A DNA stretch of 64,000 bases from Methanofollis ethanolicus (GTDB taxonomy: Archaea; Halobacteriota; Methanomicrobia; Methanomicrobiales; Methanofollaceae), in assembly GCF_001571385.1 (NCBI RefSeq), contig NZ_BCNW01000001.1, forward strand, positions 1,240,001 to 1,304,000. The letters run 5' to 3'. This document shows, piece by piece, positions 1-64,000 of this stretch. Within the stretch, counting starts at the first letter, position 1; the number at the start of each line of letters is the position of its first letter. The position numbers were made by a program, and so were the translations under genes. The notes beneath the pieces were generated by a model. It saw only the letters and a list, made by a program, of their open reading frames with translations, did no database searches and was not told where the DNA came from.

Positions 1-121
1 GCATCTCCTCGACTCTAAAGTCCTCGGGTTCCTTCCGCAGGACGCCGCCGATCCCGGGCGTTTCCGTGGCGTACCATGATATCCCGAGGGTGTCCTCCAC
101 GGGATAGGGCGTGTGCATCAT
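1..121 (-). CDS. truD: tRNA pseudouridine synthase D, N-terminal part (runs off window)
   Basis: Forty N-terminal residues are visible before the window edge. They include GGVLRKEPEDFRVEEM, which matches the conserved start of TruD (substrate-binding stretch ending in the EDF-VEE motif). TruD makes pseudouridine 13 in tRNAs in the cytoplasm. The chosen ATG overlaps the TGA of the upstream pth2 gene in an ATGA arrangement, so the two are translationally coupled; a second ATG follows immediately. The pth2-truD pairing is common in euryarchaeotes. The catalytic aspartate lies outside the window. Confidence 0.85.
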   Translation of the reverse strand, partial: MMHTPYPVEDTLGISWYATETPGIGGVLRKEPEDFRVEEM

Positions 122-480
122 AGGAGTTGCAGCCCGCCGGTGATGCGGTCGAGGTCCTCGCTCTTCGCCGGGCCGAGGCCGAGGGCGGTGACGGTGCCGG
201 GCGGTATCTCGGTGAGCCCCGCGTCCTGTATGAGGGAACAGGGGATGCCGGCGGCTTCGGCCGCCATCTTCAGGGTGTGCAGGTCGCGCTCGCCCGGGAC
301 CTTCAGCGCCACCTTCTTCTGCCCCTCTGAGTACCACGCCTTCTTCGCCTCTTTTCCCGCGTGCTCGTAGGCGCCGATGGCGGCATGGGCCATCTGCACG
401 CACTTCTTGCCGCAACTCATCTTGACATCGGCCCTGATGACCAGGCACTGCTTCCACTTGAATACGGGCACTTCAGACAT
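118..480 (-). CDS. pth2: Peptidyl-tRNA hydrolase, archaeal/eukaryotic type (Pth2)
   Basis: A protein of 120 residues, the usual Pth2 length. It releases tRNA from peptidyl-tRNAs that drop off the ribosome. The N-terminal half carries the family signature KQCLVIRADVKMSCGKKCVQMAHAA, with the conserved lysines and the Q-AHA segment, and the C-terminal part has the GLGP core strand. The open frame continues upstream to 870, but that extension runs through repeat-rich intergenic DNA and looks non-coding. The ATG at 480 gives the family-length protein. It is followed directly by truD. Confidence 0.93.
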   Translation of the reverse strand: MSEVPVFKWKQCLVIRADVKMSCGKKCVQMAHAAIGAYEHAGKEAKKAWYSEGQKKVALKVPGERDLHTLKMAAEAAGIPCSLIQDAGLTEIPPGTVTALGLGPAKSEDLDRITGGLQLL

Positions 481-1029
481 CCTGATCTTGTTGGCGCGGC
501 GGAGCAATAAGCCATGACCATATCCCCAGACCTCTGGTGATTTTTGGGAAGAGGTGCCGATGGATCTGTCTGCCCCAACTCCGGAGAGAACTTCCACGAC
601 TGGACCGATGCCGGGGGGTTCACTCAAAAACCTACGTTTCGTGGCACATCGAAGATGTGCCAGAACCGGAAAATGCTCTGCATTTTCCGCTTTCTCAAGC
701 TCGCTCCGCTCGTATCTCCCTGGACCCCTACTCTGGATTGATCCAAAGAAAACAGAACAGAGATTCTGGAGAGGGGATTGCAGACCCCTGCCTATCCTAA
801 CACGGGGGACCGGGGGGCAACAACCCCCCGGAGGAATGCACTGATCCACTGCCTTCTCCATACAGGTCACCGGGGACTACGCCCCCGGTCCCCCACTCAA
901 GATTGGCTCCGGGAAGGCAAGCAGGAGAATGGAATGAAGAGGTCGATTGTCATCCTTCTCTCCATCCTTAGGGACGAATCCCATGTTTATAGTGACGTTC
1001 AAGTAGGGAGGGGGGCAGAGTAATTCTGC
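481..1029. other. Intergenic region with hairpin cluster and G/C palindrome, no gene seen
   Basis: About 550 bases without a credible gene. Bases 629-688 hold three consecutive short hairpins: AAAC/GTTT at 629-640, GGCACATC-GAA-GATGTGCC at 643-661 and GGAAAATG-N5-CATTTTCC at 668-688. Around 805-835 there is a G-run/C-run palindrome (GGGGGGCAACAACCCCCC). Both structures recur in the repeat nest at 26.9-28.1 kb, so this is probably repeat-derived DNA. Promoter elements for the reductase gene at 1030 would lie near its right end. Confidence 0.6.
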
Positions 1030-2199
1030 ATGTACGACGTTGCGGTGGTCGGGGCCGGGCCGACAGGGAGTGCGGCGGCGCGCGCCTGTGCGGAGGCGGG
1101 TCTCTCTGTCCTCTGCATCGAGGAACACGCATCACCAGGTTTTCCGGTCCAGTGCGCCGGTCTCCTCTCGGTCGAGGCCCTTGAAGAGTGCCGGGTTTCT
1201 GAGCGTCCGATCCTGAACAAGGTCAGCGGGGCAAGGATCGTCTCCAGCACCGGGACTGAACTCAGGTTCGACGCCGGAGTAACAAAGGCTCTGGTCGTCG
1301 ACCGCGCATGCCTCGACGCCGAGATGGCGGCGGCCGCAGCAGACGCCGGGGCCGAGTTCTGGCCGAAGACCGCCGTTGTCGGGAGAGAAGAAGGACGTCT
1401 TATGACCCGCGGGGCTTTCGGGAGAAGGGACGTCGAAGCGCGGCTGTATATCGCTGCAGACGGGCCGCGGGGCGGGATGGCGCGCATGCTCGGCATGGCG
1501 CGGTCGCCGGTCTATCTATCCGGCATCCAGGCCGACGTCCCCCTCGACATGGATGCCCGCTTCGTGGAAGTCCACCCCGCCGCCGCCCCGCAGTTCTTCG
1601 GCTGGGTGATCCCGACGGGCGAGGGCCGGGCACGGGTCGGCCTCTGCGGCATGCGCAACGTGAAGGAGGACTTTCAGAAGTTCGCCGGGCCGTACATGAC
1701 GAGTTGCACCCACCTTGTCACCGGCACAATCCCCCTCGGCCCGATGCCGCGGACGTACGGCCACCGGACTCTCTTTGTCGGCGACGCCGCGGGGCTTGCA
1801 AAGCCGACCTCGGGCGGCGGCGTCTATACGGGTGTGCGCTCGGCGCGGCACGCGGCCAGCGTCGCCCTCTCCTGCTGCGAGAGAGACGACTTTTCCGATG
1901 CCGCCCTCGCCGGGTACGAGCAGAAGTGGCAGGCCGACGTCGGCCGCGAACTCGCCCTCGGCATGCGTCTTTCCCGGCTGAGGCAGGAACTCTCCGCGGC
2001 GCAGACAGACGCTCTCATCGCAAAGATGGCCGACCCCGCGATCACCGACCTGATCGTGCGCTATGGCGATATGGACCGCCCCGGCATTCTTGCCCGCCGT
2101 CTTCTCACGAAACCATCCATCATTATGTCGCTTGGCACAATAGTCGGGCCTTCAGTACGCGCTTTTTTGAAAGAACTTGCAATCGGCGCGAATGGATAA
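1030..2199 (+). CDS. Geranylgeranyl reductase family flavoprotein (archaeal lipid saturation)
   Basis: 389 residues. The N-terminus has the FAD dinucleotide-binding fold GAGPTGSAAARACAEAG (residues 8-24). A second FAD motif, FVGDAAGLAKPTSGGGVYTG, lies near residues 239-258, and the family FFGWVIP motif is near residue 190. Members reduce the double bonds of geranylgeranyl chains in di-geranylgeranylglyceryl phospholipids to archaeol; some act on menaquinone or free isoprenyl diphosphates. Several paralogs usually occur per methanogen, so the exact substrate is inferred. The gene stands alone; the next gene has its own TATA box at 2202. Confidence 0.85.
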   Translation: MYDVAVVGAGPTGSAAARACAEAGLSVLCIEEHASPGFPVQCAGLLSVEALEECRVSERPILNKVSGARIVSSTGTELRFDAGVTKALVVDRACLDAEMAAAAADAGAEFWPKTAVVGREEGRLMTRGAFGRRDVEARLYIAADGPRGGMARMLGMARSPVYLSGIQADVPLDMDARFVEVHPAAAPQFFGWVIPTGEGRARVGLCGMRNVKEDFQKFAGPYMTSCTHLVTGTIPLGPMPRTYGHRTLFVGDAAGLAKPTSGGGVYTGVRSARHAASVALSCCERDDFSDAALAGYEQKWQADVGRELALGMRLSRLRQELSAAQTDALIAKMADPAITDLIVRYGDMDRPGILARRLLTKPSIIMSLGTIVGPSVRAFLKELAIGANG

Positions 2200-2201
2200 T
2201 A

Positions 2202-2209
2202 CTTATATC
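2202..2209 (+). promoter_or_regulatory. TATA box for the cbiMNOQ operon
   Basis: CTTATATC lies in an otherwise G+C-rich gap. A start site about 25 bases downstream would fall near 2230-2236, just before the ATG at 2239. This argues for a leaderless or nearly leaderless mRNA and against the in-frame ATG at 2230. Confidence 0.5.
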
Positions 2210-2238
2210 CTGTAACGTGCTACTGAAGTATGGTCACC

Positions 2239-2877
2239 ATGCACATTCCAGACGTCTTTATTCCCCTCTGGCAGAGCGCCATTTACTGGGTCATTGCTCT
2301 GATATTCGTCGGCCTCGCCTTGAGGTGGGCACGGAACGAACTCGACGACGAGAAAGTGCCTCTCATCGCCGTCCTTGCCGCCGGGATCTTCGCCATCCAG
2401 GCATTCAACCTCCCGGTCGGCATGGGAACAACAGGCCACCTTGTCGGCGGGGCCCTTGCGGCAATCCTCCTCGGCTCCCCCTATGCCGCGGTCTTCATCC
2501 TCACCCTCGTGCTCCTTGTCCAGGGTGTTGTCTTCGGGGACGGCGGACTCACGACAATGGGCGCCAACATCATCAACATGGGCGTCATCGGTGGGTTCGT
2601 CGGTTTCTACACCTACAAAGGAGTGATGGGCATTGCGGGGAACACCTACCTCTCCGCAGGCATCGCCGCCTGGTTCGCCTGCGTCATCCCGGCACTTGCA
2701 GCGTCAGTCGAGATGTTCCTCGCGGGCACCTTCCCTCTCGTCGAGGGCATGATCGCGATGGGCACCTACCATGCGGCTATCGGGATCATCGAGGCCATCA
2801 TCACGGCAGGCGCGATCTACCTCATCGCCTCGGCGCGGCCTGACCTCATGAAGACAGTCGAGGGGGTGGCGGTATAA
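2239..2877 (+). CDS. cbiM: CbiM/NikM-type substrate-specific component of ECF cobalt/nickel importer
   Basis: About 212 residues, strongly hydrophobic with some seven membrane segments. It begins MHIPD, the hallmark of CbiM/NikM, in which the N-terminal amine and His2 help bind the metal. For that reason the ATG at 2239 is preferred over the in-frame ATG at 2230, and the TATA box position agrees. The conserved GTTGHLVGGALAAILLG and FGDGGLTTMGANIINMG segments are present. It is the metal-binding S component of an energy-coupling factor transporter encoded with the next three genes. Cobalt (corrinoids) and nickel (F430, hydrogenases) are both needed by methanogens, and the metal cannot be decided from sequence alone. 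Confidence 0.92.
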   Translation: MHIPDVFIPLWQSAIYWVIALIFVGLALRWARNELDDEKVPLIAVLAAGIFAIQAFNLPVGMGTTGHLVGGALAAILLGSPYAAVFILTLVLLVQGVVFGDGGLTTMGANIINMGVIGGFVGFYTYKGVMGIAGNTYLSAGIAAWFACVIPALAASVEMFLAGTFPLVEGMIAMGTYHAAIGIIEAIITAGAIYLIASARPDLMKTVEGVAV

Positions 2878-3209
2878 TGGAGACAAAGCAGTTCGTCGCC
2901 CTCGGAGTCGTCGTTGCCATCCTGATCGGCGTCACCGCCGTCTTCTTTGCCGCGGGCGACCCCGACGGCCTGGAGAGCACGGCCCTTGTCGTCCAGGGCG
3001 TGAAGGAGCTCACCGGCCCCTCCCCTGAAGATGGAGATGCCGAGGCAATCGGTGCCGGCACTTTCGAGTACGAAGCTCCCATGCCCGACTATTCAATGGG
3101 AGAGGACGCCGGCAAGATGGGTGAGGTCATCGCCGTCGTCGTCGGCATCTTCCTTGCCCTGCTCCTCGTCCTCGGTGCCGGCAAGGCAGTCACTGCCTCA
3201 AAACACTGA
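2877..3209 (+). CDS. cbiN: CbiN/NikN-like PDGLE-domain component of the ECF metal importer
   Basis: 110 residues: an N-terminal membrane segment (residues 6-26), the diagnostic PDGLE motif at 29-33, an extracellular loop, and a second membrane segment near 80-102. This is the small accessory subunit needed with CbiM for metal uptake. The start codon overlaps the last base of the cbiM stop codon, giving tight coupling. An oligo-T run at 3219-3226 separates it from cbiO by 33 bases, so transcript levels may step down there. Confidence 0.88.
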   Translation: METKQFVALGVVVAILIGVTAVFFAAGDPDGLESTALVVQGVKELTGPSPEDGDAEAIGAGTFEYEAPMPDYSMGEDAGKMGEVIAVVVGIFLALLLVLGAGKAVTASKH

Positions 3210-3218
3210 CTCTATATC

Positions 3219-3226
3219 TTTTTTTT
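3219..3226 (+). terminator. Oligo-T run between cbiN and cbiO
   Basis: Eight consecutive T residues follow the cbiN stop codon. In archaea oligo-T is sufficient to weaken or end transcription. Whether it reads through into cbiOQ is unknown. Confidence 0.35.
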
Positions 3227-3242
3227 ACCAAACAGGATACTG

Positions 3243-4076
3243 ATGCACATTATCGAGACCCGCAACCTCACCTTCGCCTACCCGAACCGGCCCCCGGCCC
3301 TGAACAACGTGGACTTCATCGCCGGCAGGAAAGCACGGATCGCGGTGATCGGTGCGAACGGCGCGGGAAAGAGCACCCTCTTCAAGCACCTCAACGGCAT
3401 CCTGAAGCCGACGTCGGGCGAGGTGCTCATCCACGGCGAACCCATCACGAAGGCGAACCAGAGGGAAGTGCGCAAGATGGTCGGCATCGTCTTCCAGAAC
3501 CCTGACGACCAGGTCTTCGCGCCGACGGTCGAGCAGGACATCGCCTTCGGGCCGACAAATCTGGGTCTCGACGAGGAGACGATCCACCATCGGGTGGAGA
3601 GCGCAATCCGCCTCCTCGGTCTCGACGAGATGCGCGACCGCCCGCCCCACCAGCTCTCCGGCGGGGAGAAGAAGCGCGTCGCCATTGCCGGCATCCTGGC
3701 CATGGAGCCCCAGGTGCTCGTCCTCGACGAACCGACGGCGGGGCTCGACCCGCAGGGTGTCGCCGACCTCATCTCCTTTATCAACACCCTGCCCGAGCGT
3801 TTCGGCATGACGGTGATCTTCTCCACCCACCACCTCGACCTGGTGCCAGAACTGGCCGACTATGTCTATGTGATGGACCGCGGCACCGTCGTGGAGAAGG
3901 GGACCGTGCCTGAGATCTTCTCGCAGGCCGACCTCCTGACGCGGACCCGCCTCGATATACCGGTGCTCCAGAGGCTGATACGGTCCCTGCGCGAGGCCGG
4001 CGTCTCTCTCGACGAGGGCTACACCTATGCCGAGGTCGAGGCGGCGTTCCTCTCCGCATACCGGGGGAGGCCATGA
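3243..4076 (+). CDS. cbiO: Energy-coupling factor ATPase CbiO
   Basis: 277 residues with all ABC ATPase motifs: Walker A GANGAGKST (37-45), Q-loop FQNPDDQVFAPTVEQDIAFGP typical of CbiO, signature LSGGEKKRVAIAG, Walker B LVLDEPTAGLDP and the switch histidine in STHHLDLV. It powers the CbiMNQ cobalt/nickel importer from the cytoplasmic face. Its TGA overlaps the ATG of cbiQ (ATGA). Confidence 0.95.
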   Translation: MHIIETRNLTFAYPNRPPALNNVDFIAGRKARIAVIGANGAGKSTLFKHLNGILKPTSGEVLIHGEPITKANQREVRKMVGIVFQNPDDQVFAPTVEQDIAFGPTNLGLDEETIHHRVESAIRLLGLDEMRDRPPHQLSGGEKKRVAIAGILAMEPQVLVLDEPTAGLDPQGVADLISFINTLPERFGMTVIFSTHHLDLVPELADYVYVMDRGTVVEKGTVPEIFSQADLLTRTRLDIPVLQRLIRSLREAGVSLDEGYTYAEVEAAFLSAYRGRP

Positions 4077-4885
4077 TCGAGGAACTCTTCGCGATCGAGC
4101 AGGTGGCGCAGGGGACAAGCATGGTCCACCGCTGCGACGCACGAGTGAAGATCCTCATCGTCTTCGCCTTCATCATCGCCACCGTCGCATTCCCGTACAC
4201 GACCGGGGTCTACCTTCCCTGTGCCGTCTTCCTGGCATTCTTCGCGGGCCTCTGGGCACTCTCCCGGATCTCCCCGAAAGAATACTTCAAGCGCCTGCTC
4301 CTGGTCCTGCCCTTCGGCTTCTTCCTCATCGTCTTCCAGATCTTCTTCACCAACCCGCACTACGCCGAGTTTCACCCCCTCGTCCCCCTCCCCCTCGGCA
4401 TCGCGATCTATGCCGAGTCCGTGGAGTTCGCCTCCATCCTCGCGGCAAAGTTCCTGGTCTGCATCTCCTTCATCATCCTGCTCTCGTCCACGACGACGAT
4501 GCAGGGCATGCTCGAAGGTGCCGGGCGCCTCGGCCTCCCGTCCGAGTTCACCCTCATCCTGGGGATGATGATCCGCTATCTCTTCCTCTTCGGGAGAATG
4601 TACGTGCGGGTCAACGCGGCCCTCCAGACCAGATGCTTCGACGCCCTCGACCGTACCCTGCCCCACCGCTACCGCCTGAAGATGCTCGCCTACGAGGTCG
4701 GAACGATCTTCATCAGGTCCTTCGAGCAGGGGGAACGGACCTACACGAGCATGCTCTGCCGCGGCTATGGGAAGGACTCCCGCCTCCTCATCACGAAAAA
4801 ACCGTTGAAGGTGGTCGAATGGGCGTTTCTTGCCGGAACGTTCGCCCTCATCATCGCCACCTCGACCCTTACGTGGCTTGTCTGA
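4073..4885 (+). CDS. cbiQ: ECF transporter transmembrane T-component CbiQ
   Basis: 270 residues with about five membrane segments (near 22-40, 45-65, 75-95, 115-135 and a C-terminal one at 248-268). The cytoplasmic coupling region contains arginine-rich helices, including QGERTYTSMLCRGYG, which fits the A-R-G coupling motif of EcfT/CbiQ proteins. It links the ATPase CbiO to CbiM/CbiN. The start overlaps the cbiO stop. It is the last gene of the cbiMNOQ unit. Confidence 0.93.
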   Translation: MIEELFAIEQVAQGTSMVHRCDARVKILIVFAFIIATVAFPYTTGVYLPCAVFLAFFAGLWALSRISPKEYFKRLLLVLPFGFFLIVFQIFFTNPHYAEFHPLVPLPLGIAIYAESVEFASILAAKFLVCISFIILLSSTTTMQGMLEGAGRLGLPSEFTLILGMMIRYLFLFGRMYVRVNAALQTRCFDALDRTLPHRYRLKMLAYEVGTIFIRSFEQGERTYTSMLCRGYGKDSRLLITKKPLKVVEWAFLAGTFALIIATSTLTWLV

Positions 4886-4962
4886 AGGCGAGGGCACAGA
4901 ATCCGGGGTAGTGCGGGCCCCCCGGTGATACTTTTTTCTGGGAGGAGACCCATCTCCCTTCC

Positions 4963-5271
4963 ATGGAGAGCAAATTCGGCAGAGGCTTTGTGATCCCCCT
5001 GGTGGCGCTCGCCCGGCATGTCTCCCTCCCCCCCGAGCAGGCCTTCTACGGGGCGGCCGACCACCTCGACGAACTGATCGTGCCCGCACAGTTTGCCGGC
5101 ACGCAGGTGGACGCCCTTATCGAGCAGTTGAGAAAGCGCGTCATCTGGCACCAGCCCGGTACGATGGACAGGGAAGACGCCGAGGAGGTCAAAAGAATTC
5201 TCAGGCACCTGCTTGTCGAGGTCGACCGCTCCCTCGGAATCGCCGACCCGCAGGTCGGGACATACGACTGA
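4963..5271 (+). CDS. Small conserved-looking protein of unknown function
   Basis: 102 residues, soluble, with no membrane segment or known motif that I recognise. Codon use (C/G at third positions) is like the neighbours, and the frame is closed by a TGA followed by a T-rich patch, so it is probably a real gene. The ATG at 4963 follows a GGAGGAGACC purine stretch about 20 bases upstream. It lies between the metal importer and gyrB without overlapping either. I assign no function. Confidence 0.65.
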   Translation: MESKFGRGFVIPLVALARHVSLPPEQAFYGAADHLDELIVPAQFAGTQVDALIEQLRKRVIWHQPGTMDREDAEEVKRILRHLLVEVDRSLGIADPQVGTYD

Positions 5272-5338
5272 AACCTTTTTGCCGGGCTGTGATGGCACCC
5301 CCTCCCGGAAAGAGATCGTGTATTTTCGAGTACCTTAA

Positions 5339-9830
<4,492 letters not shown>

Positions 9831-9835
9831 TCTTC

Positions 9836-9842
9836 TTTTTTT
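9836..9842 (+). terminator. Oligo-T terminator after gyrA
   Basis: A run of seven T residues (preceded by TCTTC) lies 5 bases after the gyrA stop codon and before the CRISPR array. It probably ends the gyrBA transcript. Confidence 0.45.
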
Positions 9843-9888
9843 GTGGCGGGGAAGAGATCGCCCCGATGGGAGAGAGGGTGTAGAAGAT

Positions 9889-12800
9889 TGTTGTATCCCC
9901 ACGCGTGTGGGGAACACTCCACGGTGCTCTAGGGAGCTGCAGACCCGGTCGGTTCATCCCCACGCGTGTGGGGAACACCTGTTTCTGCTGCAGAGAGGCG
10001 GCGAGGGGGGCGGTTCATCCCCACGCGTGTGGGGAACACTGATCGCGAGTTGATGATCCGAGGCAAACGCACGGTTCATCCCCACGCGTGTGGGGAACAC
10101 GCCAGTAAAAGGGTTGTCGGGGGTGCTCTCACCGGTTCATCCCCACGCGTGTGGGGAACACAGCCTGGTAACTCTTGCCCCGGCGTCAGGAGACGGTTCA
10201 TCCCCACGCGTGTGGGGAACACAGAAATTCGACAGTGCCGGGGAGTTCCACGATCGGTTCATCCCCACGCGTGTGGGGAACACCGATGGGGTCGGCCTAC
10301 TCGACTGTTCGATCACGGTTCATCCCCACGCGTGTGGGGAACACCGAATCGATGCGTTTTCTGCACCGATATTCTCCGGTTCATCCCCACGCGTGTGGGG
10401 AACACCGAATCGATGCGTTTTCTGCACCGATATTCTCCGGTTCATCCCCACGCGTGTGGGGAACACAAGAAGCTGCGGCCGACCCGCGTCGGCGGCCTCG
10501 GTTCATCCCCACGCGTGTGGGGAACACTAAGTATCAGAATCTCTTACTTTAATCATATACGGTTCATCCCCACGCGTGTGGGGAACACTTTGCAGAAAAC
10601 AATTATCGCGTGTTTCTGCTCGGTTCATCCCCACGCGTGTGGGGAACACCTCTCGTTCGTGACTCCCCGGAAAAACTGCTACGGTTCATCCCCACGCGTG
10701 TGGGGAACACGGGCTACGGGGTTGTTCGATTTCTGATCCGCCCGGTTCATCCCCACGCGTGTGGGGAACACCGGAGCGAGGGCGACTTTTTGCCGACCCT
10801 CGCCGGTTCATCCCCACGCGTGTGGGGAACACCGCCGCCGACGCCCCCGCATACGACGAGATTGCGGTTCATCCCCACGCGTGTGGGGAACACTGTAGTC
10901 GTAACCCCGCCGACCGTTGGCGATCCGGTTCATCCCCACGCGTGTGGGGAACACATTCGCTTCCAGGATGGTATATCGATCGTTGACGGTTCATCCCCAC
11001 GCGTGTGGGGAACACGAGATAGGATCTTGTTTTTCGGGTTTGTTTGACGGTTCATCCCCACGCGTGTGGGGAACACATGAATAGCGAGTCTGTAAGGCAG
11101 GTACCCCACGGTTCATCCCCACGCGTGTGGGGAACACGCAACAAACAATATCGGACTCGGGTTTATCGGCGGTTCATCCCCACGCGTGTGGGGAACACAC
11201 GGGCCATCCTGGAGCAGACCCCCTGAATCCCGGTTCATCCCCACGCGTGTGGGGAACACACTAAAAAACCCGATAGACAATGGCTGGCGACCGGTTCATC
11301 CCCACGCGTGTGGGGAACACTTTCTGGTTCCGTCGCGGTCGCGCCTGTTCTGACGGTTCATCCCCACGCGTGTGGGGAACACCCATCGCCGCATGCCACG
11401 CCCGGGTGCGGCCTCGGTTCATCCCCACGCGTGTGGGGAACACACCGTCCGGGCGCTCGGCCATGCGATCAGCGCCGGTTCATCCCCACGCGTGTGGGGA
11501 ACACTACCGGCACCACGGCCGCGAGACCGCGTACACCGGTTCATCCCCACGCGTGTGGGGAACACTCCTCCGGGGGGATGCTCTCGGTCTCCTGGTTCGG
11601 TTCATCCCCACGCGTGTGGGGAACACGCGCGTCCACCTGGAACGGCTCGATGGAGGATCGGTTCATCCCCACGCGTGTGGGGAACACCGGGGCGGAGAAT
11701 CTGAGGGTTGCGATTGCATCGGTTCATCCCCACGCGTGTGGGGAACACCGCGAGAAAATTGAGACTCTAAACTCGGTAATCGGTTCATCCCCACGCGTGT
11801 GGGGAACACTATTACTACCGGCGCAGTGGCCGCGCTTGTGTCGGTTCATCCCCACGCGTGTGGGGAACACGAAAACCACCGAGGTAACAGTTGGAGGAGA
11901 ATCGGTTCATCCCCACGCGTGTGGGGAACACGCAGACAAAGGAATTCGCTACAACCTACGGGGCGGTTCATCCCCACGCGTGTGGGGAACACCAAAGGCG
12001 ATGAAATCCTCGAAGGAGATGGACAGGTTCATCCCCACGCGTGTGGGGAACACTCGATAATGAGAACGGATGTTGAATTATATGGCGGTTCATCCCCACG
12101 CGTGTGGGGAACACATTTGTAGTATTATCGATTTTCTCGATTGCCTCGGTTCATCCCCACGCGTGTGGGGAACACGATCCCACTGGTATGGTCCGAATTT
12201 GCAAAGTAGGTTCATCCCCACGCGTGTGGGGAACACCACGCGAGGCATTGATGCTATTTAAACAATTGCGGTTCATCCCCACGCGTGTGGGGAACACGTC
12301 GCTTAGAGTAATCAAGTCCTTATAGGTCACGGTTCATCCCCACGCGTGTGGGGAACACACCACCGAAACGAATACCAGATAGCACGCGCGCGGTTCATCC
12401 CCACGCGTGTGGGGAACACCCGAATAAACCTAAGAACGTCGTCAGAAATGCCGGTTCATCCCCACGCGTGTGGGGAACACCCGGAAATAGCAGACCCTGC
12501 AGCGCAGCTCATCGGTTCATCCCCACGCGTGTGGGGAACACCGTAGTCGAAAGCGGAAGGAAACTACCGACCGCGGTTCATCCCCACGCGTGTGGGGAAC
12601 ACTTGTTCTCGAACGCGGTGCGCGACTCGGCTTCCGGTTCATCCCCACGCGTGTGGGGAACACATGCCGATTTGGCCGACGATTTTCTGATATATCGGTT
12701 CATCCCCACGCGTGTGGGGAACACCTACGGGTGTTGTGAAAATCTGGTGGGAAAATCGGTTCATCCCCACGCGTGTGGGGAACACCTCGAAATTGTTGAA

Positions 12801-13638
12801 CACGGCGTCCACGCGCTCGGTTCATCCCCACGCGTGTGGGGAACACCACACCCACCAACATTCAGGACACGTCTGCCGCGGTTCATCCCCACGCGTGTGG
12901 GGAACACCCCATCAGAGAGCAGCGAATCCATCAGGAAATCGGTTCATCCCCACGCGTGTGGGGAACACGAAACGGCGGACCAATCAGACTTATGAAAGCG
13001 GGGTTCATCCCCACGCGTGTGGGGAACACCTCGGGCAAGACAGACGATCCCAAATATTTACCGGTTCATCCCCACGCGTGTGGGGAACACGCGGTAGAGG
13101 TCAGAAATGGTGTAGGCGATCTCGGTTCATCCCCACGCGTGTGGGGAACACCATAGCGCCAACGCTCATGCGTGCGCTGTATTCGGTTCATCCCCACGCG
13201 TGTGGGGAACACGTAACCTCGGCGCCGGTGATCTGGTCGGACACGGTTCATCCCCACGCGTGTGGGGAACACAACACCGTGGCAGTGGGCGGGACACGAA
13301 TGACCGGTTCATCCCCACGCGTGTGGGGAACACTTCGGCGCCACCTCCGCCACCATGGGCATGATCGGTTCATCCCCACGCGTGTGGGGAACACGACCGC
13401 GGGCCTCGATGTCTACTCCGGCAAGGCGGTTCATCCCCACGCGTGTGGGGAACACTCCGTCGATGCGCTCGACGTAGCCGTCAGACTCGGTTCATCCCCA
13501 CGCGTGTGGGGAACACGATACGCTCGGATACCTGCAAACCTCTATAGTCGGTTCATCCCCACGCGTGTGGGGAACACGTGATCGGGTGACTCATGTCCTT
13601 CCGGTACACCGGTTCATCCCCACGCGTGTGGGGAACAC
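9889..13638 (-). CRISPR. Type I-E-like CRISPR array, 62 repeats and 61 spacers
   Basis: By reading each repeat end I count 62 copies of a 29-bp repeat with a 61-bp period. Its core is the imperfect palindrome CCCCACGCGTGTGGGG followed by AACAC. Spacers are 32 bp except one of 33 (11321-11353) and one of 31 (13213-13243). The repeat is the reverse complement form of the E. coli-type I-E repeat, so the crRNA-sense strand is minus, with predicted 5' handle AUGAACCG. The copy at 9889-9917 is degenerate in its first bases, as expected for the old trailer end. The leader should therefore be at the right end (13639 on). Spacers 10345-10376 and 10406-10437 are identical. No cas gene is found anywhere in the window, so the interference machinery must be encoded elsewhere. 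Confidence 0.98.
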
Positions 13639-13804
13639 TCTTCTCCTTATCATTCCCGGAAGGGTTATTCCTTCCGACACATCCCCCGTCCCCGACGACC
13701 GGCGAGAGAAAACCCCCGCCTCACCCCGACATTTTTCCTCCGGCACGAAGAACATTCTGGTCCGGCACCGCCACCCTTTTCCCCCCTCCCGCCGAGGACA
13801 CCGC
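13639..13804 (-). promoter_or_regulatory. Probable CRISPR leader region with palindrome
   Basis: The leader end of the array inferred from repeat orientation is here, squeezed between the last perfect repeat and the YjbQ-family gene. GGAAGG-GTTATT-CCTTCC at 13657-13674 is a perfect 6-bp dyad that could bind a leader protein or mark an integration-host site. The stretch is not as A+T-rich as most leaders. The minus-strand promoter must lie within it or inside the start of the divergent gene. Confidence 0.4.
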
Positions 13805-14221
13805 ATGGTCTACCAGGAAGAGATCACCGTCACCACCCATGGCGAAGGAGAGATCGTCGACCTCACCCTCGCGGTGCGACGGTGCGTCGCCGCAAGCGGC
13901 ACCGTGACCGGCGCCTGCACCCTCTTTCTCATCGGGTCGACCGCCGCCCTCACCACCATCGAATACGAAGACGGCGTCCTCCGCGACCTTGCAGACGCCC
14001 TCGAACGCGTCGCCCCCTCCGGCATCGCCTATGCCCACGACGCACGCTGGGGAGACGGCAACGGCCGCTCGCACGTGCGGGCGTCCCTTGTCGGCCCGTC
14101 GCTCGTCGTCCCTGTCCAGGACGGGGCGTTACGCCTCGGCACCTGGCAGCAGATCGTCCTCCTCGAACTCGACGTCAGGGAGCACCGGGAGCGGACCGTC
14201 CTGTGCACGGTCATCCCCTGA
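13805..14221 (+). CDS. YjbQ/UPF0047 family protein (secondary thiamine-phosphate synthase-like)
   Basis: 138 residues, the normal family size. Recognisable features are the GACTLFLIGSTAALTTIEYEDG segment, HDARWGDGNGRSHVRASLVGPS with the conserved histidine and arginine cluster, and GTWQQIVLLELD near the end. Some members have weak thiamine-phosphate synthase activity, but the true role is unsettled. The frame runs upstream into the CRISPR array; the ATG at 13805 is the first start outside the array and gives the family length. Confidence 0.88.
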   Translation: MVYQEEITVTTHGEGEIVDLTLAVRRCVAASGTVTGACTLFLIGSTAALTTIEYEDGVLRDLADALERVAPSGIAYAHDARWGDGNGRSHVRASLVGPSLVVPVQDGALRLGTWQQIVLLELDVREHRERTVLCTVIP

Positions 14222-14246
14222 AAAAGATAATATACGAAAAAAAAGT

Positions 14247-14510
14247 TCAGTCGAGAGGGATGCTCTCAAGCTGCGAGACAAGTTCCCAGATGCGGGTGCG
14301 GGCGTGAACCGGCATGTTCGGGTCGTTGCTGATCTCGTCAATGGTGGAGATGGCCTCTGCTGCCCTGAACCCGATACTCTTTTCCTCGTTCATAAGAAGG
14401 GTCTTTGTTTCGTCGGCAACCCTGCGGATGTTCCGTGGGATTGTGTTATCTTCGGAAATATGCTGAAGCATCTGGATACAGACATTTATCGTTTCTTGTG
14501 GAGTGGCCAT
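14247..14510 (-). CDS. UPF0147 family small archaeal protein
   Basis: 87 residues, all helical in appearance, matching the archaeal UPF0147 family ([25 protein letters not shown] and the C-terminal [16 protein letters not shown] are typical). The function is unknown; it is conserved across euryarchaeotes. The ATG at 14510 is preferred because a GGTGAT site sits 5 bases upstream; a TTG two codons earlier is possible. It is divergent from the UPF0148 gene across an A+T-rich 73-base promoter gap. Confidence 0.85.
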
Positions 14511-14583
14511 ACTCAATCACCCTTTATACTATATCATTGCCAGTCTTATATACATTCATTTATCAGAGGAATCGGTGACCCAC
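14511..14583. promoter_or_regulatory. Divergent promoter region
   Basis: A+T-rich gap between two divergent genes, with overlapping TATA-like tracts (TATACTATAT at about 14526 and TTATATACATT at about 14547). It probably drives the UPF0147 gene leftward and the UPF0148 gene rightward. Confidence 0.45.
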
Positions 14584-14937
14584 ATGGCAGAGAAAAAACC
14601 CGAGGACATCATGGCCGAATACCTCCTGAAAGGAGGCAAAATGCTTGCAAAGGAGTGCAAAACATGCGGATCTCCTCTCTTCGAGTACAGGGGGAAGACA
14701 TTCTGCGTTGTCTGTGCCGAGAGAGGTGCGGAGGGTGAGCGCGCCCCGGCGCCCGTCGCAACGCCCGCGACCGCCGCCGTACCCCGGCCTGCAGGGTCGG
14801 CCGAGGCCGGGATCGAAGGGGCGATCGCCTCCCTCTGCGCCCGCGTCGAAGGCGAGCAGGACGAGCGGCGCTGCCTCACCCTTATGGAAGCCGTGCTCGC
14901 CGGTGCCGAGGCCCTCCGGATGCTCCGTCAACCATAA
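14584..14937 (+). CDS. UPF0148/Sjogren autoantigen-1 (p27)-like zinc-ribbon protein
   Basis: 117 residues. An N-terminal helix (MAEKKPEDIMAEYLLKGGKM) is followed by a zinc ribbon with CKTCGSPLFEYRGKTFCVVC (two CxxC pairs), diagnostic of the family that includes human SSSCA1. The middle is an alanine/proline-rich linker and the C-terminus is a helix. The function in archaea is unknown. The start follows GGTGA with 6-base spacing. The stop overlaps the 3' end of the convergent hef gene by 10 bases. Confidence 0.85.
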   Translation: MAEKKPEDIMAEYLLKGGKMLAKECKTCGSPLFEYRGKTFCVVCAERGAEGERAPAPVATPATAAVPRPAGSAEAGIEGAIASLCARVEGEQDERRCLTLMEAVLAGAEALRMLRQP

Positions 14938-17156
14938 GGGCGGCGACTGAGGTCAAGGATCGTCCCGGCAGTCTTCTCTCCGATCCCCTTCACCTTCATC
15001 AGGTCCTCTTTTTCCGCGTCGATGACCGCTTGCACAGACCCGAAATGTTCGAGGAGAGCCCGGGCACTCTTCAGCCCGACCTCGGGGAAGGCGGCGATCA
15101 CGTTCTCCTGCTGCTCGACTGCAGTTGCAAAAGTCTTTCCCGACGGCAACTTCCGCTCACCGCCCCCTTCGCTTTCCTCGCGCTTTGCGAGCACGGCGAG
15201 CATCTCCGCGGTCTCCTCGGCCGACCGCGTGAAGAGGACAGAGACCCCCATCCCCACCGTGATCGCTGCAAGGGCACCCCGGATCGCATTCGGATGGATG
15301 TCCCGCGCCGCATACAGGTCGCCCTCGCCCTCGACGATCAGCACCGGCCTCACCGCCGCGGCCGCCAGCTCCCGCACCTGCCCGAGGAGGTCACGCTCGA
15401 CCAGAGTGTCCGCGAAGTCCTGCACCGTCTTCCTCTCGACAAGGATGCGGTCGCCGACGGCATAGTCACCGACCTCCAGGCGCGTCAGGGTGACCCGAAG
15501 CCCGAGGTCTGAGAGAGTCTCGGCGACGCGGGACGCCATCTCCCGGTCGTCCACCGTGATCGCCGGTCCCGACGGTGCCGGTGCGGGCGGCGCGGCAAAT
15601 GCCCCGATGCTCATCTGGACAGGAGCGGGCGCGCCGGAATCCCTGAGTTTGCGGATACCCTTGATCATCGCCTTCTCTCTCTGCTGGGAGACGAAGCGGT
15701 AGACCTCGTCCGACGTACCCTTCGTGGTGAGGACGACGATCCTGCCGGCGCCGCTCCTGCCGGTCCTCCCCTTCCTCTGGATACTTCTGATCTCCGACGG
15801 GACCGCCTCGTAGAAGACGACAAGGTCGGTCGACGGGACGTCGAGACCCTCCTCGCCGACCGACGTCGAGACGATCGCCGGGAACTCCCCCTCCCTGAAC
15901 CTCTTCAGGACATCGATCTGCTGCTTCTGGGAGAGCCCCTTCTCCGCGTCACGGGACGCTTGCCCGACAAAACGCTCGGCATGAATGCCGGCGTCGGCGA
16001 GGGCGCCGACGAGGAGGCCGACCGTGTCCCGGAAACTTGCAAAGAGGATCGTCCGGCTCTCCGGGTGCTCCCGCGCCTGTTCTGCGACAAGAGAAACGGC
16101 CAGCCCGACCTTGGGGTGGAGTTCGCCGTCCCACGACGCCGCCCGGTCGCAGAGACGCTGGAAGACCGGGTCGGCTGCAAGACGTATGCTTGCCTTTGTC
16201 CCGCTCCCCGACCTCCCCTCGGACGCGAGTTTTTCGAGGTACGCGGTGAGGACGCGACTCCCCTGCGCCTCGGCAAGGGAGACGGCGTGGCGGAGTTTCA
16301 TCAATTCGGCATAGATCGAGGCCGCCATGAAACCCGCCTGGTCGCGCTGTGCGATCCGTCCCTGGATCTCGGCGTTGAGACGGTTGAGAGCCTTCATGGA
16401 GAGTTTGTCCCGGACAGGGGCGTGGAACTCGGCCCTGTTCAGGGCGGCCAGGCGGGAATCGAGGAGGATGTTCAGGTCGGCGATGGCAAGGCCAAGTTCG
16501 CCGGGCAGGTCCACCGAGAGGTACTCCATCTCCCGCTCGTGGACGTACGGGCGGACGTCGGCGTCTGACTCGGTCCTCGTCTCGACCTGCACGACGCCGA
16601 GGTTTTCCATCACCTCCTCCACCTTCCCGTGGTCGCCGCCCGGACTTGCGGTCATCGCAAGGAGGAGGGGTTTTGCCGCCGTCGATAGGTAACGCCGGGC
16701 AAGAAAGACATAGGCATAGTTCCCGACCGCCCGGTGGCACTCGTCCACGACGAGGAGAGTGACATCGTCGAGCGAGTACCTCCCCGCGATCAGGTCGTTC
16801 TTGATCACTTGCGGCGTCGCAAAGATTGCCTGCGCACCGTCCCACGCCATTTTCCGGTCGTCGGGGCCGGTGGCGCCGGTGAAGATCGCACAGGCGCCCT
16901 CAGGCAGGGCGAGGCGCTCGGAGAAATAGCGGAGGTGCTGTTCGACCAGGGGCTTTGTCGGCGCGAGGACGAGCAGCCTCCCCCCCTCGCGGTACAGCCG
17001 CGACGCCGCCACGATCAGGGCGACGGCGGTCTTCCCGAGACCCGTCGGGAGGACCACCATCGTGTGGGCGTCCATCGCCTTCAGGGCGATGGCGAGTTGA
17101 TAACGCCGCTCCTCCAGGCTTTCCGGCCTGATGAGGGGGTGGGTGAGGTAGTTCAT
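14928..17156 (-). CDS. hef: Hef helicase-nuclease (archaeal FANCM/XPF homolog)
   Basis: 742 residues. N-terminal SF2 helicase: Walker A LPTGLGKT (36-43), DECH box (138-141), ASFRD and QRKGRTGRSG motifs. The C-terminal half is an XPF-type nuclease with ERKTVQD at 574-580, then a helix-hairpin-helix tail (GLKSARALLEHFGS, VKGIGEKTAGTI). Hef processes stalled replication forks and Holliday-like structures and binds PCNA. Both enzymatic halves appear intact. Its ATG overlaps the glyS stop codon (ATGA), so glyS and hef are co-expressed on the minus strand. Confidence 0.95.
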   Translation of the reverse strand: MNYLTHPLIRPESLEERRYQLAIALKAMDAHTMVVLPTGLGKTAVALIVAASRLYREGGRLLVLAPTKPLVEQHLRYFSERLALPEGACAIFTGATGPDDRKMAWDGAQAIFATPQVIKNDLIAGRYSLDDVTLLVVDECHRAVGNYAYVFLARRYLSTAAKPLLLAMTASPGGDHGKVEEVMENLGVVQVETRTESDADVRPYVHEREMEYLSVDLPGELGLAIADLNILLDSRLAALNRAEFHAPVRDKLSMKALNRLNAEIQGRIAQRDQAGFMAASIYAELMKLRHAVSLAEAQGSRVLTAYLEKLASEGRSGSGTKASIRLAADPVFQRLCDRAASWDGELHPKVGLAVSLVAEQAREHPESRTILFASFRDTVGLLVGALADAGIHAERFVGQASRDAEKGLSQKQQIDVLKRFREGEFPAIVSTSVGEEGLDVPSTDLVVFYEAVPSEIRSIQRKGRTGRSGAGRIVVLTTKGTSDEVYRFVSQQREKAMIKGIRKLRDSGAPAPVQMSIGAFAAPPAPAPSGPAITVDDREMASRVAETLSDLGLRVTLTRLEVGDYAVGDRILVERKTVQDFADTLVERDLLGQVRELAAAAVRPVLIVEGEGDLYAARDIHPNAIRGALAAITVGMGVSVLFTRSAEETAEMLAVLAKREESEGGGERKLPSGKTFATAVEQQENVIAAFPEVGLKSARALLEHFGSVQAVIDAEKEDLMKVKGIGEKTAGTILDLSRRPYG

Positions 17157-18877
17157 GCCTGTTTCAGGTCTGCAAACCGCGTGTGACCGGAGACGAGCGA
17201 CATGAGCGTTGCATGAACGTCGGCGATCGGGAGGCGCACCTGCTCCATGGAGTCGCGGTCGCGCAGGGTGACCGTGCCCTTCTCCTTCGTCTCGTAGTCG
17301 ATGGTGACGGCAAAGGGAGTCCCGATCTCATCCTGGCGGCGGTACCGCCTGCCAATGGCACCGTTGTCATCGTAGTCGGCAAGGATGCCGCCGTCCTGGA
17401 GGTCGAGGGCGATCTCCCGCGCCGTGGCGTCGAGGCCGTCCTTGTTCACGAGTGGGAAGACGGCAACCTGGACCGGGGCGACACAGGGTGCGAAGTGCAA
17501 CACGCGCCTCTCCTCGCCCTCGACCATCTCCTCGCCGTAGGCGTGTTCGAGGACGCCGTAGATCATCCTGTCGATACCGTACGAGGGCTCGATGACATGA
17601 GGCCGCACCTCGACGCCGCGGACCTCGACCTCCTCCTCGCTGACAGTGTAGAGGTCACCGGGGATGTGGTAGGTCTCACCGTCGACGACAACATCGGCGC
17701 CGTCAGGGCCGGGCGCGGCCTCTGCAAGGGCGTCGGCGATCTTCTTCGCCTTACCGCGGTACTTCGGCCCGAGAGTGCCCATGTCCGCGACGATCCGCAA
17801 CCTCTTCTCCTTCCGTGCCTCGGCGAAGGGGACGAAGACGGTCATGGAGTCGCCGCTCTCCTTCGAATGAGCGCGCAGGTCGTAGTCTGTCCTGTCCGCG
17901 ATGCCGACTGTCTCGACCCAGCCAAAGCGGTCGGAGAGAACCTCGGCGTCCCAGCAGTCGATCGCATAGTGCGCCCTCTCGTCGGGCAGGTGCTGCCTGA
18001 AACGCATCCGTGCGGGGTCGATCCCGATGGTGACCAGGAGCTCGTGGGTGAGGGCCAGGTAGTACGCGATATACTCGTTGGCGATGATCCCCTCGTCCAC
18101 CGCCTCGCGCATCGTCTTCGTGATCGCGGGCAGATCTTTCTGCTGCTGCTCGATCCCCCAGAGATCGACTGTATAGTCGGCATAGCGGGAGAAATTCGGG
18201 TGTCTCTTCTCCTCGGGGTGGACGAAGATCTCGGCCTCGGCCTGGGTGAACTCGCGCAGGCGGATCATGCCCTGCCTGGGAGAGATCTCGTTCCTGTACG
18301 ACTTGCCGATCTGGACCGCACCGAAGGGGAGTTTCATCCGGTAAAAGCGGGAGAGACGGGAGAAGTCGGTGAACATGCCCTGCGCCGTCTCAGGCCGCAG
18401 GTATCCCCGCCTCTGCGAACCCGGACCGATCGTCGTCTGGAACATCAGGTTGAAGTCGAAGACCTCGACGCTGCCGAAGACTTCGTCGCAGGCCGGGCAC
18501 CTGGCAGGAGCGACAGCCTTCGCAAGATCCTCTTTCGAGAGAATACCGGCGTTGTGGATGCCGCAAGCCTCGGCAAGGTGGTCGGCCCGGAAGTACTCGT
18601 TGCAGTGGGGGCACTGGCACATCTTGTCGGCGAAGCCCTTCACATGCCCGGAGGCAACATATATAGATTCTGTCCCGACGGTCGGGCACTCGATCTCGTA
18701 GTAGCCCTCCCTGATGACATAGTAATGCCTCCAGATCGCCTCGATCCGGCGTTTCATCATCGCACCGAGGGGGCCGTAATCGATGAACCCTGCAACCGCA
18801 CCATAGACTTCTGCGGAGGGCCAGACAAAACCGCGGCGTTTTGCCAGCTCTATGACTTTATCGTAGATATCACTCAC
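17153..18877 (-). CDS. glyS: Glycyl-tRNA synthetase, class II dimeric type
   Basis: 574 residues. It has the archaeal/eukaryotic GlyRS N-terminus (LAKRRGFVWPSAEVYGAVAGFIDYGPLG), zinc-binding cysteine pairs (CQCPHC and CPAC), motif 2 QIGKSYRNEISPRQGMIRLREFTQAEAE, and motif 3 EPSYGIDRMIYGVLEHAY. The C-terminal anticodon-binding domain is complete. It charges tRNA-Gly. The gene is immediately upstream of hef with a 3-base overlap. The start at 18877 has an A+T-rich promoter region (CTATACTATTTAAA at about 18890-18905) just upstream. Confidence 0.97.
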   Translation of the reverse strand: MSDIYDKVIELAKRRGFVWPSAEVYGAVAGFIDYGPLGAMMKRRIEAIWRHYYVIREGYYEIECPTVGTESIYVASGHVKGFADKMCQCPHCNEYFRADHLAEACGIHNAGILSKEDLAKAVAPARCPACDEVFGSVEVFDFNLMFQTTIGPGSQRRGYLRPETAQGMFTDFSRLSRFYRMKLPFGAVQIGKSYRNEISPRQGMIRLREFTQAEAEIFVHPEEKRHPNFSRYADYTVDLWGIEQQQKDLPAITKTMREAVDEGIIANEYIAYYLALTHELLVTIGIDPARMRFRQHLPDERAHYAIDCWDAEVLSDRFGWVETVGIADRTDYDLRAHSKESGDSMTVFVPFAEARKEKRLRIVADMGTLGPKYRGKAKKIADALAEAAPGPDGADVVVDGETYHIPGDLYTVSEEEVEVRGVEVRPHVIEPSYGIDRMIYGVLEHAYGEEMVEGEERRVLHFAPCVAPVQVAVFPLVNKDGLDATAREIALDLQDGGILADYDDNGAIGRRYRRQDEIGTPFAVTIDYETKEKGTVTLRDRDSMEQVRLPIADVHATLMSLVSGHTRFADLKQA

Positions 18878-19301
18878 TGCAATCAGTCCCGCTATACTAT
18901 TTAAACTGGGAGATTAAAAAGCCACTTTTCTGCGATATCATCTGATGAGCAAAGGCCAATCCCCATAGAGAGACAGCGCCGCATGGGGCCTGTGTGCTCT
19001 TCGGCACTATCTTTATGGGGCGAGAGAAAGAACGTATCCTCAGAGTTTTGGCCGTGTTTCCTTACTTATTAAGGGGAACAGGGCCCCTCCAGGAACTGGT
19101 TGCCTGCGCGAGAATCCGGAAATCGGCGGATATAATGAGGTAATTATAAACCTTACTTTTTTTGACGAAAGGTGTTTAGATAGTCTGATAAAAAAAATAA
19201 GACTCATAGCTCCCTAAATCTACAGGGATCCAAAAATGTTCAATTGATAATAATTAAATATCATGAGGCGTATTGTTATGCAGACCTAGTGTGGTATTGC
19301 C
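18878..19301. other. 424-base intergenic region, no gene recognised
   Basis: The region separates divergent glyS and the 202-residue protein gene. The left end holds the glyS promoter. Near 18985-19020 an ATGGGG/CCCCAT-type pair could form a stem. Around 19140-19160 GGATATAATGAGGTAATTATAAACC gives TATA-like elements, and 19175-19280 is A+T-rich with more TATA candidates. A small RNA is possible in 18940-19060, but I see no family signature. Confidence 0.4.
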
Positions 19302-19910
19302 ATGCCAGCAGACAAGAGAAAAAAGGAACTCCTTGCACTCTTCCAGGACATCACCAGCAAGACGGAGATAGTCGAGCCGATGAAGAAGATCCATGGGAGT
19401 CTCAGGGACCGCGATGCGGTTGGTCGCGAGGTCGCACTGATCATGCGCGAGATTCTGGATCTGGGGTTCTTCCAGACCAAACTCTCCCCCCGCCAGCTTG
19501 CGACTCTGGTCATCTCCTTCAATGAAGAGAGAAACGACACCGAAATCGCGCGTGAACTCGGCAATGAGAAACTTGCAAAGACTGTGGCGCGGGCACGCGT
19601 GAGGCTGAAGCTCTTCAGGGACTCGGACTTCGACATGCCTTTCGACCGGAAGTACCTCTCCGAGCTGGTCGCATCGGAGAAGACGATGAACGAGATCTCG
19701 GCACTTCTCGGGATCAGTTCCTCGTCCCTCAGGGAATACCGGCACGTGATCGCCATGGAAGAGGACGCAACGCTCGACCCCTTCTTGGAGCGGATCAAGG
19801 ACGTCCTCGAAGACCGCGACCTCACCGAGCAGATGACCCGCGGCCTCGTCAATGACGGCCTTTCTGAAGCGATCGATGCGACAGAAGCCGAACTGATCGA
19901 CGTGACCTGA
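19302..19910 (+). CDS. Conserved euryarchaeal protein with winged-helix-like C-terminal part
   Basis: 202 residues, charged and helical. An N-terminal region (DKRKKELLALFQDITSKTEIVEPMKKIHGSL) is followed by a helical segment containing NEERNDTEIARELGNEKLAKTVARARVRL, which looks like a helix-turn-helix. A second TMNEISALLGISSSSLREYR stretch is similar to sigma/HTH recognition helices. It resembles haloarchaeal proteins annotated as conditioned-medium-induced protein 4; I recall this rather than having shown it. A role in DNA binding is inferred only. An oligo-T terminator follows at 19940. Confidence 0.75.
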   Translation: MPADKRKKELLALFQDITSKTEIVEPMKKIHGSLRDRDAVGREVALIMREILDLGFFQTKLSPRQLATLVISFNEERNDTEIARELGNEKLAKTVARARVRLKLFRDSDFDMPFDRKYLSELVASEKTMNEISALLGISSSSLREYRHVIAMEEDATLDPFLERIKDVLEDRDLTEQMTRGLVNDGLSEAIDATEAELIDVT

Positions 19911-19939
19911 ACGAATCTCGCGACCACCCGACCACCCCC

Positions 19940-19946
19940 TTTTTTT
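19940..19946 (+). terminator. Oligo-T terminator
   Basis: A run of seven T residues lies 30 bases after the stop codon of the HTH-like gene and 24 bases before the next start. Confidence 0.4.
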
Positions 19947-19969
19947 ATTCCCGGTACAGACGGGAGTGC

Positions 19970-20641
19970 ATGAAGATCACATGGCCTGGTCATGCCTGCT
20001 TCCTCCTTGAGGGCAGCAGGAGCGTACTGATCGATCCGTTCGTGCCGTCCGGCCCTATCAGGGCCGTACCTGACATCGTGGCAGTAACCCACGGACATGC
20101 CGATCACCTCGGCGAAGCCGTGCGCTTCGGAAAACCGACCGTGGCAATGAACGAGATCGCGAAGTACCTGCGGGACCGGGGCGTGCCCGCAGAACCGATG
20201 AACATCGGCGGCACGATCGAGGTGGAGGGCGTCTCTTTCACGATGACCCCGGCGCTGCACTCCTCCTGGCTGGAGGAAGCGGGCGGCGGCTATTACGGTG
20301 GAGTGGCCGCGGGTTTCGTTGTCAGGATGGACGGTGTCAATGTCTACCACGCGGGGGACACCGGCCTCTTCTCTGACATGAAACTCGTTCACGACCTCTA
20401 CCGCCCCGACGTCGCCCTCCTCCCTGTTGGGGGACGGTACACAATGGGGCCACAGGAAGCGATGATGGCCGCGGAGTTTGTCGGTGCGCCGACGGTCATC
20501 CCGATGCACTACAACTCCTTCCCTGCGATCGAGCAGGACCTCACCGGCTTCAAGGCGGCAATCGAGCGGACGACCGATATGAAGGTTGTCATTCTCGAAC
20601 CGGGCGGAAGCGTCGAGGTGGGGGAGGAGAGAGGATACTGA
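19970..20641 (+). CDS. UPF0173 metallo-beta-lactamase-fold metal-dependent hydrolase
   Basis: 223 residues, normal for the UPF0173 family. It carries the metal-binding HGHADH motif (41-46), then HSS around residue 101, the HAGDT motif in the middle, and PMHYNSFP near the C-terminus. These supply the two-metal site of the lactamase fold. The substrate is unknown. It is a single gene followed by a hairpin terminator. Confidence 0.9.
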   Translation: MKITWPGHACFLLEGSRSVLIDPFVPSGPIRAVPDIVAVTHGHADHLGEAVRFGKPTVAMNEIAKYLRDRGVPAEPMNIGGTIEVEGVSFTMTPALHSSWLEEAGGGYYGGVAAGFVVRMDGVNVYHAGDTGLFSDMKLVHDLYRPDVALLPVGGRYTMGPQEAMMAAEFVGAPTVIPMHYNSFPAIEQDLTGFKAAIERTTDMKVVILEPGGSVEVGEERGY

Positions 20642-20661
20642 AGGGAAAATGAAAGAAACGG

Positions 20662-20695
20662 ACGCAGGTTGGGAAGACCCCTGCGTATTTTTTTT
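20662..20695 (+). terminator. Hairpin plus oligo-T terminator
   Basis: ACGCAGG (20662-20668) pairs with CCTGCGT (20680-20686) and is followed by eight T residues (20688-20695), a bacterial-style intrinsic terminator after the UPF0173 gene. Confidence 0.6.
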
Positions 20696-20766
20696 CTCTA
20701 TCGTGGTGGTCGCCGGAGGACGACTCGAAGGACGCAATCCGGGCACATCAAAGACCTGAGGTTCGA

Positions 20767-21549
20767 TTATTTCCGTGCAAAAACATTGATCCGTCTGAAC
20801 GTCTCAAAACACCTGCCGTCTTCGCCCTCTGTCCGTTCGATCATCCTTCCGATCATCTCTGCCCTGAAATCTTCCCTGACATCGGCATCAGGGATGTACT
20901 GCAAAAAAGGCACCAGTGACGGCTGATCGATCCAGCGTATCATCTCATCTTCATCGCGGAAATATCGGTCTGCGTTTTCGTCCCAGACCCTGAACTCAGA
21001 ATATAACGCGGCAGAACCGATACGCTCATACTCCTTCGTACCCGGCATATACCAGGGCCACTCGAAATTCCTGAAATAATGACAGAATTCATCCTGCCGC
21101 ATCGCCTCCCTGACGACGGTGATGAAATGAGAACAGTTCCCATCCCCTGCAAAATTAAATCTGAGTATTCCACCTTCTTTGAGGGCGGCATAGCAGTTTT
21201 TCAACAGTTTATCATGATCCTTCACCCAGTGTAACGCGGCGTTGGATATGATGACCGAAAAAGTCTCCCTATAGTCGAGATCATCGATATCCTGAAGTTT
21301 GAATTCAAGACCTGGCGTTTCATACTCGCGGGCTTTTGCGATCATGCCGTCGGATGCATCGATGCCTATCACTCGCCCCTGCCCGATGCGCTCTTTGATC
21401 ATTCGCGTCAGGAAACCATCGCCGCATCCCAGGTCGAGGACGACATCATCATCTCTGAAGTCGATGGATTCGATCAGTTTTGTTCCCCATTCTTTCTGAG
21501 GCTTCGAGGCTTTCAGATATTTGCGGCCATCAAAATCATATCCCGTCAT
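20767..21549 (-). CDS. Class I SAM-dependent methyltransferase (trans-aconitate methyltransferase-like)
   Basis: 260 residues. Motif I DLGCGDG (39-45) binds SAM, followed by VIGIDASDGMI (motif II acidic residue), LQDIDDLDY and FSVIISNAALHWVKDHDKLLKNCYAALKEGG, which strongly resembles trans-aconitate and related small-molecule methyltransferases. The natural substrate cannot be told. The gene is clearly less G+C-rich than its neighbours, with many A/T third positions, which suggests recent transfer. It is convergent with the UPF0173 gene. Confidence 0.85.
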   Translation of the reverse strand: MTGYDFDGRKYLKASKPQKEWGTKLIESIDFRDDDVVLDLGCGDGFLTRMIKERIGQGRVIGIDASDGMIAKAREYETPGLEFKLQDIDDLDYRETFSVIISNAALHWVKDHDKLLKNCYAALKEGGILRFNFAGDGNCSHFITVVREAMRQDEFCHYFRNFEWPWYMPGTKEYERIGSAALYSEFRVWDENADRYFRDEDEMIRWIDQPSLVPFLQYIPDADVREDFRAEMIGRMIERTEGEDGRCFETFRRINVFARK

Positions 21550-21767
21550 CCTTTCTCCAGGTAGAGAGATCGTGAAATGAGGGAAATAAACTTTGTAGAA
21601 ATAGTGTTCCCGGAGAAGGCGATCGTTCGGCGTCTCACAACCCCGTTCAGGATGGACAAGGCCATCTCAATGCGGAGGTGCACGTAACGTGAGCGAGAGA
21701 TCGAAAATTTCACCGACAGGGAGTGACACGTCGGGGAAGAAAATTCACAGCGCCCAAAAAAAAAGAT

Positions 21768-22949
21768 TTAGAAATCGGTCATCACGCGGAACTGGTCGAT
21801 CTCCTCGGAGTTCATCCTGCTGAGGACCTCCTCGGTAGCGCGGCGGATGTCCTTGCTTGCGGTGATTGCACGGCCGACGACAAGGATGTCTGCGCCCGAT
21901 GCAATCGCCTTCGGCACGACTTCCGCCCTGACCCCGCCGGCGGTTGCGACAAGGAGCTTGCCGCCCGCTGCCTTCTTGATCTCCGGGATGTTGCCCCAGG
22001 AGTATTCCTGCCCCTCGGTGTCGATAGCGCGGTGGAGTTCCACGATGTCGGGCTTGACCTTCAGGGAGGCGATGAGGGCGACCGGGTCCTTGACATTGAG
22101 CATGTCGATGACCGAGTAGATACCGGTCTTCTTCGTCTCCTCGATCGCCTTCTCGATGGTGGCGTTCGGTGCGAGACCGGAGATGACGACGGCGTCGGCA
22201 CCGGCGTCCGAGGCCATCCGTGCTTCGAGGTTGCCGGTGTCGAGAGTCTTGAGGTCGGCGATGATGAACGCAGTCGGGCGGATCTTCCTGATCTCGCCGA
22301 GAACATTGAGGCCGAACTGCTTGATCAGAGGCGTGCCTGCCTCGAAGACCACATGGTCGTTTTCAGGGACGGCAGTGAGCACGGCTTCGACCCTCTTCAT
22401 GTCCACGAGGTCCATAGCGACCTGGAGGTACGGCGGGTTCCAGAGGCGCTGCACCTTGAAGCCCATAACCGCGTGGGCGGCCCGGTCCTTCTCGAAGAGA
22501 AGGGTCTCGGTGTCAGGGAACTTCTGGAGAGCGCGGCGGATCGCAAGCTTGGTTGCGCCGTAGTTGGAGCGGTAGATCTTGTTGTAGTCCTTTGCCTCGG
22601 GCGCAATGAAGACCGACGCAAGGATGACAGTCTCATCGAGGTCGATACCCTCGAAGACACCCTCCTCAACAGAGTCGGCGACAGCCTTCGCGACGGCGGC
22701 CTGGGCCGGACCGAAGATCTCTTTCACCTGTTCGCCCGTCTTCAGGGTCACCTTCGGGATGATGAGGGTGACGGGCTTGGTGAGAAGGTTCGGGCGGATG
22801 ACCGCAAGGAGCGGGGTGTGGCCTGCGGAAAGCTGAGAAATGCTGTTCGCAAAGGCCATCCCGACCGGACCCTGCTTGTCCCCCATGACAAGGTCGATGT
22901 GCGCGAGTTCCGCGCCGGTTCCTACAAGAGCTTCACCTATAAGATACAT
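21768..22949 (-). CDS. fae-hps: Bifunctional formaldehyde-activating enzyme / 3-hexulose-6-phosphate synthase
   Basis: 393 residues. The N-terminal Fae domain (about 1-160) has the catalytic His17 in AHIDLVMGDK. It condenses formaldehyde with tetrahydromethanopterin. The C-terminal Hps domain (about 165-393) is an orotidine decarboxylase-fold barrel with IIADLKTLDTGNLEA and VATAGGVRAEVV. In methanogens the fusion runs toward pentose phosphate synthesis, with Hps making ribulose 5-phosphate plus formaldehyde and Fae trapping the formaldehyde. The frame extends upstream to 23345, but MYLIGEALVG at 22949 is the family start. Confidence 0.95.
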   Translation of the reverse strand: MYLIGEALVGTGAELAHIDLVMGDKQGPVGMAFANSISQLSAGHTPLLAVIRPNLLTKPVTLIIPKVTLKTGEQVKEIFGPAQAAVAKAVADSVEEGVFEGIDLDETVILASVFIAPEAKDYNKIYRSNYGATKLAIRRALQKFPDTETLLFEKDRAAHAVMGFKVQRLWNPPYLQVAMDLVDMKRVEAVLTAVPENDHVVFEAGTPLIKQFGLNVLGEIRKIRPTAFIIADLKTLDTGNLEARMASDAGADAVVISGLAPNATIEKAIEETKKTGIYSVIDMLNVKDPVALIASLKVKPDIVELHRAIDTEGQEYSWGNIPEIKKAAGGKLLVATAGGVRAEVVPKAIASGADILVVGRAITASKDIRRATEEVLSRMNSEEIDQFRVMTDF

Positions 22950-23396
22950 GGACAATCCCTTCAATATGCTGCATAAAGATAGGGTGGACTCATACATAAA
23001 GTGACGGGCGCCAGGGGAACGGAGGGCCAGGGCGAAAGATGAAGGGGCCTCAAACCCGGGATCCCGGAGACGGCAAAGGTGGCTTCTGTCAGGATCATCC
23101 CTGACTGCACGCCGACCACCCGCAGCCCCCGGGGCGCCTTTCCCGGCCGGTGCGCCCTGCGGATTGTCCTGCCAGATCTGCGCGCTGTCCTTCCAGCACT
23201 GCAGGTGCCGGGCCAGGTCATGAAAATACGGCGCCGTGCTCATGTGCGCCTCGATCTCAGTGGTCAACCAGAACCCCACGTTCTCTTCGGACGACACGGC
23301 TCCTGTCATAGAAGATGTACAGGCATTTGGAAACGACAGTATCACGTAAGAATCGCAGAGAATACGAATAGAACCATTGAACAGGATCAGAAAACG
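22950..23396. other. Intergenic region between fae-hps and tRNA-Trp
   Basis: About 450 bases. The minus-strand frame of fae-hps stays open to 23345, and its product there (including EENVGFWLTTEIEAHM and a tryptophan-containing stretch) resembles no Fae extension that I know. It may be a decayed gene fragment. A TATA-like CTTTATGC tract sits just upstream of the fae-hps start on the minus strand. Confidence 0.4.
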
Positions 23397-23567
23397 TGGG
23401 GTCGGTGAGATTTGAACTCACGATCGACGGGTCTCTCCGACATGCGCGGGGAGCACGAATGTTGCATCAGTGCTCCAACGGGTCATCATCATCATCAGTA
23501 GACCCATTGTTCATCACACGCAAAGACCGCTGGAGCCCGTCGCCATTCCGGACTAGGCCACGACCCC
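23397..23567 (-). tRNA. tRNA-Trp (CCA) with a 97-base intron containing a box C/D guide RNA
   Basis: Exons are 23530-23567 (38 nt) and 23397-23432 (36 nt). Together they fold as a 74-nt tRNA with a GGGGUCG/CGACCCC acceptor stem, the T-arm GUGAGUUCAAAUCUCAC and the anticodon loop CU-CCA-GA. The intron follows position 37, the usual archaeal site, and can form a bulge-helix-bulge. Within the intron, reading the minus strand, are box C GUGAUGA, D' CUGA (23495-23498), C' UGAUGA and D CUGA (23467-23470). The D guide places C34, and the D' guide nucleotide 39, at the fifth base upstream of the boxes. This matches the known archaeal tRNA-Trp cis/trans guide. CCA is not encoded. Confidence 0.95.
23433..23529 (-). 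ncRNA. Intronic box C/D guide sRNA of pre-tRNA-Trp
   Basis: The intron of tRNA-Trp holds C, D', C' and D boxes in order. Guide sequences lie just upstream of D' and D that can pair with the anticodon arm of the same tRNA, directing 2'-O-methylation at nucleotides 34 and 39. Homologous intronic guides are known in Haloferax and other euryarchaeotes. Confidence 0.85.
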
Positions 23568-23666
23568 ACACTGGCATCGTATATATTCGGCATTCCCCTC
23601 ATTTAAAAATTGCGTTCGGGAGCACTAATCATATATTGTCTCCCTTCCTCATGTACTGGGAAAATT

Positions 23667-25367
23667 ATGGCTACGGGCAGTTATGCATGCGGACACTCGG
23701 CGATGTCGCTGATGGGGGAGACCATCGGCGCCATGCTGAACCGGATTGCTACCCAGTACCCGGACAACGAAGCCCTGGTATCGGTGCACCAGAACATCCG
23801 CTGGACATACAGGGAGTTCCTTCTTCAGGTAAACTCTCTTGCACGTGGTCTTATGGCGCTCGGCGTCGGGCGCGGGGACAGGGTTGCGATCTGGGCGATG
23901 AACTACGCGGAGTGGACGATGACCCAGTTCGCGACTGCAAAGATCGGCGCCATCCTGGTGAACATCAACCCCGACTACCGTGTCTTCGAACTCGAATACG
24001 CGCTGAAACAGGCCGAGGTCTCGACCCTCATTGTGCAGGGGCGTTTCAAGACCTCCGACTATGTCGGCATGGTCTACGAGGCCTGCCCCGAGGCGATCGA
24101 GGCGCGGCCCGGCAGAGTTTCCTCGGAGAAGTTCCCCTTCCTCCGAAACATCATCTTCATGGGCGACATCCCGTACAACGGCATGTTCTCCTGGGACGAG
24201 GTGCTCCAGAAGGGGGAGGCGATCAGCCCCGACGAACTGGAGGAACGCGAGGAGACCCTCAACTTCGACGACGCCATCAACATCCAGTACACGAGCGGGA
24301 CGACCGGTTTCCCGAAGGGCGTCGTCCTCACCCACCACGGCGTCATGAACAATGGCTACATCATCGGCGAGGGGATGAAGTTCACCGAGAAGGACCGCCT
24401 CTGCATCCCCGTGCCCTTCTACCACTGCTTCGGCATGGTCCTCTCGAACATGGCCTCGGTCACCCACGGCACGACGATGGTCATCCCGGCCCCGGTCTTC
24501 AATGCCGAGGCTGTCCTGAAGACGATCCAGAACGAGCGGTGCACCGCCGTCCACGGCGTGCCGACGATGTTCATCGCCGAACTTTCCCACCCGGACTTTA
24601 GAAAATACGATTATTCCACCCTTCGCACCGGGATCATGGCCGGTTCCCCCTGCCCGATCGAGGTGATGAAGCAGGTCAACAGTCTCATGAATATGCGGGA
24701 TATCGTCATCGTCTACGGGCAGACCGAACTCTCGCCCGGCATCACCATGACGACGGTGAACGACCCCCTGGAGCGCAGGGTCACGACTGTCGGCAGGCCA
24801 TTCCCGCACACCGAGATCAAGATCATCGACCCGAACACAAAGAGGATCGTCCCCTACGGCGAGATCGGCGAAATATGCGCCCGCGGTTATATGGCGATGA
24901 AGTGCTACTACAACAATCCCTCGGCCACCCGCGCAACCCTGGACCAGAACGGCTGGCTCCACACCGGCGACCTCGGCGTGATGGACGAGGAGGGGTACGT
25001 GAAGATGTCCGGGCGCCTGAAGGAGATGGTGATCCGGGGCGGCGAGAACATCTACCCACGGGAGATCGAGGAGTTCCTCCACCACCACCCAAAGATTGCC
25101 GACGCATATGTGATTGGCGTGCCCGACGAGAAGTACGGCGAGGAACTGATGGCCTGGGTAAAGCCGAAGAACGGGCAGGCCCTCACGAAGGAGGAGATCG
25201 TCGAGTTCTGCACCGGCCAGATCGCCCGCTTCAAGATCCCGCGGTACTACAAGTTCGTGGACAGTTTCCCGATGTCGGTCACGGGAAAGATCCAGAAGTT
25301 CAAGATGCGCGAGATGGCGATCCCCGAACTCGGCCTCGAAGGGGCCTCGAAGATCCAGACCGCCTGA
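23667..25367 (+). CDS. Acyl-CoA synthetase / AMP-dependent ligase
   Basis: 566 residues of the ANL adenylating superfamily. Visible: P-loop YTSGTTGFPKGVVLTHHG, aromatic/A4 motif PFYHCFGM, A5 motif YGQTELSPGITMT, A7 TGDLGVMDEEGY, A8 hinge GRLKEMVIRGGENIYPREIE, and the catalytic lysine in SVTGKIQKFKMRE. It activates a medium-chain or other carboxylic acid as the acyl-AMP and then the CoA thioester. The ATG at 23667 follows a TATA-like ATATATT about 30 bases earlier. An ATG at about 23610 is in frame but would put the TATA box inside the gene. Confidence 0.92.
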   Translation: MATGSYACGHSAMSLMGETIGAMLNRIATQYPDNEALVSVHQNIRWTYREFLLQVNSLARGLMALGVGRGDRVAIWAMNYAEWTMTQFATAKIGAILVNINPDYRVFELEYALKQAEVSTLIVQGRFKTSDYVGMVYEACPEAIEARPGRVSSEKFPFLRNIIFMGDIPYNGMFSWDEVLQKGEAISPDELEEREETLNFDDAINIQYTSGTTGFPKGVVLTHHGVMNNGYIIGEGMKFTEKDRLCIPVPFYHCFGMVLSNMASVTHGTTMVIPAPVFNAEAVLKTIQNERCTAVHGVPTMFIAELSHPDFRKYDYSTLRTGIMAGSPCPIEVMKQVNSLMNMRDIVIVYGQTELSPGITMTTVNDPLERRVTTVGRPFPHTEIKIIDPNTKRIVPYGEIGEICARGYMAMKCYYNNPSATRATLDQNGWLHTGDLGVMDEEGYVKMSGRLKEMVIRGGENIYPREIEEFLHHHPKIADAYVIGVPDEKYGEELMAWVKPKNGQALTKEEIVEFCTGQIARFKIPRYYKFVDSFPMSVTGKIQKFKMREMAIPELGLEGASKIQTA

Positions 25368-25381
25368 GAGATCGGCATCCC

Positions 25382-25388
25382 TTTTTTT
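25382..25388 (+). terminator. Oligo-T terminator after the acyl-CoA synthetase gene
   Basis: Seven T residues lie 14 bases after the stop codon. Confidence 0.4.
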
Positions 25389-25494
25389 CAGACGGCCTGG
25401 CAGGCGTCAAGGAGATCATTTTTATGTACTGCTTCCGGTAATGACTCCTGACTCCCTGGGGCAGATGTCCCACAGGGGGATGGAGGAGAGTAGT

Positions 25495-25869
25495 ATGGTC
25501 GGGATCACACGCAGCGAGATCGACACCAGTGCACCGATGAGGGCATCGAGCGCTGCTCTGGCAGGCTCGGTCGTCACCTATGTCGGCCGGGTGCGGGCCG
25601 AGGAGGGCGCCACCGGGCTTTCGATCGAGGCGGATATCGAGCAGGCGACGAAGAGCCTGGAATCGATCCGGGAAGAGGCGGTCAGGCGTTTCGGGCTGAG
25701 TTGTGCAGATGTCGTGCATAGGATCGGCGAGGTCACTGTCGGTGACGTGATCCTCCTGGTGGCCGCGGGCGCACCGGAGAGAGACGCGGCCTTTGAGGCG
25801 TGCACGTACATCGTCGAGGCGGTGAAAGAACAAAATATCATCAAAAAAAGGGCACTGCTCGCAGCCTGA
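25495..25869 (+). CDS. moaE: Molybdopterin synthase catalytic subunit MoaE
   Basis: 124 residues. Conserved family features: GSVVTYVGRVRAEEG, a central SIEADIEQATKSLESIREEA helix, VVHRIGEVTVGD, VAAGAPERDAAFEACTYIVEAVKEQ and the lysine pair KK near the end that takes part in sulfur transfer. It inserts two dithiolene sulfurs into precursor Z to make molybdopterin for molybdenum/tungsten enzymes such as formylmethanofuran dehydrogenase and formate dehydrogenase. Its usual partner MoaD is not next to it. The ATG at 25495 has a GGAGGAGAG site; the frame is open from 25441. Confidence 0.9.
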   Translation: MVGITRSEIDTSAPMRASSAALAGSVVTYVGRVRAEEGATGLSIEADIEQATKSLESIREEAVRRFGLSCADVVHRIGEVTVGDVILLVAAGAPERDAAFEACTYIVEAVKEQNIIKKRALLAA

Positions 25870-25964
25870 ATAGCGACAGGGCCGCCCTGTCCCTCTAAAC
25901 CACCTATTTTCCCGTGCAAAAAAGGGAAGAGAACCTTTAACCTGATGCCGCACCACCCGAATGC

Positions 25965-26909
25965 ATGCCCTACACCCTCAGGCTGATCTCCATCGAGGAG
26001 AAGGACGACCTGGCGGCACGGTACGCCGCACAGGTCAGGTACGAGATCAAGTCCGATATCTACGGCTGCTGTATCAAACTTCTCACCGGCGACCGCAGTG
26101 TCAAGGAGCGCTGGGAGGAGAATTTCTTCTTCATCTCCCAGTCGATCCGCTCTCACGGTCGCCTTTATGTCCTCCGCGATCCGGCGGCCTCGAAAGACAC
26201 GGTCTTCTATGACCCGGCGACAAGGACGGCGTTCCTCCTCAATGTCACCTACTATGGCTGGGTGAAGTCCCTCGCCCTCTCTGTGGCAGGCGACACCCTG
26301 GAGGACGGACACGGGATCGCTTCCATCCACGGGGCCTGCATCGACGCTGACGGTCGGGGGTGCTGCATTCTGGGGGCGTCAGGCGCGGGCAAGACCACCC
26401 AGACGTACGGTCTCCTCCGCGACCCGCGGGTGCGGGTGGTCGCCGACGACTGGTCATTCGCCCGCATCTTCGGGGACGAGGTTTTTGCCTATGGTTCTGA
26501 GAAGAACTTCTACATCAGGGCAGATCTCGCCACCATCTGGCCGGAATATACCGACCTCGTCGCCCGCGCCGATTTCGACACTGAGGGCCGCGCCGTTGTG
26601 GACCTGCGGTCTGTCGTTGGGAAGGGGCGCATCCTCCCGATGACCACGATCAGGACGGTCGTCCTCCTCCACCGCGATCCCGGAGAGGCGCAGACGGTCA
26701 CGGCCTGCAGTCCCGGCACCGCCCTTGACGTGCTCGCGGCTGCGGGCTACTACAACCCCCACCTCCTTGTCAGGACGCCCTTCAAGGAAAATCTCCGGAG
26801 ACGGTTCTTTGCAGCGCTGCTGGGGGCGGCGCGGGTCTATGTCGTCAACACGACCGGCACGCCCGAGGAGACGCAAGGGATGCTGCGCGGGATCGTCTTC
26901 GGGGAGTAA
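25965..26909 (+). CDS. HPr-kinase-like P-loop protein of unknown substrate
   Basis: 314 residues. A mid-protein Walker A GASGAGKTTQTYGLL is followed by VVADDWSFARI, an arrangement like the C-terminal kinase domain of HPr kinase/phosphorylase-type proteins. The N-terminal 100 residues are beta-rich and unassigned. No phosphotransferase system is expected in methanogens, so the name reflects fold only. It begins with ATG at 25965 just after a CTTTAA TATA-like element (25935-25940). No partner gene is adjacent. Confidence 0.75.
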   Translation: MPYTLRLISIEEKDDLAARYAAQVRYEIKSDIYGCCIKLLTGDRSVKERWEENFFFISQSIRSHGRLYVLRDPAASKDTVFYDPATRTAFLLNVTYYGWVKSLALSVAGDTLEDGHGIASIHGACIDADGRGCCILGASGAGKTTQTYGLLRDPRVRVVADDWSFARIFGDEVFAYGSEKNFYIRADLATIWPEYTDLVARADFDTEGRAVVDLRSVVGKGRILPMTTIRTVVLLHRDPGEAQTVTACSPGTALDVLAAAGYYNPHLLVRTPFKENLRRRFFAALLGAARVYVVNTTGTPEETQGMLRGIVFGE

Positions 26910-28132
26910 GAGTGAGAGGATTTACCCGGCATGGGATATGGACATAGGGTGCTGGACACGGCTCATACATCCGCCATCCCCCCACAACCACCGGGGACTG
27001 CTCCGCTCCCCGACCCCGCTTTAGGATTGGAGAGATGGCAATTTCCCCCGCAGTCTTCTCTTCTCTCTTCCCGGTCCTATCTTGATTTCGGGGGTCCGGG
27101 GGCAACGAGAAAGCCGTCTGGCTTTCGAGGTGCGAACGAAATGAGCATGAGAAAACGGAAAATCGGGCTTTGTAGAAATCCTCCTCCATCGGTTGATAGT
27201 GCGTGCCGATCCTCTGCCTTCCCGTTCGCCGGGGGACTTTTGCCCCCGGACCCCCGCGCGAGGATTGGTCCCGGGAAGAAAGGGTCGGAGTCCTGGAGGA
27301 GGAGGCCATCCCGCCCCCATCTTAATGGCAGGGGGTATGGGAGGGCGACCGACGGGAGTCGAGAAAAACGTAGTTTTTCGAGCGGCAGCCCCCCTGGACC
27401 AGGCACGTCTGAACAGAATTTTTTCCCCTATCACGTCAGGAAGTACTTTCCCACAAGGGTTTACCATGAAAATGATCCCGAAGAACGTCTCTCCGGGTTT
27501 GCACGGAACTCTGACTCTCATCGAGCATCCCCTTTCAGAGATGGGAGGTCCGCATTCTGCCTTCCCGGCCCTATTGCACTGCGGGGGTCCGGGGGCAAAA
27601 GTCCCCCGGCGCGAGCGTGGGGGAAGGCATGTTGACCAGCAGACCACAAAAACAATTTTCATCGCGTATGCTTGAATCCCCCGAGACCCATGCCCGATTC
27701 TCCAGAGCCGAAAATCGAAAATTTTCTCGTTCAGGCACATCCTTGATGTGCACTGAGACGAAGTCTTTGAGCAGTCCCTCGGCGACCTGTACGGGGAAGG
27801 CAGTTGATCGGTATCCCGAGCCGGGGGACTACAGCGAAACCTACGGTTTCTCGAACTCACTGACGCTCGTTCCCCGCTCGGGATAGGGGCGTGATGGTTA
27901 TTTTCCTCCTCAGAATATTCTGTTCACTCTTCTCAGGACCAATCATGAGCGCAGGGAACGACAGAAGTTTTTCGAGGTGCGACCGAAGGGAGCATGAAAA
28001 AGCCGTCTGGCTTTCGAGGATTCCTCTGTTTAGATTGTGGGGACGGTGGGGGTCGGCATCCTGCCCGGCAATATATCCCCAGCAGTGGAGATCGAAACAG
28101 GCCTTCAGCCCCCACCCCCCCCGAAAAAAAGA
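26910..28132. other. Repeat nest without genes
   Basis: About 1.2 kb in which no frame resembles a protein. It contains a MITE family B copy (27166-about 27464), two copies of a GAAAGCC-GTCT-GGCTTTC hairpin with shared TTCGAGGTGCGA flank (27109-27155 and 27970-28016), a GGCACATC-type hairpin at 27734-27751 as seen near 650, several G-run/C-run palindromes (27085-27105, 27580-27610), and a CAATTTTCATCGCGTATGC block (27653-27671) repeated at 48218-48236. Open frames here are chance readings of G+C-rich repeats. Confidence 0.75.
27166..27464 (-). repeat. MITE-like element family B, copy 1 (right end lost)
   Basis: It begins with GGCTTTGTAGAAATCC, the family B terminal repeat. Read in opposite orientation it matches the copy at 56517-56828 over almost its whole length (shared blocks include the GTCCTGGAGGAGGAGGCCAT and CTGGACCAGGCACGTCTGAA stretches). 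The right terminal repeat stops after GGGTTT at about 27464, so the copy is truncated or broken by another repeat. Confidence 0.75.
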
Positions 28133-29422
28133 TTATTCTTCGGCCTGCTTCCGGGCGATCAGCCCTTCTGCCGCCTTCTGCGCACCATTGATGATCTCGG
28201 CCTCGCCGGGGATGCGGTGGTCCTCCATGAGCACCCGGCCGTTGCAGAGCACCGTCGTCACCGCGGCGCCGGAGCAGGCATAGACCGCATTCGAGACAGG
28301 GTTGTACAGGGGAGTGTTGGAAACCGCACGACGGTCGAGGAGGATGAGGTCTGCCGGCGCGCCCTCGGCGATGACGCCGCCTTCGAAGCCCATGGCCGCG
28401 GCGCCGTTTGCCGTCGCCATCTGGAAGGCCTCGGATGCCGGGAGGAGGGTCTGCGAGTTCCAGTAGAACTTCTGGAGCAGGGCGGCGAATTTCATCTCCT
28501 CGAACATGTCGAGGTTGTTGTTCGAGGCGCAGCCGTCTGTGCCCAGGCAGACCCCGGCGCCCCGTGCCTTCAGCCACTCGTACGGCATAGCACGGTGGAC
28601 GGCAAGCTTCATGTTGCTCGTCGGGTTGTGGGAGGCGAAGACGCCGCGGTCGCCAAGAAGGGTACAGTCGTCGGAGTCGAGCCAGCAGCAGTGGGCCGCG
28701 ACCGTGCGGGGTGTCAGGCAGCCGCACCGGTCTAGCAAGGCCGCCGGGCGCATGCCGGTCTTCTCGACACAGTCATGCACCTCCTGCTCGGTCTCGGCAA
28801 GGTGGACGTGGAGACCGACGTTCTGCTGCCGGGAGAACTCAGCGCACCAGTGCAGTCCCTCCTCGGAGACAGTGTACACCGAATGAGGGCCGACGGCCGC
28901 CCTGATCCGCAGGTTGTTCATCCCCTTGATCCGGTCGATGAGTTTCTCCGTCGCGTGGATCTCCTTCTCTCTCTTCTCCTCGTCGAAGAGGTCGATGAAC
29001 CCATATGAAAGCTGGGCCTTCATGCCCATCTCGTCCACGGCGCGGGCCGCTTCCTCCATGAAGAAGTACATGTCATTGAAGCCGACAGTCCCCGACCGGA
29101 TCATCTCCAGGCAGGCGAGCTTCGTTCCCCAGTACACGTCATCAGCTGTCAGGTGCGCCTCAAGGGGCCAGATCTTCTCGGACAGCCACTGCTGGAGGGG
29201 CATGTCGTCGGCATAGCCGCGCAGCAGGGTCATCGCCGCATGAGTGTGGGTGTTGTACAGCCCTGGCAGGGCGACCGCACCGCCGCCGTCGACGATCCTG
29301 TCGGCATCACCGCCGGCCTTCTCCCCGATCGCGGCGAAACGCCCGTTTTCGACCCTGATATTCACCCGCGTTCCGTTCAGCTCAACATCCCTGATGAGCA
29401 CGCTTCTCTCAGTACCAGTCAT
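28133..29422 (-). CDS. dadD: 5'-deoxyadenosine / S-adenosylhomocysteine / methylthioadenosine deaminase
   Basis: 429 residues of the amidohydrolase superfamily. Metal ligands appear in YNTHTHAAMTLLRGY (HxH), the helical LHVHLAETEQE (HxHxxE), HCCWLDSDD and GTDGCASNN (the catalytic aspartate with the SNN segment of the MtaD/DadD/SsnA group). It deaminates 5'-deoxyadenosine, methylthioadenosine or S-adenosylhomocysteine to the inosine forms. In Methanocaldococcus the homologous enzyme opens the salvage of 5'-deoxyadenosine. It lies 2 bases downstream of the phosphorylase gene, which would use its product, so the two form a pathway operon. Confidence 0.9.
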   Translation of the reverse strand: MTGTERSVLIRDVELNGTRVNIRVENGRFAAIGEKAGGDADRIVDGGGAVALPGLYNTHTHAAMTLLRGYADDMPLQQWLSEKIWPLEAHLTADDVYWGTKLACLEMIRSGTVGFNDMYFFMEEAARAVDEMGMKAQLSYGFIDLFDEEKREKEIHATEKLIDRIKGMNNLRIRAAVGPHSVYTVSEEGLHWCAEFSRQQNVGLHVHLAETEQEVHDCVEKTGMRPAALLDRCGCLTPRTVAAHCCWLDSDDCTLLGDRGVFASHNPTSNMKLAVHRAMPYEWLKARGAGVCLGTDGCASNNNLDMFEEMKFAALLQKFYWNSQTLLPASEAFQMATANGAAAMGFEGGVIAEGAPADLILLDRRAVSNTPLYNPVSNAVYACSGAAVTTVLCNGRVLMEDHRIPGEAEIINGAQKAAEGLIARKQAEE

Positions 29423-29424
29423 AA

Positions 29425-30102
29425 TCAGTCACTTCCACAAACCCGCACAATCGATTCGACCAGATCCTCGGTCCTGTGCGCGTATTTCTTCGAGGTGGCG
29501 AGGATGTGTTCGTAGGTCAGCACCTCGTCAGATAATCCATTCGCATAGTTGTCCACGGTGCAGACAGCGGCGACCGGGATGCCGAGTTCTCGTGCCAGGG
29601 TCGCCTCGCTTGCGACCGTCATGCCGACGACGTCGGCGACCTTTGCAAGGCCGCGCACCTCCGCCACTGTCTCGATCCGCGGCCCCCGCGTCTGGGCGTA
29701 CACTCCGCCGACCTGTGCCGTGGGAATGGCCTCCGAAAGTTTCCGGACAAGGCCCTCGTCGAGGGCAGGCATCACATGCTCGATGGCATGATCATGGAAG
29801 GACGGGATATCGGTGAGGCTGAGGTAGTCTGTCGGAATAACCACTGTCCCGGGCGGGATCTCCGCCTTCAGGGAACCGACCGAGCCGAAAGAGACGATCC
29901 TGTCCACGCCGGAGAGTGCAAGAGCCGCGGCCTCTGCCCGGTAGTTGATCCGGTGCGGCGGCCTCCCCCCCTGGTGGCGGAGCATGATGGCGATATCCCC
30001 TGCCATCACCTCTGCCGGGCCATATGGTGTCCAGACAGTCCTTTTTTCGAGTCTCGGGAGGTTGCAGTAGAGAAGACTGGTGCCGCCGATGATCCCGAGC
30101 AT
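29425..30102 (-). CDS. S-methyl-5'-thioinosine phosphorylase-like (MTAP/PNP family)
   Basis: 225 residues. N-terminal MLGIIGGTSLL (phosphate-binding GG-S/T), the RHQGG substrate segment, FGSVGSLK, the VYAQTRGPRIETVAEVRGL signature of the MTAP/PNP family, VVGMTVASEATLARELGI with the ribose-binding Met, and CTVDNYANGL. It cleaves the N-glycosidic bond of methylthio- or deoxyinosine with phosphate. The gap of 2 bases to dadD supports a joint route MTA to MTI to hypoxanthine plus sugar phosphate. The frame extends to 30273, but the ATG at 30102 gives the family length. Confidence 0.88.
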   Translation of the reverse strand: MLGIIGGTSLLYCNLPRLEKRTVWTPYGPAEVMAGDIAIMLRHQGGRPPHRINYRAEAAALALSGVDRIVSFGSVGSLKAEIPPGTVVIPTDYLSLTDIPSFHDHAIEHVMPALDEGLVRKLSEAIPTAQVGGVYAQTRGPRIETVAEVRGLAKVADVVGMTVASEATLARELGIPVAAVCTVDNYANGLSDEVLTYEHILATSKKYAHRTEDLVESIVRVCGSD

Positions 30103-30214
30103 CACTGTCCCCTCCGCCCTGTGTGCATGCCTGCCATCATGTATAGAGGGATCCCTGAGGAGTAAAACCCATCTTTTTACCCTTGTCCTGCCATACGCTG
30201 ATGCCGGGATAGAG

Positions 30215-31345
30215 ATGAGCAGATTCCATATCGTCGATGACGACACGATTGCCCGGGGGGAGTGCACGGACATCTACTTCGCCAGGTGCGAGGAGGTTCT
30301 TGCAAAGGAGGGGAAGAATCCGCTGGTGACGATGGAGGTCACAACCGTCGGGATGCCGTACGACCGGGGGGTCTTCTGCGGCCTTGACGATGCCGTCGCC
30401 CTCCTCGAAGGGGTGCCGGTGGACGTCGAAGCCATGCCTGAGGGGAGTGTGTTTCTCCCGCGCGAACCGGTGATGCGGATCACCGGGCGGTACCGCGACT
30501 TCGGGCGGTACGAGACGGCCCTCCTCGGCTTCCTCTGTCACGCCTCGGGGATCGCCACCGCCGCCGCCCATGTCAAGGAAGCGGCGGGTGACTGTAAGGT
30601 CTATTCCTTCGGGTCGCGCCGGCAGCACCCGGCGATCGCACAGATGATCGAGCGCTCGGCCTGGATAGGCGGTGTCGACGGCGTCTCGAACACCACGGCG
30701 CCGGAGGGGATGCCGATCGTCGGGACAATGCCGCACGCCTTCGTGATGTGCCATGCCACGCCCGAAGAGGCATGGACCGCCTTCGACCGTCACTCGGCCC
30801 TGGATGTGCCGCGCCTGATGCTCTGCGACACCTTCGGCGACGAGAAGGAGGAGTGCCTGAAGGCGGCAGAACTCGGGTTTACCGGGGCGGTCCGCCTGGA
30901 CACGCCGCGGTCGCGCCGGGGGAACATGCGTGCGATCCTCGAAGAGGTGCGCTGGGAACTCGACAGTCACGGCCACGAGGACGTCGGCATCTTCCTCTCC
31001 GGTGGGGTCACCCGGGAGGACATCCGCGCCTACCGCGACCTGGTGGACGCCTTCGGCGTCGGCGGGGCGATCGCCAATGCGCCGGTGATCGACTTCTCCC
31101 TGGACATTGTCGAGATCGAGGGGAAGAGTTGCGCGAAACGCGGGAAGTGGAGCGGGGTCAAGCAGGTCTACCTCCTCCCCGGCGGCGCCAGGGTGATCCT
31201 GCCGACGGGTGCGCACGCACCCGAAGGGGCGGTACCGCTCCTCAAACCGGTCATGCGGCACGGGCAAGCGGTCGGGCACACAGACATGGCGAAGGCCCGG
31301 GCGCGCGTCCTCGCAGATCTTGCTGAGAGGGCACAATCCGCATGA
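30215..31345 (+). CDS. pncB: Nicotinate phosphoribosyltransferase, archaeal type
   Basis: 376 residues. Family features: an N-terminal region with DIYFARCEEVL and YDRGVFCGLDDAVALLEG, then FLCHASGIATAAAHVKEAA, SFGSRRQHPAIAQMIER with the active-site histidine and SRR phosphate binding, IGGVDGVSNT, PHAF, and the LDTPRSRRGNMRAILEEVR and LSGGVTREDI segments. It makes nicotinate mononucleotide from nicotinate and PRPP in NAD salvage. The start at 30215 is preferred over frame-open codons back to 30080 because it removes an unrelated extension. It is divergent from the phosphorylase. Confidence 0.92.
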   Translation: MSRFHIVDDDTIARGECTDIYFARCEEVLAKEGKNPLVTMEVTTVGMPYDRGVFCGLDDAVALLEGVPVDVEAMPEGSVFLPREPVMRITGRYRDFGRYETALLGFLCHASGIATAAAHVKEAAGDCKVYSFGSRRQHPAIAQMIERSAWIGGVDGVSNTTAPEGMPIVGTMPHAFVMCHATPEEAWTAFDRHSALDVPRLMLCDTFGDEKEECLKAAELGFTGAVRLDTPRSRRGNMRAILEEVRWELDSHGHEDVGIFLSGGVTREDIRAYRDLVDAFGVGGAIANAPVIDFSLDIVEIEGKSCAKRGKWSGVKQVYLLPGGARVILPTGAHAPEGAVPLLKPVMRHGQAVGHTDMAKARARVLADLAERAQSA

Positions 31346-31407
31346 GCAGCGGGGGCCCCGGCCCAAATCCATTTATCTGATGGCATTCAATATCGTAGGG
31401 TAGCATC

Positions 31408-31479
31408 GGGCCGATAGATCAGGGGAAGATCGCTTCCTTGGCATGGAAGAGGCCGCGGGTTCAATTCCCGCTCGGTCCA
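31408..31479 (+). tRNA. tRNA-Ala (GGC), copy 1
   Basis: 72 nt with the GGGCCGA/UCGGUCC acceptor, including the alanine identity pair G3:U70, anticodon loop UU-GGC-AU, and T-arm GCGGGUUCAAUUCCCGC. CCA is not encoded. It is identical to the copy at 34134-34205. Confidence 0.97.
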
Positions 31480-31679
31480 CTCGCTTTTAAAAAGAACACC
31501 ATTGTGGGATTCATCGTTGGAATGCATTTCTGGGTCCGGACATTTATCCGTTTCACGCGCCCTTGCGCGGTAATGTTTCGGTAATTCGGGTAAAAAAGAA
31601 AAAGAGTCCTCTTCCCCCATGTCCGGACACGGATTTCCGCCCGCAGGCACTCATTGGGGGGAGGAGGCTTACGGTCAGG

Positions 31680-33362
31680 TCAGACACTGTTCAGCCGGTA
31701 ATCATACCTTCCGCTGGCGATACGGTCCATCACGATCTCGTTTAGCCTGTTGAGGTGGCCCTCGGGAAAATACCCTGAAGTGATGCTCGAACTCCCGGTA
31801 GAAGAGAGCATATACACGCTCCCCCGGGAGACACCGAACACTCTGGCGATCGGGCCCTTTGCGATCCAGACCATCTGCACCTTATCGTAGTTCATGACCG
31901 CGGTCTCGCGGTCGACGGCGCCGTTCACGAACGTGAAGAGGTTTTCACCGGCGTCAAACTCCGTGACCCTGAAGGAGACGTGCGCGGCATAGAGTGTCGC
32001 AAGGACTGCCAGCGCCGTACCCAGGGGCAGCATGCACTGCACGACCACGCCCGGGATGCCGGTGATCCCGGAGAGGGCGGCGGCCTCGCGGGAGACGTAG
32101 AGTGATGGGATGCACATCACCGCCGCCAGCACCAGGGCCGCGACGACCGCCCGTATCTGGAGCACACTCTTTGCGCCTTCCGGCTGTCTCTCTGGATCGC
32201 GTTCATAGACGAACTCCGGCACCAGTTCCCGGAAGACCCTCTGCTGGGTCGCATCGTCTTTGAGCAGGCAGAGGACAGGGCGCGAACTGTCGTCACTCTC
32301 CGAGGCCAGTCCCACCACCTCGGCTTCGATACACGACCGCCCCAGAATCCTGGCGGCGAGCGTGCTCTTGACGCGGACGGCGTTGATCCGTGAGACACTG
32401 AAAGAGGTCCTGTAGGTCCTGATCAGACCATGCTGGAGATAGACCGTGTCGCCCCGGCGGTAGACCTTGTAGTTGTAGTACCGGAACATCAGCGAGACCG
32501 ATGGCATGATCTGGACTGTGATGAACATCACGAGAGAGACCATCGCCCCCGCACCCAACTCGACCTCAGTTACCATGGAGAGGTAGAGTTCAAAGACCGA
32601 GTAGGCCAGGAACATCGAGCCCAGTATGGTCTGGTAGGTCGAGACGCTGAAGAGTCCATGTATAATTACGTCCAGCGGAGTGAACGTTGCCAGGGACTCG
32701 ATCGTCTCCTCCTCGTCCGGGGAGATCGCATGGTCGTAGAGGCGCTGCGACATCTCGGACCTCAGCCTCTCAGCCACGTCCTGCCTGAACGTCAGGACTG
32801 CTTCCGGGGTCGTGGCGCTGGCCCCGGAGTTGATGTTGATCAGCACCTTCGATGTCCCAAACACCCTGTTTGCGATGTCCCGGTTCACGTTGACCGATGC
32901 CATCTTTGTGTAGGGGAGGGTCTTTTTCATCTGAAAGAGGGTGTCCCTCTCGACCACGACATCTGTCTCATTAAACTGGATGGTCGTCCTCTTCCACTGC
33001 CTGGAGTAGAAGAGCAGGAGGGCGATAGGAGAGAGCGCGAGTATACCCCGGACGGCGGTGCTGTCGATCCATGCACCGAGGAAAATCAGCAAGATCACTA
33101 TTGAGAAGAACGTCCTGGCCGAATTTTCCACGATAATGCTGGGGTGACACCTGAATTTTTCGCCGGCCATGCTCCTTTCCTCTGAACACGGAGGTGCCTG
33201 TGGGACGGCGCGTTCCTCATCCGCGTCGGGGAAGTCCTTTTCGCACTGCCGACCGTTGGCGGTCTGGTCGATAGAGGATGATTCCGCGTCTGTTGCGGTC
33301 GGGTGTAGCCCGTTTTGATTCTCCACTCTATTTTCCTCCAGATCTGCTCTCCACTCACTCAT
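31680..33362 (-). CDS. PH-domain (bPH2) membrane protein, YdbT-like
   Basis: 560 residues with paired membrane segments and three bacterial-PH-like cytosolic modules. Hydrophobic stretches lie near 92-125, 240-290, 405-430 and 437-460. The modules follow each membrane pair (QFNETDVVVERDTLFQMKKTLPYTKMASVN; YRRGDTVYLQHGLIRTYRTSFSVSRINAVRV; a C-terminal one ending in GSSSITSGYFPEGHLNRLNEIV). This arrangement is that of YdbT. The first 70 residues are polar and low complexity. The function is unknown; homologs in bacteria affect membrane stress. It overlaps the smaller partner gene by 8 bases. Confidence 0.8.
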   Translation of the reverse strand: MSEWRADLEENRVENQNGLHPTATDAESSSIDQTANGRQCEKDFPDADEERAVPQAPPCSEERSMAGEKFRCHPSIIVENSARTFFSIVILLIFLGAWIDSTAVRGILALSPIALLLFYSRQWKRTTIQFNETDVVVERDTLFQMKKTLPYTKMASVNVNRDIANRVFGTSKVLININSGASATTPEAVLTFRQDVAERLRSEMSQRLYDHAISPDEEETIESLATFTPLDVIIHGLFSVSTYQTILGSMFLAYSVFELYLSMVTEVELGAGAMVSLVMFITVQIMPSVSLMFRYYNYKVYRRGDTVYLQHGLIRTYRTSFSVSRINAVRVKSTLAARILGRSCIEAEVVGLASESDDSSRPVLCLLKDDATQQRVFRELVPEFVYERDPERQPEGAKSVLQIRAVVAALVLAAVMCIPSLYVSREAAALSGITGIPGVVVQCMLPLGTALAVLATLYAAHVSFRVTEFDAGENLFTFVNGAVDRETAVMNYDKVQMVWIAKGPIARVFGVSRGSVYMLSSTGSSSITSGYFPEGHLNRLNEIVMDRIASGRYDYRLNSV

Positions 33363-33954
33363 CCGCAGGCCCGGCGGTGGCGGTAGCGGCTGGGGCCGTT
33401 TTGATCCTGTCCAGGAGCATGCGACCGATCAGTTTGTTGAGCAGGTCTGCGACCTTCTCCGCCTCCTCGATCTCCAGGTATTCGATGGTCGCATCCCCGC
33501 CTGCGGTGGTGATGGTGACATCCGCAAGACCGAGCATGGTGTTGATCGGGCCGCGGGAGACTTCCACCTGGTGCACCCGTTCGATCGGCACCAGGATGTG
33601 CCGTATCACGAGGACTCCGCAGCGGACATCCACTCTGTCCTCGGTGATCTGGTACCTGTACCGGGCGTAGTAGACCGGCGGGGCCGCCGCGCTATAGACC
33701 AGGGCGATCGCCAGGACCGCCAGAGCGGCGTATTGAACTAGACCGTAGTACGAGCCCAGGAATTCCTGCGAAAAGGTCGTCAGGAGGAGATAACCCGCCA
33801 GGAGTACGGCGTATGAGATGGCATGCCCGATGTACATCGAGACCATGCACTTCCGGTTCAGCCTTCTGTAGACCTCGCCTCCTGCACCGGTCTCATGGAC
33901 GGGTTCCTCTTCATCAACCGCAGGGTGCCCTCGAAAAGGGCCGGAAATCGGCAT
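33355..33954 (-). CDS. PH-domain (bPH2) membrane protein, YdbS-like
   Basis: 199 residues with two membrane segments (near 40-62 and 72-92), then a bPH2 domain with YRYQITEDRVDVRCGVLVIRHILVPIERVHQVEVSRGPINTMLGLADVTITTAGG, a classic YdbS signature. YdbS and YdbT genes occur as pairs; here the pair sits between two identical tRNA-Ala genes. The ATG at 33954 is the longest frame; a Met at about residue 36 could also be used. Confidence 0.85.
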   Translation of the reverse strand: MPISGPFRGHPAVDEEEPVHETGAGGEVYRRLNRKCMVSMYIGHAISYAVLLAGYLLLTTFSQEFLGSYYGLVQYAALAVLAIALVYSAAAPPVYYARYRYQITEDRVDVRCGVLVIRHILVPIERVHQVEVSRGPINTMLGLADVTITTAGGDATIEYLEIEEAEKVADLLNKLIGRMLLDRIKTAPAATATAGPADE

Positions 33955-34133
33955 AGGTAGAGTTTTTCATTGTGCGCAATTGAAGGTATGGTCGGGAGGG
34001 GGTGGGCACCGGACAGGGATGATGCGCGGGACCGCGTGCTCTCCCGCCTCCAGGACTGTATGAGGGAGGGTTAGGGGAGTAGCCTGGCCCAATCTTTATT
34101 ATGGGATCACGTTCAACAATATGAGGTAGCACT

Positions 34134-34205
34134 GGGCCGATAGATCAGGGGAAGATCGCTTCCTTGGCATGGAAGAGGCCGCGGGTTCAATTCCCGCTCG
34201 GTCCA
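34134..34205 (+). tRNA. tRNA-Ala (GGC), copy 2
   Basis: It is the same over 72 bases as copy 1, with G3:U70 and anticodon GGC, and no encoded CCA. The 5' flanks of the two copies are similar (TTCAA-GTAGCA-C before GGGCC), so promoter and gene were duplicated together. Confidence 0.97.
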
Positions 34206-34408
34206 TCTCTGTTTTTGTGAAAATAACTATTGCAGATCGAATCTGGAATAGTCTCTCGTGTTAATGCATCGAGGAATCTGCTGATATTGCCGACGCGGTT
34301 TTTCAAGTGGTCGTGGACTTCCGGGGAGACGGCGATGTGCAGGCGTCGCCGGATGCGGGTTTTTGAGGCAGATCTCAAGTTCGAAAAGGTGAGAGAGCGA
34401 AGGAGCAT
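34187..34408 (-). CDS. Small ribbon-helix-helix-like protein or remnant, overlapping tRNA-Ala
   Basis: 73 residues. The centre, RRRLHIAVSPEVHDHLKNRVGNISRFLDALTRETI, has the strand-helix-helix pattern and the GN-SRFLDALTRE segment of ribbon-helix-helix DNA-binding proteins. The last residues are encoded within the 3' end of the tRNA-Ala gene on the other strand, which suggests that the true C-terminus was lost or that the gene is a fragment. Codon use is poorer in G+C than the neighbours. It could be a decayed antitoxin- or element-borne regulator. Confidence 0.4.
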   Translation of the reverse strand: MLLRSLTFSNLRSASKTRIRRRLHIAVSPEVHDHLKNRVGNISRFLDALTRETIPDSICNSYFHKNRDGPSGN

Positions 34409-34491
34409 GGCCGGCGGACGGAAAAAATAGACGCTCGAAAAGACGGCACCTTTTAAATAGGAAATAAATATTCAAGGAGAGGCAATGTTCC

Positions 34492-34971
34492 ATGTCGTCG
34501 GAAGAGAATAAGGCGCTTGTCCGAAGGTTTATCGATGCCTATAATACGCGAAATCTGGATCTGTTCGAGGATCTGGTGGCACTGGATTATATCGACCACA
34601 CTCATCAGCAGCGAGGTCTGGAAAGTTTCAGACAACTTTTTCAACTCGCCTTCGAAGGTTTCCCTGACTGGTATGAGAAGATCGAAGATATGATTGCCGA
34701 AGGGGACAGGGTATGGGTCTGTGTGAGAGTTACCGGGACCCATACGGGCAAATGGAATCTGTTCGGCGTCACATTGCCTCCTACCGGCAACAGGGTAACA
34801 ATGCAGATGGTGTTCATCTGGCGGATCGCGAACGGCAAACTTGCAGAGGGATGGGAAGTCGATAGCGATCTGGATTTCCTCAGACAACTGGGTGTGATCC
34901 AATACACGGAAAAAGGAAAGGAACTCTTTCCAGAGGACGTCGGTTCTATAGAGAACGCTGTTGGGCAATAG
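34492..34971 (+). CDS. SnoaL-like (ester cyclase type) NTF2-fold protein
   Basis: 159 residues. It starts SSEENKALVRRFIDAYNTRNLDLFEDLVALDYIDHT and continues through DWYEKIEDMIAEGDRVWVCVRVTGTHTG and WRIANGKLAEGWEV, typical of SnoaL-like polyketide cyclase/ester-cyclase proteins of the NTF2 fold. The substrate is unknown. The gene is lower in G+C than its surroundings and probably acquired. A TATA-like TTTTAAATA at 34451-34459 lies about 30 bases upstream. Confidence 0.8.
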   Translation: MSSEENKALVRRFIDAYNTRNLDLFEDLVALDYIDHTHQQRGLESFRQLFQLAFEGFPDWYEKIEDMIAEGDRVWVCVRVTGTHTGKWNLFGVTLPPTGNRVTMQMVFIWRIANGKLAEGWEVDSDLDFLRQLGVIQYTEKGKELFPEDVGSIENAVGQ

Positions 34972-35492
34972 TCTCTTAAAGACAACTGGTTGAAGAGATA
35001 TCTCCAGTTTACACAAGGTTCCTCCAGTCCACATCCCTCTTCACGCATGTCGCCGATGTACGCCACAGTCCTGAGCCCGATCTGGCCCTCCATCTCCTGC
35101 TCCCCGATGGTCGCGAGGAGGCCGTAGGCACTCAGGTTTTCAAGGCCATTTTCGGTCACACGGTCAGGGAGATGTCACCCCGGAGGGGTCGTGCTACCTC
35201 AAGAATACTGTTCATGACATTTTTTCTCCCGATCGCTGAGAATATCGGGACTTCAGGCCTAAAACGGGTTTATGACGGAAAAATTCCAGTGCCAGCGCAT
35301 ACTGCGTGGCACCGCGTACCCCCGCCGCGGCTGAGGCGCCCTGCGGCACCGGCCCGGATGGTAATGATTCGTGTTTTACCGCATGATAAACCCGGGAAAG
35401 CCAGGAACATACCCCGCGTCTTGCACCGCCGACATCCCCCTACAGAAGGATGGTTTTTTGCCAGAAGGCAACTGATAGAAGATGGGTGTATT
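34972..35492. other. Intergenic region with a possible gene fragment
   Basis: Bases 35000-35159 on the minus strand read MTENGLENLSAYGLLATIGEQ and on through GQIGLRTVAYIGDMREEG before running into the antisense of the SnoaL gene. This looks like a decayed fragment of an unidentified gene. The rest up to the DUF47 start has no recognised feature; the plus frame is open but its product is not protein-like. Confidence 0.4.
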
Positions 35493-36122
35493 GTGGGTCT
35501 AAAGGAATGGATTGTGCCACAGGACAAGGCATTTTTCGACCTGTTCGAGAAACTGGCAGATACAGTCAATGATGGGGCGCTGCTCCTCAACGCGCTCGTC
35601 AACAACTACGTCGACGTGCAGAACCAGTGCCACAAGATGAAGCAGATCGAACACAAAGGCGACGAGATTGCGCACCAGGTCTACGAGCAACTCAACCTCA
35701 CCTTCATCACCCCCCTGGAACCCGAGGAGATCTCGCGGCTCGCCACCGCCCTCGACGACATCCTCGACTACATCGACGGGACGACGCAGCAGATGTACGG
35801 TTACGGCGTCACCGAGGCCGACGATGTCATGAAAGAACTGGCGCGGCTCATTCTCCTCTCAACACAGGAGGTCCAGACGGCGGTACGGCTGATCCGGAAG
35901 ATGGACGACCCCCGCACCGTCGAGAAGCACTGCATCGAGATCAACCGGCTTGAGAACCTTGCCGACGTCGTGCTCGGGAACGCGATCAAGGACCTCTTCG
36001 CCACCAACGACGCCATCACGATCATCAAACTCAAGGATATCTACGAGAACCTTGAGGTCGCCACCGACAAGTGCGAGGACGTGGCGAACGTACTCTCAGA
36101 CATCGCAATCAGACATTCCTGA
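35493..36122 (+). CDS. DUF47/PhoU-like regulator of phosphate transport
   Basis: 209 residues, all-helical. It starts with GTG (VGLKEWIVPQDKAFFDLFEKLAD), matching the usual GL-EWLIPQDK N-terminus of DUF47 proteins; the frame is open further upstream but that part is unlike the family. Conserved metal-binding segments are EHKGDEIAHQVYEQLNLTFITPLEPEEI, LDDILDYIDG and EINRLENLADVV. It lies 9 bases before pit, so it likely controls or assists the Pit carrier, as in other DUF47-Pit pairs. Confidence 0.88.
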   Translation: MGLKEWIVPQDKAFFDLFEKLADTVNDGALLLNALVNNYVDVQNQCHKMKQIEHKGDEIAHQVYEQLNLTFITPLEPEEISRLATALDDILDYIDGTTQQMYGYGVTEADDVMKELARLILLSTQEVQTAVRLIRKMDDPRTVEKHCIEINRLENLADVVLGNAIKDLFATNDAITIIKLKDIYENLEVATDKCEDVANVLSDIAIRHS

Positions 36123-36131
36123 AGAGTGATC

Positions 36132-37307
36132 ATGGAAGTCGTCATAATTCTCGGCATCATGCTGGCCCTGATGTTCAACTTCGTCAACGGCCTCAATGAT
36201 GCCGCAAACTCCATAGCCACGGTCGTGGCGACCAAGGTGCTCTCCCCCTTCAAGGCCGTGCTCCTTGCGTCATTTTTCAATCTTGTTGGTCCGCTCCTCT
36301 TCACGACCGCGATCGCACAGACGATCGGGCGGGGCATCGTCGATCCCGCCGTTTTCACTCCTCATCTGATCCTCATGGCCCTGATCGGAGCGGTGCTCTG
36401 GGTCTTCGGGTGTTCATATTTCGGGATCCCGGTATCGAGCAGTCACGCCCTGATCGGCGGCATCCTCGGCGCCGCAACGGCGCGGGCAGGGATCGAGTCG
36501 ATCCTCTGGCCATCGGAGATGCTCTTCGTCGAACTGGTCGTCATGGTCGTGATCGGGGCGATCGGCGGTATGGCGGCCGCAGTTTATCTTGCCCTCGCCA
36601 CCGGCGAGGCATGGAACCGGTACCTGGCTATCGGCGCCCTCTCCGGCATCACCATCCTGATCCCGATTCTGGTGGCCACAGGCCTCCTCCCCATCTCCGG
36701 GATCGTCAGCGTCGTTGTCTTCATGGTTGTCTCCCCGATGCTCGGGTTCATGGTCGCCTATGCCTTCGGCGTCGTCATCATCAGGCGCCTCGCTCATTCA
36801 AACCCGCTCATCCTCAACCATGGCTTTAAGAAGCTCCAGATCGTGGCCGCGGCCTTCCAGTCGATAGGTCACGGAAGCAACGACGCCCAGAACGCGATGG
36901 GCATCATCACGGCGATGCTCGTTGCCGGGGGTATCCTCACCGAGTTCGCCGTCCCCCTCTGGGTCATCCTCATCTCCTGCACCGCGATCTCCCTCGGCAC
37001 CCTCCTTGGCGGGTGGCGGGTTGTGGACATGATGGCAAACAAGATCACGCGGATGCGCCCGTACCAGGGTTTCTGCGCATCGACTGCGGGAGGGGCGGTC
37101 CTCTCCCTCGTCACCGCCTTCGGTGTCCCGGTCTCCACAACCCATGCAATGAGCGGGGCGATCATGGGCGTCGGGGCGACGAAGGGTTACTCGGCCGTGA
37201 AGTGGGGGATTGTGCGAGACATCGTGGCCGCCTGGGTCATGACCGTCCCGGCCTCTGCGGCGGTCGCCTGGGGATGTTATGTCGTTGTCGATATCTTCTT
37301 CCCCTGA
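36132..37307 (+). CDS. pit: Inorganic phosphate transporter, PiT family
   Basis: 391 residues and about ten membrane segments. The two inverted PiT signatures are present: FVNGLNDAANSIATVVATKVLSP near the N-terminus and GHGSNDAQNAMGII in the second half, plus the GIPVSSSHALIGGI and GVPVSTTHAMSGAI repeats. It is a cation-coupled phosphate symporter. The ATG at 36132 follows GAGTGATC; a GTG at 36126 is less likely. The 3' end overlaps the convergent nth gene by 31 bases. Confidence 0.93.
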   Translation: MEVVIILGIMLALMFNFVNGLNDAANSIATVVATKVLSPFKAVLLASFFNLVGPLLFTTAIAQTIGRGIVDPAVFTPHLILMALIGAVLWVFGCSYFGIPVSSSHALIGGILGAATARAGIESILWPSEMLFVELVVMVVIGAIGGMAAAVYLALATGEAWNRYLAIGALSGITILIPILVATGLLPISGIVSVVVFMVVSPMLGFMVAYAFGVVIIRRLAHSNPLILNHGFKKLQIVAAAFQSIGHGSNDAQNAMGIITAMLVAGGILTEFAVPLWVILISCTAISLGTLLGGWRVVDMMANKITRMRPYQGFCASTAGGAVLSLVTAFGVPVSTTHAMSGAIMGVGATKGYSAVKWGIVRDIVAAWVMTVPASAAVAWGCYVVVDIFFP

Positions 37308-37942
37308 CCCTCATTTTTGAAGAACCGGCACCAGGGGACGAGCGGACAGACGTCGCAGCGCGGCCTGCCCGCAATGCAGACCGCACGCCCGTGCTGGACA
37401 AACAGGGCATTGACCTCGCCCCAGACTTCCTGCGGGAAGAGCGCGGTCAGGTCTTTTTCAATTTTTTCCGGGTCGCTCTCGTCGGTGAGGCCGAGAAGAC
37501 GGGAGATCCGGCGCACATGGGTATCCACCGCGATCCCCTTGTCAATGCCGAAGGCATTGGAGAGGACGATGTTCGCCGTCTTTTTCCCGACGCCGGGGAG
37601 GGAGAGGAGGCCGTCGAGGGTCGCCGGCACCTCGCCCCCGAAGGTGTCGGTGATCTGCCGGGCGGCGCCGATGATGTGGCGTGCCTTCACCCGGTAAAAA
37701 CCGGTCGGCCTCACGATGGCGGCGACCTCCGCCTCGTCCGCGGCGGCAAGGGCGGCGGGCGTCGGATACCGGGCGAGGAGGAGGGGGCGCACCGCCTCGA
37801 CCGAGCGGTCGGTGGTCTGGGCCGAGAGGATTGTCAGGACAAGCACTTCAAAGGGATCGCCGTAACTGATCCCGTTCTCGATTGTCGGAGGATAGCGCCC
37901 GCGGAGGGCATGATATATCAAACAAGCACGTGATCGGTCCAT
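37277..37942 (-). CDS. nth: Endonuclease III (DNA glycosylase/AP lyase)
   Basis: 221 residues. It has the helix-hairpin-helix LLSLPGVGKKTANIVLSNAFG with the catalytic lysine, the VDTHVRRISRLLG segment with the catalytic aspartate, and the C-terminal [4Fe-4S] cluster CIAGRPRCDVCPLVPWC (C-x6-C-x2-C-x5-C). It removes oxidised pyrimidines. The ATG at 37942 is 5 bases from the tRNA-Pro gene. Its last codons lie within the 3' end of pit on the other strand. Confidence 0.93.
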   Translation of the reverse strand: MDRSRACLIYHALRGRYPPTIENGISYGDPFEVLVLTILSAQTTDRSVEAVRPLLLARYPTPAALAAADEAEVAAIVRPTGFYRVKARHIIGAARQITDTFGGEVPATLDGLLSLPGVGKKTANIVLSNAFGIDKGIAVDTHVRRISRLLGLTDESDPEKIEKDLTALFPQEVWGEVNALFVQHGRAVCIAGRPRCDVCPLVPWCRFFKNEGQGKKISTTT

Positions 37943-37947
37943 AAAAG

Positions 37948-38022
37948 TGGGGTAGGGCAGATTCGAACTGCCGTCAAAGCGTCCCAAACGCTCTAGGATG
38001 GACCAGGCTACCCTACTACCCC
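37948..38022 (-). tRNA. tRNA-Pro (TGG)
   Basis: 75 nt; GGGGUAG/CUACCCC acceptor with A73, anticodon loop UU-UGG-GA, T-arm GGCAGUUCGAAUCUGCC. CCA is not encoded. Confidence 0.95.
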
Positions 38023-38076
38023 GGATGCAGGAAATACTATCGGCGTCTTTCCTAAAATAATTATGGTGGTGGGGGA

Positions 38077-38781
38077 TTAGAAGGGAAACAGGGTGCATGC
38101 GGTGTCGCTGACGACGGTACCCGTAAAGGTGCCCTCGCAGACCGCTTCGGAAAGGTTTTCCGGCCTCCTGCCGTCGATGACGACAAGGGGGATCCCGCAG
38201 CGCTCGATGATCTTGGCGGCCACGATATCGATGACCGTGTTCGACCCGGCGTCCAGGCGGGCTGCCGAGATGATCTCGAGGAGTTCCTGCGGGGTCATCC
38301 GGTCGTACCGGCGTGCGTGGGCGTCCTTCTTCGGGTCGGCACTGTAGATGCCGTCGACGGACGTGCCGTTGATGACCACGTCGGCACTCACCGTCTCGGC
38401 AAGCACGGCAGAGACCGCATCGGTTGTCTGACCGGGGGTAACGCCACCCATGACCACGATCTTGCCAGACTCGGCAAAGACTCTGGCCTCCTGATAGGAG
38501 GTGGCAACCGCGGGGTATGCGGCGTCACCGAGAGCATACATCAGGAGAGAGGCATTGATCCGGGTGATCATGATCCCGATCTCGTCCGATGCAGCCTCGT
38601 TGATGCCGAGGGTGCGCGTGACCCTGATATAGCGCCGGGCTTCGCCTCCGCCGCCGACCACGACAAACACCTGACTGCGGGAGGCCATTTTCTTCAATAC
38701 CTCGACGTACCGGGAGATAGTATGAGATTCGAGGGAGGGCACCAGTATCGAACCTCCCAGGGAGAGCACGATCTTCGTCAT
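38077..38781 (-). CDS. pyrH: UMP kinase, archaeal type
   Basis: 234 residues of the amino acid kinase fold. N-terminal KIVLSLGGSILVPS (phosphate-binding GGS), VFVVVGGGGEARRYI, GIMITRINASLLM, VVMGGVTPGQTTDAVSAVLAE and VINGTSVDGIYSADPKKD are the family blocks. It phosphorylates UMP to UDP. The gene precedes tRNA-Pro and nth on the same strand but is separated by 54 bases. Confidence 0.94.
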   Translation of the reverse strand: MTKIVLSLGGSILVPSLESHTISRYVEVLKKMASRSQVFVVVGGGGEARRYIRVTRTLGINEAASDEIGIMITRINASLLMYALGDAAYPAVATSYQEARVFAESGKIVVMGGVTPGQTTDAVSAVLAETVSADVVINGTSVDGIYSADPKKDAHARRYDRMTPQELLEIISAARLDAGSNTVIDIVAAKIIERCGIPLVVIDGRRPENLSEAVCEGTFTGTVVSDTACTLFPF

Positions 38782-38886
38782 GGTGATCTAACCTTATATG
38801 TTTAGGAATTACGCCCATATATCTTGTTGAGATCGGTCGCCCGGAGGCCCATACCTTTTAATGGAGGAAAACTCCCATGCGGGGGC

Positions 38887-39897
38887 ATGCATGAGGCGCA
38901 CCAATACGCACGGGTCGAGGGGGACACAGTCAGATGTTCACTCTGCGCTCATCGCTGTACGATCGCCGCGGGCAAACATGGAATCTGCGGGGTGCGGGTC
39001 AACGAGGGCGGCACCCTGTATGCGGCAAATTATGGCCTGGTCGCCGCAGAGGCGGTGGACCCGATCGAGAAAAAGCCGCTCTTCCACTTCCTGCCCGGTA
39101 CCCTCTCGTACTCCCTCGGCGGTGTCGGTTGCAATTTTAGGTGCCAGCACTGCCAGAACTGGCACATCTCGCAGGCGTCCCTCGCCGACCTCCGGCTGAT
39201 GGAGATCCCGCCCGCGACCGGGGTGGAGAGGGCGCTCGCTTCGGCGTCCGCGAGCATTGCCTGGACATACAACGAACCGACGATCTGGCACGAGTACGCC
39301 CTGGACATGGGAACACAGGCGCGGGCGCGCGGCCTTGGCACGGTCTATGTCACGAACGGCTACATCACGGAGGAGGCGCTCGACGAACTTGCGCCGATGC
39401 TCAATGCCTTCAGGGTGGACATCAAGGCCTTCACCGAGGATTTCTACAAGAAAGTCTGCCGGGCAAAACTCCAGCCCGTGCTCGACGCCGCACTCGCCGC
39501 CCGCGAGCATGGGATGCACATCGAGACGGTGACTCTCGTTATCCCCGGCCTCAATGACTCGGAAGACGAGATGAAGGCCCTGATCACCTGGGTCCTCGAC
39601 AACCTGGGGCCAGACACGCCGATGCACTTCACCAGGTTTCACCCTGATTACAAGATGCGCGACCTGGAGGCGACGCCCTTCAGGACTCTTGAGCGGATCT
39701 ACAGGCAGGCAAAGGACCTCGGCGTGCGCTACCCGTACCTCGGCAATGTCCCGCCCGGGCCGTACGAGAACACGTACTGTCCCTCTTGCGGGGCGCTGCT
39801 CATCGAGAGGGCCGGTTTTTCGAGCAGGTTCGTCGACCTCGACGGGGACCGGTGCGGCCGGTGCGGGGAGAGGATCCCGGTTGTCAGGTCGGTCTGA
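38887..39897 (+). CDS. Radical SAM enzyme, PflA-like (AmmeMemoRadiSam system type)
   Basis: 336 residues. N-terminal cysteines CSLCAHRC and GICGVR precede the radical SAM cluster motif GCNFRCQHCQNW (Cx3Cx2C). The glycine-rich GLGTVYVTNGYI segment follows, and the C-terminus has a zinc-ribbon-like pair CPSCG and CGRCG. This resembles the widely conserved COG1180 group found with AmmeMemo proteins. The substrate is unknown. The downstream Mut7-C gene overlaps its stop codon. Confidence 0.85.
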   Translation: MHEAHQYARVEGDTVRCSLCAHRCTIAAGKHGICGVRVNEGGTLYAANYGLVAAEAVDPIEKKPLFHFLPGTLSYSLGGVGCNFRCQHCQNWHISQASLADLRLMEIPPATGVERALASASASIAWTYNEPTIWHEYALDMGTQARARGLGTVYVTNGYITEEALDELAPMLNAFRVDIKAFTEDFYKKVCRAKLQPVLDAALAAREHGMHIETVTLVIPGLNDSEDEMKALITWVLDNLGPDTPMHFTRFHPDYKMRDLEATPFRTLERIYRQAKDLGVRYPYLGNVPPGPYENTYCPSCGALLIERAGFSSRFVDLDGDRCGRCGERIPVVRSV

Positions 39898-40387
39898 GGG
39901 GAAGCGGCCCCGCTTCCTCGCCGACAGGATGCTCGGCGTGCTGACACGGCACCTGCGGTTGATGGGGTACGACACCCTCTCGGCGAACGCCCTCACGCCG
40001 GGAAACCCGCGAGAGGACACGGTGCTCCTTGCCATCGCCGAGACTGACGGGCGGATCCTCCTGACGCGGGACGCCGAACTGGCGCGCCGGGCAGGGGGGC
40101 GGGGTGTGTACATCAGGTCGGCAGACGTCATGGAGCAGGAGAGGCAACTCGTGGACAGGGGCCTGATCAGGCAGGAGTTCACCTTCGACCGCTGTTCGGT
40201 CTGCAACACGCCCCTCCGTCCGGCGCAGAAAAAGGAGGTACTCGGTGCGGCCTATGCGCCACGAAAGCCGGAAGGGCTTTCTTTTTTCTGGTGCCCGATC
40301 TGTCGGCGCCTCTACTGGGAGGGGTCGCACACGGCGAGGATGCGGCGAGAGGTCGGGAAAAAAGAGGAGAGTTCTAGGCCTGGTTGA
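39881..40387 (+). CDS. Mut7-C RNase-domain protein with zinc ribbon
   Basis: 168 residues. RFLADRMLGVLTRHLRLMGYDT and DGRILLTRDAEL are the hallmarks of the Mut7-C PIN-like domain, followed by a C-terminal zinc ribbon (CSVCNTPL, CPICRRLYWEGSH). Members are thought to be RNases acting on RNA 3' ends. The start is probably TTG at 39881, which overlaps the stop of the radical SAM gene by 17 bases; no ATG gives the complete N-terminus. The gene ends 14 bases inside the convergent lipoprotein gene. Confidence 0.8.
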   Translation: MSGRSEGKRPRFLADRMLGVLTRHLRLMGYDTLSANALTPGNPREDTVLLAIAETDGRILLTRDAELARRAGGRGVYIRSADVMEQERQLVDRGLIRQEFTFDRCSVCNTPLRPAQKKEVLGAAYAPRKPEGLSFFWCPICRRLYWEGSHTARMRREVGKKEESSRPG

Positions 40388-40799
40388 AGAGGACTTCGGT
40401 TTCGACGTGGTACTCACGGTCAGATTTCCCGGTCAGGCGCACGTCATAGATCTTCGTATCGCCAGGGACAAAACGCTCGATGGCAATGTTTTTTGTGTCG
40501 TTGACTGTGTTGAGTTCTGTGTCGACGAGCGTGACCACGACCACGACGCCGGTGGCCTCGACTGTGCCCGGGCTGGTGGCCCGTACTCGCGCCAGATAGG
40601 AAAAGGGTTTGTCGACACTATATTGCGGGGTGAGGCCGAGCACGCCGACAGTTATCGCGGGCTGATCGTCGCCTGTCTGCGGGAGGGCCGCGGTAACCAC
40701 AGGCGTCACATCGGGCGTTACTACCGGCGATGACGTACACCCTGCCGCGAACGCGGCCAGTGCAAGGGCGATGAGAAGGAGGACGGGGAGGATACGCAT
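40374..40799 (-). CDS. Predicted lipoprotein of unknown function
   Basis: 141 residues with a signal peptide MRILPVLLLIALALAAFAAG followed by the lipobox cysteine (AAGC), a short threonine/proline-rich linker and a beta-rich domain resembling extracellular Ig-like folds. It is probably anchored on the outer face of the membrane. An ATG three codons upstream (40808) is also possible. The two genes upstream are on the other strand. Confidence 0.7.
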   Translation of the reverse strand: MRILPVLLLIALALAAFAAGCTSSPVVTPDVTPVVTAALPQTGDDQPAITVGVLGLTPQYSVDKPFSYLARVRATSPGTVEATGVVVVVTLVDTELNTVNDTKNIAIERFVPGDTKIYDVRLTGKSDREYHVETEVLFNQA

Positions 40800-40841
40800 G
40801 GTACACATATCCTGCCCGAGGTCACTTAAACACTACGATAT

Positions 40842-41507
40842 TTAATTCCTGTCCTGTGCAACCCAATGATCATACTGGTGCTTCCAGACATCTTTGTTGG
40901 CGAAGACCAGTGCTTTCATCCCTGCCGCCATCTCGGCGTGGAGTGCCTCCTGTTCAGGGTACGTGCGGCAGTCCGTGATCGCCGCGGCAAGGTTCTTCCC
41001 GAGCGCAAAGGCCTCTTTCTCGGTAGCGGCAAAGGCCTCAGGGCCTGCGACCATCACCGCGGCCACCGCGCCGACCGTGTCGGCCCCGAGGATCTGGAGG
41101 ACGTGGTTCAGGTACGTCGCAATATCGTCGGCACCGGCCCCCCCGGCGGTCGCAACGGCGCACCCATACTTCCCGGCAAAGAACTGGCAGTGGACGGCGT
41201 CGGCCATCCGGTCGAAGACCGCCTTCATCTGCGCGGAGACGTTGTCGATATAGTTTGGCGAACCGAAGACTATCCCGTCGGCTTCGAGCATCTTTTCGTA
41301 GAGGGCTGCAAAGTCGTCCTGCTTCGGGCACTCGCCCGTCTGATAGCAGAGGGTGCATGCACTGCATGGCCTGATCCTGAGGGCTGCGGCGTCGATGAAC
41401 TCGATCTCTGCCCCGGCCTCTCGCGCACCGCAGAGCACGGCATCGACAAGGCGTCCGGTCATGCTCTCCTGCCCGCGAGGGCTCCCATTGATTCCCAGTA
41501 TTTTCAT
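40842..41507 (-). CDS. Iron-sulfur flavoprotein (NADPH-dependent FMN reductase fold)
   Basis: 221 residues. Starts MKILGINGSPRG (FMN phosphate loop), then the compact cysteine motif CSACTLCYQTGEC (Cx2Cx2Cx5C) typical of methanogen iron-sulfur flavoproteins, and GIVFGSPNYIDNVSAQMKAVFDRM. These proteins carry FMN and a [4Fe-4S] cluster and take electrons from ferredoxin; some reduce O2 or peroxide. The frame extends to 41555, but MKILGING at 41507 is the family start. Confidence 0.9.
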   Translation of the reverse strand: MKILGINGSPRGQESMTGRLVDAVLCGAREAGAEIEFIDAAALRIRPCSACTLCYQTGECPKQDDFAALYEKMLEADGIVFGSPNYIDNVSAQMKAVFDRMADAVHCQFFAGKYGCAVATAGGAGADDIATYLNHVLQILGADTVGAVAAVMVAGPEAFAATEKEAFALGKNLAAAITDCRTYPEQEALHAEMAAGMKALVFANKDVWKHQYDHWVAQDRN

Positions 41508-41665
41508 ACTTCTCTCAGCAAAAGATCGTACCCGAAGCCCTTGAGCATTTCGCATGTACGGTGCCGGATTTTATCTGCCTGCCACTATTATGAATTGGTC
41601 AATGTTATGAGACATATTTTGGGATTCCACACTCAGTTACATAATTTGAGAACGATGCATGGATA

Positions 41666-41671
41666 TTTATA
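41666..41671 (+). promoter_or_regulatory. TATA box of the small zinc-ribbon gene
   Basis: TTTATA within GGATATTTATACTG. A start site about 25 bases on would lie near 41693, leaving about 29 bases of leader before the ATG at 41722. It rules out the longer in-frame starts at 41659. Confidence 0.55.
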
Positions 41672-41721
41672 CTGCCGGCCCTAACATATGCATGCAGCGT
41701 CAAAACTGCATAGGTAACATA

Positions 41722-41898
41722 ATGTACGGCAACAGAGTAGGTGGCCCGAGGGACAACTTCTCCCGCGGTCCCCGTGAGATGTTCAAGGCAGTCTGTTCAG
41801 ACTGCGGTAAGGAATGCGAAGTACCCTTCAAGCCGACTGAAGGAAGACCTGTGTACTGCCGGGATTGCCTCCCCAAGCACAGAAAGCCCAGATTCTAA
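41722..41898 (+). CDS. Small CxxC zinc-binding protein
   Basis: 58 residues from MYGNRVGGP, with SRGPREMFKAVCSDCGKECEVPFKP and CRDC, two CxxC pairs that form a zinc ribbon, and a basic tail (KHRKPRF). Similar proteins are abundant in methanogens and their function is unknown; RNA binding is a guess from the basic ends. The start is set by the TATA box at 41666 and an AGGTAAC ribosome site. It is the last gene before the mcr promoter region. Confidence 0.75.
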   Translation: MYGNRVGGPRDNFSRGPREMFKAVCSDCGKECEVPFKPTEGRPVYCRDCLPKHRKPRF

Positions 41899-42429
41899 AC
41901 ATTTTAAACATTTTTTCCTTTCATTTTTTCTGCATCGTCCACCGCCATCGTCAGGATCGTTTGTATCGTCAGGTGCCTGTTCTGGATCACAGTCTAGGAG
42001 TCCACGCTATCTCCCTCATGGCCCCGGCAATCCGGCGCCACACCTCCGAAAGGTCATTATATCATATCGTCCCATTTTAAAGGCAGTTCTTCTCCCTTGA
42101 TAGGATTGAGCCCATTTAAACGCCCGCCCGCCTCCCGAATGACCCGGTTCCGATCATGATGGCAATCTCCGGGATCGCGTAATATTATAGATAAATATTA
42201 TCCTATGATAATTAATTTACTTTTATTCCTATTTTGTATCTAAAAATGAACCTATGAAAAAGCCTATCTAGATTGAAATCGGATATATTTGATGTATATC
42301 TATATTGGCCACCAAGATGACCTCAAATTAATATTACTTAATTATAATATTCTATTTTAATGTATGACACAATGTTAATTTACTAAAAAAAATTAGGAAC
42401 GTTTATATGCGCCTTCCAGAAAAGATATA
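41899..42429. promoter_or_regulatory. A+T-rich region upstream of the mcr operon
   Basis: About 530 bases without a gene. From about 42170 to 42410 the DNA is very A+T-rich (many TAAT, TATA and AAAA tracts), in contrast to about 60% G+C around. The TATA box proper is likely TTTATATG at 42402-42409. It probably serves as a strong promoter with upstream elements. Confidence 0.5.
42402..42409 (+). promoter_or_regulatory. TATA box of the mcr operon
   Basis: TTTATATG just after AACG. A start site 22-27 bases further on falls at about 42428-42434, that is on or beside the ATG of the leader ORF at 42430. Confidence 0.5.
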
Positions 42430-42540
42430 ATGTCCCTATTCGGGGCTTGCAGTAGAGACTCTGGAGAGTTGCATCTGAAAAACCGGGTGAAATTCTCCAT
42501 GAAGAAACATTCCTGCACAAAGGGTAAAAGGATGAACTGA
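42430..42540 (+). CDS. Leader ORF (36 codons) before mcrB
   Basis: ATG at 42430 opens a 36-codon frame ending in TGA at 42538-42540, one base before the mcrB ATG at 42542. The peptide starts MSLFGACSRDS and ends with a basic tail. Its start lies where transcription from the TATA box should begin, so it could be a leaderless uORF that couples or attenuates mcrB translation. It may also be a chance frame in a structured 5' leader; no conservation could be checked. Confidence 0.35.
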   Translation: MSLFGACSRDSGELHLKNRVKFSMKKHSCTKGKRMN

Positions 42541-42541
42541 T

Positions 42542-43858
42542 ATGGCAGCATATTCAGAAACAATCGATCTCTATTCAGATGACGGTAAGCTGCTGAAAAG
42601 CGGCGTTACCCTCGACAAGATCAGCCCGCTGGTGAACCCGGCGACCAGCAAGATCATCGACCTGACTAAGAGAACGATTAATGTCAACCTTGGGGGCATA
42701 GAGCAGGCTCTCAAGATTGGAAAGCTCGGTAAGGGCAAGATCAGGGGACGCGAACTGAACCTCCCGATTATGGAGAACAAGGACGCCATCGTTGCCAGGA
42801 TCAAGGAAATGGTCCAGGTCGAGGAGGGTGACGACACCAACATCCTCGAGTTCAACAAGGGCAACCTCCTTCTCGTCGAGGTTCCGAAGAAGCGTCTCGT
42901 GAACGCCGCCACGTACGACGCAGCGATCACCGCCGTTGCCGCAGCGACCACCTACGCGATCGTCGACCAGTTCAACATCGACGCCTTCAACGCCTCCACG
43001 GTCAAGGCCGCCTGCTGGGGCGCCTACCCGCACACCATGGACATGCAGGGTGCTCTTGTCACCTCCATCCTGTCCATTCCGCAGAACAACGAAGGCATCG
43101 GCTTTGCTCTCCGTAACGTCCCGGTCAACCACTTCGTCATGATGACCGGCAGAAACTCCCTCCAGGGCGCCGCCCTTGCGTCGACCCTCGAGACCGCCGG
43201 TGAGTTCGAGATGGGCCAGGCAATCGGCGCATTCGAGCGCAACCAGCTCCTCTGCTACGCCTACCAGGGCCTCAACGCCAACAACATGGTCTACGACCTT
43301 GTCAAGGCAAACGGCGAGACTGGCACAGTCGGTTCCGTCGTCCAGTCCCTCGTCGAGCGTGCGATCGAGGACAAGGTCATTGCACCGGGCAAGAAGGGCG
43401 GGTACTTCCAGTTCTACGACACCAAGGATCCGATGCTCTGGAACGCCTACGTCTCTGCCGGCACCCTTGCAGCCACCATCGTCAACTGTGGTGCAGGCCG
43501 GTTCGCCCAGGCAGTCTCCTCGACCCTGCTGTACTTCAACGACCTCATCGAACACGAGACCGGCCTGCCGTCCTCCGACTTCGGCCGCATGATGGGTACC
43601 GCCGTTGGTTTCTCCTTCTTCAGCCACTCGATCTACGGTGGCGGCGGTCCGGGCATCTTCAACGGCAACCACGTCGTGACCCGCCACGCCAACGGCGTTG
43701 CGATCCCGTGTGTGGTCGCCGCAGCCTCCCTCGATGCGGGCACCCAGATGTTCGCACCTGAAGGCACGTCCAAGATGATGGGCGAGACCTACGGCAAGAT
43801 CGACGTCTTCAACAAGCCAATAGACCAGATCGCCAAGGGCGTGGATCTGATTGCCTGA
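42542..43858 (+). CDS. mcrB: Methyl-coenzyme M reductase, beta subunit
   Basis: 438 residues, full length for McrB. The N-terminus AYSETIDLYSDDGKLLKSGVTLDKISPLVNP and the ALRNVPVNHFVMMTGRNSLQGAALAS and GGGGPGIFNGNHVVTRHANG segments are typical. It is one of two of each of alpha, beta and gamma subunits in the hexameric enzyme that makes methane from methyl-coenzyme M and coenzyme B with F430. It is the first gene of the mcrBDGA operon; the mcrD start overlaps its stop. Confidence 0.98.
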   Translation: MAAYSETIDLYSDDGKLLKSGVTLDKISPLVNPATSKIIDLTKRTINVNLGGIEQALKIGKLGKGKIRGRELNLPIMENKDAIVARIKEMVQVEEGDDTNILEFNKGNLLLVEVPKKRLVNAATYDAAITAVAAATTYAIVDQFNIDAFNASTVKAACWGAYPHTMDMQGALVTSILSIPQNNEGIGFALRNVPVNHFVMMTGRNSLQGAALASTLETAGEFEMGQAIGAFERNQLLCYAYQGLNANNMVYDLVKANGETGTVGSVVQSLVERAIEDKVIAPGKKGGYFQFYDTKDPMLWNAYVSAGTLAATIVNCGAGRFAQAVSSTLLYFNDLIEHETGLPSSDFGRMMGTAVGFSFFSHSIYGGGGPGIFNGNHVVTRHANGVAIPCVVAAASLDAGTQMFAPEGTSKMMGETYGKIDVFNKPIDQIAKGVDLIA

Positions 43859-44378
43859 GTCAGCCTTCCCCCAGTGCAGGATCGTTCCCCTCCGTCTCCT
43901 GTCGCCCCAGACGACAGAAGGCCTGCTGAGCCAGGTCGCGAGGGTTCCGGGAATCCGCCGGATCGTGATCAACGGTCCCGGCCTCCCGGCCATTATCCCG
44001 TACGGCCCGGCCCGTGGTCAGGCCAATCCCAATACCAACAGGCGGACGATCCAGGTCTGTGGCGCCGAATTCGAGATGAAGATCCAGACCGGCACGGTCA
44101 CCCTTGAAGTCGAAGACGACGAGGTGATCGCAGCAGTGCAGGCGATGTGCGACGAGTTCTTCACTGAAATCCCGTACACCCTCCAGAAAGGCCGGTTCAT
44201 GAAGAGCACTCCGACCCTTGTGGACTATGCAAAATATGGTCCCGAGACAAACGAACTCGTCATCGGACTCGTCGATCCCAGAAAGAAAGACGAACCGATC
44301 ATCATCCCGATTCCCACCCGCCCGGAGCAGGGGGAAGACTGTCAGGATATCTCCAGACAGAATATACACCAGATTTAA
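43851..44378 (+). CDS. mcrD: Methyl-coenzyme M reductase operon protein D
   Basis: 175 residues. It matches McrD through PQCRIVPLRLLSPQTTEGLLSQVARVPGIRRIVINGPGLP and the C-terminal FMKSTPTLVDYAKYGP. McrD is an assembly/chaperone factor that holds apo-MCR during F430 insertion. It starts with TTG at 43851, 8 bases inside mcrB, so translation is coupled. Confidence 0.95.
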   Translation: MPESAFPQCRIVPLRLLSPQTTEGLLSQVARVPGIRRIVINGPGLPAIIPYGPARGQANPNTNRRTIQVCGAEFEMKIQTGTVTLEVEDDEVIAAVQAMCDEFFTEIPYTLQKGRFMKSTPTLVDYAKYGPETNELVIGLVDPRKKDEPIIIPIPTRPEQGEDCQDISRQNIHQI

Positions 44379-44395
44379 CCGATTGAGGTGACAAA

Positions 44396-45160
44396 ATGGC
44401 ATACACTCCACAGTATGGTCCGGGAACTTCTATCGTTGCCCAGAACAGGCGCAACCAGATGAATCCCAACTACAAACTCGAAAAACTCCGTGAGGTCACT
44501 GACGAGGACGTCGTCCTGGTCCTCGGCCACCGCGCACCCGGTGCGGCTTACCCGAGCGCCCACCCGCCCCTGGCCGAACAGCAGGAACCCGCAGACCCGA
44601 TGCGCAAGCTTGTCAAGCCCACTGAGGGCGCAAAGGCCGGCGACCGTGTCAGGTACGTCCAGTTTGCGGACTCGATGTTCAACGCCCCGTCCCAGCCGTA
44701 CCAGCGGACCTACGCAGAAATGTACCGCTTCCGCGCCATCGACCCCGGCACCCTCTCTGGTCGCCAGATCGTCGAGTGCCGCGAGCGCGACCTCGACCAG
44801 TACGCAAAGACCCTGATCGAGACCGAGATGTTCGACCCCGCCCTCGTCAGCATGCGTGGTGCGACCGTGCACGGCCACTCCCTCCGTCTTGCAGAGGACG
44901 GCATGATGTTCGACGCCCTTCAGCGCTGCGTTCTTGGTGAGGACGGCGTTGTCCGGTACGTGAAGGACCAGGTCGGCGTTCCCCTTGACCGTGCGGTCGA
45001 GGTCGGCAAGCCGATGGACGCAAAGTGGCTCAAGGAGCACAGCACGATCTTCCACTCCCTTGTCGGAACTGCGCTCCGTGAAGACCCCGAGTACATCGAA
45101 TACCTCCAGCGCATCCACACGCTGAGGACCAAATACGGTTTCATGCCCAAGGAGGAGTGA
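44396..45160 (+). CDS. mcrG: Methyl-coenzyme M reductase, gamma subunit
   Basis: 254 residues. It starts AYTPQYGPGTSIVAQNRRNQMNPNYKLEKLREVTDEDVVLVLGHRAPGAAYPSAHPPLAEQ, which is McrG, and has RVRYVQFADSMFNAPSQPYQRTY with residues near the active site. The gene follows mcrD by 17 bases; mcrC, often between D and G in other orders, is absent here. Confidence 0.98.
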   Translation: MAYTPQYGPGTSIVAQNRRNQMNPNYKLEKLREVTDEDVVLVLGHRAPGAAYPSAHPPLAEQQEPADPMRKLVKPTEGAKAGDRVRYVQFADSMFNAPSQPYQRTYAEMYRFRAIDPGTLSGRQIVECRERDLDQYAKTLIETEMFDPALVSMRGATVHGHSLRLAEDGMMFDALQRCVLGEDGVVRYVKDQVGVPLDRAVEVGKPMDAKWLKEHSTIFHSLVGTALREDPEYIEYLQRIHTLRTKYGFMPKEE

Positions 45161-45166
45161 ATAGCG

Positions 45167-46873
45167 ATGGCAAAGATTGAGAGAGCACAGAAACTGTTCC
45201 TGAAGGCACTCAAGGAGAAGTTCCAGGGACAGGATGTGCAGTCTGAGAAGACTGAGTTCTATAACTTCAATGGCGTTCGCCAGTCCCCGAGAAAGTGCGA
45301 GTTCATGAAGGAGTCCCGCGCCGTCGAGATGCAGCGTGGTATCTCCATGTACGACCCCGAGCGCTGCCACCTTGGCGGTATCCCGATGGGCCAGCGCCAG
45401 CTGATGACCTACGAGGTCTCCGGCACCGGCGTCTTCGTCGAGGGCGACGACCTGCACTTCGTCAACAACGCTGCCATGCAGCAGATGTGGGACGAGATCC
45501 GCCGGACTGTTATCGTCGGCATGGACATGGCCCACGCCACCCTGCAGAAGCGTCTGGGCAAGGAAGTCACCCCTGAGACGATCAACGAGTACCTCCACAT
45601 CCTCAACCACGCGATGCCCGGCGGCGCAGTCGTCCAGGAACACATGGTCGAGACTCACCCGGCCCTCACCGACGACTGCTACGTGAAGGTCTTCACCGGC
45701 GACGACGAACTCGCCGACGACATCGAGCCCCAGTTCCTCATCAACATCGAGAAGCTCTTCCCGAAGAAGCAGGCCGAGGACCTCAAGGCCGAGGTCGGCA
45801 AGTCGATGTTCCAGGCAATCCACATCCCGTCCATCGTCTCCAGGACGTGCGACGGCGGTACGACCTCCCGCTGGTCTGCAATGCAGATCGGTATGTCCTT
45901 CATCGCTGCATACCGCATGTGCGCCGGTGAAGCGGCAGTCGCCGACCTCTCCTTCGCTGCAAAGCACGCCGGCGTCATCCAGATGGCATCCATCCTCCCG
46001 GCCCGCCGTGCACGCGGTCCGAACGAGCCCGGCGGCATCAAGTTCGGCCACTTCGCCGATATGATCCAGACCGACCGCAAGTACCCGAACGACCCGGCCA
46101 AGGCATCCCTCGAAGTCGTCGGTGCAGGCTGCATGCTCTTCGACCAGATCTGGCTCGGGTCCTACATGTCCGGCGGTGTCGGTTTCACCCAGTACGCGAC
46201 CGCCGCGTACACCGACAACATCCTCGATGAGTTCACCTACTACGGCATGGACTACATCAAGGACAAGTACAACGTCGACTGGAGAAACCCGTCCGCAGAT
46301 GACAAGGTCAAGCCGACTCAGGACGTCGTCAACGACATCGCTACCGAGGTCACCCTCAACGCCCTCGAGCAGTACGAGCAGTTCCCGACCATGATGGAAG
46401 ACCACTTCGGCGGTTCCCAGCGCGCCGGTGTCATGGCAGCAGCCTCCGGTCTCTCCACCTCGATTGCAACCGGCAACTCCAACGCCGGTCTCAATGGCTG
46501 GTACCTTTCCATGATCATCCACAAGGATGCATGGTCCAGGCTCGGCTTCTTCGGCTACGACTTGCAGGACCAGTGCGGCTCGGCAAACTCCCTCTCCATG
46601 GAGCCCGACCGCGGTCTGATGGGCGAACTCCGTGGCCCGAACTACCCGAACTACGCCATGAACGTCGGTCACCAGGGCGAGTACTCCGCTATCGTCGCCG
46701 GTTCCCACTACGGCCGCGGCGATGCGTTCTGCCTCGAGCCCCTGATCAAGATCACCTTCGCCGACCCGTCCCTGAAGTTCGACTTCGCCGAACCCAGGCG
46801 CGAGTTTGCAAAGGGTGCGATCCGCGAGTTCATGCCCGCGGGCGAGCGCTCCCTGATCATCCCGGCCAGGTAA
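45167..46873 (+). CDS. mcrA: Methyl-coenzyme M reductase, alpha subunit
   Basis: 568 residues, normal McrA length. The F430/substrate region contains [17 protein letters not shown] (commonly used as the mcrA marker site) and [24 protein letters not shown]. The [13 protein letters not shown] segment holds the glycine that becomes thioglycine. Residues for 1-methylhistidine and 5-methylarginine lie in the flanks (not checked by number). It is the catalytic core of methanogenesis and the last gene of the operon, with an oligo-T terminator after it. Confidence 0.99.
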
Positions 46874-46888
46874 GATCCTTACCCTGCC

Positions 46889-46896
46889 TTTTTTTT
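46889..46896 (+). terminator. Oligo-T terminator of the mcr operon
   Basis: Eight T residues lie 15 bases after the mcrA stop codon. Confidence 0.55.
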
Positions 46897-47070
46897 GCAC
46901 GTCCCTCTGCAAAATACACAATTGTGATCTGTGCCATACACTCTTCCGCACATACCGTGCGTGAAGCGCCATTCACGTACGCCGGGTTTGTGGCCTGATT
47001 CGATAGACAATATCACCTCAAATTCATCTATTTTTTTTATAGATTGGCACCAGAAAGAAAAGGGAAGAGT

Positions 47071-47760
47071 ATGAAGCAGACTTTACCTACATCCCGCCTT
47101 GCCGCCGATGCAAAAAAAATGGGTATCGACCTCTTCGGCGTGGCGGCGGCCGAAGGATTTTTAGACCCGGCATATCTCGGGAAGCGCCCGCAGGATGTTT
47201 TTCCCGGCCTCGCCTCCGTCGTTGTCATCGGCGTGACAGTGCCTAAGGGGGCTTTCAAACCCCTTCCCCGGGGCAGGGCACAATACACAAACACCCTGAT
47301 GGCCGGGACTGCAACCCTCCGCGTCGCTGCCTTCGCTCTGGCCCGGAGCCTCGAAGATGAGGGATATGATGCGGCGATCGTCCCGTGCGAGGGGAGCGAG
47401 TTCGGGTACTGGTATGCCGACAGGAAGACGCTGATGGCCGACCTGTCGATAAAATATGCTGCATGGCGTGCCGGCCTCGGATCTTTCGGAAAGAACCACC
47501 TTCTGATCACGGACAGGTTCGGGCCCAGGGTGAGACTGGCCGCGGTCCTCACCGACGCACCTCTCGATCCCGGTCATCCGAAAGGCGGCCTCCTTTCAGA
47601 CCGGTGTGCAGGGTGCACGCGGTGCATCGAAGCCTGTCCTGTGGGGGCGATCACCCCCGATGGCATAGACCGTCAGGCGTGTGCCGCGTATATGTTCGGC
47701 GATCTCGGCGGGTTGCGGTGCGGCATGTGCATCAGGGCATGCCCCCTTGTGGAAAGATAA
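47071..47760 (+). CDS. 4Fe-4S ferredoxin-type protein, QueG-like
   Basis: 229 residues. The N-terminal half resembles the corrinoid-binding fold of epoxyqueuosine reductase QueG (AKKMGIDLFGVAAAE, SVVVIGVTVPKGAF, WRAGLGSFGKNHLLITDRFGPRVRLAAVLTDAPL). The C-terminus carries two cluster motifs, CAGCTRCIEACPVGAI and CGMCIRACP. It is likely a redox protein, but true QueG is larger. The start has a GGGAAGAG site. It is downstream of mcrA, but a 197-base gap and a terminator indicate its own promoter. Confidence 0.8.
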   Translation: MKQTLPTSRLAADAKKMGIDLFGVAAAEGFLDPAYLGKRPQDVFPGLASVVVIGVTVPKGAFKPLPRGRAQYTNTLMAGTATLRVAAFALARSLEDEGYDAAIVPCEGSEFGYWYADRKTLMADLSIKYAAWRAGLGSFGKNHLLITDRFGPRVRLAAVLTDAPLDPGHPKGGLLSDRCAGCTRCIEACPVGAITPDGIDRQACAAYMFGDLGGLRCGMCIRACPLVER

Positions 47761-48308
47761 TACGCGGGCTGAAGATCCGGCGGAAAGCGGTGGGGTCCTG
47801 CAGTTCGTCATGCGATCGGGGAAGAGATCGATCTGAGACCGAGGTATTACCATGAGGTCATCCCAAAACTGATCCGAACCCTCATGCACGCCGATGAAAG
47901 GACTCAATTCGGTTCTGAAAATCCTGTTCTGGTGTCTTGTCCGGGGGGTTTCACCCTCCGATCCCCCCATCATTGCGATAGGGGGTGGATGGCAATCTCC
48001 TTCATCAGGATCTCTGGTCTCTCTTCCCCGACCCTATCCTGTTTCGGGGGTCCGGGGGCGTCAGTCCCCCGGCAGAGAGGTCGGGGAAGGCGGTGGTTTC
48101 GCACTATGCTTCAGGGAATTCGGGAAGACATCGACCCGATCATGAGATTTTCTCCCGAGGTCAGCATGCGGGGAAAGGGGAATGAACGAGAGTTTTGGGA
48201 TATGCTCCACAAAAAAACAATTTTCATCGCGTATGCTTGAGTCCCGGAGGACTCATGCCCATTCAACAGGGCCGGGAAAACAACACGTCTGACAGAGGCA
48301 GGAGGGGT
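47761..48308. other. Gene-free region holding MITE family A copy 1
   Basis: No gene seen. The 47854-48207 element occupies most of it; the remainder (48208-48308) has the block that recurs at 27653-27671. Confidence 0.6.
47854..48207 (+). repeat. MITE-like element family A, copy 1
   Basis: 354 bp with terminal inverted repeats GAGGTCATCCCAAAACT (left, 47854-47870) and AGTTTTGGGATATGCTC (right, 48191-48207). The interior carries no protein-like frame and includes the G-run/C-run palindrome GGGGGTCCGGGGGC. It matches the element at 51504-51860 in reversed orientation over most of its length. Confidence 0.8.
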
Positions 48309-48797
48309 TCAGGTCCCCTCGAAGGCCTCCATCACCATTCCCTGGTAGTCCTCGCCGTGCTCCGCGTAATGGCGGTTCACCTCGGCGATCCCCACAGGGT
48401 CGCCAAGTTTAAGCAGCGCCGCCGCTGTCAGGACGCGGCAGCAGACCGACTGTTCCCGGCGAAGGAGGTCGATCAGGTGCGGCACGGCTTTCTGATCTCC
48501 GATATTGGCAAGGGCCCAGATGGCAGGGTCCGTGACACCGTCGCCGCCGCTGCCGGTGGCGACTGTGATCAGCGGGTCCACGGCGTTTTGTCCCATGCGG
48601 GCAAGCGCCATCGCCGCCCTCCAGCGTCCGGCGCCCGTTCCCTCCCTGAGGGACGCAACCAGCGGGCCGACGGCCTCATCGCCAACCGCCCGGAGGTCGT
48701 TCATCGCCCGGAGACTGCTGGCGATATCACCGTTCTGCACGACATCCAGCAGTCCGGCCAGATCCATTCTGGTCTTTCCTTCTGTGTTGTGTTCCAT
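48309..48797 (-). CDS. HEAT-repeat (PBS lyase-type) protein
   Basis: 162 residues. Tandem HEAT-like helix pairs are visible: AVGDEAVGPLVASLREGTGAGRWRAAMALARMGQNAVDPLI, then VTDPAIWALANIGDQKAVPHLIDLLRREQSVCCRVLTAAALLKLGDP. Such proteins mediate protein-protein contacts; some relate to phycobilin lyases but not in methanogens. The ATG at 48797 has GGGGGTG upstream; a Met at residue 11 is possible. The next upstream gene is the PAS regulator on the same strand. Confidence 0.8.
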   Translation of the reverse strand: MEHNTEGKTRMDLAGLLDVVQNGDIASSLRAMNDLRAVGDEAVGPLVASLREGTGAGRWRAAMALARMGQNAVDPLITVATGSGGDGVTDPAIWALANIGDQKAVPHLIDLLRREQSVCCRVLTAAALLKLGDPVGIAEVNRHYAEHGEDYQGMVMEAFEGT

Positions 48798-48879
48798 TGC
48801 GGCACCCCCCTATGCCACGGCAGACCCTTCGCCCCCGGAACACATAGAGATTTACGAACCCGTTGTGCATGGCATAGAT

Positions 48880-50850
48880 TTATCCGGAGAATTTTTTCGG
48901 CCCCTGCCTCCTTCTGAGGCTGGCAATCTCGGCGAGGAGGACGCCGTGGATGCGTTCGGCCTCGGAGACGTCCTCGCAGGCGACATAGCGGGTGCTGTCG
49001 CTGAGCATCACCGGCCTGAAGAGGACGGCCTTTGTCCTGCCGTCCCGGCACCGCACCCTGAAGAACCGCGGTCTGACCTCGCCGGTGCCGGCAGTGTCGA
49101 GGTCTGATGTCCAGGCCCTGACAGCCTTTTGCCGCTCCGCAGGGTCAGGGAAGGCGGTCCTGAACCAGGTGTCGCAGTCAGGGATATCATCGAGGGTGTA
49201 CCCGAAGACTGCGGTGAACTTCCTGTTCAGGAAGAGGATATACCCCTCCCTGTCGATGACGGCGACCGGGTAGGGCAGAAGGTCGATGATGTCCCGCAAC
49301 CGCCTCTCGCTCCTCTGGAGACGCTCCCCCGTGAACTGCCGACTGAGAGCGATGGACGCCTGTTTGACGAATGAATAGACCACCTCCCTCTCCGTGAGGT
49401 CACGGCCGCGGGGGAGGAGGACCATGATGTTCCCGAAGACCTGCCCCTCCCAGAGGAGGGCGAACATGCACGCCCTGATGAAGTCCCAGCGTTTGAGGAT
49501 ATCCCGGCAGACCTCCTCGGAGAACCGCCCCACCGTGATGGCGGACATCGGGATGCCTCCGTCGCCGGGTTCGCGGGAAAGACGATAGTCGGCCGTCCCG
49601 TTCTCCAGCAGGGTCTTGATGTCGTTGAAATACGGGGACGAAAGGGCACCGATCAAGGGGATGGCCACGCCGACCACTTCCCGCCCCACGATGTCTTTTA
49701 CCCCGTCCCTGAAGTTCTCGTCCATCATCGCCCGCACCAGAAACTGGCCGTCGTCCTCGTCGTAGGAGAGGACCGTAATGCCCGCGCCCGGCACGAGTTC
49801 GGCGATCCGCCTGGCGATGAGCGCGTAGATGTCGGCGTCATGCGCGAGGTTAACGAACTCCATCGCCGTCCGTGCCAGGAACTCCATCTTTTCGATGTAA
49901 TGGTGTTTTTTCTCCTCCAGGTGCCGGGCCGCGGTGATGTCGGTCCCTGTGCCCTGGTACTCCCTGAGCATGGCGTCGCCGTTGACGATTGCACGGATCG
50001 TCCAGGAGAACCAGCGGGTCTCCGCAGAGTCCGGCAGGGCGACCGGGATATCGAGGGTGCAGACCGCATTGCCCGGGCCGAGTCTGCGGAGTTTTTTCAC
50101 GATCCAGGCATGCATGGACGGGGGGACGAACTGCCACAGGGTCGTGCCGGCGAGGTCCTCCTCGCTGACGTCGAAGGTCTCGCAGAAGGCACGGTTCACG
50201 AAGGTGATCCTGCCGCCCGGCAGGAAGCGGCAGAGAGGTTCTGCCTGGTCCTGTACGATGGCCCGGAACTTCGCCTCGCTGAGCTGCAACGCCCGTTCAT
50301 ACTGTTTTCTCGCGGTGATGTCCTCGAGGACGACGGTGCACCCCCGCTCGCCATCGTCGAAGACGGTCGGGATCACCTGCATGCTGAAGAAGAACTCCCC
50401 GTCATCCAGCCTGCAGGAAACATCAGTGTGGACCTGCTCACGCCTGACATCCCGGATGGTCCCCAGCACCCCTCTGTCAGAGATGATCGGGAGGGGAGCG
50501 TCCTCGATATACAGCCCGATAACTGCCCTCTTCTCCACGCCGGCAAGGTCGAGGAAGCGGTCGTTGACCTGGACGATCCGGAAGGCACTGTCGAGGACCA
50601 GGATCATGTTCCTGGTGAAACAGAGGAAGGAGGAGAGGGGGACGCGCTGGGCGATCGCGTAGACCTTCGCATTGCCGATGACCGCCGCATCGACCTGCCC
50701 CGCAACCCGCAGCACCTCAAGGTGTTTCGAGACCGAGTTCCGGTTGATCCGGGTCTTTTTTGCGACCTCTGTGATCGTCATCCCCCGAGGCCTGAGCCTC
50801 AGCGTCCTCAGGATGCGGGACGCCGTGTCCTGCTCCTCTTTCGCCTCCAT
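48880..50850 (-). CDS. HTH-PAS-PAS-GAF-PAS one-component regulator
   Basis: 656 residues. An N-terminal winged helix of ArsR/MarR type (ILRTLRLRPRGMTITEVAKKTRINRNSVSKHLEVLRVAGQVDA, about 12-55) is followed by PAS (about 76-185), PAS (about 190-315), a GAF-like region (about 330-500) and PAS (about 510-630). There is no histidine kinase or response output domain, so it is a DNA-binding sensor. The ligands are unknown. It is followed after 82 bases by the HEAT gene on the same strand. Its C-terminus (IASLRRRQGPKKFSG) is short and polar. Confidence 0.82.
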   Translation of the reverse strand: MEAKEEQDTASRILRTLRLRPRGMTITEVAKKTRINRNSVSKHLEVLRVAGQVDAAVIGNAKVYAIAQRVPLSSFLCFTRNMILVLDSAFRIVQVNDRFLDLAGVEKRAVIGLYIEDAPLPIISDRGVLGTIRDVRREQVHTDVSCRLDDGEFFFSMQVIPTVFDDGERGCTVVLEDITARKQYERALQLSEAKFRAIVQDQAEPLCRFLPGGRITFVNRAFCETFDVSEEDLAGTTLWQFVPPSMHAWIVKKLRRLGPGNAVCTLDIPVALPDSAETRWFSWTIRAIVNGDAMLREYQGTGTDITAARHLEEKKHHYIEKMEFLARTAMEFVNLAHDADIYALIARRIAELVPGAGITVLSYDEDDGQFLVRAMMDENFRDGVKDIVGREVVGVAIPLIGALSSPYFNDIKTLLENGTADYRLSREPGDGGIPMSAITVGRFSEEVCRDILKRWDFIRACMFALLWEGQVFGNIMVLLPRGRDLTEREVVYSFVKQASIALSRQFTGERLQRSERRLRDIIDLLPYPVAVIDREGYILFLNRKFTAVFGYTLDDIPDCDTWFRTAFPDPAERQKAVRAWTSDLDTAGTGEVRPRFFRVRCRDGRTKAVLFRPVMLSDSTRYVACEDVSEAERIHGVLLAEIASLRRRQGPKKFSG

Positions 50851-50974
50851 GCTCCCACCCCGGCCAGCATATATCGGTCATGCACGATATATTTGCCCCC
50901 GCGCCGGGACAGGAGGGAAAGAGTCCCAGGGCACCCTGTACCAGGCACATGGACGGGCGAAATAGGGCAGAACT

Positions 50975-51503
50975 TTACCCACTCATCCTCTTCATCGGGC
51001 AGACGTTCGTGCCCTTCAGGTTCCCCAGCGCCCACGCGTACCTCTGCCTGACCGACGCATGCAATTCTTTTTCTTTGATGGGCACGAAACCGAGCGAGGC
51101 GTAGAAGGCAACGAGGGGCACGACCGCATACATATACAGGTCATCTGACCCGCAGGCGGCGACCAGTCCCTCCATCGCATTCCGGGCATACTCCTTCCCG
51201 CGGAATTCTTCCCAGGTGAAGACACCATCGACCTCGCACCCGTCGGGGTGGCGTTTGCACCGTGCGACGCTCACCGGCGTGTCCTCGACGAAGACACAGA
51301 AGATCCGGGTCCGTCGCCGGGTCTGACTTTGTCGCATGGTAGTCGAGCCAGATCTTTTCTGCGAGGTAGAACTCGTCGACGCCGAGTTCCCTCACCGAGA
51401 CGGTCAGGTGGATCTCCGTGCAGGCGACGAGGACCGGGACTCTCGTATGAAGTGTCACCTCAGACGTGGTGGCACCGAGCGGCACCTGCCTGAGATAGTC
51501 CAT
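50975..51503 (-). pseudogene. GNAT-family acetyltransferase, frameshifted
   Basis: Two overlapping minus frames together make one GNAT-like protein. The frame from 51503 gives an N-terminal part through LAEKIWLDYHATKSDPATD. The second frame (from about 51337, one base shifted) continues IFCVFVEDTPVSVARCKRHPDGCEVDGVFTWEEFRGKEYARNAMEGL and LVAFYASLGFVPIKEKE, a typical acetyl-CoA-binding and C-terminal segment. A one-base excess or two-base loss near 51300-51330 would explain it. The first ATG lies directly beside the MITE family A terminal repeat. A sequencing error is an alternative. Confidence 0.65.
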
Positions 51504-51860
51504 GAGGTCATCCCAAAACTCTTGTTCATTCCCCCCATCTCTGCATGCAGGGATCGGGAGAGAATATCATGTTCGGGTCGATATCTTCTTGAATTCCCTG
51601 AAGCATAGTGCGAAACCCCCGCCGTCCCCTACCTCTCTGCCAGGGGACTGACGCCCCCTGACCCCCGAAAATAGGATAGGACGGGGGAAGGATAATCCCT
51701 GTATATCGAAGAAGACTGCCATCCCCTCCCTATCGCAATGAGGGGGGGGGACCGGGGGGTGAAACCCCCCGGACAAGACACCAGAACAGGATTTTTCAGA
51801 ACCACATACCGATCATTCCATCGACAGGACAGAGGGTATGATCAGTTTTGGGATGACCTC
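51504..51860 (-). repeat. MITE-like element family A, copy 2
   Basis: 357 bp, terminal repeats GAGGTCATCCCAAAACT (51504-51520) and AGTTTTGGGATGACCTC (51844-51860), a perfect inverted pair of 17 bp. The sequence CAT flanks both ends, a possible 3-bp target duplication. It lies in reverse orientation to copy 1. It borders the GNAT gene start and cuts into the UspA-like gene. Confidence 0.9.
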
Positions 51861-52199
51861 CATCTTTCCATACCGCGACATCATGATCATGCCGACCTGC
51901 TCATCTGTCGCGGCACCACAGATCTCCCGGCATGGCCTGCCGAAATGAATGAGTGTCTGCACAGGGACACCGGCGCGTTCGAGGGGGGAAAGGGCCCGGT
52001 CAAGCCCTGTCTCGACCTCGCTGACAGTCCTCTCCCGTGCCGCCTGATCCCCCTCGACCTTCCTGATGACATGGAGGAGGACGACCTCGCCGATGCCCGG
52101 CATCCCTGCCAGGAGGTGCAGGGTTTCGTTGGCAGGCCGGGAAAAATCGGTCGGGACGAGAACGGTTTCAAAAAGGGACGACGGCATGGTCGTCTCCAC
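51813..52199 (-). CDS. Universal stress protein (UspA-like), C-terminus replaced by MITE sequence
   Basis: 128 residues. SLFETVLVPTDFSRPANETL, VVLLHVIRK and GVPVQTLIHFGRPCREICGAATDEQVGMIMMSRYGK are the UspA core. After SRYGK the frame runs into the MITE family A end, which encodes MEVIPKLIIPSVLSME, so the last roughly 25 residues of a normal UspA (including the ATP-binding G-x9-G-S/T motif) are missing. The protein is probably non-functional or altered. The truncation is inferred from the family's usual ~145 residues. Confidence 0.7.
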   Translation of the reverse strand: METTMPSSLFETVLVPTDFSRPANETLHLLAGMPGIGEVVLLHVIRKVEGDQAARERTVSEVETGLDRALSPLERAGVPVQTLIHFGRPCREICGAATDEQVGMIMMSRYGKMEVIPKLIIPSVLSME

Positions 52200-52213
52200 G
52201 GTCTTTCAGGGGG

Positions 52214-53770
52214 TCAGGCCCCCTCCTCCTTCCGCCGGGAGGAGGGGATGAAGAAAGTCGCGATCAGGCCGAGGGCCAGGAGGACTGATATGGCGTCGAA
52301 GGAGAACTGCATCGCTCCGCTGACCGACGCATCGACGACCGCGGTCGCCTCGGGCATGTCTTCCTCCGGGACGTCGGGCGGCGGTGCCCCTGTCTTCATC
52401 TTCTCGGCCCATGCCACCAGTTCTTCCGTGATCTCCTCCTCCGACGCCCCGGTCGCGAACGTCGACCCGGCAATGCCCGAGACCATGCCGGAGACCAGGG
52501 AGAGGAGGAGGACGACGCCGACGATGGCCGTCCCGAAAGACGTCCCCATCTGCTTGGCCGTGTTCAGGATGCCCGAGGCGTCGCTCTCCTGCTCCTTCGA
52601 CGTCGAGGAGAGGGTGAGGTTGGTCACCTGGGAGAAGACGATGCCCATACCGATCCCGAAGACCACCGAGCCCGGTATCACCTCGCCGGGCACCATCACC
52701 GCGGAGAAGATGCCGCGGAGCATCACCGTTCCGAGAATGGCGACGGCAAAACCGATGAGGATGAGCGTCCTCGGCGCCACCACGGCGGCGAGCCGCGACG
52801 CCGCCACCGAGAGGGCGAACATAGCGAGGGACATGGGCAGGATGGTGAGGCCGGTGGTGAAGGCGTCGATGCCGGTGACGCTCTGGAGAAAGATCGGGAT
52901 GATGAAGAGAAAGCCTGCAATGGCGACGTTCTGGACGATGCTCACGCCGTTGCCCGCCGTAAAGGTCCTGTTCCCGAAGATGACGACGTCGATGAGGGGC
53001 ATCTCCCCCTGCTCTTTCCTGTGCTTCTGCCTGAGATAGAAGACGGCAAGGCAGAGTATCCCGATGCCGAGGATGATGGGGACGACTCCCCAGAACTCGG
53101 GGACGCGGATGATCAGGATGCCGAGGACAATCGACCCGAGCCCCCCGAAGGAGAGGAGCGTCCCTGCAATGTCGAGGTCACGCCATGCGGCGGTCGGTTT
53201 CGCCTCGGTGAGGAGGTACGAGAAGATGAGGACGATGAAGACGACCACGAGTTCCAGGCGGAAGGCCCAGCGCCAGCTGTAGAACGCGGTGAGGTAGCCA
53301 CCGATGATCGGCCCGAAGGCCATGCCGGCGGCGCCGACACCACCCCACATGCCGAAGGCGAAGGCCCTCTTCGCCCCTTCGTAGGTGGCCGTGATAAAGG
53401 TCGTCGTCGCCGGGAGCATGAGGGCGGCGCCGAGGCCCTCCAGGATCGCCCACCCGAGGAGGAGGGTGAAGACGTTCTGACTTATCGAGGCGGTGAACGT
53501 GCCGACGCCGTACAGGGCGAGTCCCACCAGAAAGACCTTCTTCCTCCCCATGACGTCCTGGAGTTTGCCGCCGATGATCATGAAGGAGGCCATGACCAGG
53601 GCGTATATGGCGATGACCGCCTGGATCGCCGGGACCGTGGTGTCCAGGTCGACGACGAGGGCCGAGATGGAGACGTTCATGATGGTCGTGTCGATGACCA
53701 TGATGAAAATAGCCATACAGACGATGGCAAGGACGCCCCATTTTGTCCCGTCATTCCCTGGCATCGACAT
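52214..53770 (-). CDS. MFS multidrug exporter, DHA2 (EmrB/QacA) family
   Basis: 518 residues with about 14 membrane segments. Motif A GGKLQDVMGRKKVFLVGLALYGVG and motif C GGYLTAFYSWRWAFRLELV region are visible, as is the GVGAAGMAFGPIIGGYLT block. A long charged loop sits before the last membrane segment, near residues 440-480. It is likely a proton-driven exporter of unknown substrate. Methionines at 53770 and 53764 both have a purine-rich site. It is preceded divergently by the PRC gene. Confidence 0.88.
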   Translation of the reverse strand: MSMPGNDGTKWGVLAIVCMAIFIMVIDTTIMNVSISALVVDLDTTVPAIQAVIAIYALVMASFMIIGGKLQDVMGRKKVFLVGLALYGVGTFTASISQNVFTLLLGWAILEGLGAALMLPATTTFITATYEGAKRAFAFGMWGGVGAAGMAFGPIIGGYLTAFYSWRWAFRLELVVVFIVLIFSYLLTEAKPTAAWRDLDIAGTLLSFGGLGSIVLGILIIRVPEFWGVVPIILGIGILCLAVFYLRQKHRKEQGEMPLIDVVIFGNRTFTAGNGVSIVQNVAIAGFLFIIPIFLQSVTGIDAFTTGLTILPMSLAMFALSVAASRLAAVVAPRTLILIGFAVAILGTVMLRGIFSAVMVPGEVIPGSVVFGIGMGIVFSQVTNLTLSSTSKEQESDASGILNTAKQMGTSFGTAIVGVVLLLSLVSGMVSGIAGSTFATGASEEEITEELVAWAEKMKTGAPPPDVPEEDMPEATAVVDASVSGAMQFSFDAISVLLALGLIATFFIPSSRRKEEGA

Positions 53771-53916
53771 GCACCTTGACCGACCGATCACGGCACCCGG
53801 GTAGATAATACTATGCAGGTGCCACCCGATCTGACACAATCTTCTTATCTCCCCATGACAACAGGGGCATCATCCTACGGACGGCCAAGGTCGACCGCAG
53901 AGGGGGGGAAGAGAGT

Positions 53917-54306
53917 ATGGCTTTTGCAAGCCCGGTAACGGTTGTCTATCCGAGGATGGAGTCGCTCGACAGGATTCTCGGGAGTTCGGTAAAAAATGCG
54001 ACAGGAGATCATCTCGGCGTGATCCATTCCCTGATGATCGATACGGCCTCGGGGCTGGTCACCTTCGGTGTCCTCTCTTCGGGCGGGATCATGGGCCTCG
54101 GGGAGAAACTCTACCCCGTGCCCTGGCAGGCGCTCTCCCGCGACCCGAAAGAGGACGAGTTCACCCTGAAGGTCAGGAAAGAGACCTTCGAGACGGCGCC
54201 GAGTTTCGACAAGGGCCACTGGCCGAAGTCCGACGACCTTGCGTGGTTCGAACGGGTGTATCACTTCTACGGGGTTGAACCGGCCTGGGAGACCAAAGTT
54301 ATGTAA
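53917..54306 (+). CDS. PRC-barrel domain protein
   Basis: 129 residues with the PRC-barrel pattern SLDRILGSSVKNATGDHLGVIHSLMIDTASGLVTFGVLSSGGIMGLGEKLYPVPWQAL. Such domains bind RNA or act in photosynthetic reaction centres and RNA metabolism; here the role is unknown. The start follows GGGGGGAAGAGAGT. It is convergent with the ion channel gene. Confidence 0.85.
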   Translation: MAFASPVTVVYPRMESLDRILGSSVKNATGDHLGVIHSLMIDTASGLVTFGVLSSGGIMGLGEKLYPVPWQALSRDPKEDEFTLKVRKETFETAPSFDKGHWPKSDDLAWFERVYHFYGVEPAWETKVM

Positions 54307-54368
54307 ACCGTCCTGAGGGGCGGGGGGCATGAGCACCCCTCTGCCCTTCTGATATTCTTCCTTTTTTC

Positions 54369-54537
54369 GGCTCTGTAGAAATCCTATTCTGGAGTGTCTC
54401 GTCCGGGGGGCTGCCACCCCCCGGCCCCCCCGCCATGAGGATAGGGGGGTGGGGGGCAAAAGTCCCCCGGTGCAAAGATGGAGGAAGGCGGTTGGGTCAC
54501 GTTCATACACGGAAAAGGTGAGGGTTTCTACAGAGCC
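54369..54537. repeat. MITE-like element family B, short copy with 8-bp target duplication
   Basis: 169 bp. Terminal inverted repeats GGCTCTGTAGAAATCC (54369-54384) and GGGTTTCTACAGAGCC (54522-54537). The element is flanked on both sides by CTTTTTTC, a perfect 8-bp direct repeat, as after transposition. The interior includes C/G-run palindromes. It sits in the T-rich terminator gap between the PRC gene and the ion channel gene. Confidence 0.88.
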
Positions 54538-54550
54538 CTTTTTTCGGCCC

Positions 54551-56425
54551 TCACGGGAAAAGCAGGATCGTGACGCCGAGACCGATGAGGTAGGCGAACG
54601 GGTAAAACCATACCATCACCCGGTCGATTCTTTCAGCGACCTCCTTCTGCTCGATAGTGGCGAGCCATTTCAGGTACAGGTTGTAGATCACGACAAGGCC
54701 GCTGACGATGAAGGTGGTGATCAGGACGGAGTCCAGGAAGGTGCGATAGCCGAGGCGCGGCAGGTCGCCTGCGATCGTGAAGTTGAAGGCGATGAAGAGG
54801 AGGAGGTTAGCGCTCGCCACGTCGGCCCTCTTCCCGTAGTCCTTGAGAAGGAAGGTAACCCAGGCAAGGAGGATCAGGATGAAGATCGGGGCGAAGATCC
54901 TGAGGAGATAGTAGGTGAGGTGACGTTGTGCCTCGAAGTCGAAGGAAAAACGGGAGAAAGTGTTCTCGATCCGCGTGGAGGTGACATTGGTCCAGTACCG
55001 TGTGATGTACCACTCCTCCTCGCCGAGCTGGGTACCGACGACGGTCCGCCCCTCCCAGTCGGCATAGAGGAAGTACTCCTCGGGATACAGGGCATCGATT
55101 CTGAGGAAGAAGTGCTGGGTGTCGAAGGGGAAGTTCCGGAAATTGAAGTCAGGCGCCTGGAGGGTCACCCAGAAGCGCTCGAAGTAGGTGGCCGTGCCGT
55201 CGGGGCGGACCTGGATAAGCCTGTTCTGAGTCCAGCGGTTCCCCTGCTGGTTGTTGATGGTGAACTCGGGCCACCGCGTCCCTTCGGCTTTTACGAAGTC
55301 TTCGATGCTCCGGTAGATCTTGGATGAACAGTTGCAGGTGTCCGGGCTGAAGGCGAGGGCCGGGTCTTTCCATGTGAACATGATGTTCGCAACGACGCCG
55401 TAGTTCTCACTCTTCTGGTCGACGCCAGTGATCTGGTCCAGTTCGACGGCGGCCTTCACGATGATGGGCTGTTTTATGACGGTCCTGCCGCCGGGCTCGG
55501 CCGTTCCGGTGAGGACGGCAGGTTCGTTGAGGCCGACGAGGAGGCGGTAGGTGCTGTTTGCCGCGGGGTCGGCCGCAGGATGGCGAAGGACGGTCAGTCT
55601 GCTGCCGCCGGTCTCCGAGTCGGCGGTGTACTGGAGAGAGGCGTTTTTCCCTGGTGCGAGGAGGTTGGCGCTCCTGACGGGTTTGTCGCCATAGTCGGAG
55701 AGGACGAGAATGGGGGCGATGTCGTCAGCGGGTGTCTCGATGTAGGCATAGATGGTGTCGCCGGGGAGGAGGTCGGTGAGGATGTAGAAGGTGGAGGTCT
55801 TATTCTCCGAGAGGGTGCCCGTCACCTCGGCCACCCCGACGCGGCCAGTCAGTCTGTCGGGAACGGCGATCTCGGCCCCTTCCGTGGGCGGTGTGCCGGG
55901 CTGGGCGTTGATTCCGACGGTGAGGGTATAATCCCCGAAGGTGTCCGCCGTTGGTGTGCCGGCGGCGAGGAGGACGTAGTCGCCGCTCTCCGGCACATCC
56001 CAGGTGAGGGAGGCGGCATACCCGGTGCCTCTGTCGTCGTCCCAGGCATAGAAGAGTTCGTCGGCGATCGCGGGAATGGCGACCAGGGGGTCTGTCGCAC
56101 CGGCGAGGGCCGTCTCGACCGTCCGGTTGTACCTCTCCCTGAATCCTTCCTCCAGCACTTCAGGCCCGCCGATGGCAACGAAGGGGTCGAGATTCCCGGA
56201 GGTGCCGTTCATCACCACCGTGAGGGTGTCGCCGGCCTCAAGGTCGGGGAGGGTGTAGATGGCGATCGCGTCGTTCTCGATCGTGCCGGTGAGGACCTGG
56301 ATCTCGCCGCTGCCATCTGCAGGGGCGCCCATGGCTGGGGGGACTGTCAGAAGAGCAAGGACCGCGGCAAGGCAGAAAATGATACTGCGTATGGCCCTCA
56401 GGTCGGCCGCGATACCCCCTGTCAT
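54551..56425 (-). CDS. Predicted pentameric ligand-gated (Cys-loop-like) ion channel with N-terminal PPC-like domains
   Basis: 624 residues. A signal peptide (about 1-33) is followed by two similar pre-peptidase C-terminal-like beta domains (about 45-172 and 192-300; both end in a [YT]..LLVG-like strand) and a ligand-binding beta-sandwich (about 317-500) that contains FPFDTQ at 432-437, the invariant loop of the family. Four membrane helices follow: M1 505-527, M2 533-553 (pore-lining, with NLLLFIAFNFTIAGDLP), M3 562-585, M4 601-623. The two disulfide cysteines of the eukaryotic loop are absent, as in bacterial channels. Such channels are rare in archaea. The ligand is unknown. Confidence 0.82.
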   Translation of the reverse strand: MTGGIAADLRAIRSIIFCLAAVLALLTVPPAMGAPADGSGEIQVLTGTIENDAIAIYTLPDLEAGDTLTVVMNGTSGNLDPFVAIGGPEVLEEGFRERYNRTVETALAGATDPLVAIPAIADELFYAWDDDRGTGYAASLTWDVPESGDYVLLAAGTPTADTFGDYTLTVGINAQPGTPPTEGAEIAVPDRLTGRVGVAEVTGTLSENKTSTFYILTDLLPGDTIYAYIETPADDIAPILVLSDYGDKPVRSANLLAPGKNASLQYTADSETGGSRLTVLRHPAADPAANSTYRLLVGLNEPAVLTGTAEPGGRTVIKQPIIVKAAVELDQITGVDQKSENYGVVANIMFTWKDPALAFSPDTCNCSSKIYRSIEDFVKAEGTRWPEFTINNQQGNRWTQNRLIQVRPDGTATYFERFWVTLQAPDFNFRNFPFDTQHFFLRIDALYPEEYFLYADWEGRTVVGTQLGEEEWYITRYWTNVTSTRIENTFSRFSFDFEAQRHLTYYLLRIFAPIFILILLAWVTFLLKDYGKRADVASANLLLFIAFNFTIAGDLPRLGYRTFLDSVLITTFIVSGLVVIYNLYLKWLATIEQKEVAERIDRVMVWFYPFAYLIGLGVTILLFP

Positions 56426-57003
56426 GGGGAGAAGATACTGGAAGCGATATTAAAATCTATCCCCCTGCAGGGATCAGAAGGGATCGAAGACCCTCGGAAG
56501 AGAAAAATGATTTATCGGCTCTGTAGAAACCCTTGCGGGAAAGTACTTCCTGAAGTGATAGGGGGAAAAATTCTGTTCAGACGTGCCTGGTCCAGGGGGG
56601 CTGCCGCTCGAAGACCTCATGGTCTTCTCACGGTCGCTATCGCTCCCTCCTCCCAGACCCCCTGCCATTAAGATCGGGGCAGGGATGGCCTCCTCCTCCA
56701 GGACTCCGACCCTTTCTTCCCGGAACCAATCCTCGCGCGGGGGTCCGGGGGCAAAAGTCCCCCGGCGAACGGGAAGGCAGAGGATCGGCACGTACTATCA
56801 ACCGATGGAGGAGGATTTCTACAGAGCCGATTTATCTTTCCTTTCTGCCGATAGAATCGTGGATTCCCGCCTTTTCAGACCTGAGATTTCCAGAAACCAC
56901 AATGAAGACAAACCAAGACGGATCCTGATTCCTGCACTATTCTCAAGGTATATGTAGGGGGGCGACCCGATCACTCCATTGTGGTAAAAAGGGAGTGCTA
57001 AAA
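56426..57003. other. Gene-free region holding MITE family B copy
   Basis: About 580 bases without a gene. MITE family B occupies 56517-56828. The remainder is moderately A+T-rich, with TATA-like ATATGT before the GTAAAAAGGGAGTG ribosome site of the gene at 57004. Confidence 0.6.
56517..56828. repeat. MITE-like element family B, full copy with 8-bp target duplication
   Basis: 312 bp. Terminal inverted repeats GGCTCTGTAGAAACCC (left) and GGATTTCTACAGAGCC (right). It is flanked by GATTTATC on both sides (56509-56516 and 56829-56836), a perfect 8-bp target duplication. It matches the 27166 copy in reverse orientation. Confidence 0.92.
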
Positions 57004-58857
57004 ATGACAGATACGCACGAAAAGGACAAAGTGGTCTTTGCAGCGACAATGGCCGCGACCTTCGAACCTGACTCGATGACCAACGACAAACTTGAGGCTG
57101 CGACGAAAGGGCATGGCTCTCTTGTCATTCCGGTCTTTGCAGCCGCAAACTCGATTGCCGAGGATCTGTTCTGTTCGGTCGCCGGGCCAGAGATGTCCCT
57201 GATGGGACGCATGACCGTCGTCGACGCCTCGGCCGGGGAACTGCCTCTGGACATGGTCGTCGAAAAAGCGGTCAGGGCGGCGATGAACGCCGGGGCCGAA
57301 CCGGCCAACGCCGCTCTCATCGTGGCATCTCTGGCATACTTCTCGGGTTCCTGCGCCAGGTCGGGTGTGCCGCTCGGCAACAGGAAACTCGGGGCAATCG
57401 CGCGGATCCACGCGGGTGCGGCACGGACAAGCGCGATCGCCCTCGTCACCGGCAAGTCCACCCACAGGATCCAGGCGTTTCCGGCCTATCAGGCGATCTA
57501 TCAGGCATTGATGGACAAAAAACTCACCCGTGTCGACGGCTCCATCCTCCCGCCCTTCATATCGGGAGGGACGATCTACGGCCACTCGGCCCTGGGTGAG
57601 GACTACAACATCCCTGAACTTGCTTACAACGCCGCAAAAGTTGGCACCGAGGCGATGATGAAGAGCATGGCCGGTGCCGGCATCACCCCGCTCGCCCTCT
57701 GGCCGGCCCTCATCGGTGCTGCGGTCACCATGGAGATCGTCCACCCGGACGCCATCCTCGGTGAAGAGTTCGGAAAATTCGGCCGCGTCGACTCGTCCTA
57801 TCTCGCGGGCAAAGGCGCCAGGGACGCGGCGCACCTGCCTGAAAAACTCCATATCAGGGGGACGCACGAGGAGTACGACACCGCCAAGGTGATCGGCGAC
57901 TTCGGGCTGATCCTCAAGGACATCGGCGGCCCCTCGGTCATCGGGTCGATGGCATTATCAGAGATCTTTGCCGCCTTCGAAGAGTCGGCATCGATAGGAG
58001 CCGGATTCTCTGGCGGCCCGGTGAACCCACCCCTCGGTCACCTCGAGGGCGACTGTGTCCCGGCCCTCAGGCTCCTCTTCCAGCACAACGGCGATGTCTT
58101 TGCCGTTGCGGAGGCGATCCGCGACTACAAGATGAATTCCTTCATCGATCCAGAGATGGCCCTCTGCGGCCTCAACACCATTGCCAGGAAGGCCGAACAG
58201 GTGACCCGCGGCAAGGTCACGAAGGCCTGTATCCTCGCCTCCGAGGGAGTGCGGGACAGGGCGATCTATCGTCGGGCCGCCCACACCTACGATATCATAA
58301 CAGGAGGAAAGACCGTCGCCGACGCCACCCGCATCCTCGACGAGGAAAGACAGGCCTATGTCGAAAAGCGGGGTTCTGCGATACTTTCGGCATTCACCGG
58401 CCGAAAGATCGTCTTGAAGTTCACCGAGATCAAGGCTCACGGCCGCCGGACCGACAAGTTCACAGCACGATACTGGGGTTTTGACTCCAATGTCTCGTAC
58501 GACGTTGCCATCGACGGAAAGACGTACCACGTCGAGAACCTCAGCGGAAAAGAGGTGCCCGACTTCGCCCTGAAGGGGAAGAACCGCGACAATCCTGACT
58601 GGCCGATTGCCCTCTTCTGTGGCGCCGTGCTGACGCAGGAACTCCAGTACATCGGGCACACGATCATCAACATCACCGTGCCCGCGGCGGTCGCGAGTCT
58701 CGTCGGGATGGATGCGAAGGACGCCGCCGTCGGCGCTGAAGACGGGGCTTTCCTGACCCGCGCCATCCCGGGCGCCGGCGAGAAGGCTTTCGAGGTGGCA
58801 AAACTCGCACAGCAGGTGTATACAAAGATCAACGAACCGTTCCCGCCCGAAGCATGA
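57004..58857 (+). CDS. Conserved-looking 617-residue protein of unknown function, coupled to larC-like gene
   Basis: 617 residues, no signal peptide or clear membrane segment. The N-terminal half is alanine/glycine-rich (VIPVFAAANSIAED, GAARTSAIALVTGKSTHRIQAFPAYQ). The middle contains FISGGTIYGHSALGEDYNIPEL and GPSVIGSMALSEIFAAFEESASIGAGFSGGPVNPPLG, and the end has GHTIINITVPAAVASLVGMDAKDAA. I do not recognise a family. The start follows GGGAGTG. Its TGA overlaps the ATG of the LarC-like gene, which suggests a shared function, perhaps in nickel-organic cofactor metabolism (inferred only). Base and codon use are like the rest. Confidence 0.75.
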   Translation: MTDTHEKDKVVFAATMAATFEPDSMTNDKLEAATKGHGSLVIPVFAAANSIAEDLFCSVAGPEMSLMGRMTVVDASAGELPLDMVVEKAVRAAMNAGAEPANAALIVASLAYFSGSCARSGVPLGNRKLGAIARIHAGAARTSAIALVTGKSTHRIQAFPAYQAIYQALMDKKLTRVDGSILPPFISGGTIYGHSALGEDYNIPELAYNAAKVGTEAMMKSMAGAGITPLALWPALIGAAVTMEIVHPDAILGEEFGKFGRVDSSYLAGKGARDAAHLPEKLHIRGTHEEYDTAKVIGDFGLILKDIGGPSVIGSMALSEIFAAFEESASIGAGFSGGPVNPPLGHLEGDCVPALRLLFQHNGDVFAVAEAIRDYKMNSFIDPEMALCGLNTIARKAEQVTRGKVTKACILASEGVRDRAIYRRAAHTYDIITGGKTVADATRILDEERQAYVEKRGSAILSAFTGRKIVLKFTEIKAHGRRTDKFTARYWGFDSNVSYDVAIDGKTYHVENLSGKEVPDFALKGKNRDNPDWPIALFCGAVLTQELQYIGHTIINITVPAAVASLVGMDAKDAAVGAEDGAFLTRAIPGAGEKAFEVAKLAQQVYTKINEPFPPEA

Positions 58858-60047
58858 AGGTGCTCTTCATCGATCCCCGTGCCGGGGGGATGTCGGGGGA
58901 CCGGTTTATCGCCGCCCTTGCGGACCTCACCGGTTCGGTCCTCCCCCTTTTTTCCCTTGCCAGGGCGATCGCTGCACTGCCCGGGTGTTCGGGGTTCGAC
59001 GTCGACATCACGGAGACAGAAACCGGCATCAAGGCGAAGAGGATCGCGATCCAGGTTCCGGAAAAGAGAACAATCTTTGATGACGGCCTTGCGGCGGCGA
59101 TGAACGAGGTGATCGCTGTCATCGGTCTCTCCGACGGCGCGGCGACGACGGCAAGGGCCGTCCTGGAGGATCTCATCCTGGCCGAACGGCAGGTCAGGTT
59201 CTCAGGCAGGTCCTCCCCTGCCGACACGATATTCACCATTCTCGGCCCCTTTCTCCTTCTGGAAGACGCCAGCCTCTCAGGTTGTCCGGTGTATGCGACC
59301 CCGCCGGCCCTGGGGAGCCCGGCACCGGCAACCCTCGAAATCTGTGTCAGGCACCGGATCCCGGTCTCTGAAAGTCCTTTCACCGGAGAACTCACCACCC
59401 CAATCGGCGCCGCTCTGCTTGCACATATGACAGACGTCGTGGACCGCTTCCCCGCGATGGTCCCCATCCGCGTCGGATATGGTAGGGGTCTCCCGGAAAA
59501 CAACGGGCAGCCGACTCTCCTGTGGGTTGTCGAGGGAGAGGTCGACGACCTGGTGGAGGAGCGGATCGTCATTCTGGAGACGAACATCGACGACGTCACC
59601 GGGGAGGTGATCGGCTATACGGTCGAACGTCTCTTTGCGGCCGGTGCGGTGGACGTCTTCGTGACATCGGCACTCGGCAAGAAGAACAGGCCTGTACAGG
59701 TGATCTCGGTGATCACCGACTATGCCAGGTATCGAGACCTGACCAGGATACTCATGGAAGAGACCGGCACCCTCGGCGTGAGGATCCGTGAAGAGCCGCG
59801 GCTTGTCGCCGAGCGGTCACGCCGCCCGGTGGACGTCAGGGTGGGGGAGCGGACTTTCGCGGTGCGGGTGAAGACCTCCCGCATCCATGGGCGGGTGGTG
59901 GCGGTCAAACCCGAATATGAGGACATGAAGGAGATCGCTCTCACCCTTGACATACCCCTCCGCCGGGTGGTCAGGGAGGTGCAGCAGCAGATCCCATTCC
60001 CGGACCAGACTCGAAAAGATTCAGGGGAGAGAAAGGTGTCCCTCTGA
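58854..60047 (+). CDS. LarC-like (DUF111) nickel-insertion protein, divergent
   Basis: 397 residues. The C-terminal half has the LarC hallmark ETNIDDVTGEVIGYTVERLFAAGAVDVFVTSALGKKNRP, and the N-terminus DPRAGGMSGDRFIAALADL corresponds to the usual D-FSGISGDM start. The mid-domain YATPPALGSPAPATLEICVRHRIPV and GELTTPIGAALLAH match. The usual HFHEVG segment is replaced by VRFSGRSSPAD, and no histidine-rich stretch is present, so metal handling may differ. LarC inserts nickel into the pincer cofactor of lactate racemase-type enzymes. No larB or larE lies nearby. Confidence 0.82.
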   Translation: MKVLFIDPRAGGMSGDRFIAALADLTGSVLPLFSLARAIAALPGCSGFDVDITETETGIKAKRIAIQVPEKRTIFDDGLAAAMNEVIAVIGLSDGAATTARAVLEDLILAERQVRFSGRSSPADTIFTILGPFLLLEDASLSGCPVYATPPALGSPAPATLEICVRHRIPVSESPFTGELTTPIGAALLAHMTDVVDRFPAMVPIRVGYGRGLPENNGQPTLLWVVEGEVDDLVEERIVILETNIDDVTGEVIGYTVERLFAAGAVDVFVTSALGKKNRPVQVISVITDYARYRDLTRILMEETGTLGVRIREEPRLVAERSRRPVDVRVGERTFAVRVKTSRIHGRVVAVKPEYEDMKEIALTLDIPLRRVVREVQQQIPFPDQTRKDSGERKVSL

Positions 60048-60097
60048 AGGCCGGTATCCGGTGGACGGTTCGACTGGCGTGGAGATCCTTTGCTCCG

Positions 60098-61213
60098 TCA
60101 TTCTCCCTCACCAGAGCAGAGCACCGCCCACCGTGTCGTGAGGTACCCGGCGATGGTAGCGACGGCGACGGCCGGCACGACGGTCCACTGCATGATGACC
60201 ATCACCACGAGGAGGACGACCACCCAGGGGGCCTTCAGCACCGCGACGGTCATGCCGGCCATGGCGGCGGGGACGGTGATGGCGAGGGGGACGGCGGGGA
60301 CGAGGAGGTTTACGGCCATGCCAAGGGTGCCGCCGGCGAAGAAGAGGGGGAAGACAGGGCCGCCCTTGAAGACGGTGGCCATGCACCAGGTGCTGGCGAG
60401 GATCTTGACGCCGACGAGGGCGAGTAGCATGAGGCCGCCCAGCGCCGCACCGCTGGCGAGGACTTCCCTGAACTCGGTCTGGCCGGAGAAGAGGACGACG
60501 GGGGTGATGGTCCCGAGGATGCCGAGGCCGACGCCCCCGATCACGCCCCTGAGGAGGTGGCGGCCGGCGAGGGGGGAGAAAAGACGGTGGAAGACGTGGT
60601 AGGCGGCGATGAAGGCGACGCCGGCGGCGCCGCCGACGATGCCGAGGGCGGCGGCGGCGACGAGGTCGAGGAGGGCGAACGCGTACGGCGGGACGGGGTA
60701 GAGGGCGCCGGCAGGGCCGGTGAGGATGACGTAGACGCCGAACCCCACGAGGCTCCCGAGAATGCCGGCCGTCGAGAGGTCACGCACCCGCGTTGCCATG
60801 CCCCGCATGCGCTCGCCGGCCGCGGTGCCCATGCCGCCGCCGAGGTCGATGGCGGCAACCTCGGGCCCGAGGCTTGCGCCGGCGATGAGGGAGAGGTAGA
60901 CGGCGAGGAGGGCAACGGGAAGGTGGGCGGGCTCGAACCTCCCGGACTTCCGGAACTCCGCGATCGTCTCCTGGAGGAGGCCCACGTGGTCCCCGAAGAG
61001 GTGGAGGCAGAGACCGACAGCCAGCCCTCCGGCGGTGGCGACGATGAGGGTGAAGAAGGGGAGAGGCGGCTGGTCCTGCCAGACCAGTGTCGTTCCCACG
61101 CTCTGCACCGCGAGGAAAATCACCATCGCTCCTCCGGCGGCCACGGCGAGGATGACGGCGACGAGGACGAACCGCAGGGACTCTCTGACGGTGACGGGAT
61201 CGTATGGTGTCAT
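60098..61213 (-). CDS. ClC-type chloride channel/antiporter homolog
   Basis: 371 residues, about 10 membrane segments. GASLGPEVA corresponds to the GxGxxxPE-like first selectivity segment (with GASLGPE), and FKGGPVFPLFFAGGTLGMAVN to the GGxFxPxLxxGAxxG segment. It is shorter than classical ClC proteins (about 420-460 residues) and lacks C-terminal CBS domains. The glutamate of the gate (GPE) is kept, which favours exchange. It stands alone and its ion is not certain. Confidence 0.85.
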   Translation of the reverse strand: MTPYDPVTVRESLRFVLVAVILAVAAGGAMVIFLAVQSVGTTLVWQDQPPLPFFTLIVATAGGLAVGLCLHLFGDHVGLLQETIAEFRKSGRFEPAHLPVALLAVYLSLIAGASLGPEVAAIDLGGGMGTAAGERMRGMATRVRDLSTAGILGSLVGFGVYVILTGPAGALYPVPPYAFALLDLVAAAALGIVGGAAGVAFIAAYHVFHRLFSPLAGRHLLRGVIGGVGLGILGTITPVVLFSGQTEFREVLASGAALGGLMLLALVGVKILASTWCMATVFKGGPVFPLFFAGGTLGMAVNLLVPAVPLAITVPAAMAGMTVAVLKAPWVVVLLVVMVIMQWTVVPAVAVATIAGYLTTRWAVLCSGEGE

Positions 61214-61423
61214 TTATGAGGTCGGATCTTCCCTGTGCGGGGGAGGATATATAAGGATGGGGTGGCGAAAACAGGGACTCTGTTTCTTCAGCACACTCCC
61301 CCCGACCGGGAAAAGAGAGGTACGGGTCAGATCCTGTCCTGACCTGTGAGGAACGCCAGGGAAAAAAATCATCGGCTCTTTCTGTGTGCACTACCTTTTC
61401 TCGTGAAAGTTCTCTGTAACGGC

Positions 61424-63097
61424 CTACTGGGGTTTCGTGAAGTCCAGAACAAGGGTCGGCATCTCCTGAACTGTCCTGAGGTCGCACCGACCGCCACAGC
61501 GGGCAAAACGCCTGCGCCAGACCCTGATGTGCGGCAGATCGGTATGCAGGGCCCCGGACTGAACGGCGAGGGAGACGGTCCCGTCGGTCCTGAAGGCCGA
61601 GATGGTGATCTCGTCCGCTCCCGCGGCAGCAAGGTCCTCGATCACCCCGGTGATTCCGTCACAGAGTCTTTCCGGGCGAGCCAACACCATCAGGGAGTCG
61701 GCGTCACGGACAAAGGTGATGCGAACCCCTTCGAAGAGGGGAAGATGGGCGATTCTCTGTGCAAGAGCGGACCTGAACGCCTTTTCATCCTCGGCCGCGG
61801 CGACGAGTCCCTCCTCAAGATGGGAGGAGTCGGAGAGGCGCCCGACGAACTCGGTCATCAGAGGGACGAGGTCGACCGGCACTGCGGGGTCAGGGGGGTC
61901 GAAGGCGCAGACCGTATGCAGGCAATCGGTGAGCAGGCGACTGGCCCGGCGCACCAGGGACGTGTCCACGGCCGGGTCACTGCACCCCTGACCGAAGGCC
62001 CCTTCGATCTTTGCCGAGACCTGCACCGCTTTGAGGACGAACTGGATGTCGATCTTCCTGCCCTCCCTGAACTCTGTCGAGAAAGCGTCGAAGTCGGTGA
62101 GGAATCTGTCGATCTGGTCGGACTCGATGAGATCCTGATACCTCGCCGCCTCTTCGACCTCGCCGAGGATTTCGAGATAATAGGAGAGATAATAGATCCT
62201 GCCTGCGATGACCGGAAACAACCGGTTTGCCTCGGCGAGCATGTCCTGCGCGTAATCGACCGATTCACGCAGTCGCTCGCTATCGAAGTTCCCGATCGCC
62301 TTCATGCGCCCAAGGTCGTCCTCAAGTTTCCCGAGGGCACGCAAGGCGGCGGGCGCCGCGATCTCCCGCCCATGGCCGTTCCAGCAGAGGGTGATCCCGC
62401 CGTCGGTCAGGACCTGGCGGACCCCCTGGATAGAGGTGAGCAGGGCATCGGGGTTCCAGCGGTGGAGACCTGCGATACCCGGGTTTGCCGAGAAGAGAAG
62501 GTCGCCGATGAAGAGGTGTTCACCGACCTTTATGCAGATGGAGTCAGGGCTGTGCCCGGGGGTGGCGTAGACCGAGATCCGGTTTCCCGACGGAAAGGTG
62601 AGGCGGTCAACCGGAATGGCGGCATGCTCGTCGTGTTCACAGGTGATCGTCTCACTGTTTCCGAGGGCCACCTCGCGTTCGTCCTGTGCATGGAGGTGTC
62701 CATCGACCGGGAGGGGCTCGATCTCCCACCTGAAGATATTGGCGAGTGTCAGCATTTCATCTCCCGATTCGAGTGCTTCCGCCCCCTCGGCATGGGCGAA
62801 GACACGCACGCCCTTTTCCTTGATCCAGGACCGCCGCCTGATCGCCTGGAGACAATGGTCGAGATGGCAGTGGGTGAGGAAGAGGCAGATCGGACGGGGC
62901 CTTTCTGCGGTGAGTGCCTCGACCGTCGAGACGATGGTCTCCATCTGCGCCTCATCGGCCCCGGTGTCGATGATGACGATCTCGTGCTCTGTCGCTATCA
63001 GATAGGCGTTTGAGCAGCAAACGTCCGGTCTCCTCGTCAGGGGAAGGATGTGTGCTCCCTCAGTTCCCGGGATCTCCTGCCAGTCAGTTTCTGCCAT
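61424..63097 (-). CDS. MBL-fold metallohydrolase with degenerate histidine-kinase-like C-terminus
   Basis: 557 residues. The N-terminal metallo-beta-lactamase domain has THCHLDHC (HCHLDH at 76-81), the long SVYATPGHSPDS loop, FIGDLLFSAN and the WNGHG segment. A helical linker follows, then about 180 C-terminal residues ending LCDGITGVIEDLAAAGADEITISAFRTDGTVSLAVQ and HTDLPHIRVWRRRFARCGGRCDL, which resemble a worn-down HATPase fold (N-box-like and strand-G pattern, no intact kinase motifs). It could be a phosphodiesterase or thioesterase with a regulatory tail. The ATG at 63097 is preferred over an upstream open frame to 63370. Confidence 0.78.
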   Translation of the reverse strand: MAETDWQEIPGTEGAHILPLTRRPDVCCSNAYLIATEHEIVIIDTGADEAQMETIVSTVEALTAERPRPICLFLTHCHLDHCLQAIRRRSWIKEKGVRVFAHAEGAEALESGDEMLTLANIFRWEIEPLPVDGHLHAQDEREVALGNSETITCEHDEHAAIPVDRLTFPSGNRISVYATPGHSPDSICIKVGEHLFIGDLLFSANPGIAGLHRWNPDALLTSIQGVRQVLTDGGITLCWNGHGREIAAPAALRALGKLEDDLGRMKAIGNFDSERLRESVDYAQDMLAEANRLFPVIAGRIYYLSYYLEILGEVEEAARYQDLIESDQIDRFLTDFDAFSTEFREGRKIDIQFVLKAVQVSAKIEGAFGQGCSDPAVDTSLVRRASRLLTDCLHTVCAFDPPDPAVPVDLVPLMTEFVGRLSDSSHLEEGLVAAAEDEKAFRSALAQRIAHLPLFEGVRITFVRDADSLMVLARPERLCDGITGVIEDLAAAGADEITISAFRTDGTVSLAVQSGALHTDLPHIRVWRRRFARCGGRCDLRTVQEMPTLVLDFTKPQ

Positions 63098-63672
63098 CCG
63101 CGTCGTCAACTCCTCTGATATTTCGTTGTTCCTGGTAATCTGGGCGTGCAGATGAATATATCTGCCTTTTTTCTCCTGATCACAAAAAGAATTTCCCGGG
63201 GTGAGAAAAGAGGGGGGACAGCGGGTGGTGCAGCAGTAACGGGTCTTCCCGGCCGGTGCGACGGCAGCGAACCCCCGGGCCTCGCCGCCCCGGCGCCGGG
63301 GGCGAACAGGCGATCGGCCGCCTGAAACCCCCACGATTCGCGCCGATTTCCGCCCCCTTTCCCGGGCCATATTTCCTCTCCTCCCGGCACTACCCCCCCT
63401 TACCCCTCATCCTGCCGGAAACGCCCTCCAGGTTCAGATGGAGCGTCACCATTTCTCATTGAATGCACACAATACCCGAGAAATAACAGATTTCAGAATG
63501 AAGCCCACTCCGCCTGGATCGAGGGCGGGGAAACGAAGAATAAAGGCCAGATTGCCCGGATACTGGGGGAGGGGTTCCTCCCCTTTTCTGCAGGTCCGGT
63601 CGGCGTCGCGCAGGGCGGGTGTGCCTCTGGCAAGAGAAAGAAAAATATAGAAAATTCGTACCAAAAATCGGA
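63098..63672. other. Intergenic region with terminator-like hairpin
   Basis: About 575 bases without a recognisable gene. GGGGAGG-GGTT-CCTCCCC near 63569-63587 forms a strong hairpin. Minus frames here are not protein-like. Confidence 0.45.
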
Positions 63673-63745
63673 TGCTGCCATGGGGATTCGAACCCCAGTC
63701 GTCGGCGTGAAAGGCCGACATGATTGGCCACTACACTATGGCAGC
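63673..63745 (-). tRNA. tRNA-Glu (TTC)
   Basis: 73 nt. GCUGCCA/UGGCAGC acceptor with A73, anticodon loop CU-UUC-AC, T-arm GGGGUUCGAAUCCCC. CCA is not encoded. Confidence 0.96.
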
Positions 63746-63808
63746 AGAAGTGCCATACTCTATATCCAGATAATGGTACTTAAACCTTCGGCAGGGCCCG
63801 GCCTCTCC

Positions 63809-63819
63809 ATATTTATATC
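63809..63819 (+). promoter_or_regulatory. TATA box for the EamA-like gene
   Basis: TATTTATATCG in the tRNA-Glu/transporter gap; a start site near 63840 would give an almost leaderless mRNA for the ATG at 63845. Confidence 0.5.
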
Positions 63820-63844
63820 GCGGCCGGCCCACCGGGCACTGCCG

Positions 63845-64000
63845 ATGATCTGGATCGCTCTCGCTCTCCTCAGGGCCCTCGCGCATGCGCTCTACTCCAT
63901 CGCCGTCAAGCGCTACCTCCAGGACTACCGGCCCGTCCATCTCGCCGGTCGGGCCTTCCTTGCAGGGGGACTGATCCTCCTCGCTCTCGCCTGCGTTCGG
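63845..64000 (+). CDS. DMT/EamA-type membrane transporter, N-terminal part (runs off window)
   Basis: 52 N-terminal residues: MIWIALALLRALAHALYSIAVKRYLQ, then a second hydrophobic helix FLAGGLILLALACV. The helix-loop-helix spacing and the small-residue pattern fit the EamA/DMT drug-metabolite family, but the identity is weak over so short a stretch. Confidence 0.55.
   Translation, partial: MIWIALALLRALAHALYSIAVKRYLQDYRPVHLAGRAFLAGGLILLALACVR

Follow-up and report, generated by a model that had tools for sequence, protein, structure and literature searches.

A DeCLIC-type pentameric ligand-gated ion channel gene in Methanofollis ethanolicus, one of an archaeal family that is probably calcium-controlled

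The window analysed here is a stretch of 64,000 nucleotides from the near-complete Methanofollis ethanolicus genome, where it occupies 1.24-1.30 Mb on a contig of 2.7 Mb. On its minus strand it carries a gene for a pentameric ligand-gated ion channel (pLGIC), a family of five-subunit ion channels related to human nerve-signal receptors. The gene and the main regions of its product are as follows.

54551..56425, minus strand: pLGIC gene of the DeCLIC type, 624 aa, ATG start, open frame without internal stop
56449..56456, minus strand: predicted TATA box ATTTTAAT, -31 to -24 from the ATG, kept in four Methanofollis orthologues
56327..56425, minus strand: Sec-type signal peptide, residues about 1-33, predicted from sequence
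55898..56314, minus strand: first N-terminal domain, NTD1, residues about 38-176, 39% identical to DeCLIC NTD1 in the alignment with DeCLIC
55517..55876, minus strand: second N-terminal domain, NTD2, residues about 184-303, a homologue of NTD1, 28% identical to DeCLIC NTD2 in the same alignment
54917..55480, minus strand: canonical ligand-binding or extracellular domain (ECD), residues about 316-503, from Pfam and the DeCLIC alignment
54554..54916, minus strand: four-helix transmembrane domain (TMD), residues about 504-624, from PDB alignment

The initial annotation had given this reading frame its exact span, and had correctly recognised a signal peptide, two beta domains (which align with DeCLIC NTD1 and NTD2) and four membrane helices. 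The four Methanofollis orthologues share the box, 24-31 bases ahead of the ATG, and diverge upstream of it, a pattern that fits a leaderless archaeal transcript, and the mRNA is predicted to be leaderless or near-leaderless. Pairwise dN/dS values for the channel gene against three relatives in the genus are 0.17, 0.19 and 0.20, and are lowest within the ECD and TMD, indicating purifying selection. Contamination is unlikely as a source of the gene, which lies 1.29 Mb inside the 2.7-Mb contig and is also present in sister genomes; a search for plasmid or phage relatives of the channel found none, so there is no sign of a mobile-element carrier. The Neur_chan_LBD model (PF02931) has only one match in the 2.7-Mb genome, and a homopentamer is therefore expected.

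Assignment to the family is supported by both profile and structure searches. The initial annotation had read the C-terminal half as a Cys-loop channel and had proposed an HMM search and an alignment of the pore helix as checks; PF02931 matches residues 317-491 (E=7.9e-13, 48.8 bits vs a curated cut-off of 26), and the FPFDTQ Pro-loop occupies residues 432-437. The Pfam transmembrane model, PF02932, stays under its cut-off in the window protein (best E=1.4e-5 among relatives). In a search of the PDB the top match is DeCLIC (6V4A), which aligns over query residues 31-614 (E=3.5e-128), followed for the core alone by sTeLIC over 318-622 (E=5.7e-84). GLIC and ELIC, which like the animal Cys-loop receptors share the superfamily plan by homology and have no DeCLIC-type NTD, match much more weakly (E about 1e-20). 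Alignments with DeCLIC, sTeLIC and GLIC extend into M4, making the four-helix TMD homologous to those of solved channels. An AlphaFold2 prediction from a two-sequence input was poor (pLDDT 39.5), so the fold and pentamer of the archaeal channel rest on homology.

By these alignments the window protein is a full-length homologue of DeCLIC, the channel of a Desulfofustis deltaproteobacterium (PDB 6V4A, 9EV8), with both extra N-terminal domains included and the same NTD1-NTD2-ECD-TMD order along its whole length. Identity is 39% in NTD1, 28% in NTD2, 45% in the ECD and 48% in the TMD, NTD2 being the most diverged region; the archaeal host is a further difference. The comparison with DeCLIC made in the initial annotation was thus apt as far as it went but understated, since the likeness extends well beyond an N-terminal domain, and the architecture it called unusual is one already known from DeCLIC. 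Archaeal pLGICs have themselves been known since 2004: a Methanosarcina pLGIC with extra N-terminal sensory domains was described by Tasneem et al. 2004 (PMC549065), although its N-terminal architecture, given as MCP-N plus Cache, is unlike the NTD1-NTD2 arrangement seen here. DeCLIC has been described as the sole pLGIC with an NTD that is even partly characterised (PMC12664993). A literature search of incomplete coverage turned up no description of a DeCLIC-type channel from a methanogen.

NTD1 is a homologue of NTD2 (hhalign probability 99.2, E=2.7e-19). A profile built from eleven archaeal relatives, using their N-terminal 273 residues, has DeCLIC (6V4A) as its sole significant match in the PDB (E=2.6e-60), and across the class its full matches are confined to channel-bearing genomes, with one partial extra match (G022). 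This distribution indicates that the NTD belongs specifically to the channel. The initial annotation had described these domains as pre-peptidase-like and had suggested that they bind a polymer or a cation. The structural literature lends the first description some substance, in that the NTD lobes of DeCLIC are reported to resemble the collagen-binding domain of collagenase and the accessory domain of the subtilisin Tk-SP (PMC12664993), and there is weak similarity to the Pfam PPC model (PF04151); the window NTD nevertheless scores 12.5 bits against a cut-off of 25.9 (E=0.29), and the best of 20 relatives (E=0.0046) is still under the cut-off. The same resemblances could be taken to mean that the NTDs bind a polymer or surface component, such as an S-layer glycoprotein or polysaccharide, in an adhesion- or stretch-linked channel. 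We consider this very improbable: a Pfam-level domain search found no carbohydrate-binding family in the NTD, and the best-conserved acidic features of the NTD are calcium ligands, which supports the cation half of the earlier suggestion, whereas no evidence was found for the polymer half.

Channels of this type are patchily distributed in archaea but are not rare. Orthologues occur in 9 of the 12 genomes of the genus, and PF02931 in 28 of the 232 genomes of the class (7 of 40 genera), about one in eight, which contradicts the 'few archaeal cases' of the initial annotation. All but one of these genomes (27/232) hold the NTD too. In most class members the frame is open over about 620-690 aa, and one orthologue (G007) is divided between two contigs. 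Another (G097, L093) is split across two frames, and L125/L129 (G542) are likewise split or carry a stop; these may be recent pseudogenes or assembly errors. Beyond the class, the phylum sample contains three more full-length orthologues (G461, G307, G384), and other genomes encode short, distant pLGICs without an NTD. Patchy occurrence is a general trait of prokaryotic pLGICs (PMC549065, PMC4795631). In a tree of the core, the main archaeal NTD-bearing group (27 rows) holds together with support of 99/100. DeCLIC, sTeLIC and the G384/G307 pair branch without confidence, the archaeal grouping receiving 94/67 with alternatives not rejected, so any transfer between the two domains of life could have run either way, and sTeLIC may or may not have lost an NTD. 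A single-protein search of genome contigs returned one relative only, and the bacterial comparison consists of DeCLIC and sTeLIC.

The following positions were aligned with residues that bind calcium in DeCLIC. Conservation counts refer to 29 archaeal orthologues, and DeCLIC numbering was checked against the published residue letters.

56186..56188, minus strand: D80, equivalent to DeCLIC D76, calcium Site 1 ligand, Asp in 29/29
56033..56038, minus strand: D130-D131, equivalent to DeCLIC D123-D124, calcium Site 1 ligands, Asp in 29/29
55406..55408, minus strand: E340, equivalent to DeCLIC E347, calcium Site 3 ligand in the beta1-beta2 loop, 28/29 (one Gln)
55013..55021, minus strand: E469-E471, equivalent to DeCLIC E479-E481, loop F acidic cluster at the calcium fenestration, 29/29

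In DeCLIC, the side-chain ligands of NTD calcium Site 1 are D76, D123 and D124 (PMC12664993). Among the 19 acidic DeCLIC positions in NTD1, exactly these three never vary in the 29 orthologues; three positions drawn at random would be exactly these with odds of 1 in 969, which is approximate given that the sequences are related and the columns not independent. Further Site 3/4 positions (DeCLIC numbering) are equally constant in archaea, with P434, L477 and G478 each found in 29/29. The ECD cluster formed by E347 and E479-E481 is absent from the eight distant archaeal pLGICs aligned, which have no NTD, and so marks the DeCLIC/sTeLIC group.

Because all the calcium sites of DeCLIC are conserved, calcium inhibition is the likeliest behaviour of the archaeal channel, and with reasonable though far from full confidence we propose a homopentameric cation channel that extracellular Ca2+ keeps closed, as in DeCLIC. 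What the analysis shows is homology, domain architecture, a single copy of the gene, constancy of the named residues and purifying selection; the fold, pentamer, conductance, cation selectivity and calcium inhibition would follow by extension from DeCLIC. Five copies of the gene product would make up a cation-selective pLGIC whose two jelly-roll-type N-terminal domains and ECD lie on the outer side of the membrane. Extracellular Ca2+ would stabilise the closed state by binding at Site 1 in NTD1 and at Site 3, where the beta1-beta2 loop meets loop F at the interface of ECD subunits; a drop in outside Ca2+ would loosen the NTD and release the interfacial glutamate cluster, and the M2 pore could then open to monovalent cations. 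For DeCLIC itself, oocytes show cation currents once calcium is depleted; bound at the interfacial site, the ion has been proposed to block a lateral ion path, and it stabilises the NTD (PMC9897478, PMC12664993).

The main rival to calcium inhibition is gating by pH, in the manner of sTeLIC, or by an organic ligand, namely a small organic acid bound at a vestibular or intersubunit site; calcium would then have only a structural or modulating part. Conservation of the calcium sites could indeed be structural, and the authors of the DeCLIC studies could not distinguish a functional from a structural role for the interfacial site; their cryo-EM structures without calcium were still closed, and an additional signal may be required (PMC9897478/PMC12664993). 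The tubeworm-symbiont channel sTeLIC (PDB 6FL9), which alkaline pH activates and a cinnamate in the vestibular site potentiates, belongs to the same core group as the archaeal channels and shares the E347 equivalent, the loop F EEE and the 2' Asp, so that a channel with these residues can also respond to another trigger. In its core the archaeal channel resembles sTeLIC (ECD 41%, TMD 49% identity) almost as much as DeCLIC. sTeLIC differs, however, in having no NTD, and hence no NTD Site 1, no CxC, and replacements at R397-W398 and K369, the first pair being a vestibule-loop feature invariant across NTD-bearing channels. On balance we regard a pH or organic-ligand trigger as unlikely, though a serious competitor to calcium inhibition.

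The pore, vestibule and cysteine positions on which these comparisons draw are listed below.

54779..54841, minus strand: M2 pore region with acidic rings D529 and D535 (2') and hydrophobic gate L542 (9') and F549 (16'), from the DeCLIC alignment
55232..55237, minus strand: R397-W398, equivalent to DeCLIC R406-W407, vestibule, 29/29, different in sTeLIC
55328..55336, minus strand: C364-x-C366, equivalent to DeCLIC C371/C373, ECD, sole cysteines of the mature protein, 26/29 archaea

In the pore helix, D529 (DeCLIC D541) is invariant in 29/29 archaea, and D535, which replaces the Glu of DeCLIC (E547), is Asp in 21 and Glu in 8 and thus acidic in all 29. From M2 numbering, these would be the two acidic rings described at the cytoplasmic pore mouth and associated with cation selectivity (PMC9897478). 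The DeCLIC constrictions at 9' Leu and 16' Phe are kept as L542 and F549. In the vestibule, W407 of DeCLIC was reported to turn inward when Ca2+ is absent (PMC9897478/PMC12664993), and the archaeal channels have the same Trp. Three core positions alone, K369, R397 and W398, are identical in DeCLIC and all 29 archaea yet changed in sTeLIC, a comparison with a single NTD-less channel that suggests the vestibule Trp goes with possession of an NTD.

The CxC pair of the ECD is likewise common to DeCLIC and the archaeal channel and absent in sTeLIC, and both cysteines are missing together in a three-genome clade (G001/G003/G006); the DeCLIC studies consulted make no mention of a cysteine or disulfide in it. 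Sole cysteines that are kept in 26 of 29 archaea and lost jointly could form a disulfide or metal site, through which the channel would respond to redox conditions or a thiophilic metal besides calcium, a reading made plausible by the anaerobic life of both the DeCLIC host, a sulfate reducer, and the methanogens. The two cysteines could equally be reduced, or joined in a disulfide that serves structure alone, and the clade that lost it belongs to the same genus and has no other change that we noticed; we therefore hold such sensing to be improbable. Distinctly improbable as well is a receptor channel with two inputs, extracellular calcium (at Site 1 and the ECD fenestration) and a redox or metal signal at the CxC. 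If it were true, the CxC would provide the extra cue that DeCLIC apparently requires in order to open.

No fixed operon partner was found, the immediate neighbours not being conserved across the channel family loci. At ten loci from relatives in one family, an AI-2E family transporter gene (short in one) lies directly upstream on the same strand with a gap of 9-165 bases (L072, L073, L075, L084, L085, L087-L091), and is a possible operon partner of the channel in that family; none was seen near the window channel gene. Genes for ion transport (ClC, TrkA/TrkH, P-type ATPase) recur near channel loci; we give these raw occurrences no weight. A ClC-family channel/transporter gene occupies 60098-61213 of the window, about 4 kb from the pLGIC gene, and a ClC homologue directly adjoins the orthologue in L002 and L065. 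In one Methanofollis MAG (L067, the same as L002) a P-type ATPase gene at 2905-5610, just downstream of the orthologue, is nearest to calcium pumps of the PMR1 type (E=2.5e-161, under the equivalog cut-off). On the upstream side in the window, a 620-aa ORF at 56995-58857, without a match in Pfam or NCBIfam, overlaps the start of the gene for LarC (nickel pincer cofactor). A dispersed element of about 310 bp (56527-56833) lies about 100 bp upstream of the channel start codon and is 92% identical to 27160-27462 of the window. Close to its ends is the 14-mer TTTCTACAGAGCCG, of which the genome contains 20 exact copies (0 for the reversed control), some of them inverted pairs; this suggests that the element is MITE-like.

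What makes the finding valuable is how large the archaeal set is and which features it reveals as invariant, the window channel being one of a whole archaeal family of DeCLIC-type channels that is probably calcium-controlled. Studies of DeCLIC have left open the importance of the calcium sites, of the vestibule Trp and of the lateral fenestrations, and the need for a second signal. To these questions the 29 natural orthologues offer an evolutionary answer: all of them have the Site 1 ligands of the NTD, R406-W407, the glutamates of loop F and acidic residues at both pore rings, and nearly all have the CxC. The physiological role is a matter of speculation, perhaps the sensing of divalent cations or ionic conditions outside the cell. 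The archaeal orthologues are new proteins in which to seek an open structure, and a methanogen genus with and without the channel makes a comparison of presence and absence possible.
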